Below are positions 1-64,000 of a DNA stretch of 64,000 nucleotides, piece by piece. The stretch lies in NCBI RefSeq assembly GCF_024137865.1, contig NZ_CP099960.1, positions 1,302,001 to 1,366,000 of the forward strand, in the 5' to 3' direction. A model generated the notes under the pieces. The model did no database searches, was not told where the DNA came from, and saw nothing but the letters and a program-made list of their open reading frames with translations. The first letter of the stretch is position 1. Each line of letters begins with the position of its first letter. This stretch comes from Moraxella sp. FZFQ2102 (GTDB lineage Bacteria; Pseudomonadota; Gammaproteobacteria; Pseudomonadales; Moraxellaceae). The position numbers and the translations under genes are program-made.

Positions 1-790
1 AGTACCAGTTGTCCCAACCATTCACTACATGATGGGCGGTATCCCAACCAATATCCACGGTCAAGTCACTGTACCAAACCTAGAAGGCCCAGTGGATGAG
101 CAAGGTCTATACACCGAAGGTAAAGTCGTCAAAGGTCTATATGCAATCGGCGAATGTGCGTGCGTATCTGTACACGGTGCGAACCGCCTAGGTACGAACT
201 CACTGCTTGACCTAGTGGTATTCGGTCGCGCTGCAGGTCAGCACATCATCGATGAATTCCATCAAACTGAGCACAAGTACAAGCCACTAAGCCCACAAGT
301 ACTAGACTTTACGCTAGGTCGCTTGAACAAGCTACAAGAATCTACCGATGGCTTTAATGCACAAGAAGTGGGCGACGAAATCCGCCAAATCATGCAAGAC
401 CATGCAGGTGTATTCCGTACTCAAGAGCTGATGGACAAAGGCGTGGAGCGTATCTTGGCACTAGAGTCGAAGATCAACCAAATCCACCTAGCGGACAAAT
501 CTCAAGTCTTCAATACCGCTCGTATCGAAGCTCTAGAAGTGGCGAATCTATACGAAGTGGCAAAAGCAACCATGATCTCAGCGTCTCTTCGTCATGAGTG
601 CCGTGGTGCACACATGGTTGTTGATTATGAACACCCAGCGGACTACGAGCCAGCACCACTTGGCCGTAATGACCGTGAGTGGATGAAGCATACACTATGG
701 TACTCAGAAGGCAATAAAGTCGTGTACAAGCCAGTACGCAAAAAGCCACTGACTGTAGATTATTGCGAACCACGCGTGCGTACTTTCTAA
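1..790 (+). CDS. sdhA: Succinate dehydrogenase flavoprotein subunit, C-terminal part
   Basis: The reading frame is open from the left edge (first full codon at base 2), so about 262 C-terminal residues are present and the FAD-binding N-terminus lies outside the window. SdhA carries covalent FAD and oxidises succinate to fumarate in complex II. Visible family motifs are HYMMGGIPTN (substrate region), a GECACVSVHGANRLGTNSLL segment, and the C-terminal RHECRGAHMVVDYEHP and NDREWMKHT motifs. sdhB follows 70 bp downstream on the same strand, so this is the end of an sdhCDAB operon. Leucine codons are strongly CTA-biased, as in the other highly expressed genes here. Confidence 0.97.
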   Translation, partial: VPVVPTIHYMMGGIPTNIHGQVTVPNLEGPVDEQGLYTEGKVVKGLYAIGECACVSVHGANRLGTNSLLDLVVFGRAAGQHIIDEFHQTEHKYKPLSPQVLDFTLGRLNKLQESTDGFNAQEVGDEIRQIMQDHAGVFRTQELMDKGVERILALESKINQIHLADKSQVFNTARIEALEVANLYEVAKATMISASLRHECRGAHMVVDYEHPADYEPAPLGRNDREWMKHTLWYSEGNKVVYKPVRKKPLTVDYCEPRVRTF

Positions 791-860
791 TCAACCCATT
801 GACAAGATAAAGGATGGCTGGTGATATGCCAGCCAGACACAAAATTACTGGAGAAATACA

Positions 861-1571
861 ATGAGTCGAGGCACCCGCATCGTAGAGATCTACCGCTACG
901 ATCCAGACAAAGACAAAGCCCCATACATGCAGACATACACCGTTGAGCTATTGGACTCAGACCGTATGCTACTGGATGTGCTATTGCGCCTAAAGCGTGA
1001 AGACGAGACCCTGACTTTCCGCCGCTCATGCCGTGAAGGTATCTGTGGTTCTGATGGTATGAACATCAATGGCAAAAACGGTCTTGCTTGCTTGATCAAC
1101 ATGAACACTCTGCCAAACAAGATCACCATCCGCCCGCTACCGGGCCTGCCTGTGATCAAAGATTTGGTCGTGGACATGAACCAATTCTACGCACAGTACG
1201 AAAAAGTTCATCCATATTTGATCAACAATCAACCAGCGCCACCAAAAGAGCGCCTACAATCACCAGAAGATCGCGAGAAGCTAAATGGTCTGTATGAGTG
1301 TATCCTATGTGCGTGCTGCTCAACTTCATGCCCATCATTCTGGTGGAACCCAGACAAGTTCCTAGGTCCATCAGCGCTGCTAAATGGCTATCGTTTCATT
1401 ATCGACAGCCGTGACAGTGACACCCAAGCGCGCTTGGCTCGTCTGGATGACCCATTCAGCCTATTCCGCTGCCGTGGCATCATGAACTGCGTATCGGTAT
1501 GTCCAAAAGGTCTAAACCCAACCAAAGCAATCGGTCATATCCGCAGTATGCTACTTGACCAAGCGGGTTGA
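861..1571 (+). CDS. sdhB: Succinate dehydrogenase iron-sulfur subunit
   Basis: 236 residues, normal for SdhB. It carries electrons from the flavoprotein to the quinone site through three Fe-S clusters. The 2Fe-2S ligands are in [11 protein letters not shown] (about residues 56-66), and the 4Fe-4S and 3Fe-4S ligands are in [12 protein letters not shown] and [17 protein letters not shown] in the C-terminal half. The start at 861 is preceded by a GGAGA ribosome-binding site. The gene ends the operon, followed by a clear terminator at 1586-1622. sucAB, which follows sdhB directly in Acinetobacter-type clusters, is about 41 kb away here. By hand count about 13 leucines are CTA. Confidence 0.97.
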
Positions 1572-1585
1572 TATCAGTATGATAC

Positions 1586-1622
1586 ACAAAACCACATCAC
1601 TATTGGTGTGGTTTTGTTGTCT
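1586..1622 (+). terminator. Rho-independent terminator after sdhB
   Basis: An 11-bp stem (ACAAAACCACA pairing with TGTGGTTTTGT) with an 11-nt loop, followed by a T-rich tail, begins 15 nt after the sdhB stop. Confidence 0.8.
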
Positions 1623-1633
1623 TTGGAGTAATT

Positions 1634-2212
1634 ATGCAAACTTTAGTCAAGCCTGTCACGCTCAAACTGCACGGCGTACGCCTAGAGCCATTGTGCTATT
1701 CACACGCCGATGGTCTGATAGCAGCTGTAGAAGATGGTAAGTTGTGGGAGATTATTGTCACTAGTGCGCCGACGCCTGAAACAATTGTTCCTTATATCCA
1801 GCAGGCTTTGGTCAATCCTGTGCGTTTTGCTTTTGCTGTCATTGATGATGCGACAAATAAAGTGCTTGGCACGACCAGTTATCATGACATTATGGAAGAC
1901 ATTCGCCGTGTTGAAATTGGTTGGACTTGGTATGCCAAATCGGCTCAGCGCACCCATGTGAATACAGCGTGTAAAATTATGCTTTTGACACATGCTTTTG
2001 AAACTTTGGGTTGTGATGTTGTGGGCTTGCGTACAGACTGTTTGAATTTTACCAGTCAAAAAGCCATCGAACGCTTGGGCATGAAAAAAGATGGTGTCAT
2101 ACGCCACCATTTATTGCGCCGTGATGGCACGGTGCGTGATACTGTGATGTACAGTATGCTCAAGGATGAATGGCAGGATAATAAGCAGCGTTTATTAGCG
2201 CGATTGCGATAG
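1634..2212 (+). CDS. GNAT-family N-acetyltransferase (RimJ/RimL-like)
   Basis: 192 residues resembling the RimJ/RimL-type acetyltransferase branch, which transfers acetyl from acetyl-CoA to an amine, often a protein N-terminus. The fold is suggested by the N-terminal VTLKLHGVRLEPLCYSHADG, the strand LGTTSYHDI near residues 75-83, the EIGWTW motif near residue 95, and C-terminal NFTSQKAIERLGMKKDGVIR, where the SQKAIERLG helix is typical of this group. The substrate cannot be told from sequence. It has its own start after the sdhB terminator with GGAG about 7 nt upstream of the ATG. Only one CTA leucine is seen, so expression is probably lower than that of sdhB. Confidence 0.85.
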   Translation: MQTLVKPVTLKLHGVRLEPLCYSHADGLIAAVEDGKLWEIIVTSAPTPETIVPYIQQALVNPVRFAFAVIDDATNKVLGTTSYHDIMEDIRRVEIGWTWYAKSAQRTHVNTACKIMLLTHAFETLGCDVVGLRTDCLNFTSQKAIERLGMKKDGVIRHHLLRRDGTVRDTVMYSMLKDEWQDNKQRLLARLR

Positions 2213-2243
2213 CTGTCGAAATAAAATCAAGGACTGACCACGG

Positions 2244-3179
2244 GTGATCAGTTTAATATTAAATAGCCTTATTCCCCTTAGCTTATGCATCATCGCAGGC
2301 AAGTTGCTGCGCCGTTATGGCTTTGTTGCGGATACAGTTTGGCAAGGGATTGATAAGTTAAACTACTATGTCCTATTTCCATCATTGCTGTTTTTGTCCA
2401 TTGCGCGGGCGGATGTGGCATTGGGGGAATTTGGGCTTGTGGTGGCGGTGGTCGCTGTGGTGATGGCGATCGCGGTGGCAGGTTTATTGCTTGCCAAAAT
2501 TATCCTAAAAGTCTCACATCACAACATCGGTGTCTATACCCAAAGCACCATCCGCTTTAATACTTATGTTGGCTTGGCATTGGTTGCATCATTGTTCGGT
2601 GATGATGGCATGACGCTGTTTTCATTGATCATTGCCATTTTTATTCCGATCATTAATGTGATCTCGGTGCTGTCTTTGACCGCACATCAAGGGCTATCCA
2701 TCAGCGGTGTTTTGTTAAATTTATTAAAAAATCCACTGATTATCTCGTGCCTAGCTGCGATGGCATACAATGCTACATCGCTGCCTGTGCCGACGATGGC
2801 GGTGGATTTGTTATCCATGTTTGGCGCGGCAAGTTTGCCACTGGGCTTGTTGTGCATTGGTGCGGGGCTGAAGTTTGGGCGGATCAATGATCTAGGCAGT
2901 GATGTCATGACCGCGCACGCAGCGGCAGTGTGGCTTAATAGTGCGATCAGATTATTTGCCATGCCTGCGATCGCCTTTGTGCTCTGTACGGTGATGGGGC
3001 TGGTTGGGCTGGATCAGCAGGTGGTGACGCTATTTTTTGCTTTACCGACTGCGCCGACGGCGTATGTTCTGACTAAGGTTTTGGGCGGTAATCATCCTTT
3101 GATGGCGCAGATTATCAGTATGCAGACGGCGCTTGCGATGCTAAGTCTGCCTGCGGTGCTGGCGGTATTATTGGTGTGA
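2244..3179 (+). CDS. AEC-family transporter (auxin efflux carrier-like permease)
   Basis: 311 residues, almost entirely hydrophobic with about ten membrane-spanning segments, matching the length and layout of bacterial AEC permeases. The N-terminus (NSLIPLSLCIIAGKLLRRYG) and the C-terminal FFALPTAPTAYVLTKVLGG are characteristic; in the family the latter helps form the substrate path. Members export or import dicarboxylates or other small organic anions; the substrate here is unknown. The start is GTG at 2244, 31 nt after the GNAT stop, so the two may be co-transcribed. The end overlaps by 12 bp the convergent MFS gene at 3168. Confidence 0.88.
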   Translation: MISLILNSLIPLSLCIIAGKLLRRYGFVADTVWQGIDKLNYYVLFPSLLFLSIARADVALGEFGLVVAVVAVVMAIAVAGLLLAKIILKVSHHNIGVYTQSTIRFNTYVGLALVASLFGDDGMTLFSLIIAIFIPIINVISVLSLTAHQGLSISGVLLNLLKNPLIISCLAAMAYNATSLPVPTMAVDLLSMFGAASLPLGLLCIGAGLKFGRINDLGSDVMTAHAAAVWLNSAIRLFAMPAIAFVLCTVMGLVGLDQQVVTLFFALPTAPTAYVLTKVLGGNHPLMAQIISMQTALAMLSLPAVLAVLLV

Positions 3180-4364
3180 TTGATCTACTTTCTCACTGCT
3201 ACCTGCCCAGATACCCATCGGAATATTAATCAGCATCAATGCGCTCATGGCAATCAATGCCCAGTACCAATCACCAAAATGCTCAAATAATTTACCCATC
3301 ATCAGTGGTCCGCACATCGCGATGAAATAGCCAACCGCCTGCACCATACCTGATAAATCGCGCGCATGCTCAGTACTGGTGGTGCGTAGCGAAAATAGCA
3401 TCAGGCATAGGGTGAAAATCACCGCGCAGCCAAAGCCCATCACCGCTGACCAAACCACCATCCAGTCAGGCGCGTATAATAAACCTACCACCCCAAGAAA
3501 ATTGCATACGCTACCGATCAGACCGACGATCGCCGTAGAAAGACCGCGCTTGATCAGATAAGTCATCAGCAGAATCGCCACAGGCGCCATCAGCTGAAAC
3601 AGCAGGGCAAATTGTGTCGATGCTGACAATTCATACCCAAAGCTCATCGCAATCGATGGCAAAAAACTCGCCACCGTATAAAATAAAAACGACTGCAAGC
3701 CCATCAGCACCGCGATCTGCCAAGCTGCTAGCGTGCGCCATGCGTTAAATGTCGCAGGGTGCTGCGCGGCTGCGTATGCTTGCGCGTGATGATTGACCCG
3801 ATAAATGCCAAACCAAATCAGCGCTGCCAACGCACCAAATGCCGCCCACACACTCATCGATAGCTGCCAACCTGCCACATCTGCCATCGGTACAACCACC
3901 CACGCAGCAAAGCCTGCAAGTACCGACATACTTAAGCTAAAAACTCCAGTGGCAAGGGTGATGTGATTGGGTGCGCAGTGCTTGATAAATGGTGCGGTCA
4001 AGGCATTGAGTATACCGATGGCGAAGGATAAAATCAGCGTGCCTAAGAACAAAAATCCGACACCGAACCAGACGCGCACCGCCACACCGAGTGTGAGCAG
4101 CGCAGTCATCGCAAGCATCATTTGGTTAAGCCCAAAGCGGCGCGCAAGCATCGGTGAGAACAGCGCGCCTAGTGCAAATAACGGCATCGGTAGCGCACCA
4201 AGATAGCCGATCTGTGTGGCGGACAATCCCAAATCCTGCCCAAGCAGTGGCACGACCGAGCCAAGCATCACCAAAGGCGAGCGCATATTCACCGCGGCAA
4301 AAACCAAGCCTATGATCAGTAATAATAAAATCGTCTTATTCGCTGCGTGCGTCTGTGTGTTCAT
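3168..4364 (-). CDS. MFS transporter, CynX/NimT-like
   Basis: 398 residues with about twelve transmembrane segments. The first helix (LLLLIIGLVFAAVNMRSPLV) with the N-M-R-S/P pattern matches the CynX/NimT/YycB branch of the major facilitator superfamily, whose characterised members handle cyanate, 2-nitroimidazole or other small compounds. The role here is unknown. I chose the ATG at 4364 (MNTQTHAANK), close to the first helix. An in-frame TTG at 4424 would add 20 residues that look like leader. The gene is convergent with the AEC transporter. Confidence 0.85.
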   Translation of the reverse strand: MNTQTHAANKTILLLLIIGLVFAAVNMRSPLVMLGSVVPLLGQDLGLSATQIGYLGALPMPLFALGALFSPMLARRFGLNQMMLAMTALLTLGVAVRVWFGVGFLFLGTLILSFAIGILNALTAPFIKHCAPNHITLATGVFSLSMSVLAGFAAWVVVPMADVAGWQLSMSVWAAFGALAALIWFGIYRVNHHAQAYAAAQHPATFNAWRTLAAWQIAVLMGLQSFLFYTVASFLPSIAMSFGYELSASTQFALLFQLMAPVAILLMTYLIKRGLSTAIVGLIGSVCNFLGVVGLLYAPDWMVVWSAVMGFGCAVIFTLCLMLFSLRTTSTEHARDLSGMVQAVGYFIAMCGPLMMGKLFEHFGDWYWALIAMSALMLINIPMGIWAGSSEKVDQSHQ

Positions 4365-4505
4365 CGGTATGATTGGATTGTTATAATGTTGTGGTATTGT
4401 AGGGCTTATCGGCGGCAAACTCAAGGGTAGAACGCGGTATTAATGGTTATGGCGGGTGGGGTTTGTAAAGATGGTATCGGCAATAACCCGTCATTTTCCC
4501 AAAAC

Positions 4506-4538
4506 AAAAAACAGCCATTTTTAAAATGACTGTTTTAT
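4506..4538 (-). terminator. Terminator downstream of nqrM
   Basis: Inverted repeat AAACAG.CATTTT / AAAATG.CTGTTT. On the minus strand it is followed by a T-rich run, as expected for intrinsic termination of the leftward nqrM transcript. Confidence 0.65.
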
Positions 4539-4555
4539 CATAATAAACCCAAAGC

Positions 4556-4810
4556 TTAAGCAGGTTTTGACAGGCTTTGTGCTTTATTTTGGATGTCTTT
4601 ATCAAGCTTAGCTTGGCTTTCGCATTTATTTGGGTCATTGCCACAAAATTGGCAATATTCGTCGCCCATCATTTTTGCCACGCCACCGCATGAGCCTTTG
4701 AGTGGTTGTTTTTTTACCATATAACCAACACCCATGAATAGGAAAAATAGGACAAATACGCCGAAAGTGACCGCAAATACAGGGATGAATTGATAAAGTA
4801 AATCGCTCAT
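4556..4810 (-). CDS. nqrM: NqrM-like maturation factor of Na+-translocating NADH:quinone reductase
   Basis: 84 residues: one N-terminal membrane helix (about residues 9-29), then a cytoplasmic cysteine-rich tail with KGSCGG, YCQFCG and NKCE. The single helix followed by GSCGG and further cysteines is the hallmark of NqrM (formerly DUF539), thought to deliver iron for the Nqr complex. NqrM usually sits at the end of the nqrABCDEF operon; no nqr gene is in this window. The ATG at 4810 is chosen over an upstream in-frame start because the helix then begins near the N-terminus. A hairpin terminator follows. Confidence 0.82.
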   Translation of the reverse strand: MSDLLYQFIPVFAVTFGVFVLFFLFMGVGYMVKKQPLKGSCGGVAKMMGDEYCQFCGNDPNKCESQAKLDKDIQNKAQSLSKPA

Positions 4811-4973
4811 ACAGTCCGCCTTATGCATACTGATACAAAATGTCAATTGGCGTATTATACCATCGTTTGCCGCTGCTGTTTGCTGATTTTTTGCAAATAA
4901 ATGCTTGTTTTTGTATAAGTTTTATAAAAAAATGGCCCATCGCAGGGATGAGCCATTGTTTTGACAAAATCGA

Positions 4974-6884
4974 TTATTTGTCTTTGACTTCGGTGTATTC
5001 GGCATCGACCACGCCATCATCAGCAGGCTTAGCGTCTTGCTGTGGCTGTGCGTCTGCGCCTTGTGCACCAGCATCGGCGTAGATTTTTTGACCGATTGGC
5101 AAGAAGGCATTGTCAAGCGCTTCAAGCTTAGCTTTGATGTCATCGACATCATCTTCTTTTGTCGCAGCTTCTAGTGCGCTGATGGCTGCTTCAACAGCGG
5201 CTTTTTCGTCATCGGTCACTTTGTCCGCAGCGTCTTTCATCGCTTTTTGGACACCGTGGATGCGGCCGTCTGCTTCGTTACGAGCATTGGCAAGAGCAGC
5301 AAATTTCTCATCTTCAGCAGCATTCGCTTCAGCGGCACGGATCATCTCTTCGATCTCGGCATCCGACAGACCTGAGTCGGCTTTGATCTGGATTGACTGT
5401 GATTTGCCAGTGCCTTTGTCTTTGGCGCTGATGTTCATGATGCCGTCAGCGTTGATGTCAAAGGTGACTTCGATTTGTGGTACGCCGCGTGGTGCAGGTG
5501 GGATGTCGGTCAAATCAAAGTTGCCAAGCAGTTTGTTTTGGTTGGCGATTTTACGCTCACCTTGATACACTTGGATTGATACCGCAGGTTGGTTGTCGGC
5601 TGCTGTTGAGAACACTTGTGATTTTTTGGTTGGAATCATGGTGTTCTTCTCGATGATGGCAGTCATCACGCCGCCCATCGTTTCGATACCTAGGGTTAGC
5701 GGGGTAACATCTAGTAGCAGGACATCTTTTTTGTCGCCTGATAGTACCGCACCTTGAACCGCTGCACCCATTGCGACCGCTTCATCAGGGTTCACATCTT
5801 TGCGTGGCTCTTTGCCAAAGAATTCTTGTACTTTTTGTTGGACAAGTGGCATACGAGTTTGACCGCCGACTAGGATGACATCATCGATGTCGCTGGTTGA
5901 TAGGCCAGCATCTTCTAGTGCAGTTTTGCAAGGCAAAATCGTACGAGCTACCATCTCTTCGGTTAGGCTCTCAAGCTTAGCACGGCTGATGGTGATAACC
6001 AAGTGCTTAGGACCTGTGGCATCAGCGGTGATGTATGGCAAGTTCACTTCGGTTGATTGGCTGCTTGATAGCTCGATTTTGGCTTTTTCGGCAGCTTCTT
6101 TTAGGCGTTGCATCGCTAGCGGGTCGCCTTTTAGGTTGACATTTTGTTCTTTTTTGAACTCTTCAACCAAATAATCAATCAATGCCAAGTCAAAGTCTTC
6201 ACCGCCAAGGTGGGTATCACCGTTGGTTGCTAGTACTTCAAATTGTTGTTCGCCATCGACATCAGCAATCTCGATGATTGACACGTCAAATGTACCACCA
6301 CCTAGGTCATAGACAGCGATGGTCTTATCGCCGCCTTTTTTGTCCATGCCATAGGCTAGGGCAGCGGCGGTTGGTTCGTTGATGATACGCTTAACATCTA
6401 GACCTGCGATTTTACCAGCATCTTTGGTTGCTTGACGCTGTGCATCGTTGAAGTACGCAGGAACAGTCACAACTGCTTCGGTCACAGGCTCACCAAGATA
6501 ATCTTCGGCGGTCTTTTTCATCTTGCGTAGTACTTCGGCGCTGATTTGTGGTGGCGCTTGTTTTTTGCCATCGACATCTACCCACGCATCGCCATTGTCA
6601 GCTTTGACGATTTTGAATGGCACAAGTGAGATGTCTTTTTGGACTTCTTTGTCTTCAAAGCGACGACCAATCAGACGCTTGATGGCAAATAGGGTGTTTT
6701 TTGGGTTGGTGACCGCTTGGCGCTTGGCCGATTGACCCACCAAAGTTTCGCCATCTTTAAAAGCGACGATTGATGGGGTGGTGCGTGCACCTTCTGCGTT
6801 TTCGATGACTTTGACTTTGTCACCTTCTAGGACAGCTACACATGAGTTGGTAGTACCTAGGTCAATACCGATTACTTTAGACAT
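4974..6884 (-). CDS. dnaK: Molecular chaperone DnaK (Hsp70)
   Basis: 636 residues, full length. The N-terminal ATPase domain has [13 protein letters not shown], the nucleotide-binding [10 protein letters not shown] and VGGQTRMP. The substrate-binding beta domain has [14 protein letters not shown] and a helical lid follows. The C-terminus is acidic and ends in YTEVKDK, where E. coli ends EEVKDK. It works with DnaJ (31541-32701) and GrpE (7085-7615), which lies just upstream on the same strand with its own promoter. A 200-bp gap before dnaK holds a sigma-32-like promoter (6979-7010). dnaJ is not adjacent. Confidence 0.98.
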
Positions 6885-6978
6885 AATTTACTCCGATTTT
6901 AGATATTTTAATGTGAAAATTTTTACTGATTAGGCAAGGTTGAAATTTTGTTATTACAATCTTGCCAAGCTTAACTGC

Positions 6979-7010
6979 TATATTTGTGTGATTTTGTACT
7001 TTTCAAGGGA
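6979..7010 (-). promoter_or_regulatory. Sigma-32-like heat-shock promoter of dnaK
   Basis: On the minus strand CCCTTGAAA (7009-7001) is followed about 12-14 nt later by CACAAATATA (6988-6979). This fits the heat-shock pattern CTTGAAA-N11-16-CCCCATNT. It lies about 95 nt upstream of the dnaK start. Confidence 0.65.
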
Positions 7011-7084
7011 GAAAATTGAATTTTTTTCAAAAATTTTTGACTTTTAAGCCATTGAAATCATTCAATAAATCCCAAGTCAATGCA

Positions 7085-7615
7085 TTAGCCGCCAACAAGC
7101 ACCATTGCAGGGCGTAGAGTGCGTTCGTTGAGCGTATAGCCTTTTTGGAGCACTTGACCGATAGTGTCTTTTTCGGCATCAGGGAAAATGCCAACAGCTT
7201 CGTGAATATCAGGATTGAAAGCATCACCAACTTGACCGACTGCGACCACGCCATTTTTTTCAAGGACGGTAAGCAGTGATTTGTGGGTCAATTTTAGCCC
7301 TTCAAGGGTGCTGTCATCAGCGCCTGCTTTTTCGCTGGCTTCGATGGCGCGCTCAAGGTTATCGACGACATCGAGTAGTTCTTTGGCGAATTTTTGTAGG
7401 GCGTATTTTTTTGCCTTGTCCGTTTCTTGTTCCATGCGACGCTGGGCGTTGTAGGATTCGGCATTGGCACGCGCGGCGACTTCTTTGGCGTCTTTGACTT
7501 GTGCTTCAAGCTCGCTGATGGTGGCTTTGAGTGTCGCAACTTCGTCAAGCTCGGTCGCTTGCTCGGTGGTTTCTACGCTATCATCCAAGATGTCGTTGTT
7601 GGTTTGCTCGGTCAT
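7085..7615 (-). CDS. grpE: Nucleotide exchange factor GrpE
   Basis: 176 residues. It releases ADP from DnaK. An acidic N-terminus is followed by a long coiled coil (about residues 25-85), then the conserved core VVDNLERAIEA, and the C-terminal beta domain with VGDAFNPDIHEAVGIFP and GYTLNERTLRPAMVLVG. It is transcribed from its own sigma-32-like promoter and is followed by dnaK on the same strand. Confidence 0.96.
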   Translation of the reverse strand: MTEQTNNDILDDSVETTEQATELDEVATLKATISELEAQVKDAKEVAARANAESYNAQRRMEQETDKAKKYALQKFAKELLDVVDNLERAIEASEKAGADDSTLEGLKLTHKSLLTVLEKNGVVAVGQVGDAFNPDIHEAVGIFPDAEKDTIGQVLQKGYTLNERTLRPAMVLVGG

Positions 7616-7657
7616 AATTACCCCAATAAATTAAACATAAAATCAAATCCCTACCTT

Positions 7658-7688
7658 GATAATGGTAAAGGCAGGATTTTTCAAGGGG
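7658..7688 (-). promoter_or_regulatory. Sigma-32-like heat-shock promoter of grpE
   Basis: On the minus strand CCCCTTGAAA (7688-7679), a 13-nt spacer, then CCATTATC (7665-7658). This is a good match to the sigma-32 consensus, about 43 nt upstream of the grpE ATG. Confidence 0.7.
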
Positions 7689-7761
7689 ATGGGGCGATAA
7701 AAGATGAAATTTTTGGCAAAATTATGATGATGTCGGGTAGTTAATCAAGATGAGAAATGCT

Positions 7762-7789
7762 TTGTGTGTCTTTTGATTGGTGCTATACT
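7762..7789 (+). promoter_or_regulatory. Possible sigma-70 promoter of the BrnTA pair
   Basis: TTGTGT, a 16-nt spacer and TATACT at 7784-7789, ending 27 nt before the toxin start. The -10 is good and the -35 moderate. Confidence 0.45.
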
Positions 7790-7816
7790 AGCAATACATA
7801 TGCAAGGTGTCAAAAG

Positions 7817-8116
7817 ATGAGTAAACATTCAGATTTGCAGTTTGATCCCAACAAAAATCGCACAAACCAAGAAAAGCACAATGACATCGATTTTTATGAA
7901 GCTGATACCGTGCTTGATGATCCCTATGCGTTGACCATTGATGATGACGGTGAGCATGATGGCGAGATGCGTTATTTTACCATTGGCATGAGCGCAAAGA
8001 ATCGAGTGCTGATTGTGAATTGGACAATAAGAGATGATGATGTGCGTATCATATCATCAAGATTGGCTGAACCACGACAAAGGAAGCAATATGAAAGTAG
8101 ATGCAAAACTAGATAA
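7817..8116 (+). CDS. brnT: BrnT-family ribonuclease toxin
   Basis: 99 residues. BrnT toxins are RelE-like ribonucleases of type II toxin-antitoxin systems. Visible family features are the N-terminal FDPNKNRTNQEKH, the acidic FYEADTVLDDPYAL segment, the central strand MRYFTIGMSAKNRVLIVNW and the C-terminal VRIISSRLAEPRQRKQYE, where the Arg/Ser-Ala-Arg-like stretch matches the BrnT 'RIISAR.A...E...Y' pattern. The start at 7817 is chosen because it gives the usual length with little leader. The antitoxin start at 8091 lies within its last 26 bp, so translation is probably coupled. Confidence 0.85.
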   Translation: MSKHSDLQFDPNKNRTNQEKHNDIDFYEADTVLDDPYALTIDDDGEHDGEMRYFTIGMSAKNRVLIVNWTIRDDDVRIISSRLAEPRQRKQYESRCKTR

Positions 8117-8318
8117 AAAAATGGCTGAACTGGATTTTGCAAATGCCAAACCTGTTCATGAAGTGCCTGCATTGGCACGCAGACAAGCCAAACAATCTTC
8201 AGCCCAAAGACAGCTTTTGGCAAATGATGTGCAGCAGTGGCTATCGCATCAAGATGATGCCACCATTGACCATATCAATGCGGTGATTCGCCATTTTATG
8301 GCGGTGAAAATGGCATAA
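8091..8318 (+). CDS. BrnA-like antitoxin (diverged)
   Basis: 75 residues, overlapping brnT by 26 bp in another frame, the normal order for BrnT-BrnA. The N-terminal LDFANAKPVHEVPALARRQA matches the toxin-neutralising motif common in BrnT partners. The second half (LLANDVQQWLSHQ then TIDHINAVIRHFM) fits the two helices of a ribbon-helix-helix domain, but the usual basic 'RITIRL' strand is not recognisable (AQRQLLA instead). DNA binding and autoregulation are therefore inferred. Confidence 0.72.
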   Translation: MKVDAKLDKKMAELDFANAKPVHEVPALARRQAKQSSAQRQLLANDVQQWLSHQDDATIDHINAVIRHFMAVKMA

Positions 8319-8331
8319 TTGCTCAAATTTG

Positions 8332-9102
8332 TTAGTCGTTGGGGTGGGCGCCAATAGCACGCCCAATCGCCTGCACGGATAAATCATCAATCATGCTGAT
8401 GGTGGCGGTTGGCTCATGCGTACGGATGATACGGGCGAGTCGCTCGCCTAGTGCCAAATAATGATACGCTGTGCCGTGATGTGGTAGGCTCGCCCAAGCC
8501 TGATATGCCATCTCACTACTGATGATGACATGGGTATGGCTAGGCACAGTGGGCAATGTCGGCAAGATGGCGCTAAAGTTATCAGACAAATCAGGCGGTG
8601 TCGTCCGCTCATACCATTCGATGGCATCGATGTGCACGCCCTTTGCCACTAGCGTGTCGTGCAACAGTCGCCGTCCGCCAACTCCGCGCCAAATCAGCAC
8701 TCGGTCATGCGCTGTCAGACTTGCGATTTGCGGTAGGCTTAGCATCCCTTCGTTGTTGGCGGTCTGTGGCAAGATGACATCAAAGCCATGCGCCTGCATC
8801 ACTTGGGCGGTGGCAGTGCCGACGGCGATGATGGGTGTGTTTGGTAGATGGATGGGTATATCCACCTGATGTGTATGCAGATAGTCCAAGGCTCGCCGTG
8901 CTGACTCGACACTGGTGATGACCAGTGCATCATATCCCCCTTGACAAAACTGCGCCATCATTGCCCGTGCATCATCAGCGATGGGCAGTGAGCGAATCTC
9001 AAGCAATGGCAAATCCACCACCATCACGCCCACCATCTGACGGATGGCATCACCCCGATGGGCAGGGCGGGTGTTGATGAGCACGGGCAAGGTCGTTGGC
9101 AT
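8332..9102 (-). CDS. hemD: Uroporphyrinogen-III synthase
   Basis: 256 residues. It closes hydroxymethylbilane to uroporphyrinogen III in haem synthesis. HemD is poorly conserved, but PVLINTRPAH at the N-terminus, YDALVITSVESARRAL, PIIAVGTATAQVMQAHGFDV, VLIWRGVGGRRLL and HVIISSEMAYQAW form the expected series of strands and loops of its two lobes. The start at 9102 follows the hemC stop (9104-9106) by one nucleotide, so the pair is translationally coupled. A longer in-frame ORF runs back into hemC but has no support. Confidence 0.93.
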   Translation of the reverse strand: MPTTLPVLINTRPAHRGDAIRQMVGVMVVDLPLLEIRSLPIADDARAMMAQFCQGGYDALVITSVESARRALDYLHTHQVDIPIHLPNTPIIAVGTATAQVMQAHGFDVILPQTANNEGMLSLPQIASLTAHDRVLIWRGVGGRRLLHDTLVAKGVHIDAIEWYERTTPPDLSDNFSAILPTLPTVPSHTHVIISSEMAYQAWASLPHHGTAYHYLALGERLARIIRTHEPTATISMIDDLSVQAIGRAIGAHPND

Positions 9103-9103
9103 A

Positions 9104-10069
9104 TTAGGCGTTATCAGCGGATTGATAGACTTCTTGTAAAATCGCATCCGCACCTTGGGCGAGTAGCTCACGGGCGATTTGTTCGCCAAGCGCTTCAACT
9201 GCTGTGATATTGGCAGTCTCATCATCGCCTAGGGTGATGGTGTTTTCGGCTTTTAGTAGCACCTTGCCATCGACAGAGCCGACACGACCACGCAGGCGCA
9301 GTGCTTTACCATCAATGGTGGCAAAGCCTGCAATCGGCACTTGGCAGCCGCCTTCTAGCGTACGATTCATCGCCCGCTCTGCCATCACGCACAGGGCAGT
9401 GGCGGTGTCATTGAGCGGTGCGAGTAGCGATAACATCTCATCATCACTCGCTCGACATTCGATGGCAAGCGCCCCTTGACCCACTGCAGGCAATGACAGC
9501 GATTCATCGAGCTCATGGCGAATACGAGCATCGAGTCCTAGTCGCTGAAGTCCGCTCGTGGCTAGGATAATCGCATCATACTCACCGGCATCGAGCTTGG
9601 CTAGGCGTGTGCCGACATTGCCACGCAGGCTTTTGATGATAAGGTCAGGGCGAGCTTGACGAAGCTGACATTCACGGCGTAGGCTAGATGTGCCAAGCAC
9701 TGCACCACTTGGCAGCTCATCTAGGCTTGCATAGGCGTTTGACACAAAAGCATCGGTCGGTGCATGACGCTTGCAATACGCCCCAAGCGTCAAGCCTTCG
9801 GGCAGTACCATCGGCACATCTTTGAGCGAGTGCACGGCAATATCGGCACGCCCATCGTACAAAGCCTGCTCAAGCTCTTTGACAAATAGACCCTTGCCGC
9901 CAATCTTGGCAAGTGGTGTGTCTAAAATTTTATCACCACGAGTCACCATCTCAAGCAGGGTGACACTCATCTGTGGATACAGACGCTCAAGAGCATCTTT
10001 GATAAAATTGGCTTGCCATAGTGCCAATGGGCTTTGGCGAGTGGCGATGGTGAGTGTGCGAGTGGTCAT
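9104..10069 (-). CDS. hemC: Porphobilinogen deaminase (hydroxymethylbilane synthase)
   Basis: 321 residues. It polymerises four porphobilinogens to hydroxymethylbilane. It starts [20 protein letters not shown]. It has the VHSLKDVP motif with the catalytic Asp, the [12 protein letters not shown] arginine cluster, and the cofactor-attachment cysteine in LEGGCQVPI. The ATG at 10069 is used; the longer open frame to 10336 runs into the divergent argH. It is co-transcribed with hemD, and the hemC/argH divergent arrangement is common in pseudomonads and Acinetobacter. Confidence 0.97.
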
Positions 10070-10220
10070 GGGCTTATCCAAAATTCCAAAAAAATAATCA
10101 ATAACGCTATTATAAAACCTTTGGGATATAAAAGCCATGCCACACACGGATAATTGATGAATGCGATGGCGAAGATGTGTTATACTTTGGCTAATATTTA
10201 AGTCAATCCAAGGATTTATC

Positions 10221-11603
10221 ATGAGTGAACAAACTTCAAGTATGTGGGGCGGTCGTTTTAGTGAAGCGACCGACAGTTTTGTCGCCGAATTTACCGCATC
10301 GGTGAATTTTGACAAACGCATGGCAAAACAAGACATCCAAGGCTCTATCGCTCACGCCACCATGCTTGGTCGCTGTGGCATCATCACTATGGACGAAAGC
10401 CAAATCATCGTCGATGGACTCAAACAAGTCCAAGCTGAGATTGACAGCGGCAGTTTTGCGTGGTCGGTAGCGCTTGAAGATGTGCATATGAATGTCGAGA
10501 GCCGTCTGACTGCCATCGTCGGTGATGTCGGCAAAAAACTACACACAGGCCGCAGCCGTAACGACCAAGTCGCGACCGACATTCGTCTGTGGCTACGCGA
10601 TGAGACTGATAATATCTTGGCACTACTAAAACGCTTGCAGTCAGGACTGCTGGATTTGGCGGAGAAACACACGACCACCATCATGCCCGGTTTCACCCAC
10701 TTGCAGACTGCACAGCCTGTCAGCTTTGGTCATCATGTGATGGCGTGGTTTGAGATGCTGACCCGTGATAGTGAACGCTTTGCCGACACGCGTCGTCGTA
10801 TCAACCAAATGCCACTTGGCAGTGCGGCACTGGCAGGCACGACTTATCCGATTGACCGTACGATTACTGCTGAGCTCTTGGGCTTTGAAGGCATTTGCCA
10901 AAATTCGCTAGACGCTGTCTCTGACCGTGATTTTGCCATTGAATTTACTGCCAATGCCAGTATTCTTATGATGCATTTATCTCGCATGAGCGAAGAGATT
11001 ATCCTATGGATGAGTGCGCAATTTGGCTTTGTGGCGGTGCCTGACCGCTTCTGCACAGGCTCAAGCATTATGCCGCAAAAGAAAAACCCTGATGTGCCTG
11101 AGCTTGTGCGTGGTAAGGCGGCTCGGGTGTTTGGTCAGCTGACTACTTTACTCTCACTCATGAAAAATCAGCCGCTGGCGTACAACAAAGACAACCAAGA
11201 AGACAAAGAGCCACTGTTTGACTGCGTGGATACCTTGACAGGCTCACTGCTTGCCTTTGCTGATATGCTGCCAAATCTGGTGCCAAATAGCGACAATATG
11301 CGTGCAGCCACCATGAAAGGCTATGCCACAGCGACCGATTTGGCGGATTATCTGGTCAAAAAAGGCTTGCCATTCCGTGATGCGCATGAAGTGGTCGGTA
11401 AAGCGGTGGCACTGGGTGTGGCAAAAGGCGTGGATTTAAGTGATCTTAGCCTTGCCGAGCTACAAAGCTTTAGCGACTTAATTCATGATGATGTCTTTGA
11501 GTGCTTGACGCTAGAAGGCTCGCTAAACGCCCGTGATCATATCGGCGGCACAGCGCCAAATCAAGTCAAGGCGGCGATTGCTCGTGGTCGTACGCGTATT
11601 TGA
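10221..11603 (+). CDS. argH: Argininosuccinate lyase
   Basis: 460 residues. It is the last step of arginine synthesis, cleaving argininosuccinate to arginine and fumarate. It has MWGGRF at the N-terminus, SRNDQVATD, the [13 protein letters not shown] segment, and the superfamily signature [12 protein letters not shown] with the flexible catalytic loop. The start at 10221 ([13 protein letters not shown]) has AAGGA upstream; a longer frame from 10161 adds a non-conserved leader. A TATACT box lies at 10181-10186 in the divergent gap. argA is in the same window at 14955-16304. Confidence 0.97.
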
Positions 11604-11622
11604 TATTGGTGTAATCTGATTA

Positions 11623-11651
11623 GCCGCCATACGAAAGTGTGGCGGTTTTTT
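11623..11651 (+). terminator. Terminator after argH
   Basis: CCGCCATAC-GAAA-GTGTGGCGG stem with a GAAA tetraloop, followed by a T-run, 20 nt after the argH stop. Confidence 0.9.
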
Positions 11652-11667
11652 ATTACTATTAATATGT

Positions 11668-11857
11668 GGAAAGATTGGGGGTATTAACGGAAATTTGACT
11701 ATAAATTTCCACTTATTGTACTTAAATTTGGCGGTTTCTTTTAATTTTATACCAAAACTGAGTGATTTTCCTGCTTTTAAGTGGAAAATATCCGACCGTT
11801 TTCCACTTATGCCACCAATTCTTCCGTTAATACTGCTTTTTGACCACCAATCTTTCC
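11668..11857. repeat. Nested inverted repeat, about 190 bp, possibly MITE-like
   Basis: Three successive inverted pairs share one centre: GGAAAGATTGG (11668-11678) with CCAATCTTTCC (11847-11857); GTATTAACGGAA (11681-11692) with TTCCGTTAATAC (11822-11833); and a TTTCCACTTA arm (about 11706-11715) with its complement near 11778-11787. It has no ORF and lies between the argH terminator and the convergent terminator at 11921. Together with those terminators it fills the 370-bp gap after argH. No target-site duplication is obvious. Confidence 0.6.
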
Positions 11858-11920
11858 GTTTTTAAGATGATAGCTATGTTTGCGATGACTGTGGGCTAAT
11901 TGATAATCGTCACCCATGCA

Positions 11921-11953
11921 AAAACCCCTTAAGCATCACACTTAAGGGGTTTT
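11921..11953 (-). terminator. Terminator of the mechanosensitive-channel gene
   Basis: A perfect 13-bp inverted repeat, AAAACCCCTTAAG / CTTAAGGGGTTTT, with a 7-nt loop. It is symmetrical and could stop transcription from both sides. Confidence 0.88.
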
Positions 11954-11973
11954 GGCTTATAGCTTAAAAAGGC

Positions 11974-13158
11974 TTATTCATCATTCTTTTCAAGCTTGTC
12001 TTGTAGGCGACGCAGATAGCGTGCTGCTGCTTCTTGACCACCTAGACCGAATGACAGAGCGAATGCCACTGCAACTGCACCAAGTGTTAGACCAAAGGCA
12101 AGGTTTACGATGCTGTCAGCGATACCCATGGCTTTTAGACCCATCGCAAGCACCAAGCCCATGATCAGCACGCGCACGATATTGGCTAGGAATTTTGAAC
12201 CTTGTTCAGAACGCTCAACCGCACCTGCGATCAGGTTCGCCAACCAAAAACCGATGGTCAAAATCACCGCGCCCAAGATGATTTGCGCACCAAAGGCGAT
12301 GAACATGGTGATGATATCACTGATCGGCACAAAGCCAAGCAGATCAGCCGCTGCCACGACAGCGAACAGCATGGCGAAAAATAGGATACCGCAAGCGATG
12401 ACATCAGACAGTTTTTTGCTGCCTAGCACGCTTTGTAGGCCGACTTTCTCAGGCAAAGTATCCAGCTGTGTATCTGCGATCAAGCCCTTGATGATGTTGG
12501 CAACCAAGCGCACCACCAAATAAGTGATGACCAAAATCGCCAATGCCGTGAAGACATTCGGCAACGCTTCCATGATCTTATTAAGCATATTGGTCGCAGG
12601 ACGAGAGATTGACTCGACTTTTAGTGCGTCCAATGCCGCGATCGAAAATGGAATGATGGTCAATAAAAAGACGATCGAGCCTGCGATGCTTGGCAAGTTG
12701 TTTTGGTCACTGACGCCTGCTTTATTGAACAAAGCTTGTAGATTCAAGCGAGAAACGACAGTTGTTACCATGCTGCGGACGATCTTGGCGACGATAAAGC
12801 CGATGAACATCACGAATGCAGCCAATAGCGCGTTTGGCATAAAGGCAAAAGTCTTATCAATCATGTTGGTCAATGGGGTGAACAAACCGTTCAAGCCTAA
12901 GCGGCCAACGGTCATGGTCAAAACGATCAAAAGAATGAACCAATAGACCAAATCAGCAATCACACCGCTGATTGGCTGAATGCCAGCGCCTTGGCTTAGA
13001 CGCGTGTCAAGGCTGGTTTTTGACAGTACGGTCGCAAGCGCACGACGCACCAGACTTGCGATGATCCATCCGATAATCAGAATAATCAAAGCGCCGACGA
13101 TCGAGCCGAGCGGGCCTTGTAGGGTTTGGTTAAAAATGGCGATTTTTGAGAAATCCAT
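11974..13158 (-). CDS. Mechanosensitive ion channel family protein (TM-helix repeat type)
   Basis: 394 residues of repeated hydrophobic segments. The pattern 'IIGWIIASLVRRA...LDTRL', 'FIGFIVAKIVRSMV' and 'TIGFWLANLIAGAVE' is the conserved TM-helix repeat (Pfam TM_helix) of small-conductance-channel relatives. The canonical MscS beta domain is not recognisable, so channel activity is inferred from the family only. The end LSFGLGGQEAAARYLRRL resembles the pore-helix tail of MscS-like proteins. The ATG at 13158 follows a strong GGAG, and the upstream extension of the open frame is unlikely to be used. Confidence 0.82.
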   Translation of the reverse strand: MDFSKIAIFNQTLQGPLGSIVGALIILIIGWIIASLVRRALATVLSKTSLDTRLSQGAGIQPISGVIADLVYWFILLIVLTMTVGRLGLNGLFTPLTNMIDKTFAFMPNALLAAFVMFIGFIVAKIVRSMVTTVVSRLNLQALFNKAGVSDQNNLPSIAGSIVFLLTIIPFSIAALDALKVESISRPATNMLNKIMEALPNVFTALAILVITYLVVRLVANIIKGLIADTQLDTLPEKVGLQSVLGSKKLSDVIACGILFFAMLFAVVAAADLLGFVPISDIITMFIAFGAQIILGAVILTIGFWLANLIAGAVERSEQGSKFLANIVRVLIMGLVLAMGLKAMGIADSIVNLAFGLTLGAVAVAFALSFGLGGQEAAARYLRRLQDKLEKNDE

Positions 13159-13428
13159 ACCATTTACTCCGTGTTTAAAAAATGGATTGAGCTGCTGAAT
13201 GGTTAGCGTGTGCAACTTGTCTTCAGCAACAAACACGCAAATTGTAGCATCAAAGCGTGCTGTATGTGCAACATCGTTAATATTTGATGACAATCTTAAC
13301 AATAATTATACATCAAGGCTCGAAAAGTCGGGCTTTTTGATGGCGAAATGTGCAAAATTTTGGTATGATTGGCACTTGTTTTACCGACTGGGTAACTCAC
13401 TTTTTAAATATCATTTTTGAGTATGCAT

Positions 13429-14289
13429 ATGAAAAAACAACTTTTGGTTTCTGCAGTGGCTGCGGCTTTGGTCTTGACAGGCTGTAATAAAAATTCTGAA
13501 GCTGCAGCGGGCAGCGCCGAAAAATCTACCGTCATCACCGATAAAAGCACTGAAATGCAAAAGGTGAGCTATGTTTTTGGTCATGACGCAGGTCAAGCCC
13601 TAAAGCAAGTTGAAGACAAGTTGGATTTGGATGTTTATTACAAAGCCTTTAAAGAAGGTTATGAAGGCAAAGAAAGCGCTTTAACCCCTGAGCAAGTGGC
13701 AGAATTGGGTCAAGCCTATGAAAAGCGTAAAGCTGAAGAAATGAAACAAAAAATCGCCAAAAATAAAACCGATGGCGAAAAATTCCTAGCGGACAATGCC
13801 AAAAAAGAAGGCGTGAAAACCACCGCATCTGGTCTGCAGTATAAAGTCATCACCGAAGGCAGCGGCACATCACCAAAAGCCACCGACACTGTGGTCGTGA
13901 ACTATGAAGGTAAGCTGATCGACGGTACAGTATTTGACAGCTCATATGAGCGCGGTATGCCAGCGCAGTTTCAGCTGAACCAAGTGATTAAAGGCTGGAC
14001 AGAAGGCTTGCAGCTGATGAAACCGGGTGCAAAGTATGAGCTATATGTCCCTGCTGAGCTTGCCTATGGCGAACAAGGCAACCAAAACATTGAGCCGAAT
14101 AGCGTCTTGATCTTTACCGTTGAGCTATTAAACGAAGCGCAAATCAAAGAAGCGCAAGCGAAAATGGAAAAAATGATGCAAGAACAGGCTCGTGCGATGG
14201 AAGAAGCACAAAAAGCCGCTGCGGCACAATCAGCCGATGCCAAGCCTGCTGATGCGCAATCTGCTGAAAAGCCAGCCGAGAGCAAATAA
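13429..14289 (+). CDS. FKBP-type peptidyl-prolyl isomerase lipoprotein (FkpA/Mip-like)
   Basis: 286 residues. A signal sequence ends in the lipobox LTGC (Cys near residue 20), so it is probably an outer-membrane-facing lipoprotein. Residues about 45-125 are the helical FKBP N-domain used for dimerisation (VSYVFGHDAGQALKQ). Residues about 130-225 are the FKBP fold with VVNYEGKLIDGTVFDSSYER, a QVIKGWTEGLQLM segment and the end VLIFTVELL. An unusual Gln/Ala/Glu-rich tail of about 50 residues follows. It assists folding of envelope proteins. The ATG at 13429 is chosen, with 13423 an alternative. Confidence 0.92.
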   Translation: MKKQLLVSAVAAALVLTGCNKNSEAAAGSAEKSTVITDKSTEMQKVSYVFGHDAGQALKQVEDKLDLDVYYKAFKEGYEGKESALTPEQVAELGQAYEKRKAEEMKQKIAKNKTDGEKFLADNAKKEGVKTTASGLQYKVITEGSGTSPKATDTVVVNYEGKLIDGTVFDSSYERGMPAQFQLNQVIKGWTEGLQLMKPGAKYELYVPAELAYGEQGNQNIEPNSVLIFTVELLNEAQIKEAQAKMEKMMQEQARAMEEAQKAAAAQSADAKPADAQSAEKPAESK

Positions 14290-14310
14290 CCTAATCCACT
14301 CCAAAGGATG

Positions 14311-14346
14311 CAAAACCCCAAAGATAGCTTTGGGGTTTTGTTTTTG
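14311..14346 (+). terminator. Bidirectional terminator after the FKBP gene
   Basis: CAAAACCCCAAAG / CTTTGGGGTTTTG stem with a TTTTT tail. It lies between two convergent genes. Confidence 0.9.
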
Positions 14347-14368
14347 GGTTTGATTGTGTGTTACAAGC

Positions 14369-14848
14369 TTATCGGCGATTGATCCACGCGATCAACTCAC
14401 CAAGTGGCGGTGAGCCGTACAGCACTTCACCGCTTGGCTTGATCAGCATCGGTGTGCCGCGCAGGTTGAAGCTTTGGGCGACGATCATGTTGGTGTTCAA
14501 GGGTAGTTTGCACGCTGAGCGTGGTGGCGGTGCGATGCCGTACAGCATCCAGTTGTCATAAGCCTGATTGCGGCGCGCGCTGCACCAGATGTTTTGGCTG
14601 TAGGCAGCGCTGTCAAAATAATTCACCAGATATTTATTGACCGTGATGTTATCAATTTTGGTCAATTTTCGTTCAAGGTCACGGCAGGCGGTGCATCGCG
14701 GATCGGTGATGACTGAGAATTTGATCGCGCCTGAGCCGCTTTTGTAGATCAGGGCGTTTTTTGGGTTTAGTGCGCGGTAATTGACCGTCTCAGCCAGTGC
14801 ATGACTGCCGATCAGCGCAAGGCTTAAGCCAAGCAGTAGTTTGTACAT
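14369..14848 (-). CDS. Short periplasmic DsbC-like thioredoxin-fold protein
   Basis: 159 residues. A signal peptide (about residues 1-19, ending SHALA) is followed by a domain that lines up with the catalytic half of DsbC. It has VITDPRCTACRDLE with a C-x-x-C centre (CTAC, where DsbC has CGYC), the second DsbC cysteine pair in NIWCSARRNQAYDNW and SACKL, and the cis-proline loop RGTPMLI. The N-terminal dimerisation domain of DsbC is absent: only about 20 residues separate the signal from the core. It may act as a monomeric oxidase or isomerase, or with a dedicated partner. Confidence 0.78.
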   Translation of the reverse strand: MYKLLLGLSLALIGSHALAETVNYRALNPKNALIYKSGSGAIKFSVITDPRCTACRDLERKLTKIDNITVNKYLVNYFDSAAYSQNIWCSARRNQAYDNWMLYGIAPPPRSACKLPLNTNMIVAQSFNLRGTPMLIKPSGEVLYGSPPLGELIAWINRR

Positions 14849-14908
14849 TTATTTATCCAATTATCCAATGGAATTTATACCAAATTGATGACCACTCATC
14901 ATCAATGA

Positions 14909-14946
14909 ATTTTTATAAAAAACCGCCCATGATCACTCATTGGCGG
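14909..14946 (-). terminator. Terminator of argA
   Basis: On the minus strand CCGCCAATGA-GTGA-TCATGGGCGG is followed by TTTTTTATAAAAA. Confidence 0.85.
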
Positions 14947-14954
14947 CTGTGTTT

Positions 14955-16304
14955 TTATAGCTGTTTTTTGAGCACTTTTGAGTTGCGATCATGATTATAG
15001 GTCGCTTGACGCTCGCTCGGTAGATCGCTGACCGCCACTTCGCTAAAGCCCTGCTCAACGAACCAGTGCGCGGTGTGCGTGGTCAGTGCGAACAGCTGAT
15101 GGCGACCATGACTGCGCGCTTGCAGTTCTAAGAATGCCAATAAGTCCGCACCGCGGCTGCCGTTACGGTAGTTTGGATGGATGGCAAGGCTTGCTACTTC
15201 GGCTGATGTCTGATCCAGTGGATACAAGGCAGCACAGCCAAGAATTGTGCCGTCGCGCTCGATGACATTATAGTACTCGATCTCTTGCTCAAGTCGCTCT
15301 TGGGTGCGACGGATCAAGATGCCTTGCTCTTCAAGTGGCTTCAATAACTCAAGCAGACCGATGACATCATTGACCGTGGCGCGGCGAATCTCTTCATAGG
15401 CATCGTGGCTGACCAGCGTGCCTGAGCCATCGCGAGTGAACAGCTCTTCGATCAGCGCACCATCTTTGACATAAGAGATGATGTGCGTACGATGCACACC
15501 TTCACGGCACGCCGCCGCCGCACAGCGTAAGAAATGCGCGATTTCGACATGCTTGCCTTCATCGGTGTCATGATCACGCAGCAGGCGATCGACTTCATTA
15601 GGAATCATCTCACGCAGCAGGCGACCATCGCGGCTGATGATGCCATCTTCTGCACCTAGGAAAATCAGCTTATCGGCTTTAAGTGCCACGGCTGTCTGTA
15701 GCGCGATGTCTTCGGCAAGTAAGTTGAAAATCTCACCCGTTACCGAAAAACCCGTCGGGCCAAGAATCACCACATGATCATTATCCAGATTGTGGCGGAT
15801 GGCATCGACATCGATCGAGCGCACTTCACCAGTCATCTGATAATCGACGCCATCGCGTACGCCAAATGGGCGTGCGGTGACGAAATTGCCCGAAATGGCA
15901 TCGATGCGCGAGCCGTACATCGGCGAGTTGGCAAGCCCCATCGACAGCTGCGCTTCGATCTGTAGACGGATAGAGCCGACCGCTTCAAGGATCGCTGGCA
16001 TCGCTTCGCGTGGTGTGACGCGCACATCGTTGTGTAGGCTTGATGACAGACCGCGGCTGATGAGATTTTGTTCGACTTGTGGGCGCGCACCATGCACCAG
16101 CACAAGCTTAATGCCAAGGCTGTGCAATAGGGCGAAATCATGGATCAAGGTATGAAAACTGTCATGCGCCACCGCTTCACCACCGAACATGATGACAAAG
16201 GTTTTGCCACGGTGTGTGTTGATATAAGGGGCAGAGTTGCGGAACCAATGCACATGATTGAACTGTGTCTCGGTCGCGGTCGTCTGAGTTGAAATGGTGG
16301 TCAT
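14955..16304 (-). CDS. argA: N-acetylglutamate synthase
   Basis: 449 residues. It makes N-acetylglutamate, the first step of arginine synthesis, and is usually feedback-inhibited by arginine. The N-terminal two thirds is an amino-acid-kinase-like regulatory domain (FVIMFGGEAVA, LVLVHGARPQVEQNL, HVVILGPTGFSVTGE). The C-terminal third is a GNAT domain (GCAALYPLDQTSAEVASLAIHP, RGADLLAFLE, WFVEQGF). The ATG at 16304 has GGAG 7 nt upstream; an upstream ATG at 16319 is less likely. Confidence 0.96.
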   Translation of the reverse strand: MTTISTQTTATETQFNHVHWFRNSAPYINTHRGKTFVIMFGGEAVAHDSFHTLIHDFALLHSLGIKLVLVHGARPQVEQNLISRGLSSSLHNDVRVTPREAMPAILEAVGSIRLQIEAQLSMGLANSPMYGSRIDAISGNFVTARPFGVRDGVDYQMTGEVRSIDVDAIRHNLDNDHVVILGPTGFSVTGEIFNLLAEDIALQTAVALKADKLIFLGAEDGIISRDGRLLREMIPNEVDRLLRDHDTDEGKHVEIAHFLRCAAAACREGVHRTHIISYVKDGALIEELFTRDGSGTLVSHDAYEEIRRATVNDVIGLLELLKPLEEQGILIRRTQERLEQEIEYYNVIERDGTILGCAALYPLDQTSAEVASLAIHPNYRNGSRGADLLAFLELQARSHGRHQLFALTTHTAHWFVEQGFSEVAVSDLPSERQATYNHDRNSKVLKKQL

Positions 16305-16583
16305 AAATGCTCCAAACAAGGCAAATTTTTTGGCAAAATTTTTCTTAAGATTTTTAGGCAGGATAATCTTGATACGATAGCAAAGTTTTGGGATTCTGCC
16401 AAGTGATTTTGCAACAATTTCACCAACAATTTCCTATGATGGCACAAAATCCGCTGCCAAAATCCGCCATCAGCACGCACTCATTTACTATAACTAAACA
16501 GATAAAGGGTTCATCAAACGCGCCAAGCTGTGCTATGATAGGCGAAATTTTGTAAAACTTGGTTGAACTTATAGGATGAATTT

Positions 16584-17123
16584 ATGAAAGCATTGAAACT
16601 TTTGGCTGTGACAGCCGCCATCAGCGCTTTGGCTGCGTGTAGCACTGTACCGAGCCTATCGGGCAAAACTGGCGCAGCAAGCGAGCCTGCAGTTGCCTTA
16701 CCTGCAGGTAAAGCGGTCGTTACCACCAGCGAAAATGTCGATGTCAAAGTTGTCGCCTACATCGTGCGCAATGACAACGGCTCTGAACGCCTTGATCCGA
16801 TCACTGATAAGACCAGTGTCAAATCAGGTGATGTCGTTGAATATCATGGCCTATTGACCAACACAGGCACTGAGCGCGTACGCAACATGACAGCGACCTT
16901 GCTACTGCCAAGCGGTGCAACTTTCACAGGTCAAACTGATCCTGCCCTGGGTGCGCTTGCAAGCCTTGATGGCAAGCAATTCTTGCGTATGCCGATCCGT
17001 CAATCGGTCAATGGTCAAGCACAAAATGTCCCATTTGACAAATACCGCGCGCTACAGTGGACAGTGCAAGAAGTGGGCATCGGCGCGACCGCTGTGGTGA
17101 AATACCGCGCGACCATTCGCTAA
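16584..17123 (+). CDS. Putative lipoprotein with a DUF11-like beta domain
   Basis: 179 residues. A signal peptide ends in LAAC (Cys near residue 19), giving a predicted lipoprotein. The mature part is an all-beta domain: SGDVVEYHGLLTNTGTERVR and MTATLLLPSGATFTGQT look like DUF11/CARDB-type repeat domains, which hold surface or envelope proteins together. I do not recognise a specific family and the function is unknown. It is a single gene with its own hairpin terminator. Confidence 0.75.
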   Translation: MKALKLLAVTAAISALAACSTVPSLSGKTGAASEPAVALPAGKAVVTTSENVDVKVVAYIVRNDNGSERLDPITDKTSVKSGDVVEYHGLLTNTGTERVRNMTATLLLPSGATFTGQTDPALGALASLDGKQFLRMPIRQSVNGQAQNVPFDKYRALQWTVQEVGIGATAVVKYRATIR

Positions 17124-17191
17124 TGACTCGCTAAATATTTGCTGATTGTCGCTGATTTGCCATTTGTTTGGTTTATCAGCCCAAATCACCC

Positions 17192-17221
17192 AAAGCCGTC
17201 CAAACATGGGCGGCTTTTGTT
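17192..17221 (+). terminator. Terminator after the small lipoprotein gene
   Basis: AAAGCCGTCC / GGGCGGCTTT stem with a 6-nt loop and a short T tail. Confidence 0.75.
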
Positions 17222-17322
17222 TGGCTGTTGCTTTGTCTGACATTATCTAAACTTGCCTAAAGCTTGATAAAATAACCCAATCATTGCACAACGGTTATCG
17301 AATTGTATAAAAAATCATTCAC

Positions 17323-17343
17323 AAATAAAAAACATTCTTATTT
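17323..17343 (+). promoter_or_regulatory. Candidate Fur box upstream of the siderophore-binding protein gene
   Basis: The 21-nt stretch starting AAATAAAAAACATTC matches the classic Fur-box form AAATGATAACCATTCTCATTT at 17 of 21 positions. It lies about 100 nt upstream of the ATG at 17444. The matching bases are mostly A/T, so chance is a real alternative. Confidence 0.5.
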
Positions 17344-17443
17344 AGTTTGAAACCTAACGCAGGGTGATTTATAATAGCGCGGCAATAAATACTTTATCTT
17401 ATAAAAATAGTGCATTCAGTCGATGGGTGCGCAAGGGGTTCTT

Positions 17444-18457
17444 ATGAAAACAATGAAAAAATTTCTGCCAGCAAGCTTGATCGCCCTGATGACTTTAGGC
17501 GTTGTTGCTTGTAGCCAAAACAGCAATGATCAAAACACGCAAGCTGCACAAGATGCACAAACTAGCGCGCAAACAGACACCGCCCAAAGCACCGATGCTG
17601 CGCCAACAGGCGATATCACCATCAAAACTGCCACAGGTGATGTGACCATTGCGGGCAATCCACATCCACTGGCGGTGTATGATATGACAGCGATGCAAAA
17701 CTTGGCAGTACTGGGCGTCGCAGTCGAGGGTATGCCAGCCGATCTTCGTCTGACCAACCTAAAAGCCGCCAACACCCCAGATGCTGCCGAGATTGGTACT
17801 GTACTTGAGCCAAATCTAGAAGGCTTGAACGCCCTACAACCAAAAGCCATCATCGTCGGCTCTCGCATGGCCGAAAAAGCCGAAGAGCTTGGCAAAATCG
17901 GCACTGTGCTGAATCTCACTATCGACACCAAAAATGCCTATGAAGCGACCAAACAGCAGCTGACTGATTTTGGTAAGCTATTTGGCAAAGAAGCTGAAGC
18001 GACCACCGCCATCAGCGACATCGATGCAGCGATTGCAGCAGCCAAGCAAGCAGCGTCAGGCAAGGGCAATGGCCTAGCCATCATGGTCAATGGCAATAAG
18101 CTGTCTGCCTATGGCGACAAATCTCGCTACGGCTTTTTGCACACGGCCTTTGGTATCCCGATGGCGGATGCCAATATCGAAGATGCACGCCACGGTCAGC
18201 CGATCAGCTTTGAATACCTACAAAAAGTCGATCCAGATTGGCTATTTGTCCTAGATCGCGGTGCTGCTATCGGTGAAGAGGGTGAGTCTGCCGAAGTGGT
18301 GTTGGATAATCCACTGATGCACGGCACCAAAGCTTGGAAAAACAAACAAATCGTCTATCTAAGCCCAGACAGCTATTTGGCATTTGGTGGTTATTATCAA
18401 TGGCTCAATGATGCCCAAATCGTCACCGACGCTTTCAACGCCAAAACAGCACAATAA
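17444..18457 (+). CDS. Iron-siderophore ABC transporter substrate-binding lipoprotein (FatB/CeuE-like)
   Basis: 337 residues. The lipobox VVAC places Cys at about residue 23, giving a lipid-anchored periplasmic binding protein. The class III binding-protein fold is suggested by PLAVYDMTAMQNLAVLG, LEGLNALQPKAIIVGSR, FLHTAFGIPMADANIEDARHG, and PDWLFVLDRG near residue 265. The nearest types are FatB, CeuE, YclQ and FetB, which bind ferric catecholate-type siderophores. It heads a run of two permeases and an ATPase. The start at 17444 follows AAGGGG. Confidence 0.9.
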   Translation: MKTMKKFLPASLIALMTLGVVACSQNSNDQNTQAAQDAQTSAQTDTAQSTDAAPTGDITIKTATGDVTIAGNPHPLAVYDMTAMQNLAVLGVAVEGMPADLRLTNLKAANTPDAAEIGTVLEPNLEGLNALQPKAIIVGSRMAEKAEELGKIGTVLNLTIDTKNAYEATKQQLTDFGKLFGKEAEATTAISDIDAAIAAAKQAASGKGNGLAIMVNGNKLSAYGDKSRYGFLHTAFGIPMADANIEDARHGQPISFEYLQKVDPDWLFVLDRGAAIGEEGESAEVVLDNPLMHGTKAWKNKQIVYLSPDSYLAFGGYYQWLNDAQIVTDAFNAKTAQ

Positions 18458-18526
18458 TCCCAATGATGGCAGGTGTGATACTTGCCATCTTTTATTTCGT
18501 CAATTTGTGTGTGTCCTAAGAGTGTT

Positions 18527-19516
18527 ATGAATACCGCTGCATCAATCAATCCTTGGCAAAAAGCCATCGGCATCAATGCAATCAGCCTAGTGCTGATGGC
18601 GGTGCTGATTTTGGTGAGTCTATCGGTGGGTGTGGCAGAGTTTAGTTGGCAAAGTCTTATATCAGGTCAAGTCAGCCAAGATGCCCAAATCCTAATCCAA
18701 AGCCGTATCCCCCGTACGCTTGCCATCATCTTGACTGGTGCAGGTATGGCGATCAGTGGCATGATGATGCAGGTGGTGCTCAAAAACCGCTTTGTCGAGC
18801 CATCGATGGTGGGTGCTACCCAAAGTGCGGCACTGGGTATGCTCATCACGGCTCTCATGCTCCCATCAGCACCCATCATCGCCAAAATCAGCATCGCCAC
18901 CGTCTGTGCGATGGTGGGCATGATGATATTTATGAAACTGATTAAGCGGCTACCAGCGACGGATTATCTGATGATTCCGCTGGTGGGGATTGTCTTTAGT
19001 GGCATCATCGATGCGATGAGTACATTTATTGCTTATCAAACTGAGATGGTGCAGATGCTTGGTGTGTGGCGATTTGGCGATTTTTCCAGTATTTTGGCGG
19101 GTCGCTATGAGCTGTTATGGCTGGTTGGCGGTGTGTCGCTGATGGCTTATATTTTGGCTGATAAGCTGACCATCATTGGGCTGGGTGATCATATCGCCAC
19201 AAACTTGGGTGTCAACCGTGACGCGGTACTTCGGCTGTCGGTTGTGATGGTCGCCTTGGTCAGCTCGGTGGTGGTGGCGACGGTTGGCATGATTCCTTTT
19301 GTAGAGCTTGTGGTGCCAAACATCATCAGCCGTTTGATGGGCGATCGGCTCAGACTCACTCTGCCTGCGGTGGCACTGCTTGGCGCATCCGCGGTGCTAT
19401 TGTGCGACATCATCGGGCGATTGATGATTTATCCGTTTGAGATCCCGGTCACGGTGGTCTTTGGGGTGCTGGGTGCGGCGGTATTTTTATATTTATTATT
19501 AAAAAATCCCAAATAA
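18527..19516 (+). CDS. Iron-siderophore ABC transporter permease (FecCD family, first)
   Basis: 329 residues and about nine transmembrane segments. The family signature SRIPRTLAIILTGAGMAISG is near residues 57-76. The ATPase-coupling region includes LGDHIATNLGVN, and the C-terminal VGMIPFVELVVPNIISRLMG is typical of FecCD permeases. It is most like the FatD/YclN/CeuB half. The start at 18527 lies 69 nt after the binding-protein stop. Confidence 0.93.
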   Translation: MNTAASINPWQKAIGINAISLVLMAVLILVSLSVGVAEFSWQSLISGQVSQDAQILIQSRIPRTLAIILTGAGMAISGMMMQVVLKNRFVEPSMVGATQSAALGMLITALMLPSAPIIAKISIATVCAMVGMMIFMKLIKRLPATDYLMIPLVGIVFSGIIDAMSTFIAYQTEMVQMLGVWRFGDFSSILAGRYELLWLVGGVSLMAYILADKLTIIGLGDHIATNLGVNRDAVLRLSVVMVALVSSVVVATVGMIPFVELVVPNIISRLMGDRLRLTLPAVALLGASAVLLCDIIGRLMIYPFEIPVTVVFGVLGAAVFLYLLLKNPK

Positions 19517-19600
19517 CTCTCTATCACCTTCCATAACACTCACTAAGATTTTGCCAATTTTTTTAGGCTTTTTAACGATTAACAATTAACCTGATTCATC

Positions 19601-20596
19601 ATGCCTGCTCTTCAAATTTTTGCCCGTCCCGTTTCTCTGATCAAAAAGAGGCCGCTGACCGTGATGGCGATATTGCTTGTCATCGCCATCTTGCTGTTTA
19701 TGAGTGTCAATGTCACAGGCAACTGGTCATTTATCCTAAGCTTGCGTGGCAAAAAACTGTTGGCATTGATGACTGTTGGTTTTGCCATTGGCACATCGAC
19801 GCTACTGTTTCAGACCTTGACGCACAATCCGATTTTGACGCCAGCACTGCTGGGCTTTGATAGCTTATATGTGCTGATCAAGAGTCTGATGGTGTTCTTT
19901 TTGGGTGCAGTGGGGATGGCATCGATACCGACTTTGGGCAAGTTTGGCTTTGAAGTCATCATCATGCTTGGCTTGTCACTGGTGATGTTTCGCACGCTGT
20001 TTGGGCGGCATAGTCAGGATTTGACACGGCTGATTTTGGTGGGCGTGGTCTTTGGGCTGTTGTTTCGCAGTCTGTCATTTTTGGTGGCACGAATGATTGA
20101 CCCAGAAGAATTTGTGACCATCCAATCGGTGAGTTATGCAGGGTTTAACACCATCAATATCCAAGTGCTCAGTGTCGGCATGGTACTGTGTGCCATCTGT
20201 GCACTGCTGATGTATCGGATGCGTCACAAGCTTGATATTCTGCTTCTTGGGCGACTGCCTGCAATCAATCTGGGCATCAATTATACGCGTCTGACGCTGG
20301 GCGTGCTTGCGATGATTGCACTGCTTGTTGCGGTATCGACGGCGATGGTGGGGCCGGTGACTTTTTTTGGGCTGCTGGTCTGCGCCTTGACCAATGCCAT
20401 CAGCCCATCGATGCATCATGGCAAGCGATTGCTACTGGTTAGCCTAATCGCCATGCTGTGCTTGGTGGCAGGGCAGATGATTTTTGAGCATCTGCTCAAG
20501 ATGGCAGGCGTGCTTGAGGTGGTGATTGAGCTGGTGGGCGGTTTGGCATTTTTGTGGATTATTTTTCATCAATATCAAAAGCAGGCAACACGATGA
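19601..20596 (+). CDS. Iron-siderophore ABC transporter permease (FecCD family, second)
   Basis: 331 residues with multiple membrane segments; FatC/YclO/CeuC-like. Recognisable elements are FILSLRGKKLLALMTVGFAI (the permuted 'LRLPR' region), TLTHNPILTPALLGFDSLYV, LLGRLPAINLGIN and VGPVTFFGLLVCALTNAISP. It pairs with the first permease to make the channel. The stop (20594-20596) overlaps the ATPase start at 20593 in an ATGA overlap, indicating translational coupling. The 84-nt gap to the first permease is AT-rich without a clear promoter. Confidence 0.92.
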   Translation: MPALQIFARPVSLIKKRPLTVMAILLVIAILLFMSVNVTGNWSFILSLRGKKLLALMTVGFAIGTSTLLFQTLTHNPILTPALLGFDSLYVLIKSLMVFFLGAVGMASIPTLGKFGFEVIIMLGLSLVMFRTLFGRHSQDLTRLILVGVVFGLLFRSLSFLVARMIDPEEFVTIQSVSYAGFNTINIQVLSVGMVLCAICALLMYRMRHKLDILLLGRLPAINLGINYTRLTLGVLAMIALLVAVSTAMVGPVTFFGLLVCALTNAISPSMHHGKRLLLVSLIAMLCLVAGQMIFEHLLKMAGVLEVVIELVGGLAFLWIIFHQYQKQATR

Positions 20597-21351
20597 TACA
20601 GGTTCAAGGTGTCGGATTTCGACTGGATAATGGCACGCAGATTTTGGATGATGTCAATCTGTCCTTACAGACAGGGCAAGTGGTGGCATTGATTGGCCCA
20701 AATGGTGCAGGCAAATCGACGCTGTTCAATCTGATGGCGCGCATCCTGCCGCTACAGTCAGGCAAGGTGAGCTTCGGTGGCTATGATGTGGCGACGACAG
20801 ATGGCCGAAAGCTTGCCTGTACGCTTGCCATGCTGACCCAAGAAAATCATGTCCAAGGCAGGCTTCGGGTGCGAGAGCTACTGATGTTTGGGCGTTATCC
20901 GCATCATCAAGGCACACCAACGCCAGAGGATGTGCAGCGTGTCGAAGCGGTGTTGGCAGAGTTTGAGCTGACAGCACTGTCCGAGCGGTTCTTGTCCGAT
21001 TTATCCGGTGGTCAGCGTCAGCGAGTGCTGATCGCCATGGTGGTATGCCAAGATACACCGTATCTGCTGCTTGATGAGCCATTGAATAATCTGGATATGT
21101 ATCATGCAGGGCGACTGATGCGAAAACTGCGAGTGCTTGCCAAAGCGGGCAAAACCATCGTCATCGTCCTACATGACATCAACCAAGCGGCACAGTTTGC
21201 CGATACGGTGGTGATGATGAAATCGGGACAAATCATCGCCATAGGCAAACCCATCGATGTGCTGACTGCAAGCACAATGAAGCAGCTGTATCAAGTCGAT
21301 GTCACTGTGCTATATCACGATGATAAGCCGGTGATTGTTGATGCGGTGTAG
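20593..21351 (+). CDS. Iron-siderophore ABC transporter ATP-binding protein
   Basis: 252 residues. Walker A is GPNGAGKST (about residues 34-42), the Q-loop is MLTQENHVQ, the ABC signature is LSGGQRQRV, Walker B is YLLLDEP, and the H-loop is IVLHDINQA. It belongs to the FepC/FecE/YclP group. It powers uptake through the two FecCD permeases and its start overlaps the second permease stop. Confidence 0.95.
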   Translation: MIQVQGVGFRLDNGTQILDDVNLSLQTGQVVALIGPNGAGKSTLFNLMARILPLQSGKVSFGGYDVATTDGRKLACTLAMLTQENHVQGRLRVRELLMFGRYPHHQGTPTPEDVQRVEAVLAEFELTALSERFLSDLSGGQRQRVLIAMVVCQDTPYLLLDEPLNNLDMYHAGRLMRKLRVLAKAGKTIVIVLHDINQAAQFADTVVMMKSGQIIAIGKPIDVLTASTMKQLYQVDVTVLYHDDKPVIVDAV

Positions 21352-21415
21352 GGTTGGCTTTATAACAAATGGTTTGCTTTTATTAACCACCCATAATTTA
21401 TTCTGACAAAAACAC

Positions 21416-21460
21416 TAGACAATTTTACGAATAATAATTATAATGATAACCAATCTCATT
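21416..21460 (+). promoter_or_regulatory. Fur-controlled promoter of the TonB-dependent receptor gene
   Basis: TAGACA (21416-21421), a 17-nt spacer and a perfect TATAAT (21439-21444). A classic 19-bp Fur box, AATGATAACCAATCTCATT (21442-21460), overlaps the -10 and the expected start point near 21451, so iron-loaded Fur would block the polymerase. Confidence 0.85.
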
Positions 21461-21480
21461 AACAGCCATAATCGGAAAAG

Positions 21481-21513
21481 AAGTCCGTTCATCATTGAGC
21501 GGGCTTTTTTGTT
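21481..21513 (+). terminator. Intrinsic terminator hairpin in the leader of the receptor gene
   Basis: AAGTCCGTTCA-TCAT-TGAGCGGGCTT (11 bp with two G-U pairs) followed by T6. It lies 37-70 nt downstream of the predicted Fur-controlled promoter and 24 nt before the receptor ATG. It may end the upstream permease-ATPase transcript, attenuate receptor expression, or define a short Fur-controlled RNA. Confidence 0.7.
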
Positions 21514-21536
21514 GGATTTATCTTAGGAAAAAGTCT

Positions 21537-23729
21537 ATGAAATCTGCATTTCGTCCTACCTTGATGCCTTCTACTTTGTCATTGGCGGTACTGACCGCAC
21601 TGTTTGCACCATCTGCCATGGCAGAGACGACAGATCAGACGCCAAGTGTCGTCCTAGAAGGCGAGACCATCACCATCAAGCGTGACCAAAGTAAGCTCAA
21701 AGAGTCTGCCCAAAAAGTGCTGATCATTGATCGCCAAGCCATCGATGACCAACTGCTACTGAGCGATGATACCTCCGAAGCACTGTCGAAGCTGATTCCT
21801 GGCTATGCGCCAGCGAGTGAGAAGCTGGGCACGGTGGGCGAGAGCTTCCGTGGTCGTGATGTGCTGTTTATGATTGATGGCGTGCCGCAGTCCAATCCAC
21901 TGCGTGATGGCAGTCGTGAAAGCCGTACCATTGATTTAGCGATGGTGGAGCGTATCGAAGTGGTCTATGGGGCATCTGCCGAACAAGGTCTGGGTGCGAC
22001 AGGCGGTATTATTAATTTTATCACCAAAACCAACCGCAAAGATGGCATTGCTCAGCAGGTCGCCATCACCGCCAGCAGCGATAATCACTTTAATTCTGAT
22101 GGCTTGGGCGGTAGCGTGCGTTATCAAGCAAGTTTTGGCGGTGAGAAGACAGATGCCTTATTTGCTGTCAAATATGCCAAAGAAGGTATGTATTACCAAG
22201 CTGATAACCGCATGACAGGCATCTATGGCAACCAAGGCGATGTCCAAGGTTCGCAAAGCTACGATGTATTCGCCAAAGCAGGGTATCAGATCGATGCGGA
22301 TAAACGAGTCGGCGCATCGGTGAATTATTATCACCTAGATTCTGATGCGACCCTTGATTATGAAAATGTGGCAGGCAATCGTGCTACTGGCTTGACCGAT
22401 ACCGCTGTCAAATACACAGGTACGGCATATCGTGGCAAGACGCCTTATAATGACGCTTTGACGGTAAATGCCACTTATAGCGATGACGACTTCTTTGGCA
22501 CTCGTCTGTCAGCACAAGCGTTTTATAACGACTTTACCGCGCGTTATGGGGCGAATAATGCCAATAACTACCAAGACATCAGCATCGCCCCGAATGGCAC
22601 GCTTCTTGACCAATCACAAAACGAATCGACCAAAATCGGTGCAAAACTGACGCTCAACAAAGACGACCTATGGCAAGACCGTGTCTCTGTGACGGCAGGC
22701 GTGGATGCGCTACAAGATGAAACCGAACAAAAACTGATCCTAACCAATCGCAGCTGGGCACCGTTGATGCAGTATCGCAGTGTCGCACCGTTTGCACAGG
22801 CGCGCGTGCGTTTGGCTGACCGTCTCAATCTCAGTGCTGGTGTGCGTTATGAGCATGGCGAGCTTAAGGTAGATGATTTTGAGACTGTTGCAGGCTATAC
22901 ACGTGCAGCTAGCTTCGGTAGCCGTCGTTGGACGCAGACACCAGTTGAGGGCGGTACGGTGAAGTTCGATGAAGTCTTGCCAAGTGTCGGCTTGGTCTAT
23001 GACGTCAATGACAGTACGCAAGTGTTTGCCAACTATGCCAAAGGTCTGGGTATGCCAGATGTCGGCGGTACATTGCGTGCCATCACCGCTCTAGACCAAA
23101 GTGTGTCAAGCATCAATCTTGAGCCGATTGTCACTGATAATACCGAAGTGGGCGTGCGTTATACTGGCGATAAGCTGTCAGCGGATTTGAGCGTATTCCA
23201 GTCCAAATCAGATCTTGGCTCGACGCTTGAATATGATGCGACAGTCGAAGGCTATCGTGCGGCACGCCAAGCCACCGACATCAAGGGTGCTGAAGTGGCA
23301 CTGCGTTACCAAGCGACCGACAATGCCCAATTCACCGCAAGCTATGCACACACCCAAGGCGAATACGATGCCAATGGTGATGGTGTGATGGTGGATATGC
23401 CAGCACGCAACATCAGCCCTGATAAGCTATCTGTCGGCGTGAACTATCGCTTTGGAGATAGCGACAAGCGATTTGGTATGACAGCGACGCATCTGTTCTC
23501 TCGTGATTATCCTGCTGTCAATAATGCCGAATCCAAAGCCGATGCTTATACCTTGGTGGATATGACTTATAAACAGCCACTGGGCAAAGGCGTGGTCGGA
23601 TTGGGCATCAATAATCTGCTGAACGAAGAGTATGATGTCTTCTTGACAGATGCCGTGTTGCCGACTTCTGATCGTTATACTGGTGGTCGTGGCCGCAACT
23701 ACAATGTGAGCTATACCATTGATTTTTAA
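21537..23729 (+). CDS. TonB-dependent outer-membrane siderophore receptor (IutA-like)
   Basis: 730 residues. The signal peptide is about residues 1-29 (ending PSAMA). A TonB-box-like ETITI follows near residue 43. The plug domain has SKLIPGYAPASEKLG, ESFRGRDVLFMIDGVP, RIEVVYGASAEQGLGATGG and IINFITKT; the 22-strand barrel ends NVSYTIDF with a terminal Phe. The plug and the ANYAKGLGMPDVG segment resemble the aerobactin receptor IutA more than FepA, but the ligand is not certain. It takes up ferric siderophore for the upstream ABC system. No siderophore synthesis genes are nearby, so the ligand may be a xenosiderophore. Confidence 0.92.
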   Translation: MKSAFRPTLMPSTLSLAVLTALFAPSAMAETTDQTPSVVLEGETITIKRDQSKLKESAQKVLIIDRQAIDDQLLLSDDTSEALSKLIPGYAPASEKLGTVGESFRGRDVLFMIDGVPQSNPLRDGSRESRTIDLAMVERIEVVYGASAEQGLGATGGIINFITKTNRKDGIAQQVAITASSDNHFNSDGLGGSVRYQASFGGEKTDALFAVKYAKEGMYYQADNRMTGIYGNQGDVQGSQSYDVFAKAGYQIDADKRVGASVNYYHLDSDATLDYENVAGNRATGLTDTAVKYTGTAYRGKTPYNDALTVNATYSDDDFFGTRLSAQAFYNDFTARYGANNANNYQDISIAPNGTLLDQSQNESTKIGAKLTLNKDDLWQDRVSVTAGVDALQDETEQKLILTNRSWAPLMQYRSVAPFAQARVRLADRLNLSAGVRYEHGELKVDDFETVAGYTRAASFGSRRWTQTPVEGGTVKFDEVLPSVGLVYDVNDSTQVFANYAKGLGMPDVGGTLRAITALDQSVSSINLEPIVTDNTEVGVRYTGDKLSADLSVFQSKSDLGSTLEYDATVEGYRAARQATDIKGAEVALRYQATDNAQFTASYAHTQGEYDANGDGVMVDMPARNISPDKLSVGVNYRFGDSDKRFGMTATHLFSRDYPAVNNAESKADAYTLVDMTYKQPLGKGVVGLGINNLLNEEYDVFLTDAVLPTSDRYTGGRGRNYNVSYTIDF

Positions 23730-23743
23730 TTAGAAAATTTATA

Positions 23744-23776
23744 AACCGTTTGTGGGTAACTACAAACGGTTTTTGT
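23744..23776 (+). terminator. Terminator after the TonB-dependent receptor gene
   Basis: AAACCGTTTGTGG / CTACAAACGGTTT stem with a TTTTT tail, starting 14 nt after the stop. Confidence 0.9.
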
Positions 23777-23827
23777 CTTTTTCTATGTGCAACTGTGTTG
23801 TTGTGATTAATTAATAAGCGGTAATTT

Positions 23828-25645
23828 ATGGATTGGCAAAGTGAACTGACTGGCTCAGCCATGTGGTTTGTGCAGACATTGACTTGGGTGACGGCAGTGT
23901 TTGCGGTGGCGTTTTTTATCTTGACACGCTACACGGATACAGGGCGTAAGTTTTGGCATATTACTAAGCCATGCTTAACAAATACCAGCATCATCAAGAC
24001 AGTGCTGATGGTCGTGGTGCTCATCGCTTTTGTGCTGATCGAAGTGCGTATCAGTGTGCTGAATACCTTTTTTTATAATGGACTTTATACATCACTACAA
24101 GAGATGAAGCCTGATGCGTTTTGGTTTTTTGCATTGATTAACGCCAGTCTGGTCGGCATCAAGGTCATCCAAGAGATCATTGATGTGCTGATTGGGCAAG
24201 TGTTTGAGATTCGCTGGCTCGAAAAATTAAACACCGTGTTATTGAATCGCTGGCTGGATAATCAAAACTACTACCGCCTAAGTCGCCCAGATAATGCCAA
24301 GCCTGATAACATTGATCAGCGTATCGAGCAAGATGCGACCGCCTTTATCACCGATACGCTTGAGATGGTGCGTGGGGTGCTAAACGCCATCTTATCATCG
24401 ATTGAGTTCACCATTATCTTGTGGGGCTTGTCGGGAGTGCTGGTGCTGGCTGGCATTGAGATTCCAAAGGGCGTGGTGTTTTTGGTGTATGGATTTATCA
24501 TTACTGCTACCGTCATTTCGGTATGGATTGGGCGACCACTGATTCGCCTGAATTTTGAAAAAGAGCACCGCCATGGCGACTATCGCTATGCACTGGTGCG
24601 AGTGCGTGACCATGCTGAGAGCATTGCATTTTATCAAGGTGAAAAACAAGAAAAGCTCAGCTTGAGTGCTTATTTTCGTGCCATCATTGATAATCGCTGG
24701 GCGATTGTCCGTCGTTCGCTGGGTTTGGGCGGCTTTAATACCGGGGTGACGCAGTTTGCGATGCTGTTGCCGATTATGCTGCAAGCACCGAGATTTTTTG
24801 CAGGGCAAATCAAGCTTGGTGATGTGCATCAGACGGTGCAGTCGTTCAACCGCTTGATGCGTGCTTTGTCATTTTTCCGTTTGTTTTATGAAGATTTTAC
24901 CTTGTATCAAGCGCGAGTCAATCGTCTGTACGGATTTTTACATTCTTTAGATAAAATTGATAAAAAAACCAATACCGCTGAGTCAGTCAGCACCGATCTG
25001 TCTGCCCAGTCGCCATCAGAAGCAAAGCTTGCCTTGCAGCAATTTGGACTGATGAATAAACAAGGTCATCTGCTGTTTTCGCCTGTGGATGCGGTGCTCA
25101 ATCGTGGTGATCGCCTATTAATCCAAGGCGAATCAGGTGTGGGCAAAACCAGTCTCTTGCGAGCGATGGCGGGGATTTATCCACTGCCGACAGTGGGTGC
25201 GATGCACATTGCCATGTCGCAAAAACTGCATTTCACACCCCAAAAAAGCTACATTCCCCAAGGTAGCCTGCGTGATGTCGTCACTTATCCTGCGATGGTG
25301 GTAGATGATGAGAGCATCGCCAAGTGGCTGAGTGTCGTGGGACTCAAACAGCTTGCCAAACGCCTAGATGACATCGAAGACTGGCAGGCGTATCTGTCCC
25401 CAGGGCAAGCACAGCGAATTGGCTTTGTGCGGATTTTGTTGGCACGTCCTGATGTGATATTTCTTGATGAAGCGACATCAGCGCTTGATGAAGCCAATGA
25501 GAAGCTGATGTACACGCTACTTGCGACGCACTTGCCTGATAGTGTGGTCGTGAGTATCGGTCATCGCAGCAGCTTGCATGAGTTTCATCATAAGACCATA
25601 CAAGTAACAAGAGCGGTACACAGTAATGCTTATGATGGGCTATAA
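23828..25645 (+). CDS. ABC transporter with fused membrane and ATPase domains (SbmA/BacA-YddA family)
   Basis: 605 residues. The N-terminal half has about six membrane helices with the SbmA/BacA-type region (RISVLNTFFYNGLYTSLQEM, FEIRWLEKLNTVLLNRWLDN, NIDQRIEQDATAF). The C-terminal half is an ABC ATPase: Walker A GESGVGKTS, signature LSPGQAQRI, Walker B VIFLDEATSALDE and H-loop SIGHRS. Relatives include E. coli YddA and mycobacterial Rv1819c, which move peptides or cobalamin-like compounds. Its place directly after the receptor suggests a role in handling siderophore or another imported compound. The start at 23828 is consistent with the conserved N-terminus. Confidence 0.88.
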   Translation: MDWQSELTGSAMWFVQTLTWVTAVFAVAFFILTRYTDTGRKFWHITKPCLTNTSIIKTVLMVVVLIAFVLIEVRISVLNTFFYNGLYTSLQEMKPDAFWFFALINASLVGIKVIQEIIDVLIGQVFEIRWLEKLNTVLLNRWLDNQNYYRLSRPDNAKPDNIDQRIEQDATAFITDTLEMVRGVLNAILSSIEFTIILWGLSGVLVLAGIEIPKGVVFLVYGFIITATVISVWIGRPLIRLNFEKEHRHGDYRYALVRVRDHAESIAFYQGEKQEKLSLSAYFRAIIDNRWAIVRRSLGLGGFNTGVTQFAMLLPIMLQAPRFFAGQIKLGDVHQTVQSFNRLMRALSFFRLFYEDFTLYQARVNRLYGFLHSLDKIDKKTNTAESVSTDLSAQSPSEAKLALQQFGLMNKQGHLLFSPVDAVLNRGDRLLIQGESGVGKTSLLRAMAGIYPLPTVGAMHIAMSQKLHFTPQKSYIPQGSLRDVVTYPAMVVDDESIAKWLSVVGLKQLAKRLDDIEDWQAYLSPGQAQRIGFVRILLARPDVIFLDEATSALDEANEKLMYTLLATHLPDSVVVSIGHRSSLHEFHHKTIQVTRAVHSNAYDGL

Positions 25646-25665
25646 TGGATGCTTTGGAGAATTTT

Positions 25666-25986
25666 ATGACTGATTTTAAACAAATTATCGAACGCCCGAT
25701 GGCAATCCGTGCCAAATATCATGCGCTAGAAGACAAGCACCATGGTTCACGCTGGACGGTCGAAGAAGATGCTTTGGCATTTTTGACCGATGCAGGCTTG
25801 GTGGGTCGCTTGACGATGGCACATGAGGGGCGTTGGACGAAGTCAGATAGCGATGTGGATAGCGAGCTTGCTCATAAACTTGCCGAAAATATTTGGTGGC
25901 AAATCGTACTTGCCGAGCGTATGGGCATTGATATTCATGGTGAGATGGAAGCATTTTTGGCAAATCTAGAGCGTCGATTATCGTAA
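25666..25986 (+). CDS. Small MazG-like helical protein
   Basis: 106 residues, mostly alpha-helical. The segment AHKLAENIWWQIVLAERMGIDIHGEMEAFLANLERRL resembles the helix pair of MazG-like/all-alpha NTP pyrophosphohydrolases (E..DIL.....A...GID). The metal-binding ExxE/D motif is not convincing, so activity is uncertain. The start at 25666 is preceded by GGAGA. An alternative start at 25645 overlaps the ABC transporter stop. Either way the gene is likely co-transcribed with the transporter. Confidence 0.6.
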   Translation: MTDFKQIIERPMAIRAKYHALEDKHHGSRWTVEEDALAFLTDAGLVGRLTMAHEGRWTKSDSDVDSELAHKLAENIWWQIVLAERMGIDIHGEMEAFLANLERRLS

Positions 25987-25995
25987 CTCACAGTC

Positions 25996-26028
25996 AAAGC
26001 CGACCTGTATCACTGGGTTGGCTTTTTT
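25996..26028 (+). terminator. Terminator after the MazG-like gene, overlapping the dusC 3' end
   Basis: AAGCCGACC / GGGTTGGCTT stem with T6. The hairpin overlaps the last codons of the convergent dusC. Confidence 0.75.
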
Positions 26029-26987
26029 ATACTCGCCAAAATCGTTTGCTCAATCTCACCCTTATCCTTGATTTTTTTGATGATATGCCACAGCGTGTCT
26101 GCTTCAACATAGCCTTTGGTGAGCATACCCAGCCATTGCTTATAGCGACCAATCAGCCCATTTTGGTTCTCTGTCTCATCCGCCAAAAACTGCAACTGAT
26201 ATTGACATAAGCTTGCCCAGTCCATACCCTTCAAGCCCGCAATGGTCGCAATCAAATCAGGACGAGTGACCGCACCACGACCAAGCATCAGATGGGGTGT
26301 GTCAGCTTCGGCGATACAGCGTTTGGCGTCATCCGCTGTCCAAATCTCGCCATTGGCGATGATGGGCATCCCAAGGGTGGTAAAAGGGGCGACCTTATCC
26401 CAATAGGCAGGGGGTTTGTAGCCGTCCACCTTGGTGCGAGCATGGATGGTCAGCCAGCTGGCATTTGCCGAGCGTACCGCATCGCCGATGTCGGTCATCA
26501 GACTCGTGTCTGTATAGCCTAGGCGGGTTTTGGCAGAGACAGGGATGTCACTTGGTACAGCTTGTCGCACAGCACTGATGATGTGGTATAGCACTTCAGG
26601 CTCTTGTAGTAGTACCGAGCCGCCTTTGTGGTTATTGACTGTCTTGGCAGGACAGCCAAAGTTTAGGTCAATCGCTGCCGCCCCAAGTCCTACCGCCGTC
26701 ACGGCACTTTGTGCCATCGTCTCAGGGTTGTTGCCCAGCAGCTGAATATGCACAGGCGTACCGCTGGCAGTCCGACCGCCATGGTATAATTCTGGGACGA
26801 ATTTATAAAACACGTGCGCAGGCAAAGGATAATGTGTGACACGGATAAACTCACTCACCGCCCAGTCATAAGGTGCACCTAGTGTACAAGCAATATCGGT
26901 CAAAATCCGTCGCATCAATGGGTCGGTAAGACCTTCCATTGGCGCAAGCAGGCGGACAGGATGGGGGAAAAAGTGGTCAAAATTCAT
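26010..26987 (-). CDS. dusC: tRNA-dihydrouridine(16) synthase
   Basis: 325 residues. It reduces U16 in the tRNA D-loop using FMN and NADPH. FMN-binding barrel motifs are LLAPMEGLTD at the N-terminus, VHIQLLGN, DLNFGCPAKTVNNHKGG with the catalytic cysteine, SAKTRLGY, LTIHARTKVDGY, and PIIANGEIW then LMLGRGA. The APMEG start, TEF-like SEFIRV and KQWL near the C-terminus fit DusC rather than DusA or DusB. It is downstream of the helicase gene on the same strand with a 61-nt gap. Confidence 0.92.
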   Translation of the reverse strand: MNFDHFFPHPVRLLAPMEGLTDPLMRRILTDIACTLGAPYDWAVSEFIRVTHYPLPAHVFYKFVPELYHGGRTASGTPVHIQLLGNNPETMAQSAVTAVGLGAAAIDLNFGCPAKTVNNHKGGSVLLQEPEVLYHIISAVRQAVPSDIPVSAKTRLGYTDTSLMTDIGDAVRSANASWLTIHARTKVDGYKPPAYWDKVAPFTTLGMPIIANGEIWTADDAKRCIAEADTPHLMLGRGAVTRPDLIATIAGLKGMDWASLCQYQLQFLADETENQNGLIGRYKQWLGMLTKGYVEADTLWHIIKKIKDKGEIEQTILASIKKPTQ

Positions 26988-27048
26988 AAACTAAAATGGC
27001 TGTGATTAAAATTCTTGGAATGGGGTTGATACAATCATTGATGGCAAA

Positions 27049-28581
27049 TTAGCCATAAATCACTTTTTTGTGCACCAAGCCGTGCAGTAGATCAGTGATA
27101 TGATGAATGTCCAAATTGGTCTTGCCACGAGTGCAGGCGACATAGAGTAGGCGTAGCTCTTCGGGGGTGATTTTGACGGACAAGGTATTGGTATCATACA
27201 AAAAATCATCGCTGATTTGCACGCGATTCCACTCAAGCCCCTTGGATTTATGAGCGGTGGAGACGACATAGTCAGCACGGCTTTGGGTGGTTAGGCTATT
27301 GATGGCTTTGGTGATGGTGGCGGTGCCATGCTCTTCGATGAGTTTGACCCAAGTTTTTAGGTCACTGCCTTCACCAGTTTCGCTGAACTCTTGGACTTCG
27401 CCCCAGTGATTAAAATACGCAAGCTCAGGGATGCCATAGGCGGATTTGCCATTTTTTAGGCTGTCTGCCCCTTGGCAAAACCGCAAAATCCGCTGACTGT
27501 CGGCTTGTAGAGCCACTTTATGTCCAAGCTTGAGCCCATCAAGCAGATGGCTCATGGCGGTGGCATTGGTACGACAAAGAATGGCATCTTTGGCACCATG
27601 CACAAGGCTTTTGCCGACGGTGGATGGCTGATTGGGATTGCCTTTGAGTGGAATGTCTTCTTGTAAGGCGGTCAAAAACACATTGGCAACATCAGCAATC
27701 GACTGTCCAAAGCGAAACGACTGTGTCAATAGCGTCTGCGGATAAGGCAGGCGTTTCATGGCGTTTAACGCACCCCGCCACTCATAAATCTGCTGATGCG
27801 CATCGCCGACATAGATGGTCTGCTTGTCTTGGCGAATGAGTGCGCCCATCATCAAAGGATCAGCATCTTGAGCTTCGTCAAATAGGATAAAATCAGCTGG
27901 AATGACAGGATTGGACAGTGTCCAAAGCTTTAGATAGACATCATGGCTGATGCCTGATTGATGGCGTGGATCAATCGACTGTAGCCATCGCCGCTCAAAG
28001 GCAGGATAGAGCATTTCTTGTAGGCGACTGGCATCTGCTTCATCCATCCATGATGGCGCGCTGATGTGGCGTGGTGCAGGGTAGGCAGATGAGGTCTTAC
28101 AAAATGTAGTAATCGACTCGCTGATAATATTGGCAAGCTTGGCAGGTGTGAGTGTGACAGGTTTTTTGATGCCATCGACCACTCGCTCAGTACTGATGCC
28201 TTGTAAATCAAGCTCAGATGCCAGTCGTGAGGGTGTCAAGCGTGGCAAGCTGATCTTGGCGGTGATGTCGCGATTGACATGACGAAAGGCGAGCGAATGA
28301 AAGGTTTGACAGCGGACATTGGGCGGAAATTTGCCTTGTGCTTCGGCAGCGATCGCCTTATTGAATGCCAAATACAGCCCACGACCCCGTAGATTTTCGC
28401 TAATCAGCCGTAGCGTAGTCGTCTTGCCCGCTCCTGCATAAGCGACAATCTTAAACGACTGCCCTGTCATCGCCATGTCCAAGGACGCCAACTGTTCGTC
28501 AGTCGGCGTAGGCGTGGTTGTGGTCATGCCATGAATGGCGGGGCTATGATAACCACTTGATTTAGCGCTGTGTTGGCTCAT
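27049..28581 (-). CDS. Compact superfamily 1 (UvrD/Rep-like) DNA helicase
   Basis: 510 residues, shorter than UvrD (about 720). SF1A motifs are all present: Q-motif and Walker A AYAGAGKTTTLR (about residues 48-58), Walker B FILFDEAQDADP, motif III IYVGDAHQQIYEWRG, motif IV LLTQSFRFG, motif V STAHKSKGLEW and motif VI LLYVACTRGK. Large 1B/2B insertions seen in UvrD are reduced. This architecture resembles F-box-helicase-like or 'UvrD-like ATPase' proteins of uncertain role. It lies between a frameshifted nuclease-like gene and dusC. Confidence 0.88.
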   Translation of the reverse strand: MSQHSAKSSGYHSPAIHGMTTTTPTPTDEQLASLDMAMTGQSFKIVAYAGAGKTTTLRLISENLRGRGLYLAFNKAIAAEAQGKFPPNVRCQTFHSLAFRHVNRDITAKISLPRLTPSRLASELDLQGISTERVVDGIKKPVTLTPAKLANIISESITTFCKTSSAYPAPRHISAPSWMDEADASRLQEMLYPAFERRWLQSIDPRHQSGISHDVYLKLWTLSNPVIPADFILFDEAQDADPLMMGALIRQDKQTIYVGDAHQQIYEWRGALNAMKRLPYPQTLLTQSFRFGQSIADVANVFLTALQEDIPLKGNPNQPSTVGKSLVHGAKDAILCRTNATAMSHLLDGLKLGHKVALQADSQRILRFCQGADSLKNGKSAYGIPELAYFNHWGEVQEFSETGEGSDLKTWVKLIEEHGTATITKAINSLTTQSRADYVVSTAHKSKGLEWNRVQISDDFLYDTNTLSVKITPEELRLLYVACTRGKTNLDIHHITDLLHGLVHKKVIYG

Positions 28582-28685
28582 AGGCGGCGTAGGCAGTCAA
28601 AAATAAGCCATTATAACATAAAAAGCGTTGTCATTTGTCAAAATCAAACGGCAGTGCCAAGCAAGAAGTGCGGATCCAAGCTGTG

Positions 28686-29782
28686 TTAATTGATGTTGGC
28701 TAGATATTTTTTAAACACATCATAAAACTGCTGTATATTACCAACAAAAAAGTCAATGGCGGTCTCCCAAGTTTGCTGATCAAAGGTGCCGACATCGCTC
28801 AGCTCAGCTTTGATACGGCAAGCTTTTTTATCGTCTAATGGCTCCCAAATCAGCTCACAGCCAAGTTCTTGTTCGATAGCGTCTTTGAAGTTTTGTAACC
28901 CATTGAATATTCTTGTATTTTCCATCGGATCGCTTTTGGCGATATACAGCTCAATTCTGCCTGTGTTTCTAGTCATTACAAAATTCACACTCAGCCCTGT
29001 GATGCCGATGCTTGTACCAATGTTATTAAATCTTGATGGAAAATGGCATTGGCAAATAGTGCGATGCCTGCTTGTTTGCATCGATTAATCACCGCCTGCC
29101 AAAAATCTAATAATAATCTATCTCGCTCTTTGAGCGTATCTTGCTCTTCACGATTTTTTTCCGCCATTTTAATCATGAATTCTTCGGTTTCTTTGGTAGG
29201 AATGATTTGTTCCATATCCAAGAATAGTTGCTCGCCAACTTTATAGGGCGTTGCTTTAAAGCATTGGATTGGCATTTCGTGCTTGGTCATCAGCCATAGC
29301 ACGGTAGAGGTGACTTCTTTGCGATAATGATTGGCAACAAAGATAATGCGTTGATTTTGATTAAATCGCACTTCGTCCAAATCACTTGCTTGCAGAAATT
29401 TTAAAATTTCATGCTCGGCATTTTGTCCGCCATAGCGATCCAAATAGCTTTGATAAATATCCATGATTTGGGATTTGGTCAAAGTGGCACAATACGATGC
29501 ATATTTTAAAGCTTGCCAAGTGACATTGCGTCCACTGTCATCGAGTTTATTTTCAATAATGACAAGATCGCCTTGCTTATCCAGTGCCAATAAATCCAAA
29601 CGCTCTCTGGTGTCATCAAAGCCATCAAATTCTTTTTGAATAATCAGCAATTCTTCACCGAGTGCTGCAGGATTTTTTGCAATCCATTCTTGCAGATGGC
29701 TGCGTTCACTAAAGCCAAGATCGGAGAAGTTCGTCGGTTGAATCTTTTCAATGGTATTTTCATCTTGATTGATGCGAAACAT
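28686..29782 (-). pseudogene. Frameshifted DUF4268 protein with a PD-(D/E)XK-like domain
   Basis: Two overlapping frames together make one protein of about 365 residues. The N-terminal part (from ATG at 29782) has a nuclease-like core, ERLDLLALDKQGDLVIIENK, with the spaced Asp and ExK of PD-(D/E)XK folds. The C-terminal part (frame ending 28686) is the DUF4268 domain (IELYIAKSD, WEPLDDKKACRI, ending FFVGNIQQFYDVFKKYL). The frames switch near 29030-29047, at NAIFH/SRFNNIG, across a TTTTCC stretch: one base seems lost. It is probably inactive, or a sequencing error. Confidence 0.75.
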
Positions 29783-29956
29783 AATGATCTCTTATAACTG
29801 TTGAAAGACATTGAATCATCATGTTATTTTAGCTTGAGTGTGACTGATGTTTCAAGGTGTTTCATTTGGGCTAACTTTTTACACTTTAGCCATACGAACC
29901 AACCAATTTTTATGCTACACTATGCTTGAAATCCAAGATTTTATTAAGGAATAGTA

Positions 29957-31381
29957 ATGAATAAATTTGAAAAAATCAGTATCAGCTGCTTTAAAGCTTA
30001 TGATGTGCGTGGCGAGCTTGGCGTCAATCTGGACGAGTCCATCGCTTATCGCATCGGCCGTGCTTTTGCACAGATTTTGGCAAATAACACCACACACAAC
30101 CAGTCTGCCATCGTCATCGGTGCAGACATTCGCCCATCAAGCTTTGCCCTAAAAGCCGCTGCGATCGATGGTATCACTGACGCTGGCGTGGATGTCATTG
30201 ACCTTGGCATGACAGGCACTGAAGAAGTGTATTTTGCCACTAGTCATTATCACGCCATCGGCGGCATTGAAGTCACCGCAAGCCATAACCCAATTAATTA
30301 TAATGGCTTAAAAATGGTGCGCGAAAATTCTCGTCCAATCAGCGCTGATACAGGACTGGGCGAAGTGCGCGCTTTGGCAGAAAGTGGTGAGTTTATTGAT
30401 GCACCAAAAGGGCGAGTGATTGAAAAATCAGACAAAACTGCCTACATCGATAAGCTGATGAGCTTTGTGGATACCGCCAAATTCACCGCCAAAAAAATCA
30501 TCGTCAACAGCGGCAACGGCTCAGCAGGCCCTGTGGTCGATGCCATCGAAGCACGCTTTGCAGCCGCTGGCGCGCCGATTGAGCTCATCAAAGTGCATCA
30601 TACGCCTGATGGCAGTTTCCCAAATGGCATCCCAAACCCAATGATCATCGCCAACCAAGCATCAACGCGTGATGCAGTACTGGCGCATGGGGCGGATTTT
30701 GGTGTGGCGTTCGATGGCGATTTTGACCGCTGCTTTTTGTTCGATGCCAATGGCAGATTCATCGATGGCAGCTATGTCGTCGGGATGCTTGCCGCCGCTT
30801 TTTTACAAAAACATCAAGGCGAAACCATCGTCTATGATCCGCGCGTGATTTATAACACCGAAAATGTCATCAGCGACCTAGGCGGCGTGCCTGCGCTGAG
30901 CAAATCAGGACATTCATTCATCAAGCAAGTGATGCGTGAAACGGGTGCCATCTATGGTGGCGAGATGTCAGCACATCATTATTTCAAAGAATTTTTCTAC
31001 TGCGACAGCGGTATGGTGCCATGGCTGCTATTAATTGAGCTGTTATCAGTGACAGGCAAATCTTTGGCTGAGCTTGTCGATGATTATATCAGCGCATTCC
31101 CAAGCTCAGGCGAGCTCAATTTCAAGCTTGGACAGTCTGATGCAGCAACCATCAGCCAAGCTTTAGAAGATAAATATGGCTCGCTCAATCCTGCCAAAAA
31201 CACGCTTGATGGCTTAAGCCTTGACTTTGGCGATTGGCGATTTAATCTGCGTTCGAGTAACACCGAGCCTTTGATTCGCCTAAATATCGAGACTCGTGGC
31301 GATGCGGACTTGCTCAAGAGTAAAACTGCTGAAATCTTGGCATTGTTGGCTGATCATGGAGCAATCGCTGCTGATCACTAA
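29957..31381 (+). CDS. manB: Phosphomannomutase / phosphoglucomutase (CpsG/ManB type)
   Basis: 474 residues. It interconverts hexose 6- and 1-phosphates for GDP-mannose and surface polysaccharide precursors. It has SCFKAYDVRGELG at the N-terminus, catalytic phosphoserine loop TASHNPINYNG, metal loop DGDFDRC, sugar-specificity loop GGEMSAHHYF, and phosphate-binding RSSNTEPLIRLN near the C-terminus. No other capsule or LOS gene is adjacent. It is followed by a strong terminator. Confidence 0.93.
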   Translation: MNKFEKISISCFKAYDVRGELGVNLDESIAYRIGRAFAQILANNTTHNQSAIVIGADIRPSSFALKAAAIDGITDAGVDVIDLGMTGTEEVYFATSHYHAIGGIEVTASHNPINYNGLKMVRENSRPISADTGLGEVRALAESGEFIDAPKGRVIEKSDKTAYIDKLMSFVDTAKFTAKKIIVNSGNGSAGPVVDAIEARFAAAGAPIELIKVHHTPDGSFPNGIPNPMIIANQASTRDAVLAHGADFGVAFDGDFDRCFLFDANGRFIDGSYVVGMLAAAFLQKHQGETIVYDPRVIYNTENVISDLGGVPALSKSGHSFIKQVMRETGAIYGGEMSAHHYFKEFFYCDSGMVPWLLLIELLSVTGKSLAELVDDYISAFPSSGELNFKLGQSDAATISQALEDKYGSLNPAKNTLDGLSLDFGDWRFNLRSSNTEPLIRLNIETRGDADLLKSKTAEILALLADHGAIAADH

Positions 31382-31401
31382 TGAGTTAAGCTTTCTTGGC
31401 C

Positions 31402-31432
31402 AAATCCCGATGGTACTCATCGGGATTTTTTT
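31402..31432 (+). terminator. Terminator after the phosphomannomutase gene
   Basis: AAATCCCGATG / CATCGGGATTT stem with a 5-nt loop and a T-run. Confidence 0.9.
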
Positions 31433-31474
31433 GTGAAATACACTCTAGAATTTGTAGGTATTTAATGATTTAGG

Positions 31475-31503
31475 CTTGATAAATTGTGGTAATAACACCA
31501 TAT
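31475..31503 (+). promoter_or_regulatory. Sigma-32-like heat-shock promoter of dnaJ
   Basis: CTTGATA (31475-31481), a 14-nt spacer and CACCATAT (31496-31503), close to the consensus CTTGAAA-N11-16-CCCCATNT. It lies 37 nt before the dnaJ ATG. Confidence 0.7.
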
Positions 31504-31540
31504 TTAGGGATATTTTTGTGTTTTTTATTGAGTTTTGGAT

Positions 31541-32701
31541 ATGAGTAAAGATTTTTATAGCATCTTGGGTGTGGATAAATCCGCCGACGAAAAAGAAATC
31601 AAAAAAGCCTTTCGTAAAATTGCAATGAAATACCATCCAGACCGCAACCCAGACAATCCTGAGGCCGAAGAAAAGCTCAAAGAAGCTACCCGAGCTTATG
31701 AGACGCTCAGCGATGCCGAAAAGCGTGCTGCCTATGACCGCATGGGGCATGATGCCTATGAGCAAGGCATGGGTGCAGGTGGCTTTGGTGGCGGTGGTTT
31801 CGGCGGCTTTGGCGGCGGCGATTTTAACGATATTTTTGGTGATTTATTCGGTCAAGCCTTTGGCGGTGGCGGCGGTTTCGGTGGCTTTGGTGGTGGTTCA
31901 AGTCGTCGTGCTAGCCGTGGTGCGGATTTGTTGTACAACATCAGCTTGACACTCGAAGAAGCGGTCAAAGGCTGCAAAAAACAAATCACCTTTTCAACAT
32001 CTGTCACCTGTGGTACATGTCATGGTAAGGGGGCTAAGTCTGACAGCGATATCGTCACTTGTAGCCATTGCCACGGCCAAGGTCAGGTACGTATGCAGCA
32101 GGGCTTTTTCGTCATGCAGCAGACCTGTCCGCAGTGTCATGGCACAGGCAAACAAATCAAAAACCCTTGCCCCGACTGTCATGGCGAAGGCAAAAAAAGC
32201 GAACAGCAAACGCTGGAAGTCTCGATCCCTGCCGGTGTCGATGATGGCGACCGCGTGCGTCTAGCAGGTAAGGGTGAAGCAGGCGATAAAGGTATGCCAA
32301 ATGGCGATCTTTATGTCGAAGTGCGTGTACAGCCACATGATGTATTCACTCGTCGTGGCGCGGATTTGCACATGGATGTCCCTGTATCTATGGCAACAGC
32401 GGCATTGGGTGATGAAGTCGAAGTGCCAACCCTAGATGGCAAAATCAAAGTCAAAATCGCTGAAGGCACACAATCAGGCAAGCTACTGCGAGTGCGTGGT
32501 AAAGGCGTTACCACCGTGCGTGGACATATGCAAGGTGATTTGATTTGCCGTATCGTGGTGCAGACCCCTGTTAATCTGACTTCTGAACAAAAAGAGCTGA
32601 TGCGACAGCTACAAGCTAGCTTAGGTGAGAAAAATAGCGGCGAGCAGAAAAAAGGCTTTTTTGACAAATTCAAAGACGATGTCAAAGACCTGTTCGACTA
32701 A
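31541..32701 (+). CDS. dnaJ: Chaperone protein DnaJ (Hsp40)
   Basis: 386 residues. The J domain has the HPD tripeptide in [11 protein letters not shown] Gly/Phe-rich linker spans about residues 75-125. Four zinc repeats follow, [24 protein letters not shown] and CPDCHGEG, then the two C-terminal beta domains. It loads substrates onto DnaK. It is 24 kb from dnaK-grpE but has its own heat-shock-like promoter. The glycine linker is simple-sequence DNA. Confidence 0.98.
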
Positions 32702-32725
32702 GCATAGGATCTCAAAGCATTTGAC

Positions 32726-32758
32726 AAAGCCATCATATCCTCAGTATGATGGCTTTTT
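32726..32758 (+). terminator. Terminator after dnaJ
   Basis: AAAGCCATCATA / TATGATGGCTTT stem followed by a T-run. Confidence 0.9.
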
Positions 32759-32784
32759 ATTTGCCCATTAATAAAGCAGTATCT

Positions 32785-33969
32785 ATGAAAACACAAACGG
32801 CACTGATTCATGATCCTCGTCATACACCACAAATGATCGACAGCTTGCAGCCGCCTGTCTATCGAGCATCGACGATTGTCTTTAAAGATATGGCTGCTTT
32901 GCAAAATCGACATTGGACAGATCGCTATGATTATAGCTATGGCACGCATGGCACACCAACGACTTATACGCTTGCCGATCAGATTGCACGGCTAGAAGGG
33001 GGTGAGTACTGCCTGCTTGCACCGAGTGGGCTTTCAGCGATCAATTTGGTGAATACTGCCTTATTGACCTCAGGTGATGAGGTGTGGCTTGCAGACAATA
33101 TGTATGGGCCAAACCTTGAGCACCTAAGCTTCTTGCAAGCACACTATGGCATTGTGGTGAAGATTTATGATCCTACCGACATTGACAGCTTTATGCCAAG
33201 TGAGCAGTGTCGCCTCCTGTGGATTGAGGCGGCAGGCTCGGTCACGATGGAGTTTCCTGATGTTATTGGATTGATTCATAAGGCCAAAGCACACGGCATC
33301 ACGGTAGCACTGGATAATACATGGGGTGCAGGACTGGCATTTAGTCCGTTTGCTATCGGTGATGAGAAACTGGCAGTAGATATTTCGGTGCATGCTTTGA
33401 CCAAATATCCAAGTGGCGGCGGTGATGTGTTGATGGGTAGTGTGGTCACCAAGGAAAAGGGGCTGTATCACAAACTGCTACGCATGCACGCACTACAGGG
33501 TGTCTGCGTCTCAGGTGATGACTGTGCGACCGTGTATCGAAGCTTACCAAGCATGGCATTGCGTTATCAAAAGCAGTCACAAGCGTGTATCGAGCTATTG
33601 CAATTCTTGCAAAATCAACCGCAAATCGCACAAGTGCTTCATCCTGCTCATCCGTCAGCAGCAGGGCATGATCACTGGCAACAGGTGTGCCAAACAGGGT
33701 TATCAGCAGGGCTTGTCAGTATCATCCTTGATGATCGATACAGTTGGGCGAATGTTTGTCGTTTCGTTGATGCGTTAAAATTATTTAAAATCGGCTTTAG
33801 CTGGGGCGGAGCGACTAGCCTTGTGATGCCCTATGATCTCAATAAGATGCGTCAGTGTGAGCGTTCGCACCTTGCCAAGGGTTATTTGGTGCGGTTTTGT
33901 ATCGGGCTTGAGGCAGTGGCAGACCTGCAGGCAGATATTGAGCAGGCATTAGCGACCTTGGAACAATAG
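32785..33969 (+). CDS. metC: Cystathionine beta-lyase (Cys/Met metabolism PLP enzyme)
   Basis: 394 residues. A PLP enzyme that splits cystathionine to homocysteine, pyruvate and ammonia. It has QPPVYRASTIVF at the N-terminus, the phosphate-binding GLSAIN region, VALDNTWGAG, the PLP-lysine motif SVHALTKYPSGGGDVLMG, and FSWGGATSLVMP near the C-terminus. MetC is favoured over MetB by the DRYDYSYGTHGTPT and TWGAGLAF-type motifs. The ATG at 32785 is chosen; the upstream frame overlaps the dnaJ terminator. Confidence 0.9.
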   Translation: MKTQTALIHDPRHTPQMIDSLQPPVYRASTIVFKDMAALQNRHWTDRYDYSYGTHGTPTTYTLADQIARLEGGEYCLLAPSGLSAINLVNTALLTSGDEVWLADNMYGPNLEHLSFLQAHYGIVVKIYDPTDIDSFMPSEQCRLLWIEAAGSVTMEFPDVIGLIHKAKAHGITVALDNTWGAGLAFSPFAIGDEKLAVDISVHALTKYPSGGGDVLMGSVVTKEKGLYHKLLRMHALQGVCVSGDDCATVYRSLPSMALRYQKQSQACIELLQFLQNQPQIAQVLHPAHPSAAGHDHWQQVCQTGLSAGLVSIILDDRYSWANVCRFVDALKLFKIGFSWGGATSLVMPYDLNKMRQCERSHLAKGYLVRFCIGLEAVADLQADIEQALATLEQ

Positions 33970-33992
33970 GGGAAAGGCGGACTAAGAGTGGC

Positions 33993-34328
33993 TTAGTCAT
34001 CGGCAGAGCGTGTATGATCCAGTGTCTGCACGCATAGACGCAGTAGTCGCCAAAGTAGCTCTTGCTTGGCGATTATCTCATCATACAGTGTATCTTCACT
34101 CAGTACACTATATTCGCCATCGGTGGTAGTATCAAGCAAACCTTCTGCATCAAGGGTAAGTAGCTCATGATAGTCATCACTCATGTAGGCATGCTCAAGA
34201 GATGCTATGGTTTGTAGAGCATCTGTCAGCTGCTGCTCAAATGTCTGTAGGACAGCTTTTTGGTCAAGCCATTGGCGGTAGAGTGCTTGTAGCTGGTCTA
34301 GGCGAGCTTGGGCGTCTGTCGGTGTCAT
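33993..34328 (-). CDS. DUF4298 family protein
   Basis: 111 residues, soluble, mostly helical with an acidic stretch. The layout (RLDQLQALYRQWLDQK...LEHAYMSDDYHELL...LSEDTLYDEI) fits DUF4298, a family of unknown function. It starts 2 nt after the tatC stop on the same strand and is probably the last gene of the tat transcript. Nothing indicates a direct role in Tat export. Confidence 0.72.
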   Translation of the reverse strand: MTPTDAQARLDQLQALYRQWLDQKAVLQTFEQQLTDALQTIASLEHAYMSDDYHELLTLDAEGLLDTTTDGEYSVLSEDTLYDEIIAKQELLWRLLRLCVQTLDHTRSADD

Positions 34329-34330
34329 TA

Positions 34331-35113
34331 TTAAGACGCCTGCTGAAGGTGTGGCGTATCATCATCAGACGGCGTATCTTTGACCAACAGTCTTGCCATG
34401 AATAAACCCAATTCGAACAGTAAGCACATCGGAATGGCGAGCATCAGCATACTTGCGCCATCAGGCGGAGTGACGATGGCAGCGACAGCGAAGCAGCCGA
34501 CGATGATATAGCGGCGTTTGTCCGCCAGACTTTTGACGCTGACCAAGCGCATCAGCACCAAAATCATCGTCGCCACAGGAATCTCGAACATCACGCCGAA
34601 CACCAAGAACAGCTTGAGCACGAAGTTAAGATAACTGTCAATATCCGTCATCGGCAGTACATTATCAGGCGCGAACATCACGAAGAATTTCAGCGCAGGC
34701 ACCAGCACAATAAAGTATGCAAATGCCACGCCCAAATAAAACAGCACAATGGCGCTGAGCATCAGTGGCAAGGCAGCGCGTTTTTCGTGTTTATAAAGAC
34801 CAGGGGAGATAAAGCCCCAGATCTGCGCGATGATAAATGGCACGCTGGCAAACAGCGCGATAAAAAAGGTTAAGCGAATCGGCGCAAGAAAACCCGATGC
34901 GACATCGGTGGCGATCAGACTGGCTTCGGCAGGCAGTAGCGCGACCAGTGGATTGGAAATGAAATCATACAGCTGACGGCTAAATCCCACCAGTGCCAAA
35001 AAAATCCCCAATACTGCCAAAAAAATGCGAATAAAACGCGTGCGTAATTCCACAAAATGCGCCATCAAAGGCATGTCATCGCCGCGCGGCGTGGGTGTCG
35101 TCGTATTGCTCAT
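34331..35113 (-). CDS. tatC: Sec-independent protein translocase TatC
   Basis: 260 residues and six membrane helices. It binds the twin-arginine signal. Motifs include MAHFVELRTRFIR at the N-terminus (TatC HLxELR motif), PFIIAQIWGFISPGLYKHEKR, and FGVMFEIPVATMILV with the conserved Glu. The start overlaps the tatB stop by 4 nt. Confidence 0.97.
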   Translation of the reverse strand: MSNTTTPTPRGDDMPLMAHFVELRTRFIRIFLAVLGIFLALVGFSRQLYDFISNPLVALLPAEASLIATDVASGFLAPIRLTFFIALFASVPFIIAQIWGFISPGLYKHEKRAALPLMLSAIVLFYLGVAFAYFIVLVPALKFFVMFAPDNVLPMTDIDSYLNFVLKLFLVFGVMFEIPVATMILVLMRLVSVKSLADKRRYIIVGCFAVAAIVTPPDGASMLMLAIPMCLLFELGLFMARLLVKDTPSDDDTPHLQQAS

Positions 35114-35625
35114 GAGTTCACCCGATTTAGTAGTGGGTCGGCGGTGTAATTGGGCATCATCGGTGCGGCAGGCAGCCTGCGCGCGCGATCATAGTCGCCC
35201 AAGACGAACCAACGATTTGCCATTGGTTGTGTGGTGGATTGTAGCGTTTGTGCGGTGGCAGGATTGGTGTCGCTGATGGCGTCGTTTAGCTGCTCTGGTA
35301 TGGTCTGCCAAGCATCCATCGCTTGAGATGTGGCGGTGTGAAATTGGCTTTCGGTACGACCCAAAGACTGTTGCAGGGCATTCATCTGCACCTTCATCTG
35401 CGCTTCAGATTCGCGGATTTTGGCAAGTTCTTTTTTGAGTTCTTCTTGGGCTTCGAGCAGCTGTAATTCACTAGCGATCTCGGACTGTAGGCGCGTGCTG
35501 GCACGGCGCAAAGTACCATACCAACGCCCCAAAGTGCGTGCAGCGACGATCAGCTTTTCAGGACCAAGCACGATGAGTGCAATGATCCCAAACAGCGTCA
35601 TCTCAAATAAACCAATGTTAAACAT
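35110..35625 (-). CDS. tatB: Sec-independent protein translocase TatB
   Basis: 171 residues. One N-terminal membrane helix (MFNIGLFEMTLFGIIALIVL), the GPEKL hinge, then an amphipathic helix with a long charged coiled coil and a variable tail. It works with TatC in substrate recognition. It overlaps tatC and follows tatA by 40 nt. Confidence 0.95.
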   Translation of the reverse strand: MFNIGLFEMTLFGIIALIVLGPEKLIVAARTLGRWYGTLRRASTRLQSEIASELQLLEAQEELKKELAKIRESEAQMKVQMNALQQSLGRTESQFHTATSQAMDAWQTIPEQLNDAISDTNPATAQTLQSTTQPMANRWFVLGDYDRARRLPAAPMMPNYTADPLLNRVNS

Positions 35626-35665
35626 GGCTTGATATCACAAGATAATCAGAATGAACAAAGCAAAC

Positions 35666-35884
35666 TTAGGCTTTGTCGTCGGTTTTTTCGACTTTGACTT
35701 CTTCGGCGATGATGGTTTTTTCGTTTTGGCTGATGGCTTTGGTGTCGTCTTCTTTGACCGCGTCTTTAAAGCCCTTGACCGCTGAGCCCAAATCCTTGCC
35801 CGCGTTTTTTAGTTTACTGGTGCCAAAAATCACCACAACCACAACCAACAAAATCAACCAGTGTGTTAAAGAAAATGAACCCAT
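35666..35884 (-). CDS. tatA: Sec-independent protein translocase TatA
   Basis: 72 residues. It forms the export pore. It has a short membrane helix ([20 protein letters not shown]) with the FG-T hinge and an amphipathic helix [17 protein letters not shown]. First of tatABC; hisIE lies 126 nt upstream on the same strand, an arrangement common in gamma-proteobacteria. Confidence 0.96.
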
Positions 35885-36010
35885 GATTATTATCCTTTTT
35901 ATATTCTAAGAGTTATACCGCCCATCATAGCACAATTTTATCGCGCTGTGAATGGATAATGTTAAGATATTCTGTGCTTTTTCTTGAATGACACATCGAC
36001 TTTGCGGCAG

Positions 36011-36850
36011 TTATGCGCTTTGGTTGCGGCTGTTTTTCTCATCGATGCCAGAGACGCCGAAGCGACGCGCAAGCTCAGTGATCACCGCTTGCGAATCAAG
36101 CCCCAATGCCGACAGTGCCACCATCTGATGAAACCAAGTATCCGCCACTTCATAGACAAAATCTGTGCGCATCGCATCGATATTCTCGCCTGTGGCTTGT
36201 GCCAATTGCAATTCTTTGGCAGCTAAGATGCTTTCTACCGATTCTTCGCCGACTTTTTCTAGGATTTTATTTAAGCCTTTATGATAAAGACTTGCCACAT
36301 AAGAGCTGTCTTTGTCGGCGGTTTTGCGATCGTTCAAGATGGTATCAAGCGCGCCCAAGACATCGTGGCTGTTTAGTGCGGCTTGTGCAGCAGTTTGGGC
36401 GGCTTGAGTGGCGACTTGGGCAGAACTTTGGTCAGCGTGTGCGTGTTTGTCATCTGCTTGGCCATAGATCTCATTAGGGTCTTTGATGACATCACTGATG
36501 ATTTGCCAATTACCATCGGCGTCAAGCTTTTGATAAAAGCAGGATTTGCGCCCTGTGTGGCAGGCGATACCGCCCAATTGCGTGACCGATAAAATCACTG
36601 TGTCGCCATCGCAGTCGGTGTAGATATCGTGGACGATCTGGGTGTGACCTGATGTCTCGCCTTTGTGCCACAGCTTACCGCGTGAACGCGAAAAATACAC
36701 CGCCATGCCTGTCTTGCGCGTCAGCTCCAGCGATTCGCGGTTTTGCCAAGCCATCATCAGCACCTGTCCTGTGGCACGGTCTTGGGCGATGGTCGGCACT
36801 AGGCCGTCAGTGTTAAATTTGATCACATCCAGCCAATTTGCTGTACTCAT
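36011..36850 (-). CDS. hisIE: Bifunctional phosphoribosyl-AMP cyclohydrolase / phosphoribosyl-ATP pyrophosphatase
   Basis: 279 residues carrying two activities, steps 2 and 3 of histidine synthesis. HisI (about residues 1-130) has [26 protein letters not shown], the metal motif DCDGDTV and zinc cysteines in [11 protein letters not shown]. HisE (about residues 175-265) has [20 protein letters not shown], the metal-binding helix. Between them is an unusual Ala/Gln-rich linker ([16 protein letters not shown]), longer than in E. coli HisIE. The gene is upstream of tatABC. Confidence 0.95.
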
Positions 36851-37160
36851 AGAAAATCCTTATGCATCTTGGTAAATTTTTCATAGTTTAGCACACCCAC
36901 CGAGTGAAAATCAGCACAAGTTCACTTGGATATATCAAGATTTTGGTGATATTTGCAAATTATTATCATGAATATCGTATTGACTGCCGATAGCGATTCA
37001 GACACAATAATGCACCAGATGCATTTGGCACAAGCTTACCATCTCACCGCTGATGCCAAGCGTGTCACTGTGCTATTTTTATATTGAATAAAACAACACA
37101 TCCCAAGCAAGTTTTTTGCACCGCAGGGCTGCTTGTACATAACAACAATAGGGATTTTTT
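36851..37160. other. Intergenic region between hisIE and the AAHS transporter
   Basis: 310 bp between divergent genes, AT-rich, presumably with both promoters. A 39-codon ORF (36968-37087, plus) lacks a ribosome-binding site and is not called. I see no strong motif. Confidence 0.5.
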
Positions 37161-38474
37161 ATGACTACCATTCGATTGAACGAGCTGATCGACAGCCAAC
37201 CACTGGGCCGCTACCAAAAAATCATCATCTCACTGTGCATGGCGCTGATGATCTTGGATGGATATGACATCCAAGCGATGGCGTATGCCGCGCCTTTGAT
37301 CATGGAGAGCTGGCAAGTGGATAAGGCATTGCTTGGCGTGGTGTTCAGCGCGGCATTGGGTGGTCTGTTCGTTGGCTCACTGCTATTAAGTAGCTTATCG
37401 GATCGCTATGGTCGCCGTCCGATTTTATTGGTTTCGACTTTTGCTTTTGCGGTGCTGATGCTATTGACACCCCTTGCCAAGAACCTTGAGCAGCTTGCGA
37501 TGATTCGCTTTGTGACGGGGATATTTTTGGGCGGCATCATGCCTAATGCCATGGCGTACAGCTCGGATATCGTACCCAAGCGTCAGCAGGTGTTCATCAT
37601 GACGATGATCTCGGCAGGCTTTACGCTTGGGGCGATTTTGGGCGGCTTTGTGGCGACTGCGCTCAAGCCCTTTGGTTGGGAAGCGATCTTTTATTTCGGT
37701 GGTATTATGCCATTGATTTTATTCGTGTTTATGTATTTTTGGATTCCTGAGTCCCAAAAATTCTTGGTCGCACGCTCGCGCCACCCCAAAAAAGTACTAG
37801 AATCGCTGCGCAAGTTTTATCCATCGCTTGGCTTAAATGATGATGTCAAAATCGAGCTAGAAGACAAAACCACGCATAAGACATCGCCACTGGATCTGTT
37901 CAAACAAGGTCGTGCATTTTTCACCAGTACCATGTGGATCATCACGGTGCTAAATATGATCAGCTTGTATTTCTTGTCAAGTTGGCTGCCTGCCTTGGGC
38001 AAAGAATCAGGCTTGTCAATCAATCAAGCCTTGATGCTAGGTACAGTGCTGCAGCTGGGCGCGCTGATCGGCAGTCTGTCACAGGGCGCGATCATTCATA
38101 AATTTGGCTTTTATAAAGTCTTAATGCCAGTGTTCGTACTTGCGATCGTTACGGTCGGTTACATCGGCTACAGCGTGCATAGCGTGGCACTGCTGTTCGT
38201 TGTGGTGTTCTTGGCGGGCTTTGCGGTCATTGGTGGTCAGCCGACGCTCAATGCGTTATCAGCAAGCCACTATCCTGTGCTGCTTCGTAGTACAGGTGTG
38301 GGCTGGAGCATTGGCATTGGTCGCTTGGGTTCGGTGATTGGTCCTGTGTTGGGCGGTAGTCTGGCAGCGAGTATGAACATCGGGCCGCTGTTTTTGATCG
38401 CGGCGATTCCATCGGTATTGGTGCTAGTGATGCTGTTCGTCCAAGCGCGTGGCAACACAGGTTCAGCTGTATAA
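37161..38474 (+). CDS. Aromatic acid:H+ symporter family MFS transporter
   Basis: 437 residues with twelve membrane segments. The helix-1 motif LDGYDIQAMAYAAPLI and loop motif LSDRYGRRPILL are those of the AAHS family (PcaK, BenK, MhpT), which import benzoates and hydroxylated aromatic acids. The substrate is not set by the neighbours, as no catabolic genes are nearby. A single gene ending in a strong terminator. Confidence 0.88.
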   Translation: MTTIRLNELIDSQPLGRYQKIIISLCMALMILDGYDIQAMAYAAPLIMESWQVDKALLGVVFSAALGGLFVGSLLLSSLSDRYGRRPILLVSTFAFAVLMLLTPLAKNLEQLAMIRFVTGIFLGGIMPNAMAYSSDIVPKRQQVFIMTMISAGFTLGAILGGFVATALKPFGWEAIFYFGGIMPLILFVFMYFWIPESQKFLVARSRHPKKVLESLRKFYPSLGLNDDVKIELEDKTTHKTSPLDLFKQGRAFFTSTMWIITVLNMISLYFLSSWLPALGKESGLSINQALMLGTVLQLGALIGSLSQGAIIHKFGFYKVLMPVFVLAIVTVGYIGYSVHSVALLFVVVFLAGFAVIGGQPTLNALSASHYPVLLRSTGVGWSIGIGRLGSVIGPVLGGSLAASMNIGPLFLIAAIPSVLVLVMLFVQARGNTGSAV

Positions 38475-38506
38475 ATTTATTGGTTTAAATTGGATAAACC
38501 ACACAT

Positions 38507-38541
38507 AAAATCCTGCAATCATCTTGGTTGCAGGATTTTTA
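38507..38541 (+). terminator. Terminator after the AAHS transporter gene
   Basis: AAAATCCTGCAA / TTGCAGGATTTT stem with a T tail. Confidence 0.9.
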
Positions 38542-38632
38542 TTTGGGATCATTGATGACTTAAGCTTAAAAATTGTGGGCTAAGAGTGGCTTTTTTATCA
38601 TATAAATCGATAGGTTTATCAATATTATCAAA

Positions 38633-38661
38633 TTATGATGATAAATGCACTGTGGTATAAT
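38633..38661 (+). promoter_or_regulatory. Likely promoter of the FMN-binding glutamate-synthase-like gene
   Basis: TTATGA, a 17-nt spacer and a perfect TATAAT at 38656-38661, about 120 nt upstream of the ATG. The rest of this 307-bp gap holds the preceding terminator and a leader without a recognised element. Confidence 0.5.
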
Positions 38662-38781
38662 CGCCACAATCTGTCTATGCATTCATCTGTGCATCAAACA
38701 CTCATTAATCCAAGAACTTATTGACCTAAGAAAAAGGCGTGCGGCTGTGCCAAAAGCGTCATCGTGTGGGAATGTCCTTTT

Positions 38782-40455
38782 ATGACTTATCCAAAACCAA
38801 ATAATCATTCAGCGAACTTCTTTTTTTTGATTTTGCCGCGCTATGTGCTGTTTTGGGTCTGCGTTGCGTTGATTCCTGTGGCGTTATTTTTGCAAATCTG
38901 GTGGTTGCTTGTGATCGCCATCGCCTTGACTTGCCTTGGGATTTATAATATCAATCAAAAACGCCACGCGATCTTGCGCAATTATCCGATCAGCGGACAC
39001 ATTCGCTTTTTATTTGAGAATTTCCGCCCAGAGGTGCGCCAATATTTCATCGAAGGCGATCGCGATGAAGTGCCGTTTTCGCGTCTGCAGCGCTCAATCG
39101 TTTATCAGCGTGCTAAGGATTTGGACAGCACCACCGCCTTTGGTAGCTTGAATGATTTGACCAAACCAGGTACGGATTGGTTCTTGCACTCAGGTCGCAG
39201 CCACACGATCGAAAATCACGATTTTCGCGTGCGCGTGGGCAATGAGCGCTGTTTGCAGCCTTATGAGTTGTCAGTGCTGAACATCTCGGCGATGAGTTTT
39301 GGCTCATTGTCCGCCAATGCCATCGAAGCATTGAATAAAGGCGCCAAAGAAGGCGGCTTTGCTCATGATACTGGCGAAGGGAGTATCAGTCCTTATCATC
39401 GTAAGCATGGTGGTGATTTGATTTGGGAGCTTGGCACGGGATATTTTGGCTGCCGTGATGATAATGGTCGATTCAATCCTGAGACTTTCCGTCAGCAGGC
39501 GGCATCTGAGCAGGTCAAGATGATCGAGATCAAGCTGTCACAAGGAGCGAAACCGGGTAAAGGCGGCGTACTACCTGCTGCCAAAATCACCCAAGAGATC
39601 GCTGAGACGCGCCACATTCCGATGGGTGTGGACTGCATTTCGCCAGCGACGCATCCAGAGTTTAGCACGCCGCGCGAGTTGGTACAGTTTTGGCAAAAAT
39701 TGCGCGAATTATCGGGCGGTAAACCTGTGGGCTTTAAGCTGTGTATCGGTATGCCGTGGGAGTTTATGGCGATCGTCAAGGCGATGATTGAAGAAGATAA
39801 TTATCCTGATTTCATTGTCGTCGATGGTGCAGAAGGCGGTACGGGTGCTGCGCCTGTGGAGTTCATGGATTCGGTGGGGATGCCGCTGGTCGATGCGCTG
39901 ATTTTTGTCCAAAATACTTTGGTCGGTGCGGGCATTCGCGATAAGATCAAAATCGGCGTCAGTGGCAAAATCATCAGTGCCTTTGACATTGCCAAGATGA
40001 TGAGCTTGGGGGCGGATTGGTGCAACTCGGCGCGTGGCTTTATGTTTGCGGTGGGCTGTATCCAGTCACGCTCATGCCATACCAACAAATGCCCAACTGG
40101 TGTCGCCACCCAAGACCCTGCTCGCCAAAAAGCATTGGATGTGCCTGATAAGTCGCGCCGCGTGAAAAACTTCCACGGCAATACACTAAAAGCACTGTCA
40201 GGTCTGGTCGGTGCAGCAGGGCTGAATCACCCAAGTGAACTGAAGCCACATCACATCGTCCGTCGCCAGCCAGACGGCTGGATTAAGCTGTTGTCCGAGC
40301 ATTATCAGTTCATCGACTCAGGTTCGCTATTGACAGGTGATTGTGGTCGTCGTGTGCTGGATGATATGTGGAAGCTTGCCGATCCGAACAGCTTTCAGGC
40401 GATGAGCATCGCTGATGAGATCGTTGATGCTGAGAATGAGCGCCGCCGTCATTGA
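38782..40455 (+). CDS. Membrane-anchored FMN-binding glutamate synthase family protein
   Basis: 557 residues. Two hydrophobic segments at about residues 12-55 anchor the protein. The rest is the FMN/Fe-S barrel of glutamate synthase: NISAMSFGSLSANAIEALN, GEGSISPYHRKHGGDLIWE, KPGKGGVLP, GAEGGTGAAP and the cysteine cluster SCHTNKCPTGVATQ. The amidotransferase (GltB N-terminal) and GltD-like parts are missing, so it cannot use glutamine by itself. Proteins of this type are common but their reaction is not established. The start at 38782 is chosen over 38764. Confidence 0.87.
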   Translation: MTYPKPNNHSANFFFLILPRYVLFWVCVALIPVALFLQIWWLLVIAIALTCLGIYNINQKRHAILRNYPISGHIRFLFENFRPEVRQYFIEGDRDEVPFSRLQRSIVYQRAKDLDSTTAFGSLNDLTKPGTDWFLHSGRSHTIENHDFRVRVGNERCLQPYELSVLNISAMSFGSLSANAIEALNKGAKEGGFAHDTGEGSISPYHRKHGGDLIWELGTGYFGCRDDNGRFNPETFRQQAASEQVKMIEIKLSQGAKPGKGGVLPAAKITQEIAETRHIPMGVDCISPATHPEFSTPRELVQFWQKLRELSGGKPVGFKLCIGMPWEFMAIVKAMIEEDNYPDFIVVDGAEGGTGAAPVEFMDSVGMPLVDALIFVQNTLVGAGIRDKIKIGVSGKIISAFDIAKMMSLGADWCNSARGFMFAVGCIQSRSCHTNKCPTGVATQDPARQKALDVPDKSRRVKNFHGNTLKALSGLVGAAGLNHPSELKPHHIVRRQPDGWIKLLSEHYQFIDSGSLLTGDCGRRVLDDMWKLADPNSFQAMSIADEIVDAENERRRH

Positions 40456-40480
40456 TTGATTTTGAAATAAATCACCATCA

Positions 40481-40513
40481 AAAAAGCCATTGGATATTCC
40501 AAATGGCTTTTTG
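40481..40513. terminator. Bidirectional terminator between the glutamate-synthase-like gene and aldehyde dehydrogenase gene
   Basis: AAAAAGCCATT / AATGGCTTTTT stem with T-runs on both strands, between convergent genes. Confidence 0.85.
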
Positions 40514-40538
40514 TTTTCTTGCTCTTCACTCCCTACTC

Positions 40539-42050
40539 TTAGAAAAACCCCAATGCCTTAGCCGAATAGCTGACCAATAGGTTTTTGGTTTGTTGATAAT
40601 GATCAAGCATCATCTTGTGCGTCTCACGGCCAATGCCTGATTTTTTGTAGCCACCAAAAGCGGCATGGGCAGGGTAGATATGGTAGCAGTTGGTCCATAC
40701 ACGACCTGCTTGGATAGCACGGCCAGCACGATAAGCGGTCGTGCCGTCACGGCTCCAAACGCCTGCACCCAGACCATACATGGTGTCGTTAGCGATGGCG
40801 ATGGCTTCATCAAAGTCTTTGAAAGTGGTTACTGACAGCACAGGGCCAAAGATTTCTTCTTGGAAAATCTCCATGCTGTTCTCACCCTTAAAGATGGTCG
40901 GCTCGATATAAAATCCACCATCCACTTCGCTGCGAGCTTCGCCGCCAGTCAAGACTTCCGCCCCTTCAGCTTTACCTTTGGCGATACAGCCTAAGATTTT
41001 GTCTTGTTGCTCTTGGGATGCTTGAGCGCCGATCATGGTGTCGGTATCGAGCGGATGACCAGTTTTGATGTTCTTGACACGCTCAACGGCTTTTTTCAAG
41101 AAAGCTTCGGCGATGCTTTCGTGTACCAATGCACGAGATGGGCAGGTGCAGACTTCGCCTTGGTTTAGGGCGAACATCGCAAAGCCTTCCAAAGCCTTAT
41201 CCAAGAATTCATCTTCACGATCCATGACATCAGCAAAGAAGATGTTTGGCGATTTGCCGCCTAGCTCAAGCGTCACAGGGATGATATTTTCGGTGGCGTA
41301 TTGCATGATTTTTTGACCGACTTCGGTTGAGCCGGTAAAGGCGACTTTGCCGATGCGTGGATTGGTCGCAAGCGGTGTGCCGACTTCAGGACCAAAGCCG
41401 TTGACCACATTGAGCACACCTTTTGGTAGCAAATCTTCAATCAGCTCAATGAGCACCATGATACTGACAGGCGTTTGCTCAGCAGGCTTAAGTACGATGC
41501 AGTTACCCGCTGCTAGCGCAGGGGCGATTTTCCATGCTGCCATCAAGATTGGGAAGTTCCAAGGGATAATCTGACCCACCACGCCAATCGGCTCGTGGAA
41601 ATGATACGCGACAGTGTCATCATCGATTTGGCTGATGCTGCCTTCTTGGCTACGGATACAGCCAGCAAAATAGCGGAAATGGTCAATCGCCAGCGGAATA
41701 TCAGCTGCCAAAGTCTCACGGATTGGCTTACCATTTTCCCAAGTCTCAGCGACGGCAAGCGTCTCAAGATTGGCTTCTAGGCGGTCAGCGATTTTTAATA
41801 ATAAGGCTGAGCGTTCGGTCGGCGAAGTCTTGCCCCAAGCGTCCTTGGCAGCGTGTGCCGCATCAAGTGCCAGCTCAATATCTTTGGCATTGGATTTGGC
41901 GACTTTGGCAAAGGGCTTGCCATCGACTGGCGAGATGTCGTCAAAATATTCCCCATCCATAGGGGCAACCCATTGCCCACCGATGAAATTGTCATATTTT
42001 TCTTTGAAATTGACTTTACTGCCCTCGGTATTTGGATTGGCATAACGCAT
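40539..42050 (-). CDS. NAD(P)-dependent aldehyde dehydrogenase (AldB/ExaC-like)
   Basis: 503 residues. NAD-binding motifs [13 protein letters not shown] and [12 protein letters not shown]; catalytic Glu in [11 protein letters not shown] and catalytic Cys in [14 protein letters not shown]. The C-terminus ([20 protein letters not shown]) is like the AldB/ExaC acetaldehyde dehydrogenases used in ethanol or acetaldehyde oxidation. The ATG at 42050 is preceded by GGAA. The upstream gap carries an inverted repeat (42147-42185). Confidence 0.92.
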
Positions 42051-42537
42051 GATAAGTTCCTTTTTTGTTGATTGTCTGATCATCAACTGACCAAGGACGC
42101 AGTGACATCCTTGTATCACTTGATGACTTTATAATGCATGAAAATTGGTACAAATGTCCACATAATTTGTAGATAATTTGTATCCATTTATTGCAATATT
42201 CTAACTTGTGCATGCTCGTTTGGTAGTTGCTTGATTTGATACAACTTTTTGTAAAAACCACCAGAGTTGTTTAATAAAATTACAAAAACGCGAGCGATCA
42301 CGAAATCAGATAAAATCAAGTAAGTAATAAGTAAGTAAAGTGTAAGCTTTGGGATTAAAAGATGAAAAATCGATGGTTTTTGTGCCGAAAAAAGCGTTTG
42401 CAACTTGTTATCTTGCAAAAAAAGGCGTACACTATAGCGTGGTATGTCTTTTATCAAGACGCACAGTTTGTCGCCACCGTTTAACAAGCTTGTTAGGCAT
42501 GGCGATATAATGTTTACTAACTCATGGCGTAATAACA
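42051..42537. other. Intergenic region between the aldehyde dehydrogenase gene and sucA
   Basis: 487 bp between divergent genes, holding the regulatory inverted repeat described separately and AT-rich sequence near sucA. Minus-strand open frames here have no family support. Confidence 0.5.
42147..42185. promoter_or_regulatory. Inverted repeat upstream of the aldehyde dehydrogenase gene, possible operator
   Basis: GGTACAAAT (42147-42155) and ATTTGTATCC (42176-42185) are near-complements, separated by 20 nt, with a third AATTTGT between them. They lie 97-135 nt upstream of the ATG, a usual place for an activator. Confidence 0.4.
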
Positions 42538-45390
42538 ATGACAAACAGTAAAGAGACGGTGGCGTTTTTAAACACCGAATTGGCGGCAGACAGTGCAGCC
42601 TATGTCGAAGCACTGTATGAACAATACCTAGAAGATAAAAATAGTGTCAGCGAAGACTGGCAGACTTATTTTGCAGATTATCGTCAAGACAATGACGCAC
42701 CACACAATGCCATTAAAGAGCAGTTCTTGCTTTTGGCGCGGAACCAAACCAATGCACCGCGTGCAGCAGCTGGCGCATCAAGCGAAGCCAACCCAAAACA
42801 AATGGCAGTGCAGCAGCTGATCTCATCTTATCGTCGCCGTGGTCATCGCATGGCGAACCTAGATCCACTTGGGCTACAAGATCGCCCACGCCTAGAAGAG
42901 CTGACTTTGGCTTATCATGGTCTATCTGAAGCAGATCTAGACACCGTATTCCCAACCAATGACCTTGCCATCGGCAAAGATACCGCAACCTTGCGCGAGA
43001 TCATCGAAATCCTAGAGCGCGTCTATTGCGGCAGCATCGGCTATGAATATATGCATGTATTCACCGCCACCGAAAAACGCTGGTTCGAGAACTATATCGA
43101 ATCAAATCACGGTCATATCCGCTTTGATAAAGCCAAAAAACTAGAAATCTTCGAGCGCCTGAACGCAGCTGAAGGCTTGGAAAAATACCTTGCGCGTAAA
43201 TACACAGGTGTGAAGCGTTTCGGTCTAGAAGGTGGTGAAAGCTTCATCCCTGCAGTGCACGAGATGGTGCAGCGCGTCGGTGGCTATGGCTCAAAAGAAG
43301 CCGTCATCGGTATGGCGCACCGCGGTCGTCTGAACTTGCTTGTCAATATCTTGGGCAAAAACCCAAGCGATCTGTTCGATGAATTTGATGGTAAAGTACA
43401 ACCTGTCAATGGCTCAGGCGATGTAAAGTACCACAACGGTTTTTCATCGAATGTGATGACACCAGGTGGCGAGATGCACCTTGCTTTGGCGTTCAACCCA
43501 TCGCATCTAGAGATCGTCTCACCTGTACTACAAGGCTCAGTGCGTGCGCGTCAAGCTCGCCGCTCAGAAGAGTACGGCTATGACATCGACAACAGCACTG
43601 TATTGCCGATCGTTGTGCATGGTGATGCTGCCTTTGCAGGTCAAGGTGTGAACCAAGAAACTTTCCAAATGTCACAAACACGCGCCTACAAGACAGGCGG
43701 TACTGTGCATATCGTGATCAATAACCAAGTTGGTTTCACCACTTCTCGTCCAGAAGACGCGCGCTCTACTGAATATTGTACTGATGTCGCAAAAATGGTA
43801 CACGCACCGATCCTTCATGTCAATGGTGATGATCCAGAAGCGGTAGTATTTGCATCGCAGCTGATGGTGGACTATCGCCGTGAATTTGGCAAAGACATCG
43901 TACTTGACATCGTCTGCTACCGCCGTAACGGTCATAACGAATCAGATGAGCCATCAGCCACTCAGCCGCTGATGTACGCTGTCATCAAAAAACTACCAAC
44001 CACGCGCACCAAATATGCCGAGCAGCTGATCAAAGAAGGCGTATTGACCGCCGAAGAAAGCAGCAAGTTCGAAGATGATTATCGTGTAGCACTAGACAAT
44101 GGTCAAAATGTCGCCAACGGTTGGGTCAGCGAGCCAAATACCGAACTGTTCGTGGATTGGAAACCTTACCTAGGTCATAAGCTTGTCGATGACTGGGAAA
44201 CTGGTGTCGATATTGAAAAACTAAAAGCCTATGGCGAAGCGATGGCGAAGATTCCAGAAGGCTTCACCTTGCAGCGTCAAGTGGCAAAAGTCATCGAGCA
44301 ACGCCTAGCCATGCAAACTGGTCAAGAGCCACTGAACTGGGGTGCGGCTGAGACTTTGGCTTATGCAAGTCTTGCCGATGAAGGTTCATTGGTGCGTATC
44401 ACTGGTGAAGATGTCGGTCGTGGTACTTTCTCACACCGTCACAGCGAGCTGTACAATGTCAATGACGGCAGTATGTACATTCCGCTACAGCACATCTCTC
44501 CAAATCAAGCCCGTTTTGCAACTTATAACTCACTGCTATCGGAAGAAGCGGTATTAGCGTTCGAATACGGCTATGCGACCACTGTGCCAAATGCACTGAT
44601 TGTATGGGAGGCGCAGTTCGGTGACTTCGCGAACGGTGCGCAAGTGGTCATCGACCAGTTCATCTCATCAGGTGAGACCAAGTGGCAGCGCGTCTGTGGT
44701 TTGACCATGCTATTGCCACATGGCTTTGAAGGTCAAGGCCCTGAGCATTCATCAGCGCGTCTGGAGCGTTTCTTGCAGCTGTGTGCTGAAGAAAATATGC
44801 AAGTCATCACACCAACGACACCAGCGCAGATTTTCCACGCCTTGCGCCGTCAGGTATTGCGCCCGATCCGTAAGCCATTGGTGGTAATGTCACCAAAAAG
44901 CCTACTTCGTCATCCATTAGCGACTTCTGAGCTGTCAGAATTGGCAACAGGTAAGTTTGAAACCGTATTGTCAGAGATCGATACCATCGACAACAGCAAA
45001 GTGACTCGCCTAGTGCTATGTGGTGGTAAAGTTTACTACGATCTACTGGATCAACGCCGCAAACTGGGTCAAGAGCATGTGGCGATCGTTCGTATCGAGC
45101 AGCTATATCCACTGCCAGAAGCGCGCATTCTAGAAGAGATCGCTAAGTATCCAAATCTAGAAGAGATCATCTGGTCACAAGAAGAGCCATTGAACCAAGG
45201 TGCTTGGTACTATCTAGCACCGGAACTATATCGCATCGTCGTGCCTGCGCCTACTAAGGCGAAAATCATCGCACCGTCAGCACGCCCAGCGGCGGCTGCC
45301 CCTGCGACAGGCTCACCGAAGATGCACGCAGAACAACAAAAAGCCCTGATTGCACAAGCATTGGGTGTGACTGTTGATGCACTACAATAA
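42538..45390 (+). CDS. sucA: 2-oxoglutarate dehydrogenase E1 component
   Basis: 950 residues, full length. A thiamine-diphosphate enzyme that decarboxylates 2-oxoglutarate. N-terminal AYVEALYEQYLEDKNSVSEDW is the E2-binding region; GMAHRGRLNLLVNILGK, HGDAAFAGQG, and NNQVGFTTSRPEDARS are ThDP/metal motifs; EAQFGDFANGAQVVIDQF and PHGFEGQGPEHSSARLERFL are in the C-terminal half. First gene of sucA-sucB-lpd. Leucines are mostly CTA, a mark of high expression here. Confidence 0.98.
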   Translation: MTNSKETVAFLNTELAADSAAYVEALYEQYLEDKNSVSEDWQTYFADYRQDNDAPHNAIKEQFLLLARNQTNAPRAAAGASSEANPKQMAVQQLISSYRRRGHRMANLDPLGLQDRPRLEELTLAYHGLSEADLDTVFPTNDLAIGKDTATLREIIEILERVYCGSIGYEYMHVFTATEKRWFENYIESNHGHIRFDKAKKLEIFERLNAAEGLEKYLARKYTGVKRFGLEGGESFIPAVHEMVQRVGGYGSKEAVIGMAHRGRLNLLVNILGKNPSDLFDEFDGKVQPVNGSGDVKYHNGFSSNVMTPGGEMHLALAFNPSHLEIVSPVLQGSVRARQARRSEEYGYDIDNSTVLPIVVHGDAAFAGQGVNQETFQMSQTRAYKTGGTVHIVINNQVGFTTSRPEDARSTEYCTDVAKMVHAPILHVNGDDPEAVVFASQLMVDYRREFGKDIVLDIVCYRRNGHNESDEPSATQPLMYAVIKKLPTTRTKYAEQLIKEGVLTAEESSKFEDDYRVALDNGQNVANGWVSEPNTELFVDWKPYLGHKLVDDWETGVDIEKLKAYGEAMAKIPEGFTLQRQVAKVIEQRLAMQTGQEPLNWGAAETLAYASLADEGSLVRITGEDVGRGTFSHRHSELYNVNDGSMYIPLQHISPNQARFATYNSLLSEEAVLAFEYGYATTVPNALIVWEAQFGDFANGAQVVIDQFISSGETKWQRVCGLTMLLPHGFEGQGPEHSSARLERFLQLCAEENMQVITPTTPAQIFHALRRQVLRPIRKPLVVMSPKSLLRHPLATSELSELATGKFETVLSEIDTIDNSKVTRLVLCGGKVYYDLLDQRRKLGQEHVAIVRIEQLYPLPEARILEEIAKYPNLEEIIWSQEEPLNQGAWYYLAPELYRIVVPAPTKAKIIAPSARPAAAAPATGSPKMHAEQQKALIAQALGVTVDALQ

Positions 45391-45398
45391 TCGCTTGC

Positions 45399-45436
45399 AG
45401 CCAAATCGATGACTGTCGGTTTGGCTGTCTTTACTT
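45399..45436 (+). terminator. Hairpin between sucA and sucB (possible partial terminator)
   Basis: CAGCCAAA / TTTGGCTG stem with a 14-nt loop, then a T-rich stretch. It may lower sucB expression relative to sucA or stabilise the upstream message. Confidence 0.5.
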
Positions 45437-45479
45437 TTTACAATAAAATCAAAATTTTATAAACTTGAAGGAGTTTATT

Positions 45480-46703
45480 ATGGCTGAAATCAAAGCCCCA
45501 GTATTCCCAGAATCAGTTCAAGACGGTACGATTGTTGAGTGGCATGTTGCCGAAGGCGAAGCGGTCAGCCGTGATCAGCTGTTGGCTGAAGTTGAGACCG
45601 ATAAAGTTGTTCTAGAAATCGTTGCACCAGATGACGGCGTTGTGACCAGCATCGTGAAGAAAGTTGATGACACTGTACTGTCAGCTGAAGTGGTTGCGAC
45701 TTTTGAAGCGGGTGCAGCTGCACCAGCAGGCGAAACCAAAGTTGCTAGCAAAGATGAAGCTGATGGCAACACCACAGTAGATCCTGCATCTGTTGCAGCT
45801 CCAGTACAGCCAAAAGCTGACACTGGCGCTGAAGGTGATTTTAAAGATCAAAGCCCGGCTGTGCGTAAAGCTGCTAAAGAAACTGGCGTTAATCCTGCTG
45901 ATGTCCAAGGCTCAGGCCGTGGCGGTCGCGTGACCAAATCAGACATGGTAAACCCAACCTTGAAATCAGACAACGGTCAAGTGATCGCAACAGCTGTTGG
46001 TCAGCGTATCGAAAAACGCGAACCAATGACGCGTCTTCGTAAGCGTATCGCTGAGCGTCTATTGTCAGCCACTCAAGAAACTGCAATGCTGACCACTTTC
46101 AACGAAGTGAACATGAAGCCATTGATGGATCTGCGTGCTAAGTACAAAGATCGCTTCGAAAAACGCCACGGCGTAAAACTTGGCTTTATGTCACTATTTG
46201 TGAAAGCTGCAACCGAAGCACTAAAACGCTTCCCAGCAGTGAACGCATCAATCGATGGCAACGACATCATCTATCATGGCTACTATGATGTGGGCGTGGC
46301 AGTATCTTCTGACCGCGGTCTGGTTGTACCTGTCCTACGCGACACCGATGTGATGAGCATGGCTGATGTCGAAGCAGGCATCCGCGACTACGCGATCAAA
46401 GCACGCGAAGGCAAGCTATCTATCGAAGAGATGACTGGCGGTACTTTCACCATCACCAATGGCGGTGTATTTGGTTCACTACTATCAACCCCAATCATCA
46501 ACCCACCACAAACTGCTATCCTGGGTATGCACGCAATCAATGAGCGCCCAATGGCAGTCAATGGCGAAGTGGTGATCCTACCGATGATGTATTTGGCACT
46601 GTCTTATGACCATCGCCTAATCGACGGTAAAGAAGCGGTACAATTCTTGGTAACCATCAAAGAATTGATCGAAGACCCACAAATGCTACTATTGGATCTA
46701 TAA
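45480..46703 (+). CDS. sucB: Dihydrolipoyl succinyltransferase, E2 of 2-oxoglutarate dehydrogenase
   Basis: 407 residues. One lipoyl domain (residues about 1-75; lipoyl Lys in ETDKVVLEI), an Ala-rich linker, the E3-binding domain ([20 protein letters not shown]) and the catalytic domain with [16 protein letters not shown]. The start at 45480 follows AAGGAG. Confidence 0.97.
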
Positions 46704-46722
46704 TTGATCTGATGTGATGAGT

Positions 46723-46766
46723 ACAAAGGATTGTCGGACGAGTGCTGACAATTCTTTGTGTCTTTA
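46723..46766 (+). terminator. Hairpin between sucB and lpd (possible partial terminator)
   Basis: ACAAAGGATTGTC / GACAATTCTTTGT 13-bp stem, then a T/A-rich run. It is followed by an AT-rich imperfect palindrome at about 46778-46809, so lpd may have its own promoter. Confidence 0.5.
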
Positions 46767-46804
46767 AAAATTGTTTAAATTTATGATTTAATTATATCAT
46801 TTAA

Positions 46805-48277
<1,473 letters not shown>

Positions 48278-48309
48278 TTAATGTAATACATTAATTTAAC
48301 TTGAGTTTT

Positions 48310-48346
48310 AAACACCCCAAAAGTTTCAAGCTTTTGGGGTGTTTTT
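48310..48346 (+). terminator. Terminator after lpd
   Basis: AAACACCCCAAAAG / CTTTTGGGGTGTTT, a 14-bp stem with T5. It marks the border between the TCA operon and the WYL-DUF262 cassette. Confidence 0.93.
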
Positions 48347-48398
48347 GTGGCAAAATAACATAAAAATCACGACGGTTGATAACAGGAGTCTCGATCAG

Positions 48399-49379
48399 AT
48401 GGCGAGCACATCACGCAAATCCAATAAGCAAGGGGCGATTTACTTGCTTGAAATACTTAAGAAAATTCCCAAACAGCCCAAAAGCATCAGTTGTGGCGAG
48501 CTGCATTATGCACTGGCAGCACAGGGCTATACACAAAGCTTGCGTACACTACAACGGGATTTACAAGTACTGTGCGATGCGTTTGGGATTATGTGTGATG
48601 ATCGTCAGACACCTTATCGCTATCAGTGGTCGGCGCAGTCTTCTGGAGTGAGCATCTCGCAGATGAATGACCAAGAAGCGTTGCTACTGCAGTTGGCATA
48701 TCAGCATCTGAAGCATTTTTTGCCAAATTCTGCCAAGACATCGCTGGAGTCTCTCTTTGCGCAAGCAGGTTATGAGCTGTATCATCGGAATGCTGGCGAT
48801 GATCATGCCAAGACATGGATGAAAAAGGTGGCGATTGCACCGATGGCTCAGCCGCTATTACCGCCCATCATTTTGCCTGAAGTGCTCGAAGCGGTCAGTG
48901 CGGCATTGTATGACAACCGATATTTGAACATCACTTATGCCAACCAGGCTCAGCGTCGCCACAATTTTTGTAGTGAGTACAGTGTGAAACCGCTAGCGCT
49001 CGTGCAGCAAGGGAGCAATCTGTATTTGGTTGCGCAGTTTGATGGCTTTGATGATATTCGCCATTTGGCACTGCATCGCTGTCAGACGGCATCGGTGTCA
49101 TCATTGACATTTGAGTATCCAAGTGAGTTTGATTTATCGGAGTATATCAATCAGCAGGCGGGGTTTGGCTTTGGGCGAGAGCGGATTTGTCTTGAGTTTT
49201 GTATTGATGAGATCGAAGGATTTCATCTGACTGAGACGCCTTTGTCAGCCGACCAAGTGATACAGGCGCATGACGGCTATTACCATGTCCGTGCCACTGT
49301 GGTGGATAGTGATATGCTTGATCGCTGGCTTAATGGCTTTGGCGAGAGCGTGTGGCAGGTAAAGAAGACGGTGGTGTGA
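48399..49379 (+). CDS. WYL-domain transcriptional regulator
   Basis: 326 residues. Residues about 1-75 form a winged helix-turn-helix (ELHYALAAQGYTQSLRTLQRDLQVL). Residues about 190-255 carry a WYL-type ligand-binding domain (ITYANQAQRR, VKPLALVQQGSNLYLVAQFDG, RHLALHR); the C-terminus fits a WCX extension. This order, wHTH-WYL-WCX, is that of BrxR/CapW regulators of defence loci. The start at 48399 has an AGGAG about 10 nt upstream. The gene's TGA is 4 nt before the palindrome that begins at 49383. Confidence 0.85.
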   Translation: MASTSRKSNKQGAIYLLEILKKIPKQPKSISCGELHYALAAQGYTQSLRTLQRDLQVLCDAFGIMCDDRQTPYRYQWSAQSSGVSISQMNDQEALLLQLAYQHLKHFLPNSAKTSLESLFAQAGYELYHRNAGDDHAKTWMKKVAIAPMAQPLLPPIILPEVLEAVSAALYDNRYLNITYANQAQRRHNFCSEYSVKPLALVQQGSNLYLVAQFDGFDDIRHLALHRCQTASVSSLTFEYPSEFDLSEYINQQAGFGFGRERICLEFCIDEIEGFHLTETPLSADQVIQAHDGYYHVRATVVDSDMLDRWLNGFGESVWQVKKTVV

Positions 49380-49382
49380 TGT

Positions 49383-49425
49383 GCGACATAAATTGTCGCC
49401 ACATGGTGTTATCATGATAAAAAAT
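49383..49425 (+). promoter_or_regulatory. Operator-promoter block before the DUF262 pair
   Basis: A perfect 17-bp palindrome GCGACA-N5-TGTCGC (49383-49399) is followed by ATGGTGTTATCAT. A possible -10 TATCAT has its -35 position inside the palindrome; another reading is TTGTCG-17-GATAAA. Either way a bound protein would block the promoter. A second, similar block is at 52859-52892. The best candidate binder is the WYL protein encoded immediately upstream. Confidence 0.7.
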
Positions 49426-49439
49426 AGCAGGAGAGTGTT

Positions 49440-50777
49440 ATGAGCAAGACAGACTCAGACCCAAAATTGGGTGTCTATAAGATCAATGAAGTGTATAAAA
49501 AAGATCTATCCATCCCTAATTATCAGCGGCCGTATAAGTGGCGTGTGGAGAATGTACGCCAGCTGCTTGATGACCTAAATCATCATTGTATCAATCAACC
49601 AAACAGCACCTATCGTCTGGGTACTTTAGTGATTCACAAAGATAAAGATAAATGTGATATCGTTGATGGTCAGCAGCGCTTGGTGACTTTGGCGTTGATT
49701 TTGCATCGTTTGAAAGATACAAGCATTGATGCATTTTTGAAAAAAGATCAATTCGCCCACCCATTCAGCCAATACAATATCTACCATAATTATCAACTGA
49801 TTGGGCGGTATCTGGATATGTTGGATGGCGGCAGCCGGCAGCGATTGCTGAAGTTTATCGACGAGCAGTGTGAGTTTGTGTGGATTGAGCTGACCAATCA
49901 AAATGAAGCGTTTCAGTTTTTTGATTCACAAAATGCTCGTGGCAAAAGTCTTGCGCCGTATGATTTGCTCAAAGCGTATCATCTGCGAGCCATCCCATCC
50001 GATCACCCAAATAAGCTTGACTATGTCATGCGCTGGGAGCGGGCTATTGATGGTAAGCCAAGCTTAGATCAAGTCATTAGCAAGACATTGTTTTGCTTGC
50101 GTCAGTGGTCAAAATCTCGTCGGGCAGATGAGTTTACGGTCAAACAGCTGTCTGTGTTTAAAGGTGTGACGCTTGATGCGCCTTATCCCTATCTCAATGC
50201 TGTGCGTGCCAATTTGGCATTATACCAAGAGCATCAAGCAAATCCATGGCGTATGGTACAGCCACCACCCTCACCGTTTCAGACCACGCAGCCATTGATT
50301 GATGGTGAGTTGTTTTTTATGTATATTGACCATTATGTGCAAATGTATCATCGGTTGTTTGATAAAGATCAAGGTGTGTTAAATGGCTATTTTTTTAACC
50401 TATGGTGCATCAAAGACAAAAAGCAAATCAGCTATTTGGGTGCGATGGATTATGATGGTTCGCATCGTACAGGCGATGGCTATTTGCGCATCTTATTTTA
50501 TGCGATGGTATTGATGTATTATGATAAATTTGCGACACATGGCTTGGATGTGGCGTTATCGCGGATTTTTAATTGGGTGTTTCGAGAGCGTCTAGACAAA
50601 GAACGAATTGATTGGGGTACGATTGAAAAAATCGTCGCTGAGCGTGATGGTTTGTTTGATGTTTTGTTGCACGCCATCCATCCTAAACAAATTGCCAATT
50701 TTATCGTGATGCCTTTATCTAAGAGTAATGGCAAATCCGTTCAGTTGGCAGAGTATCTATCAGTACCAAAGCCGTGA
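49440..50777 (+). CDS. DUF262 (ParB/Srx-like NTPase) protein, first of pair
   Basis: 445 residues. The DUF262 N-domain has IPNYQRPYKW (residues 25-34) and the catalytic-type DGQQR (76-80), as in GmrS and related nuclease partners; the family fold is ParB-like and binds or cleaves nucleotides. The central helical part has NQNEAFQFFDSQNARGKSLAPYDLLKAY, the conserved second DUF262 block. No HNH/DUF1524 motif is visible in the C-terminal half, so nuclease function, if any, must come from the next gene. The ATG at 49440 is preceded by CAGGAG. It ends 17 nt before the next gene. Confidence 0.85.
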   Translation: MSKTDSDPKLGVYKINEVYKKDLSIPNYQRPYKWRVENVRQLLDDLNHHCINQPNSTYRLGTLVIHKDKDKCDIVDGQQRLVTLALILHRLKDTSIDAFLKKDQFAHPFSQYNIYHNYQLIGRYLDMLDGGSRQRLLKFIDEQCEFVWIELTNQNEAFQFFDSQNARGKSLAPYDLLKAYHLRAIPSDHPNKLDYVMRWERAIDGKPSLDQVISKTLFCLRQWSKSRRADEFTVKQLSVFKGVTLDAPYPYLNAVRANLALYQEHQANPWRMVQPPPSPFQTTQPLIDGELFFMYIDHYVQMYHRLFDKDQGVLNGYFFNLWCIKDKKQISYLGAMDYDGSHRTGDGYLRILFYAMVLMYYDKFATHGLDVALSRIFNWVFRERLDKERIDWGTIEKIVAERDGLFDVLLHAIHPKQIANFIVMPLSKSNGKSVQLAEYLSVPKP

Positions 50778-50794
50778 TTATAAGAGGAAAAGTC

Positions 50795-52819
50795 ATGAGT
50801 GAAGCAGTCAAATTATTAACCATCGAGCAGCTATTAAGCCAAGAAGATCACTATCTGATCCCCGTTTATCAGCGCAACTATGCATGGGGCGGTGTTGAGA
50901 TTGGGCAATTGGTTCAGGATTTGTATAAAGCGTTTGAGCAGGATAAGGACAAGGCTTATTATCTCGGTACTTTAGTGGTGCATCACCGAGCTGATGGCAG
51001 GTATGAAGTCATTGATGGTCAGCAGCGATTGACGACTTTGCATATTTTAAACAAATGTTTATCAAAGTTTGATGGCGGTCTTACATTGAGTGAAATTCAA
51101 TGGGATGCAGAACAAACCAACCTTGACTTTGAATCTCGTCCAGAGTCCAAAGCACAAATTGATAATCCAGCGGTGGCGATAAAAGCCGATAGCGGTATCG
51201 CTGATGGCTTTGTAGCAATGTGGCAGGCATTGATCAATCTTAAAAATTTAGAAGATGCAAATTTGAAAGATCGCGAATTAATTGATCAATTTAAAGAATT
51301 TATCAATAAGCAAGTAAAAATCTGTCGTACCATCGTACCCAAAGATACGGATCTGAACCATTATTTTGAAATCATGAACACGCGCGGCGAACAGCTTGAA
51401 AAGCATGAAATCATCAAGGCGCAGTTGATGGGTAAATTAGACCCAAAAGACCAAAAAGCGTTTGCGATGATTTGGGATGCCTGCTCGGATATGAGCCGCT
51501 TTGCGGTATCGGGCTTGCCGACAGTCATACGAGCAGAATTTTTTGTGGATCAATTACCCTGTCGCCTAGAGCAGGATTTTGACTTGGGCAAGTTTAAGAA
51601 TTTGTTGATTGACAAAAAAGCAGAAGGATTAAAGGATAAAGAGCTTGAAGAAAGAAAAGCTGAAACCAAGCAAGATCTTGAAGCAGGCAATTTAGTGGGC
51701 AAGTCGATCATTAAGATCATCGATGACCCAATCAAAAACCCCAAAGATGTGGATAATACCGATGATGGCCAATACCAATCGGTGATTGATTTTCCAAACT
51801 TTTTATTGCATGTGCTAAAAGTGCGAGAAACTGACGAAGAAAAAAAAGAAAAAATCAGCTTGGATGATAAGTCTTTGCTGACAGCATTTGAATCTTTGAA
51901 GGATGCAGATGCGGTTAAGCGATTTGCGATGGATTTGTTAAAATGCCGTTTGTTGTTTGATTATTATGTGATCAAGCAGGACAACCGCAAGGCAAATGAT
52001 GGCACGGATGTCAAGTGGGCGATCTTACAGCCCAAGCTAAGTAATAATAGTATCTATGCCAAAAATACTTTTCAAACCGACAAGGAGGAGTCTGAATCTA
52101 ATGAGCATCTGGTGATGGTGCAGGCGATGTTTCATGTGTCGCACTCAAGTCGTATTTATAAAACTTGGCTACAAGATGTTTTGGCGTATTTGTGGAAGAA
52201 TCGTACTCAGACTAAAGATAAAGATTTTGATAAGAAGTTTCTCGATGAACTGCATCGTTTGGCACATGACGACTATTACCAAAAACAGCGGGACAAGCTA
52301 AACTATCCTAATGTGTCTTATTTTATGCTTAATTATGTTGATTATCGTTTGTGGTATGAGTGGAAACAGGAATGGAAACAGGCTGGGCAGGATGAAAACG
52401 AAAGAGTTAAATTTTTTGAAAAATACGCACCAAATCAAAACTCCAGTGCCGAAGAGCTAAAAAAGGCTTTTGATAAATTTGTCTTTATGCATCGTTCATC
52501 GATTGAGCATTGCTATCCACGCAATCCAGAAGATCAATCCAATCGAAAAACAGGTGATGATTTAATAGCGCTGAATCAATTGGGCAATCTGTGTTTGGTG
52601 AGCCATAGTGAAAACTCGCGGCTATCCAATCTGCTACCTGAAGCCAAACGAGAAAAGGTCATCGCACGGCTCAATAGTGGGCGTAGCACCCAAAGTCTAA
52701 GTCAGCTGATCATGCTGATGCATGAAAAATGGGATATAAGTGCGATTGATAGTTATACAGACAAATTAGAAAAACTTGATCAAAAAATCAAATTGAACCC
52801 ATTGCTCAATAATAAATAA
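50795..52819 (+). CDS. DUF262-DUF1524 (HNH nuclease) protein, second of pair
   Basis: 674 residues. N-terminal DUF262 with IPVYQRNYAW (residues 22-31), VIDGQQR (72-78) and the second block YFEIMNTRGEQLEKHEIIKA. A lysine/glutamate-rich coiled-coil insert lies near residues 265-310. The C-terminal DUF1524 has the HNH-type motif IEHCYPR (His572), LGNLCLV (Asn598) and SENSRLSN (Asn607), so a DNA-cutting role is likely. This GmrSD-like fusion makes a two-gene unit with the preceding DUF262 protein. The start at 50795 follows AAGAGGA. Confidence 0.88.
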   Translation: MSEAVKLLTIEQLLSQEDHYLIPVYQRNYAWGGVEIGQLVQDLYKAFEQDKDKAYYLGTLVVHHRADGRYEVIDGQQRLTTLHILNKCLSKFDGGLTLSEIQWDAEQTNLDFESRPESKAQIDNPAVAIKADSGIADGFVAMWQALINLKNLEDANLKDRELIDQFKEFINKQVKICRTIVPKDTDLNHYFEIMNTRGEQLEKHEIIKAQLMGKLDPKDQKAFAMIWDACSDMSRFAVSGLPTVIRAEFFVDQLPCRLEQDFDLGKFKNLLIDKKAEGLKDKELEERKAETKQDLEAGNLVGKSIIKIIDDPIKNPKDVDNTDDGQYQSVIDFPNFLLHVLKVRETDEEKKEKISLDDKSLLTAFESLKDADAVKRFAMDLLKCRLLFDYYVIKQDNRKANDGTDVKWAILQPKLSNNSIYAKNTFQTDKEESESNEHLVMVQAMFHVSHSSRIYKTWLQDVLAYLWKNRTQTKDKDFDKKFLDELHRLAHDDYYQKQRDKLNYPNVSYFMLNYVDYRLWYEWKQEWKQAGQDENERVKFFEKYAPNQNSSAEELKKAFDKFVFMHRSSIEHCYPRNPEDQSNRKTGDDLIALNQLGNLCLVSHSENSRLSNLLPEAKREKVIARLNSGRSTQSLSQLIMLMHEKWDISAIDSYTDKLEKLDQKIKLNPLLNNK

Positions 52820-52842
52820 CCGCCATTGTGCGGTTATTTTTT
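52815..52842 (+). terminator. Terminator after the DUF262-DUF1524 gene
   Basis: AATAACCGC / GCGGTTATT stem with a short loop and T6. Confidence 0.85.
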
Positions 52843-52858
52843 ATGCACTCTCCTGTAT

Positions 52859-52892
52859 GCGACACAAAATGTCGCACTATGTTGTTATACTG
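52859..52892 (+). promoter_or_regulatory. Second copy of the operator-promoter block, no gene follows
   Basis: A perfect palindrome GCGACA-N5-TGTCGC (52859-52875) followed by ACTATGTTGTTATACTG. The block matches the one at 49383 at roughly five of six positions over 35 nt, including the TGTTAT segment, and offers TATACT as a -10. The next ORF on this strand starts about 530 nt downstream. Confidence 0.65.
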
Positions 52893-53424
52893 CCCTCAGT
52901 GCCTAGTAAAAAAGTGATTGTCTCACCAATAGCAAGTCTGCGCTTAATATGATCAGCATGTGCGATCTTGATGAAAAAACTTCATCTGTTGCAGCTGATT
53001 GGGTTTGTGATGTGAGCCAAAGGTAGCGATACGCTATTAAGCGTGGTTGTTATTTATAAGATTTACCTATAAATTACAGCGCATTTCAGGCATGAGATAT
53101 TAATAAACTGATGCTCTGATTATACAGATATTCCGACATATTTATCAGAAAAAACATAGAATTAACCAAAGTATGATGGCTAAAACTTTAGACAAGGGCT
53201 GATTTATAAGTTATTTTTCTGATAATAGTGAAAATATCTGAAATAGTGACAGGTGGTGCCGATGGGTGTTTTTTTTATTCCAAAATTGCATAAAAATTAT
53301 AATGATTTTTTAAGAAATTGGCTTTTACTTTAGACCAAATTATGGTTTAATTTAGTAAATTTAGAAACAATTAGCAGTAATTGGCAACAATTTTTATACA
53401 TATCAGCTTCAATAGGATTTTGTG
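52893..53424. other. Gene-free AT-rich region before the autotransporter
   Basis: About 530 nt with no convincing ORF. It holds a 12-bp inverted repeat TTATCAGAAAAA (53142-53153) / TTTTTCTGATAA (53214-53225), a T8 run at 53279-53286, and a likely promoter TTTACT-16-TTTAAT (53324-53351) about 75 nt before the autotransporter ATG. The T8 tract could allow slippage affecting expression, but it is short. Confidence 0.55.
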
Positions 53425-56400
53425 ATGAATAAAGTATTTAAAGTGGTGTTCAATCGAACGACTCAACAATGGACAGTGACATCTGAGCTGGCTCGTGGTG
53501 CGGTCAAATCATCAAGCAGTGAAGTCAAAAAACCATCTTTAATAAAGGCGGTGAGTACGGCTACACTGGCGATGGTGGTGGCGTCTGCATCGGTGACTGC
53601 GGTGGCTTTTGATGATCTTGAGCTTGATTTTGAAATGACGGATGAGCAGTATCATAAAAATGTCGCCGCTCAGACAACGCCTACTGCGCCAAACACGACG
53701 CCTTCGCACACCGTTGAGATCGATGGTACTGTGCTGCCGCCAGCAACCAGTCCGACGCCTGTGCATGAAGTTGTGATCGATGGTGAGGTCTTGGCACCTG
53801 CACCAAAAACCGAACCGATGCCAAGCACACCTGTGACACCACCGACTTCTGGGCATAATGTGACGATCGATGCTGATCCAAATGAAGTGACAAATCCGAC
53901 GCCAAACACGATGCTTGCGACGGTGGCTTATGTCGATGCACAAAATCAAGCGCAGGATGCAGCGATCGCAACCAAGGCTGATCAAGTTACGCTGGATGCG
54001 CTGAATGAAAAAGTCAGTCAAATGGATAAGGGCAAAGCAACCAAGCAATCGGTAGGTGCTGCGACAAAAAGTATCAGTGAAATTAAGACCCAATTAACCA
54101 CCTTGTCTGAACAAGTGGATGCCAAAGCAGATGCCACAACTGTCACCACATTGGCAGAAAAAGTAGATACCAAAGCAAGCAAAGATGAAGTATCAGCAGC
54201 ACTAACTCAAGCGGCTTCACATGCAGAAGGTTATGCGGATCGTAAAGATGCTGTTATCAAAACACTTGCAGATGCCGCTCAAACTACTGCTAATAAAGCA
54301 CAACAAACTGCTGATGCAAACACTCAAGCAATTGCAACCAAAGCAGATGCTACCACTGTCACCACATTGGCAGAAAAAGTAGACACCAAAGCAAGCAAAG
54401 ATGAAGTATCAGCAGCACTAACTCAAGCGGCTTCACATGCAGAAGGTTATGCGGATCGTAAAGATGCTGTTATCAAAACACTTGCAGATGCCGCTCAAAC
54501 TACTGCTAATAAAGCACAACAAACTGCTGATGCAAACACTCAAGCAATTGCCACTAAAGCAGATGTTACCACCGTCACTGCTTTGTCTGACAAGGTAAAC
54601 ACTAAGGCAGACACTGAAACTGTTAATGCTTTATCTACAAAAGTAGACACCAAAGCAAGCAAAGATGAAGTATCAGCAGCACTGACTCAAGTGGCTTCAC
54701 ATGCAGAAGGTTATGCGGATCGTCAAGATGCCGTTATCAAAGCACTGGCAGATGCCGCTCAAACTACTGCTAATAAAGCACAACAAACTGCTGATGCAAA
54801 CACTCGAGCAATTGCCACTAAAGCAGATGTTACCACCGTCACTGCTTTGTCTGACAAGGTAAACACCAAAGCAGACACTGAAACTGTTAATGCTTTATCT
54901 ACAAAAGTAGACACCAAAGCTGACATCAGCTATGTCGATGCTCAAAACCAAGCGCAAGATGCTGTCATTGCCACCAAAGCAGATGCCACAACTGTGACCA
55001 CATTGGCTGACAAAGTAGAATCTAATACTCAAGCAATTGCCACCAAAGCAGATGCCACAACTGTCACTGCTTTATCTACAAAAGTAGATACCAAAGCCGA
55101 TCAATCAGCTTTGAATGAACTTAGCCAAACTGTTGCTACCAAAGCAGATGCTACAACTGTCACTGCTTTGACAGAAACTGTGAACACTAAAGCTGACATC
55201 AGCTATGTCGATGCTCAAAACCAAGCGCAAGATGCTGTCATTGCTACCAAAGCAGATGCTATAACTGTTAATGCTTTATCTACAAAAGTAGACAGCAAAG
55301 CAAGCAAAGATGAAGTATCAGCGGCACTAACTCAAGTGGCTTCACACGCAGAAGGTTATGCGGATCGTGTTGTTCGTGATATGAAAGTGGATATTGACAA
55401 GGCTCAATCGGCTGCTGAAACTGCAGCAACAGCCGCCAAAGCTTCACAAGATGCGGCAGCTACTTCTGCGAACACTGCCAACACTTCAGCTGCCAATGCT
55501 GCTCAATCAGCGACAACTGCTGCAGAACAAGCCAAAACTGCAACTGCAGCCCAGGCTGCAGCTACCCAGTCTGCAAGCGATGCTCAAAACTCAGCCACTG
55601 CCGCACAGCAAGCACAAACTGCTGCCACTGTATCTGCGACAAAAGCAGCTGATTCAGCCCAAACTGCCCAAGTCGCTCAAGTTAAAGCAGTCGAACAAGC
55701 GGCCGCTGCTGAAAAATCAGCAACCGCTGCAACCGGCGCGCAAATCGCCGCCGCAACTTCAGCTGATAAAGCCCAGATCGCTCAATCGGCTGCTGAAACT
55801 GCAGCAACAGCCGCCAAAGCTTCACAAGATGCGGCAGCTACTTCTGCGAACACTGCCAACACTTCAGCTGCCAATGCTGCTCAATCAGCGACAACTGCTG
55901 CAGAACAAGCCAAAACTGCAACTGCAGCCCAGGCTGCAGCTACCCAGTCTGCAAGCGATGCTCAAAACTCAGCCACTGCCGCACAGCAAGCACAAACTGC
56001 TGCCACTGAGCAAGCTGCCGCTGCCAAAGCGTCACAACAAGACGCATCTGCATCGGCCGCCATTGCCACCGAACAGGCAAGCATCGCCCAAACTGCCGCA
56101 ACCGTTGCCACCGACTCAGCGCAGCAAGCCAAAATCTTGGTGGCAGACGCCCAACAACTGACCAGCGAAGTACGCACCACCGCAGCCAATGCAGAGCAGC
56201 TGGCCAATCAGGCGAATACCACCGCAGCCAGCGCTTTGGCCATCGCTGAAAATAAAGCCGATGCCGGTGTGGTGGCAGCTCTGGGTCAGCAGGTGGCTGC
56301 ACACGGCACAGCGATCGAGACACTAAATACCCAAACGCTGCAACACACTCAAGCCATCAGCCGCTTGGATACCCAAGTCGGTGCGCTTGACAACAAAGTC

Positions 56401-56667
56401 ACCGCACTGTCTGGCAGAATGGATGTGCTAGAAAAAGACTTTGAAAGCGGCATGGCGGCGAACGCAGCATTGAGCGGTCTGTTCCAACCTTATGGCATCG
56501 GCAGATTTAACGCAACTGCAGCGATCGGCGGCTATCAGTCACAGCAGGCCGTCGCCGTCGGCGCAGGCTACCGCTTTAATCAAAACTTTGCTACCAAAAT
56601 GGGTGTTGCCACCAGCACCAATGGTGGCGGTACAGCCTATAATGTCGGCGTTAATTTTGAATGGTAA
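53425..56667 (+). CDS. Trimeric autotransporter adhesin with ESPR and YadA-like anchor
   Basis: 1080 residues, type Vc secretion. Residues 1-24 (MNKVFKVVFNRTTQQWTVTS start) are the extended signal peptide region, then a hydrophobic signal near 37-58. A Pro/Thr-rich segment with three VxIDG.V-like repeats spans about 90-160. Residues about 165-1000 are coiled-coil stalk made of degenerate 'ATKAD..TV..L' units with exact internal duplications. Residues about 1003-1080 are the YadA-like membrane anchor (GLFQPYGIGRF to VGVNFEW). No YadA-type head or 'SVAIG' repeats are visible. Probably an adhesin, as UspA/Hag-type proteins are in Moraxella. ATG 53425 is used; the adjacent GTG 53422 is not needed. 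Confidence 0.9.
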   Translation: MNKVFKVVFNRTTQQWTVTSELARGAVKSSSSEVKKPSLIKAVSTATLAMVVASASVTAVAFDDLELDFEMTDEQYHKNVAAQTTPTAPNTTPSHTVEIDGTVLPPATSPTPVHEVVIDGEVLAPAPKTEPMPSTPVTPPTSGHNVTIDADPNEVTNPTPNTMLATVAYVDAQNQAQDAAIATKADQVTLDALNEKVSQMDKGKATKQSVGAATKSISEIKTQLTTLSEQVDAKADATTVTTLAEKVDTKASKDEVSAALTQAASHAEGYADRKDAVIKTLADAAQTTANKAQQTADANTQAIATKADATTVTTLAEKVDTKASKDEVSAALTQAASHAEGYADRKDAVIKTLADAAQTTANKAQQTADANTQAIATKADVTTVTALSDKVNTKADTETVNALSTKVDTKASKDEVSAALTQVASHAEGYADRQDAVIKALADAAQTTANKAQQTADANTRAIATKADVTTVTALSDKVNTKADTETVNALSTKVDTKADISYVDAQNQAQDAVIATKADATTVTTLADKVESNTQAIATKADATTVTALSTKVDTKADQSALNELSQTVATKADATTVTALTETVNTKADISYVDAQNQAQDAVIATKADAITVNALSTKVDSKASKDEVSAALTQVASHAEGYADRVVRDMKVDIDKAQSAAETAATAAKASQDAAATSANTANTSAANAAQSATTAAEQAKTATAAQAAATQSASDAQNSATAAQQAQTAATVSATKAADSAQTAQVAQVKAVEQAAAAEKSATAATGAQIAAATSADKAQIAQSAAETAATAAKASQDAAATSANTANTSAANAAQSATTAAEQAKTATAAQAAATQSASDAQNSATAAQQAQTAATEQAAAAKASQQDASASAAIATEQASIAQTAATVATDSAQQAKILVADAQQLTSEVRTTAANAEQLANQANTTAASALAIAENKADAGVVAALGQQVAAHGTAIETLNTQTLQHTQAISRLDTQVGALDNKVTALSGRMDVLEKDFESGMAANAALSGLFQPYGIGRFNATAAIGGYQSQQAVAVGAGYRFNQNFATKMGVATSTNGGGTAYNVGVNFEW
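54130..54777 (+). repeat. Tandem 216-bp repeats in the autotransporter stalk
   Basis: Units start at 54130, 54346 and 54562 (216 bp = 72 residues each). The first two are nearly identical; the third has changes and an inserted short unit. The same pattern recurs in fragments to about 55370. Confidence 0.85.
55402..55629 (+). repeat. Ala/Gln-rich 228-bp block, first copy
   Basis: Reading by eye, the 228 bp appear identical to 55780-56007 (378 bp downstream). The encoded Ala-rich coiled coil lies at residues about 660-735. Confidence 0.85.
55780..56007 (+). repeat. Ala/Gln-rich 228-bp block, second copy
   Basis: Direct repeat of 55402-55629. Identity at DNA level, including synonymous positions, points to a recent duplication or gene conversion within the stalk. 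Confidence 0.85.
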
Positions 56668-56680
56668 TTCGCCATCATCA

Positions 56681-56713
56681 AAAAAACCGAGCCATCATCA
56701 GCTCGGTTTTTTT
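56681..56713. terminator. Terminator between the autotransporter and yheV
   Basis: AAAAAACCGAGC / GCTCGGTTTTTT, symmetrical, between convergent genes. Confidence 0.92.
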
Positions 56714-56728
56714 ATTTATAAATACTTA

Positions 56729-56962
56729 TTATTTAAACTTCACCACACCCACGCCATCGGCTTTGGCATTTTGTTCTTGGATGATGGTGGTCTCATCAGG
56801 GGTGGGGCGGCGTTCGCTATGACCACAGTCGATGCACTCGATGTATTCATCAAACTGTGGGGTGAATACCTGAATCTGCACGACGACATCGACTTTTTTG
56901 CACGATGGGCAAGCGACGCCAGCCAAGAACTGGCGTTTTGGGCGATTGGATTGATAACGCAT
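56729..56962 (-). CDS. yheV: YheV-family zinc-ribbon protein
   Basis: 77 residues. MRYQSNRPKRQFLAGVACP at the N-terminus with two Cys pairs (CPSC and CIDC) spaced as in a zinc ribbon, followed by GHSERR. Matches the YheV/DUF2387 family of unknown function. It starts about 10 nt after the prlC stop, a linkage seen in pseudomonads. ATG 56962 is used in preference to the GTG just before it. Confidence 0.82.
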   Translation of the reverse strand: MRYQSNRPKRQFLAGVACPSCKKVDVVVQIQVFTPQFDEYIECIDCGHSERRPTPDETTIIQEQNAKADGVGVVKFK

Positions 56963-56971
56963 CACGACACC

Positions 56972-59089
56972 CTATGCCAAGCCACGATGACGAAGCAGTG
57001 CTTCATTGGTGGCCTTGCGACCGCGGAAAGCTTGATAATTGTCTTTGGCATCTCGTGAGCTGCCACGCGCCAAAATCTCGGCACGGAAGGTGCGACCAGT
57101 AGCAGAATTGAACACACCATCTTCTTCAAATTTACCAAACGCATCCGCCGATAGCACTTCAGCCCAGATATACGAATAATAGCCACAGGCATAACCACCT
57201 GCAAAAATATGACTAAAACCATTACCAAATCGCTGATAGGCAGGCGGCATCACCACGGCAATCTCTTGGCGGACGGCATCGGCGACAGATAGGATGTCTG
57301 CATAGCTGACATGGCCAAAGTTTGCCATCGACTGAGTGTGCAGACGCAAATCATACAGCCCAAACTCCATTTGGCGTAGGGTCTGTAGCCCTGTTTGGAA
57401 ATTTTTGGTGCGAATCAGCGCATCTTTTTTGTCGCTTGGCAGTGGCTCACCAGTGTCGATATGACGGCTGATTTTTTGTAAGCCTTCATCAGTGATGGCA
57501 AAATTTTCCATAAACTGACTGGGTAGCTCGACCGCATCCCACTCCACGCCACTGATACCTGCCACATCCGCCACGCCGACTTCGGTCAATAGATGGTGCA
57601 AGGCATGGCCAAACTCATGGAATAAGGTATTGGCTTCGTCAAAAGATAGCAAGCTTGGCTTGTCATTCACCGGCGGGGCAAAATTCCCCACGATAAAGCC
57701 CACAGGCAAGGTGATGCTATCGCCTTGCTCGTTGCGTTTTTGGAAATCATCAAGCCATGCGCCACCTTGCTTACCACTGCGAGCGAACAGATCCAAATAT
57801 AGCCCGCCCAATAGCTCACCGCTATTTTCATCGCTTAATTGACAAAATAACACATCATCATGCCAAGCGGTATATGCCTGCTTATCCGCAACACTAATCA
57901 CAACGCCAAATAAAGTGCGGCAAATATCAAACAGGCCATCTAGCACCACAGGCAAAGGGAAATAAGGACGCAGCTCATCAGAGGTTAGGCTGAATTTGGC
58001 TTGGCGGATTTTTTCGCTGACATAGGCGACATCCCACGGCTTAAGCTCATCAATGCCTAACGATTTGGCAAAATCCTGCAATTCGGCATATTCTGCCAAT
58101 GCTTTTGGCTTGGCTTTGTTTGATAAATCTAACAAAAACGCTTCGATTTCTTGGCTGTTTTCTGCCATCTTGGTGGCGAGCGAATATTCACTATAATCTG
58201 CCATGCCAAGCAATTTGGCTTTTTGGGTACGCAGATTGATGATGTCGGTCATGAGTGGGGAATTATCAAAGTCTTTGGTATCAGGGCTTTGGTCGGATGC
58301 ACGAGTATTGTAGGCGTGATAAATCTCTTCACGCAGTGCACGGCTATCAGCAAAGCTAATCACCGCCAAATACATCGGAATATCAAGTGTCGCTACATAA
58401 TCACTTGGTAAATTAACATCAGGATGGCTAGCACGATAAGCATCACCAGCGGCCTTGAGTAGTGCCAAGCCATTGTCGCTAATGCCTGATAGCTCATCAG
58501 CAGTCAGTGGGCGAGCATAGTGGCGAGTGGCATCCATCAGATTATCCGAAAATTTGGCGGATAGTAGGCTAAGCTTACTTTGAATGTCGGCAAATTCGGC
58601 TTTTTTGGCGTCATCAAGCGCCACGCCTGATAGCACAAAGCTTTGTAGGGCTTTTTTGATGGCTTGGCGTTGGGCGTCACTTTGGTGCTCATTTGGCAAT
58701 TGTTCAAAGCCGTCATGCACGGTCTGATACAGCTGATACAGCGCTTTTGATTGACCCACACGAGTGCCAAAGGCAGACAGCTTGGGCAGTACTTCATGAT
58801 GTGCATGGCGGATGTCGTCAGTGCTTGCCACGCTATTTAGGTGTGATAATACGCCAAACGCACGCTCAATGGTACGGCTAAGTGTATTAAAAGTTTCAAT
58901 TTGTGCAAAAGCATCGCCCACGCTCACATCGCCATCCATCGCTTCGATGGCATCAAGCTTGTCGGTGGCGGTTTGTAGTGCTTGTTCGGTCAGGGTTTGT
59001 AAGGTGCTTGGTGTGGCTTTATCAAAATCCACCAATGCCAAGCGAGCATCCAGTGGGCTTGTGGTCAAATCAATCGTAGTCATCGTCAT
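56972..59089 (-). CDS. prlC: Oligopeptidase A (M3 metallopeptidase)
   Basis: 705 residues, in the usual range for PrlC (about 680). A cytoplasmic zinc peptidase that degrades cleaved signal peptides and oligopeptides. The zinc site is FHEFGHALHH with the downstream Glu in WDAVELPSQFMEN; other M3 motifs are SLATKMAEN and GGYACGYYSYIWAE. Upstream of yheV on the same strand. Confidence 0.96.
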   Translation of the reverse strand: MTMTTIDLTTSPLDARLALVDFDKATPSTLQTLTEQALQTATDKLDAIEAMDGDVSVGDAFAQIETFNTLSRTIERAFGVLSHLNSVASTDDIRHAHHEVLPKLSAFGTRVGQSKALYQLYQTVHDGFEQLPNEHQSDAQRQAIKKALQSFVLSGVALDDAKKAEFADIQSKLSLLSAKFSDNLMDATRHYARPLTADELSGISDNGLALLKAAGDAYRASHPDVNLPSDYVATLDIPMYLAVISFADSRALREEIYHAYNTRASDQSPDTKDFDNSPLMTDIINLRTQKAKLLGMADYSEYSLATKMAENSQEIEAFLLDLSNKAKPKALAEYAELQDFAKSLGIDELKPWDVAYVSEKIRQAKFSLTSDELRPYFPLPVVLDGLFDICRTLFGVVISVADKQAYTAWHDDVLFCQLSDENSGELLGGLYLDLFARSGKQGGAWLDDFQKRNEQGDSITLPVGFIVGNFAPPVNDKPSLLSFDEANTLFHEFGHALHHLLTEVGVADVAGISGVEWDAVELPSQFMENFAITDEGLQKISRHIDTGEPLPSDKKDALIRTKNFQTGLQTLRQMEFGLYDLRLHTQSMANFGHVSYADILSVADAVRQEIAVVMPPAYQRFGNGFSHIFAGGYACGYYSYIWAEVLSADAFGKFEEDGVFNSATGRTFRAEILARGSSRDAKDNYQAFRGRKATNEALLRHRGLA

Positions 59090-59193
59090 TGTATCCCAAT
59101 TATCAAAAAAAGCTGGTTCTATTATGCGTCCAAATGCATATTTTACAAGACAAATTCATGCTACAATAGCCTTTTATTGCGATAAATTCACTC

Positions 59194-59937
59194 ATGACAC
59201 CCATCACGATTACCAGTTTTAATATCCATAAAGGTATGTCGCCGACCAATCGTGCCGTGCGATTGTCCGGCATGAAAGATGCTTTGGCACGCCTAAACCC
59301 TGACATCATCTGCCTACAAGAAGTCCAAGGGCAAAATCTAAAACGAGCCATCGCCTTTAATGAATTTCCATCACAGCCGCAGCATGAGTGGTTTGGCGAG
59401 TTTTTGGGTTATGCAGATAGCTATGGCAAAAATGCTGAATACGAGCATGGTCATCATGGCAATGCCGTGCTGTCACGCCATCCACTTGACCCCAAGCACA
59501 ATGTCAATATCACAGTCAATCGCCTAGAAAAACGGGGCATTTTACACTGTGAAGTGATGCCTGATGGCTGGCAGACGCCTGTGATTGTGCTGTGCTGTCA
59601 TTTAAATTTACTACACAAAGACAGGCTAAAACAATACCAAGCCATCCGTGAGTATATCGCCACTTTGGATAAGCAATCGCCGCTGATTTTGGCGGGGGAT
59701 TTTAATGATTGGTCAAAAAAATCTTGCCAAGCGCTGTCAGGTCTTGGGCTAGATGAAGTATTTGATGTCTGTCATGGGGCGTATCCGGCGACTTATCCTG
59801 CCAAGATGCCAATGCTAAGCCTTGACCGTATCTATGTGCGTGGGCTACAGGTGCATAATGCGATGGTGCATGGCGGTGTGCCGTGGTCAAATTTATCCGA
59901 TCATTTGCCGATTAGTGCAGTGGTGTCGCCACTGTAA
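59194..59937 (+). CDS. Endonuclease/exonuclease/phosphatase family protein
   Basis: 247 residues with the EEP fold motifs in order: TITSFNIHKG, the metal-binding Glu in NPDIICLQEVQG, HHGNAVLSRHPL, LAGDFNDW and SDHLPISAVV. Similar in size to E. coli YbhP. The substrate (nucleic acid, phospholipid or phosphoinositide) cannot be told. It is divergent from prlC. rdgB follows 27 nt downstream. Confidence 0.87.
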   Translation: MTPITITSFNIHKGMSPTNRAVRLSGMKDALARLNPDIICLQEVQGQNLKRAIAFNEFPSQPQHEWFGEFLGYADSYGKNAEYEHGHHGNAVLSRHPLDPKHNVNITVNRLEKRGILHCEVMPDGWQTPVIVLCCHLNLLHKDRLKQYQAIREYIATLDKQSPLILAGDFNDWSKKSCQALSGLGLDEVFDVCHGAYPATYPAKMPMLSLDRIYVRGLQVHNAMVHGGVPWSNLSDHLPISAVVSPL

Positions 59938-59964
59938 TGAGTAATTATTTATAAGGAAAAGTTT

Positions 59965-60558
59965 ATGAAACAATGGGTCTTAGCCAGCAATAACAAAGGC
60001 AAGCTTGCCGAATTTCAAGCATTATTTGACCAAGCGAATTTGGGCGTACAAATCATCAGTCAAGGCAGTCTGGGCATCAATGATGCCATCGAAGATGGGC
60101 TTAGCTTTGTAGAAAATGCCATTATCAAAGCCCGTCATGCATCGGCTGCCAGTGGTTTGCCTGCGATTGCTGATGATAGCGGTCTGTGTGTGCCTGTGCT
60201 TGGCAATGCACCGGGGATTTATTCGGCACGCTATGCAGGCACGCATGGCGACGATCAGGCGAATAATGAGAAGCTGTTGGCAGATTTACGCCCTTATCGG
60301 GGGGATGCGCCGATTGCGGGGTTTTTTGTCTGCGTGCTTGCGATGGTGCGACATGCCGATGATCCGCTACCGCTGATTGCGATTGGCAAATGGCAGGGCG
60401 AGATTTTGGATGCACCCCGTGGCGAGCATGGCTTTGGCTATGATCCGCTGTTTTGGGTGAGTGAGCTTGGCAAGTCATCGGCTGAGCTTGAAAAGTCTGC
60501 CAAAAATGCCATCAGCCACCGTGGGCAAGCGATGGCACAGCTGTTGGCACAGCTTTAA
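59965..60558 (+). CDS. rdgB: XTP/dITP diphosphatase (non-canonical purine NTP pyrophosphatase)
   Basis: 197 residues. It removes deaminated purine nucleotides such as dITP and XTP. SNNKGKLAEF at the N-terminus, IADDSGLCVPVLGNAPGIYS, GEHGFGYDPLFW and SHRGQAM are the Ham1/RdgB signature blocks. Likely co-transcribed with the EEP gene. RBS AAGGA. Confidence 0.95.
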   Translation: MKQWVLASNNKGKLAEFQALFDQANLGVQIISQGSLGINDAIEDGLSFVENAIIKARHASAASGLPAIADDSGLCVPVLGNAPGIYSARYAGTHGDDQANNEKLLADLRPYRGDAPIAGFFVCVLAMVRHADDPLPLIAIGKWQGEILDAPRGEHGFGYDPLFWVSELGKSSAELEKSAKNAISHRGQAMAQLLAQL

Positions 60559-60649
60559 GCGGTGCAATGTAGCCGAACATCAGCATTAGTCGATAGCGTC
60601 AATTTGCACCATTTTGCCACAATTTAATACGAAACTTTTGGCGTTTTGG

Positions 60650-60678
60650 TTGTAATTTTTGCAATGATTGGCTATACT
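60650..60678 (+). promoter_or_regulatory. Sigma-70 promoter of tig
   Basis: TTGTAA (60650-60655), a 17-nt spacer and TATACT (60673-60678), about 138 nt before the tig start. The rest of the 258-bp gap shows nothing else I recognise. Confidence 0.7.
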
Positions 60679-60816
60679 GTGTTACTTTTAGTATTTTTAT
60701 GTGCTTATTGTTAATTACCATTAAAAAATGGATTTAGTTAGCATTGGCACAGCCAGATTTTTGGTCAGTTTTTGACCGACCTGTTTCGTTTTTTTATTTT
60801 AATTTTAAGGTGAGTT

Positions 60817-62151
60817 ATGAGCGATCTACAAGTATCTGTGAATGTCATCTCTGACAAAGAAACACAGCTAACCGTAAAAGTGCCAGTTGGCAATATCCAA
60901 AACAAAGTTGAAAGCCGTATCCGTAGCGTCGCTAAGACTGCGAAGATCGACGGTTTCCGCAAAGGTAAAGTGCCTGTATCACACATCCGTGCCCAATACG
61001 GCGCAGGTATCCAACAAGAAGTGATCAACGATGTCATCCGTGACACCGTATTTGAAGCACTAGCAGCCGAAAAAGTACGCGTGGTTGGCGTGCCAAACAT
61101 CGATGATGTCAAGCTAGAAAATGATTTCTTGGTATATCAAGCGACAGTTGAGACTTTCCCAGAAGTGGAAGTTAAAGGTCTTGGCGAGATCGAAGTTGAG
61201 CGTCAAGTAGCGAGCGTGTCTGACGAAGATGTCGATGTGATGATCGAAAGCCTACAAAAACAACGCCAAACTTTTGAAACCAAAGATGGTGCAATCGAAG
61301 ATGGCGACCAAGCAACATTTGACTTCTCAGGCTCAATCGATGGCGAAAAATTCGAAGGCGGCAGCGCTGAGAACTATAACCTAGTCATCGGCTCAGGTCG
61401 TATGATTCCAGGTTTTGAAGATGGCATGAAAGGCATGAAAGCTGGTGAAGAAAAAACCATCACCGTTACTTTCCCTGCTGACTATCAAGCAGAACACCTA
61501 GCGGGCAAAGAAGCTCAGTTTGTGATCACTGTCAAAGAAGTCAAAGCAGCAACCTTGCCTGAACTAAACGACGAATTTTTTGCACTATTTGGTGTGACCG
61601 AAGGCGGTCTTGACAAGCTAAAAGCCGATGTTCGTAAGAACATGGAGCGTGAAGTTAAGCACGCAGCACGTAACCAAGTTAAGCAAGCGGCATTTGATGC
61701 ACTGCTAGAAAAGAACGAATTTGATGTGCCAAAAGCGATGCTAGATCAAGAGATCGACCGTCAGCGTCAAATGATGCTAAACCGTTTTGCACAGCAGTTC
61801 GGTGCAAACCCAGCGACTTTTGATGCAAATATGCTACCAAATGAGCTATTTGAAGACCAAGCACTTCGTTCAGTGCGTCTAGGCGTATTGGTTAGCCAAA
61901 TCATTGAAGCACAAAAGCTAGAAGTGGATCAAGAGCGTGTCTCTGCGTTCATCGCTGAGGCTGCTGAAAACTACGAAGACCCACAAGAAGTCATCGACTA
62001 CTACACCAACGACAAGCAACAACGCGCTCAAGTTGAGTCTGTGGTGCTAGAAGATCAAGTGGTGGATTATCTACTGGGTCAAGCCAAAGTGACTGACAAA
62101 GAAGTCAAGTACCAAGAGCTATTGGCGGCAGCACAACAACAAGCCATCTAA
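60817..62151 (+). CDS. tig: Trigger factor
   Basis: 444 residues. A ribosome-bound chaperone and prolyl isomerase. N-terminal ribosome-docking motif GFRKGKVP near residue 45; FKBP-like domain ([39 protein letters not shown]); helical chaperone C-domain. First of tig-clpP-clpX. CTA is the preferred leucine codon. Confidence 0.97.
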
Positions 62152-62198
62152 TTGCCCAGTACTTAGACGGCTAAAAGTTGAATTTAGCAAATTGACAA

Positions 62199-62230
62199 AT
62201 GCCCCAAAGCGTATGCATTGGGGTTTTTGT
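62199..62230 (+). terminator. Weak terminator-like hairpin between tig and clpP
   Basis: CCCCAA / TTGGGG stem with flanking AAA/TTT and a T5 run. The stem is short, so it may allow read-through. Confidence 0.5.
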
Positions 62231-62272
62231 TCTCAAGTACGGCAATCAACCCAATTCACTGTTGGAAAAATT

Positions 62273-62926
62273 ATGAATATCAAGCAAAATCCTTTTTATG
62301 ATCAGTTGGCGGATGCCTATCATGCACCACAAAATACGCTCGTGCCGATGGTCATCGAGCAGTCAGGCCGTGGCGAGCGTTCATTTGACATTTTCTCTCG
62401 TCTATTGCGTGAGCGTGTGATTTTTTTGACTGGTCAAGTCGAAGACAATATGGCGAACTTAATCGTCGCTCAGCTGCTATTCCTAGAAGCGGACAATCCT
62501 GAAAAAGACATTCATCTATACATCAACTCTCCAGGGGGTGTGGTGACGGCAGGCATGGCGATTTATGATACGATGAACTTCATCAAGCCAGACGTCTCAA
62601 CCATCTGCCTAGGTCAAGCTGCATCCATGGGTTCGTTCCTATTGTCAGCTGGCGAAAAGGGCAAGCGCTATGCACTGGCGAACTCTCGTGTGATGATCCA
62701 TCAGCCGCTGGGCGGATTCCGTGGTCAGGCATCAGACATTGAGATTCATGCTCGTGAGATCATTGAGCTAAAAGCCAAGCTGAACCGTTTATTGGCGGAG
62801 CATACAGGTCAATCAGTTGAGACGCTTGAGCGTGATACCGATCGTGATAACTTTATGAGTGCTGAACAGGCTAAGGAATACGGCTTGGTTGATGTCGTGC
62901 TACAAAAACGCCCAAAAGGTCTGTAA
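62273..62926 (+). CDS. clpP: ATP-dependent Clp protease proteolytic subunit
   Basis: 217 residues. A serine protease chamber that degrades proteins unfolded by ClpX. Catalytic Ser in [14 protein letters not shown], His in [10 protein letters not shown], and Asp in DTDRDNFM. The ATG at 62273 ([14 protein letters not shown]) is chosen because the upstream frame crosses the hairpin. clpX starts 12 nt downstream. Confidence 0.97.
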
Positions 62927-62938
62927 GAAGAGATCGCT

Positions 62939-64000
62939 ATGACAAAGACACAAGTACCTAGCTGCTCGTTTTGTGGCAAGAAAAAAACCGAAGTCGAAAA
63001 GCTGATCGCAGGCACTGATGCCAACATTTGTAATGAATGCGTGGAGATGTGTGGCGATTTGCTCAGCGACATTATCAAAAAAGACGGCGATAAAAAATCT
63101 GCCAAAAAACCAGTCAAATCTGCCAAAAAAGCTGATGATGATAAGGCGGATAAAGCAGAAGATAAAGCGGCGCTAGAAGCATGGCTCAATCGCCCATTGC
63201 CTAAGCCAAAAGAGCTGCGCGCGCATTTGGATGATTATGTCATCGGTCAAGATGCCGCCAAAAAAGCCCTATCGGTGGCGGTCTATAACCACTATAAGCG
63301 TCTAAAAGTCGCCCATGCTGACAGCGAGCGTGAAGCAGGCGTGGAGCTTGCCAAGAGTAATATTCTGCTGATCGGGCCGACAGGTTCGGGCAAGACCTTG
63401 CTTGCCCAGACGCTTGCCAAGATGCTTGATGTGCCGTTTGCGATGGCGGATGCGACGACTCTGACTGAAGCAGGCTATGTCGGTGAAGATGTCGAAAATA
63501 TCGTCCAAAAACTGCTACAAGCAGCCGACTATGATGTCGAAAAAACCCAAAAAGGCATCATCTACATCGATGAGATTGATAAGATTTCGCGTAAAAGCGA
63601 TAATCCATCGATCACGCGTGATGTCTCGGGTGAAGGCGTACAGCAAGCACTACTGAAGCTCATCGAAGGCACGGTGGCAAATATCCCACCGCAGGGCGGT
63701 CGTAAGCATCCACGCCAAGAGATGATTCAGGTGGATACCAGCAACATTTTGATGATTGTTGGTGGAGCGTTTGCAGGATTGGATAAAGTCATTCGTCAGC
63801 GTACCGAGAAGACAGGTATCGGCTTTAATGCCGATGTCAAGGCGGCGGATGAATCAAGCATCACTGAGCTGTTCCGTGAAGTGGAAGTTGAGGACTTGAT
63901 TAAGTTTGGTCTGATTCCTGAGCTGATCGGTCGTCTGCCTGTGATTGCAAGTCTTGAAGAGCTGGACGAGGCGGCGTTGGTGCAGATTTTGACCGAACCA
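62939..64000 (+). CDS. clpX: ATP-dependent Clp protease ATP-binding subunit ClpX, truncated by the window end
   Basis: 354 codons visible; the frame is open at the right edge. N-terminal zinc finger [10 protein letters not shown]...CNECVEMC; then a Lys/Ala/Asp-rich linker (about residues 45-80), longer than in E. coli ClpX; then the AAA+ domain with Walker [21 protein letters not shown], Walker [11 protein letters not shown] and sensor region. RBS GAAGAGA. Completes tig-clpP-clpX. Confidence 0.97.

Follow-up and report, generated by a model that had tools for sequence, protein, structure and literature searches.

A candidate TgvAB-type restriction cassette with a DriD-like WYL regulator and palindromic operators in Moraxella sp. 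FZFQ2102

The window analysed here, a stretch of 64,000 nucleotides from Moraxella sp. FZFQ2102, contains three consecutive genes on its forward strand: a wHTH-WYL-WCX regulator of 326 aa (48399–49379, with its ATG at 48399 and its stop at 49379), followed by two DUF262 genes, A (445 aa, 49440–50777) and B (674 aa, 50795–52819), where 17 nt separate the stop codon of A from the ATG of B at 50795. A longer open reading frame listed for the regulator starts with GTG at 48339, within the terminator of lpd. These coordinates, together with the Pfam matches, agree with the three genes as described in a preceding, sequence-only reading of the locus. That reading also placed strong terminators at 48310 and 52815. 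Both hairpins fold, i.e., that of lpd, which forms the upstream border of the cassette (48310–48344, forward strand; fold of 48300–48350, -22.3 kcal/mol), and a terminator-like hairpin 3' of B (52814–52839, forward strand; fold of 52808–52845, -14.2 kcal/mol), but a simple terminator scan of 47900–53600 listed neither.

Pfam searches identified GmrSD_N (DUF262; 2e-29) and DUF7834 (2e-51) in A, without a match to DUF1524, which is a layout like that of TgvA. B has a TgvB-like layout, combining GmrSD_N (5e-32) with GmrSD_C (DUF1524, His-Me/HNH; 3e-10). Two motifs had been pointed out previously, IPNYQRPYKW and DGQQR; the latter is present in both proteins, and the copy in A (residues 76–80, 49665–49679) was invariant among 15 of 15 aligned proteins. 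The HNH-type motif noted in B (52508–52615) proved equally constant, with H572 (52508–52510), N598 (52586–52588) and N607 (52613–52615) each invariant in 15 of 15 aligned sequences. The pair therefore comprises two adjoining genes, each with an N-terminal DUF262 domain, and a DUF1524 His-Me domain with conserved catalytic histidine and asparagine in B only. Two-protein type IV restriction systems have been published as TgvAB (PMC11411939) and GrwAB (PMC12137116), and both proteins are reported to be needed in each case. It is most likely that the two DUF262 proteins here, one with and one without His-Me motifs, cooperate in defence. A joint role had been proposed before, within a three-gene layout not recognised as a named system; the role is retained, and the layout of the pair is that of these published systems. 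By analogy with TgvAB and GrwAB, A and B would restrict DNA: both have DUF262 NTPase/sensor domains and may jointly recognise modified phage DNA, which the His-Me domain of B would then cleave.

The pair might instead sense another feature of DNA, for example phosphorothioate, like SspE and DndI, or might be directed at plasmids, rather than at phage DNA with modified bases. Solved DUF262 relatives obtained with the A and B profiles included SspE and DndI, and the same two were nearest to the predicted model of A. However, these profile matches lay mainly within the shared DUF262 domain, and the two-protein layout and domains match TgvAB and GrwAB, which were tested against phages with hypermodified bases (PMC11411939 and PMC12137116). 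A target of another kind is considered rather improbable.

Two palindromes were missed by the sequence-only reading, and their recognition changed the interpretation of the locus. The predicted operator, TGCGACA-N5-TGTCGC, has one copy upstream of A and another orphaned downstream of B. The first, O1 (TGCGACATAAATTGTCGC; 49382–49399, forward strand), lies over the -35 position of the putative A-B promoter P1, whose -10 element TATCAT (49410–49415, forward strand) has a TG extension and is placed exactly 10 nt past O1; the best -35 match of P1 was only 2/6. The second, O2 (TGCGACACAAAATGTCGC; 52858–52875, forward strand), is followed exactly 10 nt on by the -10 element of P2, TATACT, again with a TG extension (52886–52891, forward strand). 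The exact palindrome occurred at two places in the 2.34 Mb genome; searches with an N4 spacer found no place at the cassette, the correct spacer being N5. Comparison by blastn with the corresponding locus of a sister genome, G007 (locus L005), gave a match that ended 3 nt past the P2 -10 element. The adjoining segment (52895–56729, no strand assigned) carries a YadA-type autotransporter gene (53422–56667); at this position the sister has an AAA+ ATPase gene and a lipoprotein gene instead. An 18-mer identical to O2 precedes the AAA+ ATPase gene of the sister, a gene that is absent from the source genome; no remnant of it was found in the window between 52701 and 53700.

A and B were adjacent at nine of ten other genome loci with a strong match to A, the tenth stopping at a contig end, and in all four plasmid records first opened, three of which had type I R-M or other defence genes beside the pair. 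Co-occurrence in other genomes had been suggested as a test of the pairing, which it passed. The wider proposal, of a conserved three-gene system, was rejected: among 145 relatives, adjacent WYL, A and B genes were found only in the source genome and its sister. For the lpd site, 15 of the 19 genomes of the genus that bear lpd were opened; the source and sister were already known, and lpd lay at a contig end in G016 and G018. Across 390 genomes of the order, relatives of A (E ≤ 1e-30) occurred in five and relatives of the regulator in 27, with both in the source genome only. Three Enterobacteriaceae plasmids had a WYL gene and an A-B pair in a common island, about 8–13 kb apart; the distance on a Paraburkholderia replicon was about 19 kb. 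In the two WYL-sharing replicons that were read, no operator with ≤1 mismatch was found upstream of the pair. The sister cassette includes the AAA+ ATPase as a fourth gene. The AAA domains of this tandem protein match PADLOC IetA models (1.5e-38), and it is often linked to this WYL clade; WYL and AAA genes lay within a few kb of each other on Pantoea, Rhodoferax, Diaphorobacter and Sphaerotilus plasmids, and in genomes G023, G114 and G125.

With adjacency confined to two sister genomes, the regulator might be an unrelated neighbour, in which case A-B would be expressed constitutively or regulated otherwise, and the palindromes would be sites of a different regulator or hairpins of a terminator-like kind; indeed, O1 and O2 are able to fold as hairpins. 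However, there is no T-run downstream of O1, and the same palindrome, at the same distance from a -10, occurs with WYL and AAA genes at loci in other families. The composite pattern of operator, N11 and TATNNT occurred without mismatch at 19 places in the 145 genomes, compared with three for the reversed pattern; the source, the sister and G125 had three places each. In the source genome, one-mismatch copies of the operator were located upstream of a second A gene and of a PP2C gene. The zero-mismatch promoters of the source and sister, with P4 and P5, started 56–65 nt before the start codon, and all sites in these genomes plus two of three in G125 did so at 48–65 nt, the window's P2 being excepted in both cases; this also argues against a chance neighbour. 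Sites with ≤1 mismatch lay near 14 of 71 WYL genes and 8 of 23 AAA genes, counting that of the sister, compared with 18 of 827 other ORFs. Among 25 WYL- or AAA-linked sites outside the source and sister, some of them with two mismatches, a -10-like hexamer stood at offset 9 in six and at offset 10 in seven, with at most one at every other offset from 0 to 25 (0 of 5000 shuffles). These 25 were drawn from 34 site rows; the nine excluded were L080, L050, L051 and L124 (source and sister), the near-copies L118, L166 and L176, and two rows of L093, whose site is that of L128. Although seemingly related, L081/L083 and L054/L059/L060 were retained. Loosened patterns did not rise above the reversed control in the source genome, either at three mismatches (110+86 vs 139+140) or at two (10+6 vs 12+12; in the sister, 11+12 vs 7+7), and so only zero-mismatch sites, or one-mismatch sites beside meaningful genes, were used. 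An independent regulator and pair are considered very unlikely.

The domain assignment of the regulator combines a Pfam WYL match (7e-10) with a WCX match under the Pfam cut-off (19.7 vs 23.9), and it is the one WYL match in the source genome at E ≤ 1e-10. Among solved WYL regulators it is nearest to DriD, both by profile comparison with the PDB (DriD 8e-16, PafBC 3e-13, CapW 6e-5, BrxR 3e-4) and by Foldseek (DriD 4.5e-14, BrxR 4.7e-8), while VIA structural scores for DriD and for BrxR/CapW were near-tied. Predicted structures were single chains, and the absence of other folds from the VIA lists was given no evidential weight. Matches to TAL-effector structures were dismissed as artefacts, being sums of many weak repeat matches. 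The analogy drawn initially was with BrxR and CapW; on that model the enzyme would be the same, and a repressor seated on the -35 region would be released by single-stranded DNA, derepressing A-B. The VIA scores accommodate this, but profile and Foldseek comparisons place DriD and PafBC above BrxR/CapW. The operator has the core of DriD sites, GAC-N7-GTC, over a poor -35 and at a fixed distance from the -10, whereas the Acinetobacter BrxR probe is without that core. A search confined to this operator found no copy with ≤2 mismatches upstream of the WYL gene; inverted repeats before the regulator's gene or operon are reported for only 193 of 347 BrxR homologues. In 21 promoters scored for their -35 (13 of the 25 with a -10-like hexamer, plus eight from the source and sister), matches were 1–3/6 with a mean of 1.86, compared with 2.41 at random; being so poor, these promoters look activator-dependent. 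Repression is thus second best, and unlikely.

The locus is interpreted, with a probability of about 0.6, as a two-protein type IV restriction cassette of the TgvAB type whose WYL regulator is DriD-like and responds to single-stranded DNA as an activator. The layout of A and B is known already; what is new is the proposed control of the pair, through this operator-promoter and this type of regulator. Operator, spacing and relatedness suggest that the WYL protein would bind and activate. A dimer would sit on TGCGACA-N5-TGTCGC across the -35 position. When phage replication, restriction or damage generates single-stranded DNA, the WYL domains of the dimer would bind it, and the regulator would then recruit RNA polymerase to promoters in which the -10 is fixed and a good -35 is missing. 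Since the regulator looks like a sensor of single-stranded DNA, defence may be switched on by DNA damage. It may also control other genes across the genome, acting in trans on the promoters of an OGFr_N-domain gene, of the PP2C-phosphatase gene and of a second DUF262 pair that is interrupted by an IS; in the sister its targets would include the gene for the tandem AAA+ ATPase, whose promoter survives in the source genome as an orphan. Somewhat short of even odds is the broader proposal that a defence regulon, dispersed and SOS-independent, is under one such activator and uses promoters of a single fixed architecture; it would comprise two TgvAB-type pairs, a PP2C-phosphatase operon and the OGFr_N-domain gene, with the AAA+ ATPase added in the sister. 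In other proteobacterial families, WYL-AAA modules on both plasmids and chromosomes would carry the same code, which might therefore help to locate defence genes that are still unrecognised. Because the signature is precise (three exact places in 2.3 Mb), it predicts targets in trans; its candidate defence genes are the bacterial OGFr_N-domain protein, the PP2C gene and the tandem AAA+ ATPase. To our knowledge, the regulation of two-protein type IV restriction systems has been little studied; were the regulator an activator triggered by single-stranded DNA, the enzyme would be inducible by infection, or by the damage that first-line restriction causes.

TgvAB also has adjoining genes for a DUF262 and then a DUF262-DUF1524 protein, with DGQQR in both and the His-Me motif in the second; using a type I R-M-linked pair from Vibrio aerogenes as a stand-in for VC1767/VC1766, A was 38% and B 36% identical. 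Unlike TgvAB, the present pair has no type I R-M neighbours, but adjoins a WYL regulator and is accompanied by operators; WYL is not mentioned in the TgvAB paper (PMC11411939). GrwAB, from WASA Vibrio cholerae, likewise has two DUF262 proteins, one with DUF1524, but its gene order is reversed, with the nuclease first, and GrwB has an extended multi-domain C-terminus; WYL is unmentioned in the main text (PMC12137116). The BREX island of pEFER (Escherichia fergusonii) is also under a WYL regulator, BrxR, has two operator boxes and includes an enzyme of the GmrSD family, but BrxU is a single protein, BrxR is a repressor and the regulator is part of the BREX operon. CapW, the WYL repressor of CBASS, adjoins its defence operon, binds a palindrome and senses single-stranded DNA; it is more weakly related in sequence, and its sites overlap the -10, whereas the palindrome here covers the -35 position. 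DriD of Caulobacter crescentus is an activator triggered by single-stranded DNA, with sites that overlap poor -35 elements and no self-regulation (DriD preprint). Its named targets are didA, bapE, recJ, dnaG and CCNA_03891/01149, while those predicted here are restriction pairs, AAA+ ATPase, PP2C and OGFr_N genes, and the outer half-site bases are TGC/GCA here but ATA/TAT in DriD. Nevertheless, the two share the wHTH-WYL-WCX architecture and the consensus core, and are alike in poor -35 elements, in an apparent absence of self-regulation and, going by the published description of DriD, in a constant -10 distance.

The sequence-only reading had described a WYL regulator gene (48399–49379) and two DUF262 genes, A (49440–50777) and B (50795–52819), on one strand as a candidate defence cassette, and the domains, spacing and motifs claimed for the three genes were all confirmed from ORFs, family matches and sequence. 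Protein A combined DUF262 with Pfam DUF7834, and B combined DUF262 with DUF1524. When 15 proteins of each kind were aligned, the DGQQR motif was invariant among the A and the B sequences, and so were H572, N598 and N607 of B. The predicted structure of A (mean pLDDT 79, pTM 0.77) was nearest to SspE and DndI by structure comparison, and to BrxU more weakly. The enzyme is of a kind already known. According to the available text of PMC11411939, TgvA and TgvB of V. cholerae are both required, changes to H571 or N602 of TgvB abolish anti-phage activity, and tgvAB gave 1,341 hits in 41,142 genomes; the layout of TgvA/TgvB, as described there, is the same as that of A/B. GrwAB is a second published case of such a pair (PMC12137116, available text).

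Relatives of A occurred in 1,014 of 72,556 plasmid records (tblastn, E<=1e-5; 872 with at least 80% query coverage; 913 from Klebsiella) and those of B in 1,067 (same threshold; 865 at that coverage; 912 from Klebsiella), these counts being per protein rather than per pair and both queries matching DUF262 proteins generally. A and B were adjacent in all four plasmid records first opened. Type I R-M genes adjoined the pairs on V. aerogenes and E. coli plasmids, R-M-like and AbpA genes adjoined a Citrobacter plasmid pair, and a Klebsiella pair lay among plasmid genes. Of 10 genome loci that matched A strongly, window and sister excluded, 9 also had the two genes adjacent (L124, L144–L147, L149–L152); the tenth, L148, ends at a contig end. 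The idea of a conserved three-gene cassette was not borne out: among 145 relatives, the WYL gene adjoined A only in the genome under study (G000) and its sister (G007). Of the 145, 16 contained matches to A (E<=1e-10), some being weak hits on other DUF262 proteins, and 54 contained WYL matches; within the genus, WYL was found only in G000 and G007. At E<=1e-30, a search of 390 genomes from the order gave A in 5, WYL in 27 and the two together only in G000. A tandem-AAA+ ATPase of about 700 aa was seen within a few kb of a WYL gene of this clade (L115, L117, L120, L122, L125, L126, L129), in accessory regions where helicases, DUF2779 proteins or BREX-2 adjoin.

Two predicted operators were identified, O1 before A (TGCGACATAAATTGTCGC, 49382–49399) and O2 after B (TGCGACACAAAATGTCGC, 52858–52875), and a genome-wide search of G000 found exact TGCGACA-N5-TGTCGC at these two places only. 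Exactly 10 nt after O1 and O2 were TG-extended -10 elements, TATCAT and TATACT respectively; the -35 positions of the corresponding promoters, P1 and P2, fell inside the operator and matched TTGACA at only 2/6 bases. A further element, CAGGAGAGTG (49428–49437, just before A), recurs inverted as CACTCTCCTG (52846–52855, just before O2), and the latter is missing before O2 of the sister.

The sister is an uncultured Moraxella MAG and the closest named relative (locus L005; A 90% identical). There, an 18-mer identical to O2 was followed by a tandem-AAA+ ATPase gene, whose AAA domains resemble VCP and PADLOC IetA models and whose product had no match in G000 at E<=1e-30. The blastn match between window and sister breaks at 52894, 3 nt past the P2 -10, and starts again close to the M3 peptidase, at 56730; the intervening 52895–56729 corresponds to L005 11445–14514, and contains a YadA-type autotransporter gene where the sister has AAA+ ATPase and lipoprotein genes. 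Since the match breaks at this point and the AAA+ gene is missing, the window is considered to keep P2 as an orphan promoter. P2 points toward the adhesin gene, the autotransporter being the first listed ORF downstream, about 560 nt away.

The cassette lies downstream of genes read from their ORFs as sucA-sucB-lpd, on the single 2.34-Mb contig of G000, of which the window spans C1:1302001–1366000. The lpd gene was present in 19 of 22 genomes of the genus, and its downstream region was compared in 15 besides G000 and G007 (L235–L249, of which L239 and L246 end early at contig ends). In G012 (L235) the lipoprotein and M3-peptidase genes followed lpd directly, representing an empty site, and the remaining opened loci carried differing genes, several sets of which look like capsule-export clusters or adhesins, judged from ORF starts. 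With the site empty in one genome and differently filled in others, the post-lpd position is variable, and the cassette appears to have been inserted there.

The composite CGACA-N5-TGTCG-N11-TATNNT had three zero-mismatch places in G000, the third of which (G000:C1:652378; L009 1567–2076) precedes a 169-aa OGFr_N gene; the same promoter type precedes an OGFr_N homologue in the sister (L204 916–1467, minus strand). OGFr_N is the opioid growth factor receptor conserved region, here in a bacterial protein under this operator-promoter in both Moraxella genomes. Across 145 genomes there were 19 composite places, versus 3 for the reversed pattern: three each in G000, G007 and G125, and 10 in nine others, where the downstream gene was not consistent. 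In G125, one was 48 nt upstream of an AAA ORF, one (L229; site 3109635, minus strand) 56 nt upstream of a 203-aa ORF that has a signal-peptide-like start, and one 200 nt upstream of a third ORF. Copies with one mismatch stood in G000 before a second A gene and before the PP2C_2 gene that follows a second B gene, with two further places at 267908 and 2298072. In this second DUF262 pair (G000:C1:2241034–2245187; L124 about 7035–11190), A is intact and an IS1595-type transposase ORF splits B; an operator-like site precedes A and another follows B, 64 nt upstream of the PP2C_2 phosphatase ORF.

The operator-promoter code is seen beyond Moraxella as well. Allowing one mismatch at 14 fixed positions, within -300 to +30 of the estimated start, a site was found for 14 of 71 WYL relatives and 8 of 23 AAA relatives (including the sister's), versus 18 of 827 control ORFs, which were the other ORFs of these loci with a length of 200 aa or more, overlapping frames included (p about 1.6e-8 and 9e-8, respectively). 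For A genes the figure was 1/21, rising at two mismatches to 3/21 (window, sister and second own pair; p = 0.055 versus control). Of 25 sites outside G000 and G007, 6 had a -10-like hexamer at offset 9 and 7 had one at offset 10, and each of the remaining offsets between 0 and 25 was used once at most (0/5000 shuffles). Among 21 scored promoters carrying a -10 of this kind (13 external, 8 own or sister), the best -35 matched at 1–3 of 6 bases, averaging 1.86 versus 2.41 for random sequence. Of the 12 genomes with a composite site, 8 had WYL, versus 46 of the 133 that had none (p = 0.03); removal of the two discovery genomes left 6 of 10 (p = 0.10).

Activation is the better-supported mode for the WYL regulator, rather than repression of the CapW or BrxR type. 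In the available text of a preprint (PMC12340889), DriD is an ssDNA-triggered WYL activator that is not self-regulating, and its consensus, ATACGAC-N7-GTCGTAT, lies over a poor -35 at a constant distance from the -10; on that description, the operators here share with those of DriD both the GAC-N7-GTC core and the placement over the -35. The WYL alignment profile matched DriD at 8e-16, PafBC at 3e-13, CapW at 6e-5 and BrxR at 3e-4. Foldseek ranking of the WYL model agreed, with DriD ahead, and VIA-align gave a near-tie, the model having a pTM of 0.46 and uncertain inter-domain geometry. R49 and R53 of the predicted HTH were invariant in 23/23 WYL relatives, which is compatible with, rather than proof of, guanine contacts. 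Since CapW/BrxR repressors likewise respond to ssDNA (PMC13373217, available text), ssDNA induction would be expected under activation or repression.

The novelty of the cassette lies in the regulation of the pair, seen as an architecture of sequence with a predicted function. In the available text of the open-access literature, which scarcely covers subscription papers and bioRxiv preprints, no paper was found that gives this operator or links a WYL regulator to a TgvAB-type pair. The nearest precedent, as far as that text describes it, is the BREX island of pEFER, where the WYL repressor BrxR occurs together with the single-protein enzyme BrxU.
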